Source of the DNA: a virus
Reading direction: 5' to 3' (one strand)
DNA length: 24,168 nucleotides
IMG/VR virus record: IMGVR_UViG_3300037475_000235
Span: 1 to 24,168 of that record
The first letter of the stretch is position 1; each line of letters begins with the position of its first letter. A program made the translations under genes and the position numbers. The notes below the pieces were generated by a model. The model was given only the letters and a program-made list of their open reading frames with translations. It had not been told where the DNA came from and did no database searches. Below, piece after piece: positions 1 through 24,168 of this stretch.

Positions 1-1
1 A

Positions 2-625
2 GAATTCGATATTCCTGATGGAGAAGATGAAAATCAATTTAATATAGATCAAGCTATAGCTAGTGGAAATATGAAAAAATTAGATGTTGAAGAAATTAGA
101 CAATTTCAACAAAGATTAGATGGAGTTTCTTTTGAACAAGAAGAGGATTTATCCCCTAAAGAAGAATTAAGAATCATTGAAGATGCCCGCCGTAATCGTC
201 GTAAAGGCATTGAAAGACTCTCCCAAGGGGCAAAGAAACGTATTGAAATGCTAATTGGAATGACTCGCTCTGTCAGACCAGTTGTAATTGATAATACTGA
301 ATATGTATTACAAACATTAAAGTCTCAAGAAATGAGAGACGCCCTTTTGTCCTCTTCTAAATATGAACATACTGTTGAATTTGCATTTGAAATTAGACTT
401 CAATTTTTGGCTCGTTCATTAATGAAAATTGGAGGAATTGATCTTGATCAATTTTTAGGAGATCCTTCCTTTGAGGCTAAATTATTATTTATTAATGAAT
501 TAGATGAGCATTTATTAAATAGATTATATAATGAATATTCAAGTTTAGCTAAGGGTGCAACAGAAAGATATTCAGTTAGAACCCCAGAAGACGCTGAGGG
601 GGTAGTTGCTGATTTAAAAAAATAA
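2..625 (+). CDS. Tail assembly chaperone, 0-frame product (5' partial)
   Basis: The reading frame is open from base 2. The first ATG is at 71 but has no convincing ribosome binding site, and the 23 codons before it read as ordinary acidic protein, so the true start probably lies outside the window. From the ATG the product is 184 aa. It is charged and mainly helical, with a basic patch RRNRRKG near residue 40 and a hydrophobic helical centre. I do not recognise a specific family by sequence. The role is inferred from position directly before the tape measure gene and from the slippery tract at its 3' end, the arrangement of lambda G/GT-type chaperones. Such proteins bind the tape measure during tail assembly and are absent from the mature virion. 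A T4 gp26/gp51-like hub assembly factor is an alternative label for this position. Confidence 0.72.
   Translation, partial: EFDIPDGEDENQFNIDQAIASGNMKKLDVEEIRQFQQRLDGVSFEQEEDLSPKEELRIIEDARRNRRKGIERLSQGAKKRIEMLIGMTRSVRPVVIDNTEYVLQTLKSQEMRDALLSSSKYEHTVEFAFEIRLQFLARSLMKIGGIDLDQFLGDPSFEAKLLFINELDEHLLNRLYNEYSSLAKGATERYSVRTPEDAEGVVADLKK
613..619 (+). other. Programmed -1 ribosomal frameshift site (T TTA AAA)
   Basis: In the frame of the upstream gene the bases read GAT TTA AAA AAA TAA. This gives a perfect X XXY YYZ heptamer, T TTA AAA, at 613-619, and a second overlapping one, A AAA AAA, at 616-622. Both end just before the 0-frame stop at 623-625. The -1 frame has a TGA at 610-612 and is then open to 966, so the two frames overlap only across 613-625. 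Slippage at either heptamer gives the same junction, Asp-Leu-Lys-Lys-Ile-Ile-Tyr. A seven-A run is also a common place for sequencing indels; one missing A would make this a single uninterrupted gene. Confidence 0.85.
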
Positions 626-966
626 TATATGAACCGGAACATCGATTTGTTTGGTATTTATGTAAGACCTTTAAGACAAGTCCTGATGATCCAAAAATAA
701 TAGATATGGACCCGGTTCAAAAAAGATGGATGTATGAGAATTGGATTGCCGATCAAATTGATGAGGCAGAACTAGCTAAAAATCACGCATATTTATTAGC
801 CTCCTTTTCTAACCCAGAAGCTGTTAAGAAAGTCATGAAAGGTAACGATTATGAATCTACAGAAGAGGAATTTGAGGAAAGTAGCGAAATCGTTAAAAAA
901 GCTCGTGAAAAGTCTTTAAAACAAGAATCATTAAAAAAGACTCGCCGACGCCGAATACAAGGATAA
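619..966 (+). CDS. Tail assembly chaperone, -1 frame extension (GT-type)
   Basis: This frame is open from 613 and ends with TAA at 964-966. A conventional call would begin at the ATG at 706 (86 aa), but no ribosome binding site precedes it. The roughly 29 codons upstream, containing YEPEHRFVWYLCKTF, look like genuine folded protein rather than leader. I therefore read it as the C-terminal part of a frameshift fusion of about 298 aa counted from the ATG at 71. It has an aromatic helical first half, an acidic stretch (STEEEFEESSE) and a strongly basic tail (KKTRRRRIQG). In lambda the equivalent T domain contacts the tape measure protein, whose gene starts 3 bases after this stop here. Independent translation from 706 cannot be excluded. 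Confidence 0.78.
   Translation, partial: KIIYEPEHRFVWYLCKTFKTSPDDPKIIDMDPVQKRWMYENWIADQIDEAELAKNHAYLLASFSNPEAVKKVMKGNDYESTEEEFEESSEIVKKAREKSLKQESLKKTRRRRIQG
633..655 (+). other. Possible stimulatory hairpin after the slippery site
   Basis: Bases 633-641 can pair with 648-655: eight pairs with one G-T wobble, a single-base bulge at 636 and a six-base loop. It starts about 13 bases after the slippery heptamer, somewhat further than the usual 5-9. The stem is weak, and many phage chaperone frameshifts work without a strong structure, so this is only a candidate. Confidence 0.25.
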
Positions 967-969
967 TAA

Positions 970-3138
970 ATGGCTGAAGAAACTCCAGTAGATGGAACTA
1001 CTAAAGAAAATCTAGACAACATTACTGGTTCAGCTAATGATGCTAAAGATGCATTTAGTTTTCTAGGAGTAATGACTGAAAGTGTTAAAAATCAATTAAG
1101 TGCATTTAATGATAAGGTTACTTCTTTAAAAAATAATTTTGATGATAATCAAAGAACATTAGATAATCAAACAAATGCTTTTGGATTATTAAGTGTTGCA
1201 ATATTAGGTGTTAGAAAATCATTTGATAATTTAAATGGAATTGATACTAGTCAATTAAGTACATTTTCTGATCAAATTAAAGATATTCAAGATGTAATTA
1301 CAAAAGATTCATCTTTAGATACTATGGCAAAAAAATCTGTTGCTTTAGCACAAGCTTTAGGTTTACCAACAGAGATGGCAAAACAAGGTTTTGGAGCCAT
1401 TTTAAATTATGCAAATAATCTTGCTACTAGTGCTGATAATGCTCTTAGATTACAAAATGCTTATATTCAGTTGTCAGCAAAGACTGGTAGTTTAAATGAT
1501 GTATATAGCGCTGCCGGTCCAAATTTAAGTAACATCAATGCTTTATTAGAGAAACAAGACAAATTAATTTCATCATCTGTTATTGCTACTGGTGTAGCTC
1601 CAGAAGCTGTTAGACAATATTATTCTCAATTAGGAGCTATTCCACAAGCTTTAAACTCAGTTGTTACAGGAGCTGATGGTGCGGGATCATCTGTTAGTTT
1701 ATTAACTGCTACAATGCAATTAGCATCAGGTTCAGGAAGAAAATATTCTGAAATTGTTGATGACTTAAGATCAGCATTTAGAGACTATAATATTACTGGT
1801 GATGAAGCATTAAAGTTTACTGCTAGAATGGGTGAACTTTCAGGTAAATTTGGAGTAGAATTAAGTGATGTCCGCGATGCACTTCGTAGTACTGCAAGTA
1901 ACTTTGCTATGTTTGGAAATGAAGCTGAAGGCGCTGCTGGTATGATGAATCAATATTTGGGAGCTTTAAAAGCAACTGGTGTTAGTGGTACAGTTGCAGT
2001 AGGTATTGTGCAAAATATGACAGGTGGAATCAAAGACTTGACACTTGCTCAAAAGGGATTTTTATCTGCTCAAACTGGAGGTCCTGGTGGGCTTATGGGT
2101 GCCTTTCAAATTGAAAAAGAACTTAGAGAAGGAAAGATTGACAAAGTATTTGACCGCGTTAGACAGACTATGTCAAAACAATTTGGAAACATTGTTAGTT
2201 TAGAGGAAGCATCTCAAAGTCAAAGCGCTGCCGCCCAATTAACTAAACAAGTTATGATGCTTCGTCAAGGACCATTAGGACAATTTGCCAAGAGCGATCA
2301 AGAAGCCATTAGAATTTTAGAGAGCTTTAAAGCAACTAATTCTGGTAAAGCTGTTACTCCATTAAGTGAAACAGTTACATCAGATGTACAAGCCGCTGGC
2401 GTTGATGTAAATAAAAAATCATATACAGAACTAACCAGAATTCGTTCTCTTATTGAGTCCGCTAGAGGAACTGCTAATATAGCTAATTTAGGATTTATGC
2501 AAGATAGTTTTGCAGCTGGTACTGGTCAATTGAATCCTGAAGTAGATACAGCTTCAGGTATGAGAGATAATATTAATCAAACTATGAAGCTAGCTGGCAA
2601 ACAAGGCGCTACAGCAGCTGAAGGTACAGCTGGGGCTTTGGCTGGAGAGCAACTTATAAATAAAGCTGGACAATCTGTTCATGAAACAGCCAATAATATT
2701 AGAGATTTTACAAATCAATTTGGAGAAAGTATGAGGGCTCCAATTGATAATGCTAAAAGACTAATGAATCAAAATAAATCTAATGAATTGGCTGCTGAAG
2801 CCAGCAAAAAACAATATAATGAATCTATGGCGGCAGGAGGATTAGTAGCTACTGCAAGTGAAGGAGCTATATCAGAACCAACTAATATAGCGGAAGCAAT
2901 TTCTTCAACATCAGCCGGGCAATTAGGCGGTGTCGCAATACAAGCAGCTAATATTGTTAAAAAAACTAAACCAACAGATGTGTCAATGCCCGGACAAACT
3001 ATAACCGCTAATTCTCAACAAGAATTAAATGGACAAATAACCGTTCATGTAGAAGGATTTTGTTTGGATTGTGGAGATAAGATTAAGGGAAGTAATCAGA
3101 GTTTTTCTGTTAACACGGCGCAGAAAGCAAAAAAATAA
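970..3138 (+). CDS. Probable tape measure protein
   Basis: 722 aa, alanine-, glutamine- and serine-rich and mostly helical, lying directly after the frameshifting chaperone pair. That position, the composition and the following tube/hub gene are the reasons for the call; no family signature was recognised with certainty. Tape measure proteins fill the tail tube, set tail length and leave with the DNA. At about 0.15 nm per residue a protein of this size would suit a tail of roughly 100-110 nm (inference). Residues about 1-95 show coiled-coil-like spacing. A Gly-rich turn lies near 365-380. The C-terminus is less helical and contains the only two cysteines, Cys698 and Cys701, in FCLDCGDKIKG. 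No long membrane segment was seen. The start has a good AAGGA site at 959-963 inside the end of the previous gene. Confidence 0.72.
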   Translation: MAEETPVDGTTKENLDNITGSANDAKDAFSFLGVMTESVKNQLSAFNDKVTSLKNNFDDNQRTLDNQTNAFGLLSVAILGVRKSFDNLNGIDTSQLSTFSDQIKDIQDVITKDSSLDTMAKKSVALAQALGLPTEMAKQGFGAILNYANNLATSADNALRLQNAYIQLSAKTGSLNDVYSAAGPNLSNINALLEKQDKLISSSVIATGVAPEAVRQYYSQLGAIPQALNSVVTGADGAGSSVSLLTATMQLASGSGRKYSEIVDDLRSAFRDYNITGDEALKFTARMGELSGKFGVELSDVRDALRSTASNFAMFGNEAEGAAGMMNQYLGALKATGVSGTVAVGIVQNMTGGIKDLTLAQKGFLSAQTGGPGGLMGAFQIEKELREGKIDKVFDRVRQTMSKQFGNIVSLEEASQSQSAAAQLTKQVMMLRQGPLGQFAKSDQEAIRILESFKATNSGKAVTPLSETVTSDVQAAGVDVNKKSYTELTRIRSLIESARGTANIANLGFMQDSFAAGTGQLNPEVDTASGMRDNINQTMKLAGKQGATAAEGTAGALAGEQLINKAGQSVHETANNIRDFTNQFGESMRAPIDNAKRLMNQNKSNELAAEASKKQYNESMAAGGLVATASEGAISEPTNIAEAISSTSAGQLGGVAIQAANIVKKTKPTDVSMPGQTITANSQQELNGQITVHVEGFCLDCGDKIKGSNQSFSVNTAQKAKK

Positions 3139-3150
3139 TAAGGATAAATT

Positions 3151-4038
3151 ATGGCTACTTTTCTAGATAGTGCAATCAAAACTTTAGATCAAGCACAACA
3201 AACCTTAAATAATAATACTCCAACCAATCAAAATACATTGTCTGATGGTTTTGGATTACCAGCATCATTTTCTGCTGATGGTAATGGCTTACCATATAGC
3301 AAAGTTCCTAATAGTAAATCTTCTCAAATGAAAAGAAATATTGTTACTTGGTTCGTTCCAGAATTTGGAATAGTTAGAATGTATGTTAATCCGGCAGCCA
3401 TATCATATAATCATAAAAAATTAATCTCTAAAGATAAAACCAAAGGCGGATTTACTTTACAATATTGGGGAGAAGATTTAACTACAATTAATATTTCTGG
3501 AACTACTGGAAGTTCAGGCGTTGAAGGAATAAATGTTTTATATGAAATATATAGGGCTGAACAATATGCTTTTGATGGAGTTGGATTAACTTTAGCAGCA
3601 AATAATGCTTCGGCAGATATTGCAAATAATATAGTCCAAGGTGTTGGTGGTGCTTTAGGAAATCAAATTAATGGTTTATTTGGAGGTAGTACTAATAGTC
3701 CAACAGCAGCAGCAACCGGTGCTGGTCTTTTGGGTGGAATTTTAGGATTAGATTCTCCTAATAATAATTTATCTGCTAAAAATATCCCATCATTAGCTCA
3801 ATTAGCTTTTACAGTTGAAATGTATTATAATGGTTGGGTTTATAGAGGATTTTTTGAAAACATGACAATTAATGAAAGAGCAGATAATTTTCTAATGGAA
3901 TATCAGCTTACTTTCACTGCGACACAAAAGCGCGGATATAGAACTAATAGATTTGGATGGGAGCGTTCAGCTAAAGATGGACCTTCATCTTATACAACTC
4001 CAAGCTCATTTTCAGGACAAATAGATCCGGATAGATAA
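3151..4038 (+). CDS. Tail tube-like / baseplate hub-proximal protein
   Basis: 295 aa. Two beta-rich blocks, residues about 70-135 (including MYVNPAAISYNHKKL and LQYWGEDLTTINISG) and about 217-275 (LAFTVEMYYNGWVYRGFF, then NERADNFLMEYQLTFTAT), resemble halves of the tube-type beta-barrel fold of tail tube initiators and distal hub proteins. T4 gp48/gp54, which cap the tube between tape measure and hub, occupy a comparable place. Between the blocks is a Gly/Ala/Asn-rich stretch at about 150-208 with hydrophobic GAGLLGGILGL, which looks like a loop insertion. The N-terminal 45 residues are polar and low in complexity. The start follows an AAGGA site at 3140-3144. It is 12 bases after the tape measure gene and 2 bases before the hub gene. 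Fold assignment is by pattern only. Confidence 0.58.
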   Translation: MATFLDSAIKTLDQAQQTLNNNTPTNQNTLSDGFGLPASFSADGNGLPYSKVPNSKSSQMKRNIVTWFVPEFGIVRMYVNPAAISYNHKKLISKDKTKGGFTLQYWGEDLTTINISGTTGSSGVEGINVLYEIYRAEQYAFDGVGLTLAANNASADIANNIVQGVGGALGNQINGLFGGSTNSPTAAATGAGLLGGILGLDSPNNNLSAKNIPSLAQLAFTVEMYYNGWVYRGFFENMTINERADNFLMEYQLTFTATQKRGYRTNRFGWERSAKDGPSSYTTPSSFSGQIDPDR

Positions 4039-4040
4039 TT

Positions 4041-7000
4041 ATGGCAGATTTTTTAGCAACCTTAGGTCAGCAATTGAACAATCAGTTTTCTGTAGGAGAA
4101 AACACTAATAATTCATTAGATGCAGTTGTTGATGGGAAAAATGTAAAATATGGTAGTTTAGGAGATTTATCTAAACGTATAGATCAATCTGCAGAGCGAA
4201 GATATGTCGAAGAAGGTTATCTTAGAAAAGATCCATATAATACTGATCCAAAACAATTTGAAATATTAATGCAAGAACCTAGCGCAACGGTATTAATAAA
4301 AAAGAAGATGTTTTCTTCTATTGGAGAAAATTTTCGTCCAGATTTTATGGATATTGATGAAAAGCTTTATTATAAAACTATTAGAATACTATTCCAAAAT
4401 AAGTGCCGTCAGGTAGCAGCTTTAGAAAAGCTTTCTAAAATTCAAAAAATTACATCTGCAGTAGGTAATGTTTCAGATCAATTGATTCCAATTATTATTA
4501 GTTTAACAGATGATGCAGGAAGCGGATTTAGTGTTGGTGGTCCGGACTTATTTGGCGGCATTAATTCTAATGGTGATATTAGTAATTTTACTAAAGTTGT
4601 AGATAGAATTAGAAGAGTATATGCTTTTAATACTAGTGCAGAAACTACTAGTTGGATCACTGATAGTACTAATTTATTTCAATCGCAATTTGGTCAAGGT
4701 ACAGGAGTTATAGAGATAACTGGATTTACTAATTTAAATACTAGTGTCGGATTAGATATTAGACAGCCTGGAAATTTTGGATTAACTATTTCAGATCCAT
4801 ATGAAGCTATGTTGATTACAGAATATGATATTGAAAGAGCTATTAGTGATGCTACTAATTCTTATTATAATCACAAAATTTTTCAATTTGGAAAAGAAAA
4901 CGCTGATCAATTAATAAATGATTTAAAAGTTAGACTTAATCAATTAAGGTCTGATAGAAAAGCTAGTCCAATTTCTTTTAGAGTTTCTTCTGATACTTTG
5001 TTGGGTAAAAGAGTTGTAGCTATTTTAGATAGAATAGGAACGACAATTCCATTTAATTATAACTCTGGGTTTGGTGGTATTGGTTCTGGAGTTACAGTTG
5101 CAGATGAATATTTAAAAGGAGGAGCAATTGCCGGTTATGATGGTTTAGAAGTTAGCACTCAACCTACTTTTGGATCTAATAGTAATGTTAAGAAATTATT
5201 TCCAGATTCTGAATTGGCAGTATTTAAAAGATTAGTAACTAATATTTTTAATAAGTTACAACTGGAAGCTAATTCTAATAATACATTTCAGCTTAGTAAT
5301 CAAAAAACAAATTATGCTAGACGCAAGTTAAGACAAAATTTTGCAGGTAAACTTATCATTCAACCAATGGATACTTGTCATATTTATTTAAATTCTAAAA
5401 GTAGATATGATAGTAAATTACTATCTGGTCTTAATAATATGTTTACTGGTGCTGGCATTCTTCAAAACTTAAATAAAACATTTACAGATTTTAAGAATGC
5501 GGCAGATACATTATTTAATCCTGCTGGAAGTGTTAATTTTCAATTGGAAAAAACTGCATTTGTTGGTCCTGACTTTCCAAATTATCTTTGGGCTTTGATT
5601 AGAAGTCAATTTATAACAGAGCGAGAAGGTACACATATATTTGCTGGTGTTGTAGAAACAGCCGCAGATAATTGGTCAGATGGTAAATTTATGGTTGATG
5701 TTAGAGGTAATGATAATACTACCTATTTTGATATGGGTAAAGTTAATTTTAAACCTGGAATTGATACTTTTAATGGTTCTTTATTTGATCCATTAACTCC
5801 ATTTAAAACTAGATTTGACAGAATAAGTAGTAATGCTAAAGATGAAACCCCAGAATTATTAGATGAAAATAAATATATACTTGGAACATCTCAAGATACT
5901 GACTCACCAATAGTTAAATTTAAGCTTGGACCTAATGCTGGGCAAAGAGCCACACAAGACAATTATGTTCAAGATAGAAGTATTGATGATACTACTGGAT
6001 TCATTACTAAAACATTCTATGCGCCAGATGGTTTGGTTTATAAATGGAAAGAAGGAATTGGAGTATTAGTTCAATTTGGAAATTCGTTAGATTTAAATGA
6101 TCCTACTAGAGTCGGGGCGCCCTCAATTACTAAAGAGCCATTCGCTGGTCAAGATGTTATGAATGTCTTGTCACTATTGATTACTGGACAGCCATATAAC
6201 TTTGCTAATTATTGGAAAGCTGTTGCTAATTTTGACGGTTTTGCAAGAGATCCTCAAAGCCAACAAGATTCTGCTTATTCATATTATGATTCTTTAAAGA
6301 GCGACTTAAATAAAAATAATATTATTTGGGGCAATTTTATTCCATTTAAGAATTTGGTAATGGATGAACAATCTTATGCTCAAGTATTACAGGCTCAATT
6401 TAAAGCCCAACAAAGAAATGCAGACTTAGATTCTAAATTACAAAAATTAGCAGACTTAAGAAATAAATCTTTATTAATGGGCGCCGGCGCCGATCTTTTT
6501 AAACAAAATGATGCAAGCTATTCATCAGATCAGGCTAAAATAAATAACCAAGCTACCACACTATCTAAAGAAATTAATGATATTATAGCAGAAATGCAAA
6601 GAGCAGACAAAAGCTTTTCATCATTAAAAAATATTGGTAATGACACCTCTATTGATTTTAATCAATTTATTGATTCAAGTAAAGCTAGTAAACAAGCTTC
6701 AGATCCAAATATTAGAAAACTTGTTAGAAGACAAATTAATAATTTAACTAGACGTATGTCTTATAATGTTAGGGGAAATGAAGATAAAAATTTATTTATT
6801 GTAGATGACTTTTATGACAAAGACTATGATATTTTGGCTTATGAACAATCATTAACGGATGGATTAAAATTATATAATAATGAGTTTACAAGTGTAAGAG
6901 ATAAAATTGCAGCTACAGCTGATTTATTAAATTTAGAAGTTTTTTGTGATACTCAAGGACATATTAGAGTACGTCCACCACAATATAATAGAATGCCAAG

Positions 7001-8975
7001 TACTATCTTTTACAAGATGATGTATTTGAAAAAATCTTACAATATACAATTATTTCCACAATTTTTAGAAGATTTATTTACAGATCAAATTACTGCTTTG
7101 AAACAAAGGCTAGAAATTTTAGAAGATCAAATTAGATTAGATTGTTCGGTTTTAGGAATTAATGATGATGATTCTGCAGTAGATTTTATTTTAAATGGCG
7201 CCACAGAAAATACTGGTGATACTTTTAGCTTTTTATCAGAAGAAGATAGTGGGCAAATTAGTAATATTGCAAATCTATTAAAACAAGCAAATCCAGATCA
7301 AAGAGATGCTGAACAAGATAATACATTTTCTTCCTTAGAAAAACAAGTAAACTCTACTAAAGATATTTTTTCTAATACACAAAGGGCTAAGGTCATTCTA
7401 GATTCATTAGAAAAAAATAAATTAAATCAAGCAGGCTATAGTATTAATAACGTTGCAGCATTCGAGGCTAATAATAGAGTTAATTATTTAATTTCTAGAA
7501 TACAAACTGTTTCAGGTCAAAAAATACCTAAGTCATCTTACTTAGTAATAGTACAAAGTGTCGCTGTTAATGATGTAACAATTCCCATTGCTAAGACAAT
7601 AGATATTTTTAAAATAACAACTGAATTAGCTGATAAAATAAGAGAGCGCCAAAAAATAATGAAACTATTTTACAGCGCTGTTAAAAATTCTGCAGAATAT
7701 AAATCTTTAGATTCAGATCAAGATAGTGGAAACGCTCTATTTATGCCTGGTAATTTTAGTAATTCTAATATTCCAGAAGTGTTTGAGCACATGATTGAGG
7801 ATGAGTCTTATGATGATTATGGTCCAGGCTCTGGCGCTAGATTTATTATCAAAAGAAGTCAAATATTAAATTTAAGTATAACTGAATCTCCACCTAGATT
7901 TAATATGGTTGAAGTACAAGGAGTGCTTAATCCATTAGCTCCTAATGCTTTACCTGCAGGATTAAATTCCTTTCCTGGTCAAGGAAATGGTATGGTAACT
8001 GCAGCTGCTGTAGATTATGACATGTGGAGAAATTATGGTCTAAGACAAGGTAGTCCAATTAACGTTCCATTTCTTAGTGATCCTAATAATCAATGTGCGC
8101 CATATGCCAGTATGATTTTAAGTCGTGCTCGTAGAGAAGTATTAAGAGGCAGCTTAACCATTTCTGGAAATGAATTTATGCAACCAGGTGAAGTTGTTTA
8201 TCTAGAAGATAGAGGACTATTATTTTATGTTAATTCAGTCAGACATGCATATGCACAAGGCAGCTCATTTACAACTACATTAGAGTTAACTTATGGACAT
8301 ACTATGGGAGATTATATTCCAGTACCATTAGATGTTATTGGAAAACTAATTTATAACAATAAAGACTCATCCAGCTTTATAGTACAGAGACAATCTAATT
8401 CATCCAGTGATTCTAATGTTGGAGTTGTTCAAAGAGATCCTTCTAAACCTTCAAGTCAAGTAATTAATGATGGAGAAAAAGATACACCTACAACTTCTTT
8501 TATGGCAGCAAATACTCAGACATTAAATAATATACTTTATACTTCTGCATATTTAATTAATGCTAATAATACAAAAGGCAATACAATTAAAGCTAGTGTG
8601 GAATTAAGAGTATATTATGATGATTCTACTCCTTTAAATAGTGACATAATTACATTTGCATCTTCAGTTAAGGATTCACTTACTATTGAAGGTATGGGAC
8701 CAAAACAAGTAGCTACCGCTAATACTGGTTCTGCTAGAAACGTTACATTAGATAAAAATGATGTTATAGTTGTGTTTGTTAATATGAGTGATGATGATGA
8801 TAGAAGATCTCCATCACAAAAGGCAATTGATGCTGCTCGTAATCAAATAGCAACTTCAAGCAATCCTGGAAATACTAGTAAAGATAAAATTAGACAATCT
8901 TTATTTAATTATATAGTAGATTGCTGGGTTAAATTCGAGCCAGTATCTCAAGAAGAAGCGAACGGTACCACTTAA
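4041..8975 (+). CDS. Baseplate hub protein (gp27 / gpD-like), very large
   Basis: 1644 aa, against about 390 for T4 gp27 and P2 gpD. Hub features appear in order. Near residues 430-460, LIIQPMDTCHIYLNSK is a typical hub strand. At about 510-590, ALIRSQFITEREGTHIFAGVV and MVDVRGNDNTTYFDMG resemble the first hub barrel. At about 940-990, EFTSVRDKIAATADLLNLEVF leads to IRVRPPQYNRMPS, as in large myophage hubs. At about 1326-1433, SGNEFMQPGEVVYLEDRG and FYVNSVRHAYAQGSSFTTTL are a hub C-terminal barrel. Insertions include a helical, coiled-coil-like stretch at about 774-870 and another at about 1015-1230. Residues 1440-1644 form a Ser-rich linker and an unrecognised domain. Hubs trimerise, joining the tube to the spike. 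The stop overlaps the spike gene's ATG by one base, implying translational coupling. Its own start has only a weak GGA site. Confidence 0.75.
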   Translation: MADFLATLGQQLNNQFSVGENTNNSLDAVVDGKNVKYGSLGDLSKRIDQSAERRYVEEGYLRKDPYNTDPKQFEILMQEPSATVLIKKKMFSSIGENFRPDFMDIDEKLYYKTIRILFQNKCRQVAALEKLSKIQKITSAVGNVSDQLIPIIISLTDDAGSGFSVGGPDLFGGINSNGDISNFTKVVDRIRRVYAFNTSAETTSWITDSTNLFQSQFGQGTGVIEITGFTNLNTSVGLDIRQPGNFGLTISDPYEAMLITEYDIERAISDATNSYYNHKIFQFGKENADQLINDLKVRLNQLRSDRKASPISFRVSSDTLLGKRVVAILDRIGTTIPFNYNSGFGGIGSGVTVADEYLKGGAIAGYDGLEVSTQPTFGSNSNVKKLFPDSELAVFKRLVTNIFNKLQLEANSNNTFQLSNQKTNYARRKLRQNFAGKLIIQPMDTCHIYLNSKSRYDSKLLSGLNNMFTGAGILQNLNKTFTDFKNAADTLFNPAGSVNFQLEKTAFVGPDFPNYLWALIRSQFITEREGTHIFAGVVETAADNWSDGKFMVDVRGNDNTTYFDMGKVNFKPGIDTFNGSLFDPLTPFKTRFDRISSNAKDETPELLDENKYILGTSQDTDSPIVKFKLGPNAGQRATQDNYVQDRSIDDTTGFITKTFYAPDGLVYKWKEGIGVLVQFGNSLDLNDPTRVGAPSITKEPFAGQDVMNVLSLLITGQPYNFANYWKAVANFDGFARDPQSQQDSAYSYYDSLKSDLNKNNIIWGNFIPFKNLVMDEQSYAQVLQAQFKAQQRNADLDSKLQKLADLRNKSLLMGAGADLFKQNDASYSSDQAKINNQATTLSKEINDIIAEMQRADKSFSSLKNIGNDTSIDFNQFIDSSKASKQASDPNIRKLVRRQINNLTRRMSYNVRGNEDKNLFIVDDFYDKDYDILAYEQSLTDGLKLYNNEFTSVRDKIAATADLLNLEVFCDTQGHIRVRPPQYNRMPSTIFYKMMYLKKSYNIQLFPQFLEDLFTDQITALKQRLEILEDQIRLDCSVLGINDDDSAVDFILNGATENTGDTFSFLSEEDSGQISNIANLLKQANPDQRDAEQDNTFSSLEKQVNSTKDIFSNTQRAKVILDSLEKNKLNQAGYSINNVAAFEANNRVNYLISRIQTVSGQKIPKSSYLVIVQSVAVNDVTIPIAKTIDIFKITTELADKIRERQKIMKLFYSAVKNSAEYKSLDSDQDSGNALFMPGNFSNSNIPEVFEHMIEDESYDDYGPGSGARFIIKRSQILNLSITESPPRFNMVEVQGVLNPLAPNALPAGLNSFPGQGNGMVTAAAVDYDMWRNYGLRQGSPINVPFLSDPNNQCAPYASMILSRARREVLRGSLTISGNEFMQPGEVVYLEDRGLLFYVNSVRHAYAQGSSFTTTLELTYGHTMGDYIPVPLDVIGKLIYNNKDSSSFIVQRQSNSSSDSNVGVVQRDPSKPSSQVINDGEKDTPTTSFMAANTQTLNNILYTSAYLINANNTKGNTIKASVELRVYYDDSTPLNSDIITFASSVKDSLTIEGMGPKQVATANTGSARNVTLDKNDVIVVFVNMSDDDDRRSPSQKAIDAARNQIATSSNPGNTSKDKIRQSLFNYIVDCWVKFEPVSQEEANGTT

Positions 8976-10984
8976 TGACTAATCCTAATATTTTCAACGA
9001 AGAAGTTGGCCTTCTTAGAAGAGGAGCTATTGAAAGCTTTGATGAGGAGAGGGGCATCATTAAAGTTAAATTAAATAATGCTGCTTCAGGGAGTAATAAT
9101 CCTTCAGTTGAAATTCCTTCACCACATGCATTATTTTATAACAATGGTTTATTTATTGGAACAAGACCAAAAGCAGGCACGCCTATTGTAGTTAGTCAGG
9201 GTAGTGGTGGACAATATTTTTTCGTATCATTTTTAGCAGAAAATTTGCCAATAGTTCCCAGCTTGACTTTAGATGAATTATTAATTCAATCTAATGATAA
9301 TTCTTTTATTAAACTAGATACAAAAACTAATATTAATATTGGCTCTAACAATAATAGAGTTCATATTAATACTGATGAAAATTATATTAGTACCAATTTT
9401 TATAATCAATTTGATTTTACGCAAGCATCTCGTAAAATTGAAGGCGTAGTTAAAAGAGATAAGATTTTAAACACAAATTATGATCAAACATTTAAATTAG
9501 AAAATGATGATTATAATTCAAGGTTTTTTACTATTGGACTTGATCCTTCAACATCTCCAAATTCTAGTGTAACTGGCTCATCTAAGAATCCACCATTTGT
9601 AGAGCAAAGAGAAATAACTTATGAGTTTCAATATTTATCTGATATTGATAATGATTTAAATGAGTCTATTTTATATAATGGTGGAGGTACTAATAATCAA
9701 AGTTATATTCTACCAAATCGTCGCAAAAGTAGAGCAGACACTTTAAGTCTTACTTTAGCCTCACCAAATTATCTAATTGAAACTGTTAAAGGTACAGTTA
9801 TAGATATTTTTGGTAACATTTTAGATATTAACAGAAATCCATTATCTGTTGGAGTAGATCAAAATACAATTAGAGCAGATAAAACAAGTGATAAAGCAAA
9901 AGCTTTTTTAAAAATTAAAGAAATTGAAAGAAAAAGTTTAGCTTATCATTTTGAAATAAATGCTCGTAAAGACTTAACTGGTCAAAATGGTAAAGTTACA
10001 CTACCAGATATTAATTCTAATAGTGATTATGCTCGCAGCCGCAGCCGTTTCTTTTTAGATATTGATAAAGAAGGTCAATTTAAAATGAACGTCCCAGCCT
10101 CTAGTGAGACTGGTAACATTCCACTACTAACTAGATACGAAAATTATTCTAGCTTTGGTCCAGAAGATAATAATAATCCTAATAAGCTAATTTTTAGAGA
10201 TGATAATTTAGATATCTTTCATGATAGTTTTGCTGCTCCAAAAGCAACTGCCATAAACAGTGGGTTTTCTTATACTAATGATAGGGGCTCTATTCAAATT
10301 AAAGATGGAAATGCAGAAGCATCTCCAATTGATAGAATAACTCAGTCACATATTAAACATGGTACAGCATATCATGATTTATTACAAACATGTTATGCTC
10401 AGCAAAATAATGATTTCATTAATTATCAAGCCGGCACCAGCCAGAATGTTACAGTAAATATAAATGATATTCCAGAATTAACTAAAGTTGTTTCTAATGT
10501 TATTAATATTTCTGGAGAAAATGCGAATGCTGGTGGGCGTAGTGGTTCAATTAATTTCGACGGCTCTGTTGAAATGAATATTGGAGCTAATACAATAGAT
10601 CGTCAATCATTATGGCTTGATACTGCCGGTGGATTAGTGGCTAATATTGGAAGAGATTTAACGAATAGAAGTGCTGTTGTCTCTTTGAATGGTGACTTAA
10701 TAATTCAGGTAGGTGGATTTGGTGTAGTAGGCGACAGTAGGTTCGTTAAAGAAAATAATGGCAGTATTGGTGCTGTATTAGATTTAAGAATATTTACTGA
10801 TGGTGGATATGTTCATATGATTAGAGCAGATAAAAATGGCATAACTATTATGACTCCAGGTAATTTAGCAGTCCATGCTAAAGGAAATATGAAGTTTTCT
10901 AGCGATGCTAATATTGAAATGGATTGTGAAACACTCACCTTACAAGGGCGTATGGTTCAAAAGGTTTTTGGTGGAAGTATTTAA
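8975..10984 (+). CDS. Baseplate central spike protein (gp5 / gpV-like), no lysozyme domain
   Basis: 669 aa. Residues about 10-90 read as the OB fold of spike proteins: RGAIESFDEERGIIKVKL, then GTRPKAGTPIVVSQGSGGQ and FFVSFLAEN. The middle contains FFLDIDKEGQFKMNVPASSE at about 356-375, followed by GNIPLLTRYENYSS. From about 520 the chain becomes short repeated strands with Gly/Asn/Asp turns (GSINFDGSVEMNIGAN, NLAVHAKGNMKFSSDANIEM), as in a trimeric beta-helix needle that pierces the outer membrane or wall. No lysozyme or peptidase motif was found, unlike T4 gp5, and no HxH iron-binding tip like that of P2 gpV is visible near the C-terminus. The tip could be a separate PAAR protein elsewhere. 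The ATG overlaps the hub stop (TAATG). Confidence 0.77.
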   Translation: MTNPNIFNEEVGLLRRGAIESFDEERGIIKVKLNNAASGSNNPSVEIPSPHALFYNNGLFIGTRPKAGTPIVVSQGSGGQYFFVSFLAENLPIVPSLTLDELLIQSNDNSFIKLDTKTNINIGSNNNRVHINTDENYISTNFYNQFDFTQASRKIEGVVKRDKILNTNYDQTFKLENDDYNSRFFTIGLDPSTSPNSSVTGSSKNPPFVEQREITYEFQYLSDIDNDLNESILYNGGGTNNQSYILPNRRKSRADTLSLTLASPNYLIETVKGTVIDIFGNILDINRNPLSVGVDQNTIRADKTSDKAKAFLKIKEIERKSLAYHFEINARKDLTGQNGKVTLPDINSNSDYARSRSRFFLDIDKEGQFKMNVPASSETGNIPLLTRYENYSSFGPEDNNNPNKLIFRDDNLDIFHDSFAAPKATAINSGFSYTNDRGSIQIKDGNAEASPIDRITQSHIKHGTAYHDLLQTCYAQQNNDFINYQAGTSQNVTVNINDIPELTKVVSNVINISGENANAGGRSGSINFDGSVEMNIGANTIDRQSLWLDTAGGLVANIGRDLTNRSAVVSLNGDLIIQVGGFGVVGDSRFVKENNGSIGAVLDLRIFTDGGYVHMIRADKNGITIMTPGNLAVHAKGNMKFSSDANIEMDCETLTLQGRMVQKVFGGSI

Positions 10985-10995
10985 AGGAATATAAT

Positions 10996-11352
10996 ATGAA
11001 GAAATTAAATCCCGTTGTTTATGAAAAATTAATTTTGCAAGCAGAAGAAGCTAAAGAGCAAAATATGGTTAAGTTGTCTTCCGCTATTTTAGGGGCTTTA
11101 ACGGCATATCCGGAAAATGAAGAAGTGACGTATTCTTCAGGAGAGCTAAGTCATGATGTTTATCAAGATTTATGGAAAGTCGCTACTAATGTAATTAAAT
11201 ATTATAATTTAGAAAGCGTTGATGCAGAAAAAGTAAATGAAACAATTGAAATTTTATCTGGAAAGTTTATTTCTGAGTTGGAACATACTTTAGGTGTACC
11301 TGAAGGAACAATTGGACCTTTAGAAGATAAATTACCTGGTGAATCCAAATAA
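10996..11352 (+). CDS. Small helical protein of unknown function in baseplate operon
   Basis: 118 aa, acidic, with no cysteine. The first 95 residues are predicted by eye to be helical (YEKLILQAEEAKEQNM, DLWKVATNVIKYYNLE, VNETIEILSGKFISELEHTL). The tail is Pro/Gly-rich (GVPEGTIGPLEDKLPGESK). I recognise no family. The start is well supported by AAAGGA at 10983-10988, 7 bases before the ATG and overlapping the spike stop. A small helical protein beside the spike gene could be an assembly chaperone for the spike or for the hydrophobic protein encoded next, or a minor structural subunit. This is inference from position only. Confidence 0.7.
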   Translation: MKKLNPVVYEKLILQAEEAKEQNMVKLSSAILGALTAYPENEEVTYSSGELSHDVYQDLWKVATNVIKYYNLESVDAEKVNETIEILSGKFISELEHTLGVPEGTIGPLEDKLPGESK

Positions 11353-11362
11353 AGTGATATAT

Positions 11363-11381
11363 AATTAATATGGAATTAATT
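11363..11381 (+). promoter_or_regulatory. AT-rich dyad in the 48-base gap before the hydrophobic gene
   Basis: AATTAAT, a five-base spacer (ATGGA) and ATTAATT form a perfect 7-base inverted repeat. A TATAAT hexamer overlaps its left side at 11360-11365, but no good -35 hexamer lies 16-18 bases upstream. It may be a weak promoter or operator, or chance in DNA this AT-rich. It lacks the GC-rich stem and T run of a terminator. Confidence 0.2.
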
Positions 11382-11400
11382 TACTAAAGAGAAATAAATA

Positions 11401-13605
11401 ATGAGTCCCTGCAGCCCAAGCGACGTTTTCATACAAATACCTGATGGTCCTTCTGGACCTCCAATCCCAGGTTTCGGGGTTCCTTTTGCCTTAAAGATTC
11501 CTGATATTTCTCCAATACCAGATGGGTTTCCGGAAGATCTATTAGATTTATTTGATAAATTTCAATTTCTAATTCCACCAGGTGTATTAAAGCCAACCCT
11601 AAATCCTAATTTTAGTAAAGATATTTTTGACACCATCATGTCAATGTTGGATAAGTTTTTTCCATTTTTGATGCTGTATAAATTCTTTTTACCAGTATTA
11701 AATTTAATTATTTGTATTATTGAGGTCCTTTGTGCCATTCCTAATCCATTTAAACTTATAAGAGCTATGAGAAGATTATTTAGAAATTGTATCCCAGCAT
11801 TCTTAAATCTTTTCCCAATTTTTGCTCTTATAATTATGATTATTTCTTTGCTATTATTATTATTAGCATTAATTGAATATATAATCTCTCAAATATTAAA
11901 ATTAATAGAAGCTTTACTTAGAAATATTAATGCTCTAGTAAAATCTTTTAGTGATGGAGATCAAAATTCTGTTTTGGCTATTGCTAAAAAGCTTGGTAGT
12001 TTACTTTGTATTTTCCAAAACTTATTTGTATTATTATCTATTTTTAATATTATTATTGAAGTAATTAGAAATATGTTGAGCTTAAGTTTCTCTATTCCGC
12101 CATGTGATGATAGTGGAACGGGAGATGCTGATGGATGCTGTACACCAGATGTTTGTCCAACTATTGTGAAGTCTCCATATACTAGAGCTTCTGGTAACGT
12201 ACAATATCTAAATCAATTATCACTTAGACCTGCTACTCCAATTCCAGGATTAACTAATTTTGGAACTGTTGTTAGGCAAGAAGGAATTGTTATTTATGAT
12301 CCGGCTCAAGAAATTGGGCAGGCTTTCATTAACATTGTTGATGGATATGATGTTCCACTTCAAGATTCTTCAGGATACAAATCTAAGCCAGTATTTTTTC
12401 CAACAGATGTAAATTATAATAGTGCTACATCACCTCGCCAAGCTGCTTACACAGTTGATTTGAGATTATATTATAATCCTGCTAACTGGGGTCGCACTAA
12501 TGAAGTTGGAGGATCATCAAGATTCATTAAATTTACCAACTGTATTGTTACTGATACTCCAACTAGAACATACACCAGAAATGATGGAACTGTCATTACA
12601 GTTAATGATGGTGTTTTGCCATTAGCTGGCGGTTTGGGCTATGAAGATGATGGAGTAACTATTCTTAGAGGATTTGGTTCTGATGGAATTACTCCAATAT
12701 CTAACCAAGCTACTTTAGAAAATTTTATTCATAAAGCTGCTCGTTACTCAGTATCAGGAAACATAGATCCAGTTCCTGCTGATGGATATGTATTTGATCA
12801 AGTTCAATATACATTTAGACCAAATCTAGAAACCTTATTAAACAAACAATTAATTACACTTGGGTGTGAGCCTTCATTAGCTTTGAATAAAGCATTTATT
12901 AATAGCGCCTTTGCCGGTGATGCAGGTATTAAAGGACAATTATTAGGAAATCTAGTTAATGGAGTAAATGGTAAAGTATTTCCTAATCCAAATGCCACAT
13001 TGGATTGTTTGCAAGCTGCATTGTCTGCCCTTAGAAGCAATTTAACTACAGCTGGTGTAGCTCAATTTCAAGCAGCAACAGCTATTTGTTTGGGTAAATT
13101 ACAATCAGATACAAAAAGTGCTCTAGTTGATTTAGTAAATTTAGGATATGATGCTTGTGGAAGTGATTTTAATTTAAATCCACCAAAACAATTCACCAGC
13201 AAACCAATTGCAGTTAAAGTTAACATTAAAGAAAGAAATGGTATTTCTGTTACTGCTGGTATGCCACAAGACATTGGTGATATATTGGCTAAAAATGTCA
13301 AAGCTCATATTACTTTTGGTAAAATTAGTAATTTTATTTATGATGGTTATCAAGCTTTTACTGCAGATATCACAAGTCAATTACCTGGTAAGGGAACCAT
13401 AATGATATCTTTTGATAATAATATTTTATGTACTAATACTATTCCAGCTGATAATACAGTTGATCCAACTCATACTCTGCAAGCTATTGATTATCAATTC
13501 GTTTACTCTCCAGTATCTGGTGCTGGTGCAGTACCAACTGCTGATGGTGATTCTGAAGGAGTCCCATACAGAGATGGTGAAGATATATCCAGGGAAGGTA
13601 ATTAA
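11401..13605 (+). CDS. Hydrophobic multi-segment baseplate-cassette protein, unknown function
   Basis: 734 aa, no family recognised. Residues 10-70 are Pro-rich with repeated Ile-Pro-Asp (IPDGPSG, IPDISPIPDG). Residues 86-113, 131-168 and 199-224 are extremely hydrophobic (for example FALIIMIISLLLLLLALIEY) and look like three or four membrane helices separated by short basic loops (RAMRRLFRN). At 235-252 a cysteine cluster (CDDSG, DGCCTPDVC) marks the change to a soluble beta-rich region. The last part (about 590-720) resembles a beta-sandwich. I count 15 cysteines, many compared with its neighbours. There is no signal peptide pattern: the N-terminus is Pro-rich rather than basic-hydrophobic. 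The position between spike and wedge genes suggests a virion component, perhaps one entering the host membrane during injection. The stop overlaps the next gene's ATG, implying coupled translation. The start follows an AGAG-type site. Confidence 0.75.
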   Translation: MSPCSPSDVFIQIPDGPSGPPIPGFGVPFALKIPDISPIPDGFPEDLLDLFDKFQFLIPPGVLKPTLNPNFSKDIFDTIMSMLDKFFPFLMLYKFFLPVLNLIICIIEVLCAIPNPFKLIRAMRRLFRNCIPAFLNLFPIFALIIMIISLLLLLLALIEYIISQILKLIEALLRNINALVKSFSDGDQNSVLAIAKKLGSLLCIFQNLFVLLSIFNIIIEVIRNMLSLSFSIPPCDDSGTGDADGCCTPDVCPTIVKSPYTRASGNVQYLNQLSLRPATPIPGLTNFGTVVRQEGIVIYDPAQEIGQAFINIVDGYDVPLQDSSGYKSKPVFFPTDVNYNSATSPRQAAYTVDLRLYYNPANWGRTNEVGGSSRFIKFTNCIVTDTPTRTYTRNDGTVITVNDGVLPLAGGLGYEDDGVTILRGFGSDGITPISNQATLENFIHKAARYSVSGNIDPVPADGYVFDQVQYTFRPNLETLLNKQLITLGCEPSLALNKAFINSAFAGDAGIKGQLLGNLVNGVNGKVFPNPNATLDCLQAALSALRSNLTTAGVAQFQAATAICLGKLQSDTKSALVDLVNLGYDACGSDFNLNPPKQFTSKPIAVKVNIKERNGISVTAGMPQDIGDILAKNVKAHITFGKISNFIYDGYQAFTADITSQLPGKGTIMISFDNNILCTNTIPADNTVDPTHTLQAIDYQFVYSPVSGAGAVPTADGDSEGVPYRDGEDISREGN

Positions 13606-15263
13606 TGGCTAATATTCCTAATCAATCTAACTATCAAGATTCTCAAAATTTTGATATTGATATTGAGAGTATATACACTGATTTTATTAAAGAAATTGAT
13701 GCAAATAGAAGCATTGTTAATACTTCAAATCAAGGCAATCAAATATTTCTTAAGGTTCTTAAAAAACAAACAATTACTAGTTTAGCTAAATTAGTTAAGG
13801 TAGAAGATACTCCACAGGAAAGCCGCTGTCATGCATTTTTTAGACTAATTGGATTTCCTGTAGTATCTAAAGATTTAAGATACTACAATCCAGGATTTGA
13901 TATAATTAAAGATCCTGATAGAGAAATAACTTTAGATCTTAAAATTGATATTGCCAATAACCCATTTGACGGATTTGTTAGTTTATCTTTTAGAAGAGAA
14001 AGTTACGTTAACTCTATTTTACAAACCTTCTCTCAAAATAATACCATAACATCTAGTGTTTTATCTTTATCATCTAGTACTCAAGTTCGTCCGTTCGCGG
14101 CACCAGTAAAAAGTTCAGATGCATTTGACACTAAGCCAGAGAATCAATCATATACTGCTGATTTTAAAGGACAAATAGGAAATTTTGATAGTGTAAAACT
14201 AACAGAGTATCAAGATGAAAATGGAAATAAACCAATTCTATCTCAATTAAATCAAACTAGATTTCATTTCATTAAACCATTTATTGTTGATCCTAAAATT
14301 GATTTTACTGTGGCACCTTCTTCTAGAAAAGTTGCGATTCCATTTGCTCTTAATAAAAGCAATTTATTGATTGCAGAAAATACTTTTGTTAAAAGACCTT
14401 TGTTAGAAAAAGTAATTAGAGATAGATTTTCTGTGGAAAATAGTGCTAATTTAGGTACTGCCGACACCTCAATAAAAAATTATATTTTAAGTATTCCTGC
14501 AGTTCAGGATGAAGCTTTAATTAAGCAAATGACATCAAATGTATATAAGCTTTCCGAGCAACAACAATTTGCAAAATATATAAATATTATTAGAGCAATG
14601 TGCAAAAAACTAGTTGAGGCTCAACTAGTTATACAGAGAGTGCAATCATTATATTATTGGTTGCCTGTCCCATCTAGTACTGGACCAGAAGGGGGCAATA
14701 CAATTAAAGATATTATTATTTCTAGTACTTTACCAAAAGATTTTATTACGATTTTTGATAAATCATTAATTGATAAAGTTTTAAAACAAATTTCAAATCA
14801 ATTTAATATTCAAACTTCTGATGTTAATGGAATTCCTGATGTTGGCGGATTTGCTTTTGATATTTTTACAAATACTTTTGATAATGAAACAAGCAATTCT
14901 TTGGGCGATGTAGCTACTCAAAGCGTTAATACTGCTGTCAAAAATAGAAAACAACATATGAATAGTGCTGGCGCAGCCCTAAGAACTATAGAAATTATAA
15001 TGGGTGAATTTAGTGGTTTAGGGCTATGTGACATTATTGCAGTTATGGGTGCCCTTTATATTATGCCCAAAGAGTCTCTTTTAGGTTTTCTAGACCAAGA
15101 TTCCTTTACAAGAATGATTAATTCTGTAGATTATATTCCAGATACTGTTGAACGTAATGATATTACTGGTTCTATGGATTCTTTCTTGGAAAATGTTAAA
15201 GGATATTATAATTTAATGGATAAAATTTATCAAGACCTAAAGAACAATAACGGCTTATCTTAA
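13605..15263 (+). CDS. Baseplate-cassette protein of unknown function (552 aa)
   Basis: 552 aa, no family recognised. The first 270 residues mix helix and strand (HAFFRLIGFPVVSKDLRYYN near 75-95). The middle, about 290-420, is largely helical. The C-terminal third contains a hydrophobic helical stretch at about 455-495 (GLGLCDIIAVMGALYIMPKE). The ATG overlaps the stop of the hydrophobic 734-aa gene (TAATG) behind an AAGG site at 13596-13599. The two products are therefore probably made in fixed ratio and may bind one another. The gene precedes the gp25-type wedge gene by 57 bases. A structural role in the baseplate centre or wedge is likely from context; T4 gp53-like or P2-like wedge proteins are smaller and do not obviously match. 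Confidence 0.7.
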   Translation: MANIPNQSNYQDSQNFDIDIESIYTDFIKEIDANRSIVNTSNQGNQIFLKVLKKQTITSLAKLVKVEDTPQESRCHAFFRLIGFPVVSKDLRYYNPGFDIIKDPDREITLDLKIDIANNPFDGFVSLSFRRESYVNSILQTFSQNNTITSSVLSLSSSTQVRPFAAPVKSSDAFDTKPENQSYTADFKGQIGNFDSVKLTEYQDENGNKPILSQLNQTRFHFIKPFIVDPKIDFTVAPSSRKVAIPFALNKSNLLIAENTFVKRPLLEKVIRDRFSVENSANLGTADTSIKNYILSIPAVQDEALIKQMTSNVYKLSEQQQFAKYINIIRAMCKKLVEAQLVIQRVQSLYYWLPVPSSTGPEGGNTIKDIIISSTLPKDFITIFDKSLIDKVLKQISNQFNIQTSDVNGIPDVGGFAFDIFTNTFDNETSNSLGDVATQSVNTAVKNRKQHMNSAGAALRTIEIIMGEFSGLGLCDIIAVMGALYIMPKESLLGFLDQDSFTRMINSVDYIPDTVERNDITGSMDSFLENVKGYYNLMDKIYQDLKNNNGLS

Positions 15264-15264
15264 G

Positions 15265-15297
15265 GCTAATTATCCCGGATTTATCTAATAATTAAGC
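15265..15297 (+). promoter_or_regulatory. Imperfect dyad in the 57-base gap before the gp25-like gene
   Basis: TAATTAT at 15267-15273 pairs with ATAATTA at 15288-15294. The stem is extended by GC at 15265-15266 with GC at 15296-15297 across a one-base bulge, with a 14-base loop. The gap between genes is otherwise featureless apart from the AGGAG ribosome binding site. It could be an operator or an RNA processing hairpin, but AT-only stems of this length also occur by chance here. Confidence 0.22.
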
Positions 15298-15308
15298 ATA
15301 GTAAAGAT

Positions 15309-15313
15309 AGGAG
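15309..15313 (+). promoter_or_regulatory. Ribosome binding site of the gp25-like gene
   Basis: AGGAG lies 7 bases before the ATG at 15321 and is the best Shine-Dalgarno match in the window. It fixes this start and suggests that the small wedge protein is translated strongly and independently of the upstream gene. Confidence 0.7.
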
Positions 15314-15320
15314 CTGGCTT

Positions 15321-15752
15321 ATGTCTTTTGATCTAAAATTAGAGGGTGGAGACCTAGTAGTTAAAACCGGGCAACTTCAAACTGTTGTTGATAGCGAAAA
15401 GCTAATTCAAGACATTTTGAAAATGTGTTTAACTACAGCAGGCACAAATCCATTGCATCCGTGGTATGGATCTTTTATTTCTAGAACTATAGTAGGAAAT
15501 CCTATGTATAGCTCTATTTTAGTTCAAATTGCTAAATCTCAGCTTAATACTGCCTTAGAGAATTTAAAAAATTTACAGGGCATTCAAGTTAAATCTTTCC
15601 AAAGGGTTAGTGCTGACGAACAAATCAGTGCTATTCTGGATATATCTATTATAAGAAATCAATTAGATCCAAGACTATTTGATGTTAAAATAAGAGCTTT
15701 ATCTAAAGGACAAAAACCAATAACTACAGCTTTTAGAGTTTCCACTATATAA
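15321..15752 (+). CDS. Baseplate wedge / sheath initiator protein, gp25 / gpW-like
   Basis: 143 aa, the normal length for the GPW/gp25 family (about 110-145). The pattern is typical: an N-terminal strand pair (GGDLVVKTGQLQTVVDSEKL), a helix (IQDILKMCLTTA), a conserved loop ending in a Trp-Tyr-Gly motif (GTNPLHPWYGS at 41-51), a long helix (about 62-82), then beta-strands. T4 gp25 is a wedge protein with the fold of a sheath subunit; it gives the sheath its first attachment strand, and the related gpW of P2 does the same. It lies 15 bases upstream of the J-like gene, the conserved W-J / 25-6 gene order. The family usually has an acidic-arginine motif in the central loop; here the loop is Asn-Pro-Leu-His-Pro instead. 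This is one of the firmest calls in the window. Confidence 0.88.
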   Translation: MSFDLKLEGGDLVVKTGQLQTVVDSEKLIQDILKMCLTTAGTNPLHPWYGSFISRTIVGNPMYSSILVQIAKSQLNTALENLKNLQGIQVKSFQRVSADEQISAILDISIIRNQLDPRLFDVKIRALSKGQKPITTAFRVSTI

Positions 15753-15767
15753 GCATTAGGATGAGAC

Positions 15768-18700
15768 ATGGTAACAATTCGTAGCGTTAATGAAATAATC
15801 TTAAGCCTAATAGACTTTTATAGAGTTGCTCAGCCCGATCTTGATACAAAACCAGGCACAATTGCTAGAGATTTATTTGTTGATGGTCCATCTAGTCAAT
15901 TATCTTTATTATATGATGAATTGTCCAGTGTATCAAGCCAACAATCTATGAGATTGGTTATTGGTACTGATTTAGATAAGCTTGCTAAAAACTTTGGTGT
16001 TATTAGAAAACAAGCTACACCCTCAACTGGAATAGCATTATTGACATTTTCTGCGATTAATTCCACTATTAATATTAATAAAGGTGATGTTGTAGTAGCT
16101 TCTAATGGATTTTCTTTTACTATATCTAATGGTATTTCTGTTTCATCATCCTCAACAAATTTTTATCGTTCAGTAGCATCTAAATTTAGAGATCAATTGG
16201 ATTTTGCTGGAATTTCTGACGAATATGCGGTTGAAGTTACTGTATCGGCATCTACCGCTGGTAGTGCTGGAAATATTGGATCATATTCACTTAGTAGAAC
16301 TAATATACCAGGAGTATCTAATATAACTAACATTAATCCATTTAAAGGCGGTAATGATCAAGAGAATGATTCTACCTTCAGAACCCGCGTATTATCATCT
16401 TTCAGTGGATCAAGCGTAGGAACATCTTTGGGTTATTTAAACGTAGCCTTAGGTACTACAGGGGTTTCTGATGCTCAAGTTATTGAGCCAGGTGATGTTT
16501 TGATGATTAGAGATGGAACTGTAGTTTCTGTTGCTGCAGATGGAGCCAGGACTATTATTTCAGAAGGTTCCGGGGGCAAAGTAGATGTAGTTGTATTAGG
16601 ATCTAACCTTGTTGAAAATACCGATAGTTTTATTTATAGAGATAAGAGCAATAATAACGATCCTTCAAGCTCTAAAAATGATGTTGTTTTAGGTCAAATT
16701 GCTGCCGATGCCGGAAAAACTATTAACAGAAAAAGAATTGATGATATTAAAAATGGCGTTTTGCCAGCACAACCAGTAGATACTTTACTTCAAATAACAG
16801 GTTCAGTTAGTGGGGCTAATTTTGCCGAAAAGAGTATTGACTCTTATGGTAGAGTTTCTGGAAACTTTGAGTTATTAAAAGATACTGGAGTATATGGAGG
16901 AAGTCCATTTGGTTTTGATACATTTCATTGGGTTTCTGACAGGGTGTCTGATTTTAGTGAAGATAAAATTAAGGGTCAATTTAATGGACAAGATGCTGTT
17001 ACATTTACCGATGTATTGGGCATTTCAAATGTTCAACAAAATTTAGCTATTACCAATGAAAATAGTTTAGTTACTTCTGATAGATCTATTATTCAATTAC
17101 TGCATACACCAGTTATAAATGTAACAAGAGTATTTAATGTTAATACTGGTGAGCGTTATATTATTACTAATCAAAATTTAGATCAAACTGGTACATTTAA
17201 TACTACAGGAAGAATTCAAATATCAGGAAATACATTGCCTTCTGCATCTGATGTATTACAAGTAGATTATAGTTGGATTGTTAATTATGATCAATATTCT
17301 GATTTTGATGGTTTAGTTGGAACTTCTAATCCAAGATCTGTAACAGATAGTATTGATTGGGGTTATGCATCTATGGTTCGTGATGAAAGAATAGTTTTTG
17401 ATTTAAGTGTTGGAAATAACTTCTTTCAAGGAACTGCAACACAACCAATTGCAAGCGTATTAAGTGCAAAAAAATTCTTAGAGCTTGATGGTACAGTTGT
17501 TCAAGTAACATCTGGAACATTCGTTAATAGGTTGTCTGTCGTGGTTGATAAGCTTCCAACATTAACTGCCAGTGTAGAGTCAGTTACTTTAAAAAATACA
17601 AATGTAGAGCTTTATGATACGGCTCAAGGAAATTCTGTTGTATCCACTTCTACTGAAGTAGTTGGAATAGAAGTTCTTTATGTTACAACTATTATATTAG
17701 CTTCTGATACTGTTGCAGCAGTTGGTGATAGAGTCACTGTTATTTTAAACAGTACAGACACTTATTCATCAGATGTAGTTTCTGGCAGCAGTAATGGTAA
17801 TCAAATTACTATTCCATCTTCTTTAATTGATACAACTGCCACATCGATTACATTAAGAGTAACATATGTTTCTGCAGTATCTGATTTAATTTCTACTTCA
17901 ACCACTTCTTTACCAGCCAGTAGAAATGGTAATGGATTTAATTTATTAGATAATAATGGATTTAGTAATTTTAGTCAAGTTAATATGGCTAGAAGAGAAC
18001 ATCAAACTGTTCAAAAAAATCTTAGCAATCAATATTATGTAGAAATTAATTTGCCAATAGCTGATTTCACATTAGATGTAGATCAAGTAATTGCTGTAGT
18101 TAGATTGTCAGACAATTTAGAATTGTGGAATTCTAGCAACACAGGCTCAATAGCCAATGGGAGTTCCGGAAACTATCAAATTATATTAAATGGTCTTAAT
18201 ACTCCAGCCATTGGAGATCGTGCTCTTATAGTTTATTATGCTACTGATTCTAGAAAGTTCCAACCATTTAGCTATAGTAACAATTTGATTAAAAGTAAAA
18301 TTAATGTATTGCAAACTAATACCTCTAGTACATTTAAAGTAAATTTAAATGAATTTACTAATCAAGGCTCAGGATTAACATTTACAGTTATAGAACCTAA
18401 CTCAGATATAGTTTTATATAGTGTTATAGATGGATATTTAACTAATACCGTTGCTGGAGTAGCAACGGTTTCAAGTCCAACAGTTAATTTTTCTGCTACC
18501 ACCGACATGTTATACAAAAAAGTTAGAATTACTGGAGCAACAGTTCCTAATAATAATGGAACTTATGATATAACTGATTTCAATCAACTAACAAATAAAA
18601 TAACAATTACTAACGTATTAAGTAATATCACAGCCGATCAAATTTCTATAATAAGAATATTAGATGGACAAGAATTATGGAATTATTCTGGAACTATTGA

Positions 18701-19865
18701 TGTTACAAATAATAAACTTGTTTTTTCAACCACAACATCTAGTCATGTTAATGATGGCGTCTTTGTTATGTATTTTAATTATAACAATCTAAGAAAAGCA
18801 CCGACTCGTATTACAGGTAACATTGTAGATCAAGTTAATAATACAGGAGTCGTAACTGTAAGTGGCACTTCCATATTTGTTGCTAAAGACATTATATTTA
18901 CCGCCACTAATACTGGTCTTAAATTAAACTTATCTGAAGCATTGAGAAAAGCCTTAAATATAAGTTCTACTGTTGCACTTTCCAACAATTATAAAATTGG
19001 TAAAGTCATTAAAGTAGAGAAGGTTGTTACAGCTAGCTCCTCTGATGATACTGTTTTAAGTGTTTTGGCTACTTACGATGTTAAAAATACAACAATTCAA
19101 AATAATTTATATTATGCTGATGAAATGTTAGGAGATCTAACATTACAAAATTTGGATTTCATCTTGCCTTCAACGCAAAATAATACTTTAGATGTTGAAA
19201 CTCATAATTTACCTAAGTTGGGTGATAAAATTAGAATAACTTTCTACTATACTGTTGATAATGATTTTGAAAACTTATCATATACTAGAAATGGAACGTT
19301 ATATACTAATAAGAAGTTTGCTTTAATAAATAAAATATATGTATCAAGCGGATTTAAGTCATCTCAATCCACTAAATTTACGGCAACTTCTTTTACACAA
19401 CCAAGTTTAGGTGCCCGCTACAAAGTATTTTATGATTACTTGGCACCAAAACAAAATGAAAGAATTGTAGTTAAATATAACTATAATAAATTAATTGGCG
19501 ACGTTACTTTTAACATAGAAGACACTAGACCAATTAATGCTGACGTTTTAGCAAGAGAAGCAAAATTAATACAACTTGATCTTACAATGAATGTTGTAAT
19601 TGACGCTGACTATAAGAGTTCAACAACTACTGTGCTACAAAACTTAAGAGATAAATTAACAACAGCATTAACTACTACAACTTTAGGAAGTGTAGTTGAT
19701 TCTGTAACATTAATCAACATTGCCCAAGCTGTTACGGGTATTGCTAGAGCAAGAATATTATATTTTAACAAGGTCGGCGGCATAGGACAAGTACTCAAAA
19801 TTCAAGCACAAAAAGATGAATATTTTGCTCCAAATACTATAATAATTAATACTGAGACAAGATAA
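15768..19865 (+). CDS. Baseplate wedge protein, J / gp6-like, with large insertion
   Basis: 1365 aa; P2 gpJ is about 300 aa and T4 gp6 about 660. The N-terminus (DTKPGTIARDLFVDGPSSQ at 26-44) and residues about 190-245 (NPFKGGNDQENDSTFRTRVL, then a Gly-rich turn and GVSDAQVIEPGD) match the N-terminal and core parts of Baseplate_J. The C-terminus, about 1250-1340 (RPINADVLAREAKLIQLDL, LQNLRDKLTTAL, TLINIAQAVTGIARARI), matches the C-terminal part. About 800 residues of Thr/Ser/Asn-rich beta-strand modules lie between them. In contractile tails this protein dimerises to form the continuous wedge ring that opens when the sheath contracts. It follows the gp25-like gene by 15 bases with an AGG-type site and precedes the next gene by one base. 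Confidence 0.87.
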   Translation: MVTIRSVNEIILSLIDFYRVAQPDLDTKPGTIARDLFVDGPSSQLSLLYDELSSVSSQQSMRLVIGTDLDKLAKNFGVIRKQATPSTGIALLTFSAINSTININKGDVVVASNGFSFTISNGISVSSSSTNFYRSVASKFRDQLDFAGISDEYAVEVTVSASTAGSAGNIGSYSLSRTNIPGVSNITNINPFKGGNDQENDSTFRTRVLSSFSGSSVGTSLGYLNVALGTTGVSDAQVIEPGDVLMIRDGTVVSVAADGARTIISEGSGGKVDVVVLGSNLVENTDSFIYRDKSNNNDPSSSKNDVVLGQIAADAGKTINRKRIDDIKNGVLPAQPVDTLLQITGSVSGANFAEKSIDSYGRVSGNFELLKDTGVYGGSPFGFDTFHWVSDRVSDFSEDKIKGQFNGQDAVTFTDVLGISNVQQNLAITNENSLVTSDRSIIQLLHTPVINVTRVFNVNTGERYIITNQNLDQTGTFNTTGRIQISGNTLPSASDVLQVDYSWIVNYDQYSDFDGLVGTSNPRSVTDSIDWGYASMVRDERIVFDLSVGNNFFQGTATQPIASVLSAKKFLELDGTVVQVTSGTFVNRLSVVVDKLPTLTASVESVTLKNTNVELYDTAQGNSVVSTSTEVVGIEVLYVTTIILASDTVAAVGDRVTVILNSTDTYSSDVVSGSSNGNQITIPSSLIDTTATSITLRVTYVSAVSDLISTSTTSLPASRNGNGFNLLDNNGFSNFSQVNMARREHQTVQKNLSNQYYVEINLPIADFTLDVDQVIAVVRLSDNLELWNSSNTGSIANGSSGNYQIILNGLNTPAIGDRALIVYYATDSRKFQPFSYSNNLIKSKINVLQTNTSSTFKVNLNEFTNQGSGLTFTVIEPNSDIVLYSVIDGYLTNTVAGVATVSSPTVNFSATTDMLYKKVRITGATVPNNNGTYDITDFNQLTNKITITNVLSNITADQISIIRILDGQELWNYSGTIDVTNNKLVFSTTTSSHVNDGVFVMYFNYNNLRKAPTRITGNIVDQVNNTGVVTVSGTSIFVAKDIIFTATNTGLKLNLSEALRKALNISSTVALSNNYKIGKVIKVEKVVTASSSDDTVLSVLATYDVKNTTIQNNLYYADEMLGDLTLQNLDFILPSTQNNTLDVETHNLPKLGDKIRITFYYTVDNDFENLSYTRNGTLYTNKKFALINKIYVSSGFKSSQSTKFTATSFTQPSLGARYKVFYDYLAPKQNERIVVKYNYNKLIGDVTFNIEDTRPINADVLAREAKLIQLDLTMNVVIDADYKSSTTTVLQNLRDKLTTALTTTTLGSVVDSVTLINIAQAVTGIARARILYFNKVGGIGQVLKIQAQKDEYFAPNTIIINTETR
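17050..19500 (+). other. Beta-module insertion inside the J-like protein
   Basis: Between the J-type halves, residues about 430-1240 consist of strand-rich segments with two copies of a recognisable module: RLSDNLELWNSS at 779-790 and RILDGQELWNYSG at 963-975. Each is followed after 25-40 residues by an alternating hydrophobic strand (DRALIVYYATD, DGVFVMYFNYN). Another module, HTPVINVTRVFNVNTGERY, lies at 446-464. Boundaries are approximate. The insertion probably projects from the wedge ring as decoration or fibre-docking domains. Confidence 0.55.
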
Positions 19866-19866
19866 T

Positions 19867-22800
19867 ATGGGTAACATCAGAATACAAAATGTAGAGGTAA
19901 TAGATAGTTCTAATATTAATATTACTTTTACAGCAGAACTAACTAAAAATTTAGTAAATGGAAACGTTTTAATTTTAGCAGATACAGCTAATGTTCCAGA
20001 CGCTGAAGTATTAGGGATTAAAATTAAAGGCAATGTTTTAAGTGTAAATTGCTTACCTTTAAGTCCATTAGCTTCATATTTTTTACAATTTCAATCTGTT
20101 AGTTTACATCCATTTATTTCTATTCATGGTGAAGATAGATTATCTGAAGATGGTATCACGAATAAATATTTAATTACTGGTCCTTTATCATCAGATAATC
20201 CTATTCAAAATTATTTTGGCGCCTTCTTTAAAGATAATATCTATAATATAGATGATGATACTACTTTGGTAGGAAAATATGTACAATCTTTATCAGTAAT
20301 ATTATCAAGAGCACTATATGATATTAGACAGGTTAAGAATGAAAATTATTTATCTTTTGATATTGTAGATGAAAAGAAAGTTAGAGGCTCTGGAGCTTTT
20401 GATAGATTAGGTGAAGAAGGTGCTTATGAAATGGTTAGAGTTGGTAGAGCACCAAGTCAGACTAAAGCCATAGGAACATTTATTTCTGATGAATTCCCCT
20501 CTTTTCCAATAACATTACAAAGAAATGTAGTAAGTGAAAATGCTACTCCAGATTCAACCAATGAAGATGGAATATTTAATATTAATACGCTAACATTGAA
20601 TCTTAGTTCTTATCCTGTAACTAAAGTAACTAGCATTGTGTTTCTATTAAATACACCTGAGCCTATTTTTACATATGATATTTCTTCTCTTGGATATCAA
20701 ATAAAAAGCTCAAGATATGATCAAGATTATGCTTTTAGTTATGCTACACTTGAAGATAATCAAGTTAAATTAAATGATAAAATTTTAGAAAACCCGTTAT
20801 TTGTTTTAGATAGTATAATTAGGGTTGAAGTAATTTATGAGCATAAAAATTTGGGTATTGTTGTAGATTCATCTGCAGTTAAAATTACAACTATCTTAGA
20901 TTCTGTTAGAGAAGAATTGCCACCAATTATCAATGTATTTAATTTAGAGCACGCTCCTATTGTTGATACAAATGGAGATATTCCTACATTAGATGGAGTT
21001 ACATTTATTGATCCAAATACTAATATTGTAGGGGCTGATCATCCTGCATTTACACAAGAAATTCCATTTAGATTAAATGCGTTACCTACTTTAATTGGAC
21101 AATATTCTATTGATTATGCAAATGGTACCGTGTATGTTTATGGTAGTGATTTAAATAATACTGGTACTGGACCATATCCTCCATTAGCAACATATAATTA
21201 TTTATATACTTATAAGCATGATCAAGATTATACTTATGATTCTAGTTTATTAGATATAGTTGCCTTACCACTCGGTAATTTATTAGGAGAGAATGGTACA
21301 GTAACATTTAATTACGAAGAAGTATTAGTTCCAGGAGTTGACTACAAAGCTGCTCTTCATCAAGAAAATCTAGAAGAAAGAGTTCAAAACAGATTAGTCG
21401 CATTAAATGCACTTAGAGTAGTAAATTCGCCCATTACAAATGTATTTAGAATATTTAATGAAACATCAGGTGAAATTTATACTCTTAATAGATGGAATGA
21501 TGATAAAATTTATTTTAGATATAATAACCCTCCAAGAGTAATCTCTCAGACTGGTGAAAGAGTAACATTTACAACTCAATCTAACGAGCTATTATTTGCC
21601 AACACTACTCTTACTAATGCTGGATCTTTAAGAGTATTTAAAATTTATTTGGATAATAATACTATTGCTTCTTCAACTGAAGATAGCTTAGCAACATCAT
21701 TTAATACTAGCGCAGTATTTACAAACGGAAATGTATTTGTTGTAGAAAGATGGTTTAATAGCGAATTTACTGAACAAGAAAACATTGATAGATTAGCCGA
21801 TATAGGAGATTATATTGTTGATTATACTAATGGTATAGTTTACGTAGCAGTTTCTAATACGCAAGATTTTAATATTGGTACAATAACATATAAAACCAAT
21901 TCTATATCTCCAATATTTCCTCACGTTATTAGTGTGGAAGATATTTACTATCGTTTAAGCTCTCTTGTTCCTAAAAGCACCAGCTTTGCTTATACTTTAT
22001 TTGGTGATGCAAGTATTATTCCAGAAGAACTAGAGCCTGCAGCTGAATTATTTTTGAATGACAATTCCGTTGCTCCATATCAAGTTTATAATAATATGGT
22101 TGGCGTTTTTTCAGATACTAGCTTTGTTCCGGGTGTAACCAATCAAGTTAAGTTTGTTAGAGGACTATATGAACATCAAGACTTACTTGATAACTCTAAT
22201 CCATTAAATTTTGCCAATTACTCTACATCTAATGGATATAATATTACTGTAGGAGCTATTAGTAATCAAATATTTGATAATGTAAAATTTGATGGCTATA
22301 ATTACTATGTAATAGTTAATGAAAATATACCTTATCTTTCACCAAATATTACATATAGTTTTAGTGTGATTAGATCTTCTGATGGACAAGATTTATGGGA
22401 TAATTCTGGGGTGGTTGAAGCAGGAACCACATTAAAATTAATTTTGTCTGGAATAAATTCGCCTTCTCTTGGAGAGTTAGTTGCAATTAACTATTCATTT
22501 ACTATTAATAGTTTATCAAGAGTTGTAGTTGATTATAATAAGGGAGATTTATTTGCTGACTACACTTATGTTGCAGATGAAATTATTGTAAGTTATGAAT
22601 ATGGTGATAATGTTATTGATTTTCGTACAAGCAAAGCTATATCAGAAGATACAGAATACTATGTTAGTTATAAGGCTGGAGCATTAAGAGATGCTTTATT
22701 AAAAAACTTCGGCACACTGGTTAATATTCCAGAGCTTTCTAATTTTGATATTGATTTTGACAGAGAAAGATATCGTGATTCTTTGATGGCAGCTTTATCT

Positions 22801-24168
22801 TCTTTTATTCAAGGACCCACTTTAAATGCAATAAAAAATATTGGAAAAATAATTTCTCACATTGAGCCAGAAGTAATTGAATCTATTTTTGAGGGCTGGT
22901 CATTAGGTAGCAGCTTATTGTATCCACAAGAAATTGCTACTGAAGGAACATTTGAATTGATTCCTGCTAAATTTGGCAATGGAGTATTAATCAACAGTGA
23001 AGATCAGTCAATTAGTCTTCCTACAAATTCTAATATAAGATTAGAAGAGGGTACATTTGAAACTTGGGTAGTTCCACAATGGAATGGCTTAGATAATGAT
23101 GCAGAATTAACATTTACTATTACTAAGGATGGTTATGAGATAGATCCTTCAGAAGTATTTATTGGTCCTGCAGGATATCACCCAGAACTTAGTTCTGGTA
23201 AATTTAATTTATCTAAAGATAGTAGTGTAGATGGATATCCTAACTTAAATAAAGATGGAATTTTCATTTATTATGATGAGGATTCTACAGGCGACTTTAA
23301 AAGATGGTATGTCAAATTAATTGATGGATATGTTGCAAACAATATATCTAGTTACAAATTAAAAATAGAGTCTAACGGATCATTTTATGATACTAAAACT
23401 TTAGTTTTACCAAAACAAAGTAATGTTGTATTATTTAGCGGTATTAGTACAATTAATTTGAGCTTTAATGGCGGCGGCAAAGTAGATGATGGTATAACTT
23501 TTATTTCAGATGTAGATCATTATATTTTAGATTTTGGTGAAGAAAAAACTAGAAGTCGTTTATCTATATTTAAAGACATAAGTGGATATTTAAATTTTAG
23601 AGTATACGACAAAGATAAAGTTTCTTATTTTATAAGCACAGATGTGTCTAATTGGGTTATAGGTCAACAACATCATGTTGCAGCATCTTGGAAATTAAAT
23701 ACAAGAAACGACAGAGATGAAATGCATTTGTTTGTAGATGGATTAGAGGTTCCAAATATAATTAAATATGGTCAAAAATTAAGACCATATCTGCATGAAA
23801 AATTTAGAACAGTTGATCCTGAAGAAATTGTTGGCTTAGTTAATAAAGATATTATTTCTTCAGTAGATTTAAATACAATTGCTGGCAGCAACATAGTTAC
23901 ATCTAGTTTAAATTTTAGCTCTTACAATATTTCTGTAGGAGATACAATTTTTATTGATGAAACGGGATTTAATACTGTTGGATATACTATTAACATTATA
24001 TCTGGACAGCAACTGACTTTAAATTCAGTGATGCCTGCATCATTAACTGACGGAAGATTCTCAATTAATAGAACGGAGTATATAATTACTTCTGAAATTG
24101 ATATTGTTCCTAACATTGCCATTTCCACCATACATTTGTATGAAAAAGACTCTGATTTGTCAGGCACT
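19867..24168 (+). CDS. Wedge / fibre protein with LamG-like domain, gp7 / gpI position (3' partial)
   Basis: Open from the ATG at 19867 to the window edge: 1434 codons without a stop, starting one base after the J-like gene. Residues 1-110 (VEVIDSSNINITFTAELTKN) resemble an SbsA/Ig-like domain. Beta-rich modules follow, with DYANGTVYV at 416, DYTNGIVYV at 652 and DYNKGDLF at 889, about 236 residues apart. Residues about 942-1015 (DFDRERYRDSLMAALSSFIQ, GPTLNAIKNIG, EVIESIFEGW) recall the GT-containing helical region of P2 tail protein I and gp7-type wedge proteins, which follow J/gp6 in gene order. Residues about 1033-1298 look like a LamG/concanavalin-A-like lectin. It probably forms the outer baseplate wedge and may bind host glycans. 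The start is supported by position; only a weak GAG lies upstream. Confidence 0.82.
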   Translation, partial: MGNIRIQNVEVIDSSNINITFTAELTKNLVNGNVLILADTANVPDAEVLGIKIKGNVLSVNCLPLSPLASYFLQFQSVSLHPFISIHGEDRLSEDGITNKYLITGPLSSDNPIQNYFGAFFKDNIYNIDDDTTLVGKYVQSLSVILSRALYDIRQVKNENYLSFDIVDEKKVRGSGAFDRLGEEGAYEMVRVGRAPSQTKAIGTFISDEFPSFPITLQRNVVSENATPDSTNEDGIFNINTLTLNLSSYPVTKVTSIVFLLNTPEPIFTYDISSLGYQIKSSRYDQDYAFSYATLEDNQVKLNDKILENPLFVLDSIIRVEVIYEHKNLGIVVDSSAVKITTILDSVREELPPIINVFNLEHAPIVDTNGDIPTLDGVTFIDPNTNIVGADHPAFTQEIPFRLNALPTLIGQYSIDYANGTVYVYGSDLNNTGTGPYPPLATYNYLYTYKHDQDYTYDSSLLDIVALPLGNLLGENGTVTFNYEEVLVPGVDYKAALHQENLEERVQNRLVALNALRVVNSPITNVFRIFNETSGEIYTLNRWNDDKIYFRYNNPPRVISQTGERVTFTTQSNELLFANTTLTNAGSLRVFKIYLDNNTIASSTEDSLATSFNTSAVFTNGNVFVVERWFNSEFTEQENIDRLADIGDYIVDYTNGIVYVAVSNTQDFNIGTITYKTNSISPIFPHVISVEDIYYRLSSLVPKSTSFAYTLFGDASIIPEELEPAAELFLNDNSVAPYQVYNNMVGVFSDTSFVPGVTNQVKFVRGLYEHQDLLDNSNPLNFANYSTSNGYNITVGAISNQIFDNVKFDGYNYYVIVNENIPYLSPNITYSFSVIRSSDGQDLWDNSGVVEAGTTLKLILSGINSPSLGELVAINYSFTINSLSRVVVDYNKGDLFADYTYVADEIIVSYEYGDNVIDFRTSKAISEDTEYYVSYKAGALRDALLKNFGTLVNIPELSNFDIDFDRERYRDSLMAALSSFIQGPTLNAIKNIGKIISHIEPEVIESIFEGWSLGSSLLYPQEIATEGTFELIPAKFGNGVLINSEDQSISLPTNSNIRLEEGTFETWVVPQWNGLDNDAELTFTITKDGYEIDPSEVFIGPAGYHPELSSGKFNLSKDSSVDGYPNLNKDGIFIYYDEDSTGDFKRWYVKLIDGYVANNISSYKLKIESNGSFYDTKTLVLPKQSNVVLFSGISTINLSFNGGGKVDDGITFISDVDHYILDFGEEKTRSRLSIFKDISGYLNFRVYDKDKVSYFISTDVSNWVIGQQHHVAASWKLNTRNDRDEMHLFVDGLEVPNIIKYGQKLRPYLHEKFRTVDPEEIVGLVNKDIISSVDLNTIAGSNIVTSSLNFSSYNISVGDTIFIDETGFNTVGYTINIISGQQLTLNSVMPASLTDGRFSINRTEYIITSEIDIVPNIAISTIHLYEKDSDLSGT
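22966..23762 (+). other. LamG / concanavalin A-like domain region
   Basis: The first part has FGNGVLI, then EEGTFETWVVPQWNG, the usual start of this fold (compact strand, then a Glu-x-Trp strand). The last part has WVIGQQHHVAASWKLN followed by EMHLFVDGLEV, the typical 'Trp-x-x-Gly-x-x-His-His-Val-Ala' and 'Val-Asp-Gly' strands. About 120 residues between the two halves (near 1079-1198) do not look like the family, so the domain seems split by an insertion. Such domains often bind glycans or mediate protein contacts. Confidence 0.62.

Follow-up and report, generated by a model that had tools for sequence, protein, structure and literature searches.

The baseplate operon of the virus record IMGVR_UViG_3300037475_000235, of which a stretch of 24,168 nt (the window) was examined, encodes a protein of 734 amino acids with three membrane-type hydrophobic segments (11401..13605, + strand; ORF and family alignment). 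The sequence-only reading had placed a membrane-type protein within the baseplate operon, and this is well supported: the gene is present in 77/77 spike loci with room for it, its product is the sole protein of the window with multiple hydrophobic peaks, and such helices are missing from the tape measure. As a family the protein is new; membrane helices in contractile tails as such are already known. The tentative interpretation is that it sits in the baseplate and, when the tail contracts, brings membrane helices to the cytoplasmic membrane of the host; the chances of this are rated a little short of even.

Upstream of the 734-aa gene lie a separate gene for a tape-measure candidate of 722 aa (970..3138, +; sub-threshold TMP_3 match), a gene for a tail-tube-initiator-like protein, a 1644-aa hub candidate without a convincing family match (4041-8975), a 669-aa gpV/gp5-like spike (8975..10984, +) and a 118-aa helical protein (10996..11352, +) that occurs in most, not all, relatives. 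The names spike and hub were given from gene order and sequence features, without profile matches. Downstream follow an ORF for a 552-aa protein (13605..15263, +), a homologue of gp25, the sheath initiator or baseplate wedge protein (15321..15752, +), and a homologue of the gpJ/gp6-like baseplate wedge (Baseplate_J; 15768..19865, +). The position between spike and wedge genes that had been read from the DNA is thus borne out, upstream by features and gene order and downstream by the gp25 and gpJ homologues. The order initiator, hub, spike, (118 aa), 734-aa protein, 552-aa protein, gp25 and gpJ is constant in relatives with 77% to ~31% identity. Base 13605 belongs to both the stop of the 734-aa gene and the start of the 552-aa gene, as the earlier description of a stop/start overlap implied, and the same one-base overlap recurs in 48 of 69 relatives.

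Several neighbouring genes have features of their own. Two short ORFs at 71-966 precede the tape-measure candidate, at the usual place of tail assembly chaperones in other phages. The 1644-aa protein in the hub position is kept in all relatives that hold this region. The 552-aa protein has a conserved stretch of marginal hydrophobicity near its C-terminus (IMGEFSGLGLCDIIAVMGALYIM, residues ~460-487). At 1365 aa, the gpJ homologue extends far beyond its Baseplate_J match, which covers residues 68-258. Its sole match in INPHARED was gp188 of Bacillus phage G, with ~32% identity over 21% of the gpJ length (residues 2-288).

In the viral collection the family was found at 31 loci in a first scan and at 97 in a second, profile-based scan, on contigs of up to 480 kb. 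One more copy, in the same baseplate gene order, was found on a contig of 383 kb from a Chitinophagales MAG. This contig probably belongs to a huge phage that was binned together with its possible host, which provides only a weak hint at the hosts of the family. A search with the spike returned 161 loci, and among the best 80 of these the 734-aa protein was found in 77. The three remaining loci end at most 600 bases from the spike, so that no true absence was seen in the best 80 of 161 and all 77 loci with room carry the gene; more distant spikes, outside the best 80, could differ. Of six large contigs, five have sheath-like matches in the vicinity of the locus; these all fall under the Pfam cut-off and are consistent with contractile tails. 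No match was obtained in INPHARED, neither by tblastn with the window protein and two divergent members nor by searches with the spike and with the hub. The annotation of the Bacillus phage G tail region contains no gene labelled as an equivalent of the 734-aa protein, and no description of the family was found in the literature on membrane helices in phage baseplate proteins. Profile searches against PHROGs, Pfam and NCBIfam assigned no family to it.

The 734-aa protein begins with a predicted disordered, acidic tail (residues 1-70, 11401..11610, +) that includes a near-invariant C4 and is proline-rich, as the translated ORF had suggested. Its three strongly hydrophobic segments are located at residues 95-113, 136-158 and 197-219, with Kyte-Doolittle peaks of 2.6, 3.4 and 2.4 in 19-residue windows starting at residues 95, 140 and 201. 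The apparent insertion free energies are ~+0.8, -4.35 and +0.5 kcal/mol, respectively; these values come from an approximate formula, and only their contrast is usable. The strongest 21-residue segment scored -3.97, compared with -3.08 for the best among 300 composition-preserving shuffles. Segment 1 forms the end of a long helix that starts with an amphipathic part at 71-94 (residues 71-113, 11611..11739, +). It is followed by a basic, highly conserved loop with N115-P116, C130, P132 and F134-L135 (residues 114-135, 11740..11805, +). Segment 2 (136-162) continues into an amphipathic helix at 163-186 (residues 136-185, 11806..11955, +), and segment 3 contains near-invariant K197, C203, Q206 and N207 (residues 197-219, 11989..12057, +). 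Hydrophobic blocks had previously been placed at residues 86-113, 131-168 and 199-224; their number holds, but these limits are slightly wide, with 71-94 and 163-186 being amphipathic. The basic loops noted at the same time were recovered after segment 1, where the window protein has five basic residues (K118, R121, R124, R125, R128) and the family a median net charge of +2.

This architecture is shared throughout the family. At least three Kyte-Doolittle peaks of at least 1.6 were present in 74/74 full-length ORFs from the spike search and in 73/73 family sequences, and in the window the 734-aa protein alone has more than one peak. By insertion energy, exactly three segments were counted in 66 of 72 relatives, two in three and four in three. 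In a 73-row alignment, made of the window protein and 72 unique full-length relatives, conservation is highest in the helical region, where majority identity is 0.67-0.79 versus 0.46-0.61 elsewhere; the folded C-terminal domains reach 0.51-0.56. AlphaFold2 (29 sequences) predicted long helices at 71-112, 116-136, 139-185 and 188-226, followed by a beta-rich half, with a moderate pLDDT of ~64-77 for the helices and an overall pTM of 0.48 for the full-length model. The segment pattern with its flanking amphipathic helices resembles a membrane module with interfacial helices, but a helix buried among other subunits would look similar.

It is rather unlikely, though conceivable, that the helices instead pack tightly at the centre of a baseplate bundle of three or six subunits and never enter lipid. 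The strong conservation of the helical region, with invariant P, C, E, N and K residues, is what a specific packed core would show, and the long continuous helices predicted at 71-112, 139-185 and 188-226 could build such a bundle. The analysis of helix faces across the family yields a conserved polar stripe in segment 1 (P98/N101/C105/E108/A112), as expected for a packing or pore-lining face. Segments 2 (136-162) and 3 (197-219) have no polar face, and their least hydrophobic 100-degree faces are still at +1.2 and +1.0 on the Kyte-Doolittle scale. A soluble bundle would therefore need subunits all around these two segments. Moreover, no soluble homologue of the protein was found by PDB profile and structure searches.

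How DNA crosses the cytoplasmic membrane is poorly resolved in contractile phages, and the best candidates are membrane segments of tape measures. In the diffocin tape measure CD1366, five membrane helices are predicted per chain, and a fifteen-helix inner-membrane pore was proposed to form after contraction; similar segments occur in some phage tape measures, with little or none predicted in some Gram-negative phages, T4 and T5 (PMC10996793). Like the tape measures of diffocin (CD1366), lactococcal phage P2 and Pam3, the 734-aa protein would be tail-borne with several predicted membrane helices, whereas its helices are encoded in a separate post-spike gene and its C-terminal part consists of a beta-rich domain plus an Ig-like domain (PMC10996793). 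The 734-aa family combines several conserved membrane-type helices with a place in the tail operon. Identity with the tape measure itself was rejected, as the protein is encoded after the spike, and the tape-measure position and the TMP_3 match belong to the gene at 970-3138. Separate candidates of 717-797 aa hold the tape-measure position in five huge relatives, and no membrane-type segment was detected in these or in the candidate of the window. The insertion cut-off was not reached by any homologous upstream tail gene of these five relatives, although a few upstream ORFs showed one or two Kyte-Doolittle peaks. A division of labour between a tape measure and a separate helix protein would agree with this arrangement.

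A further comparison is the tail knob protein gp9 of phi29, which, as Xu et al. reportedly described in 2016, has pore-forming loops, a hydrophobic, membrane-active stretch that the folded tail-tip protein retains until DNA release. It differs in being a podovirus knob with a hydrophobic loop rather than three helices, and the two are likened by description only; no sequence relation between them is known.

The large beta-rich C-terminal region described earlier resolves in models into two domains. A mixed beta/helical middle domain (residues 252-585, 12154..13155, +) harbors C536/C563 and was predicted with an AlphaFold2 pLDDT of 91; this value was obtained for the domain modelled alone from 70 sequences, with a pTM of 0.73. 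Against solved folds, its best Foldseek result had an E of 0.005 with a TM of 0.15, and its best VIA-align result, a Z of 6.4, involved helices only. Colicin E9/E3, the top Foldseek row, was rejected as a relative given this TM of 0.15 and a resemblance confined to a long helix. The modelled domain is therefore without a convincing solved relative in Foldseek and VIA-align, which is no proof of a new fold. The second domain (residues 582-706, 13144..13518, +) is an Ig-like domain of invasin/filamin type that contains C586/C677. It superposes on invasin 1cwv with a Z of 13.0 and an rmsd of 2.3 over 98 residues, and on several other Ig-like folds with Z of 9-12. A fold search of BFVD returned Ig-like and low-score rows and nothing else, and a PDB profile search with the 734-aa protein gave only clumping factor at chance level (E 0.2). 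At the extreme C-terminus, after a variable stretch, R724 and D728 are conserved (residues 723-728, 13567-13584), and the motif reads RRD-x2-D in most relatives.

The combination of membrane helices with an Ig-like domain could also suit a host-directed tail-tip membrane protein that has no part in DNA entry and, for example, depolarizes the host or excludes superinfecting phages. A huge phage could plausibly carry such an additional activity in its virion. However, accessory functions are usually patchy in distribution, whereas none of the 77 testable loci lacks the gene or departs from the core baseplate order; this role is very improbable.

The protein contains 15 cysteines, and each of its neighbours 0-6. 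C4, C105, C111, C130, C203, C235, C246, C247, C252 and C489 are each found in at least 72 of the 73 rows. Four of them form the linker C-x10-CC-x4-C (C235, C246, C247, C252; residues 235-252, 12103..12156, +), the CC-containing cluster that had been reported at these residues; it is invariant in the 73 rows except for one S at C247. Two further pairs vary in concert. C536 and C563 occur together in 68 rows and are jointly missing from five; for C586 and C677 the corresponding numbers are 43 and 30, and neither pair showed a discordant row (n=73). On the tree the two pairs change two and three times, jointly in every independent contrast, although these five joint changes are too few for a sign test to reach significance. 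The covariation is suggestive of disulfides, which would fit a part of the protein facing the periplasm or the exterior of the released particle.

Three spans would place the N- and C-terminal parts on opposite sides of a membrane. For the C-terminal domain the signals conflict: should all three segments span, the basic loop at 114-135 would put it in the cytoplasm, while the paired cysteines hint at a position outside the cytoplasm. The topology may differ between the producing cell and the state after delivery.

The strong hydrophobicity of the segments makes insertion into the membrane of the producing cell likely, at the site of synthesis, and this favors a role in assembly. The protein would then be a membrane-anchored assembly or positioning factor in the inner membrane of the infected cell, whose C-terminal domain docks the growing baseplate, and delivery to the next host would not be needed. 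The 552-aa gene is likely translationally coupled to the 734-aa gene, which would suit this role, and a cellular precedent exists in Cis13 of the thylakoid-anchored contractile injection system of Anabaena, a baseplate-associated protein whose transmembrane segment anchors the machine in the producing cell (PMC8894136). Compared by description, Cis13 has one predicted helix in a tail-fibre-like trimer, whereas the 734-aa protein has three N-terminal segments followed by the middle and Ig-like domains, and thus does not show the features of a Cis13-type anchor. Streptomyces CisA, a membrane protein needed for firing, has a disordered N-terminus and is encoded directly after baseplate genes (PMC12237407). 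It differs in being single-span, in having a C-terminal domain like periplasmic substrate-binding domains and in being located, as described, outside the particle. Hence both cellular proteins have one predicted transmembrane segment compared with three here. In addition, a phage must leave the cell, so that a permanent anchor would require a release step, and the Ig-like C-terminal domain and the strict neighbourhood to the spike look structural. An assembly function of this kind is rated as rather unlikely, though it is the main rival reading.

Delivery of membrane helices is favored because the gene order is constant, the gene is present at every one of the 77 testable spike loci, the helical region is the best conserved part and the tape measure is free of such segments; further points in its favor are the polar stripe of segment 1 beside two segments without a polar face, the diffocin precedent and the covarying cysteines. 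The moderate confidence of the predicted helices, the contradictory topology signals and the tape measures of T4 and T5, with little or no predicted membrane region, count against it. Both roles proposed in the sequence-only reading, a virion-borne membrane insertion or channel component and a protein whose helices stay buried until contraction, are compatible with these observations, so that this reading is supported in part. According to the preferred interpretation, huge phages with contractile tails, forming a large clade, would possess in the 734-aa protein a dedicated structural component of their baseplate. The middle and Ig-like domains, which make up the folded C-terminal two thirds, would fix it in the baseplate close to the spike, and the N-terminal third would represent a membrane-active module of three hydrophobic helices with amphipathic ones alongside. 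This module would stay shielded inside the virion until the sheath contracts and the spike is released, which would expose it and let the helices insert into the cytoplasmic membrane of the host. There, several copies may line or stabilize a passage for DNA entry. Virion presence, shielding, insertion, oligomerization and channel function are properties that we infer. A more specific version, in which the membrane channel has been split from the tape measure and the three-helix module of a disulfide-stabilized baseplate protein is sprung into the membrane to form the DNA entry pore, is possible but doubtful.

A conserved, separately encoded tail-tip protein with membrane helices, in genomes of up to ~480 kb, would offer a defined and expressible candidate for DNA passage and marks a baseplate part that is missing from the T4 and P2 models. 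As the models of Pfam, PHROGs and NCBIfam miss the protein, its gene may serve as a hallmark of this clade of huge phages. It may be through this protein that the bacterial membrane is opened to the incoming DNA.
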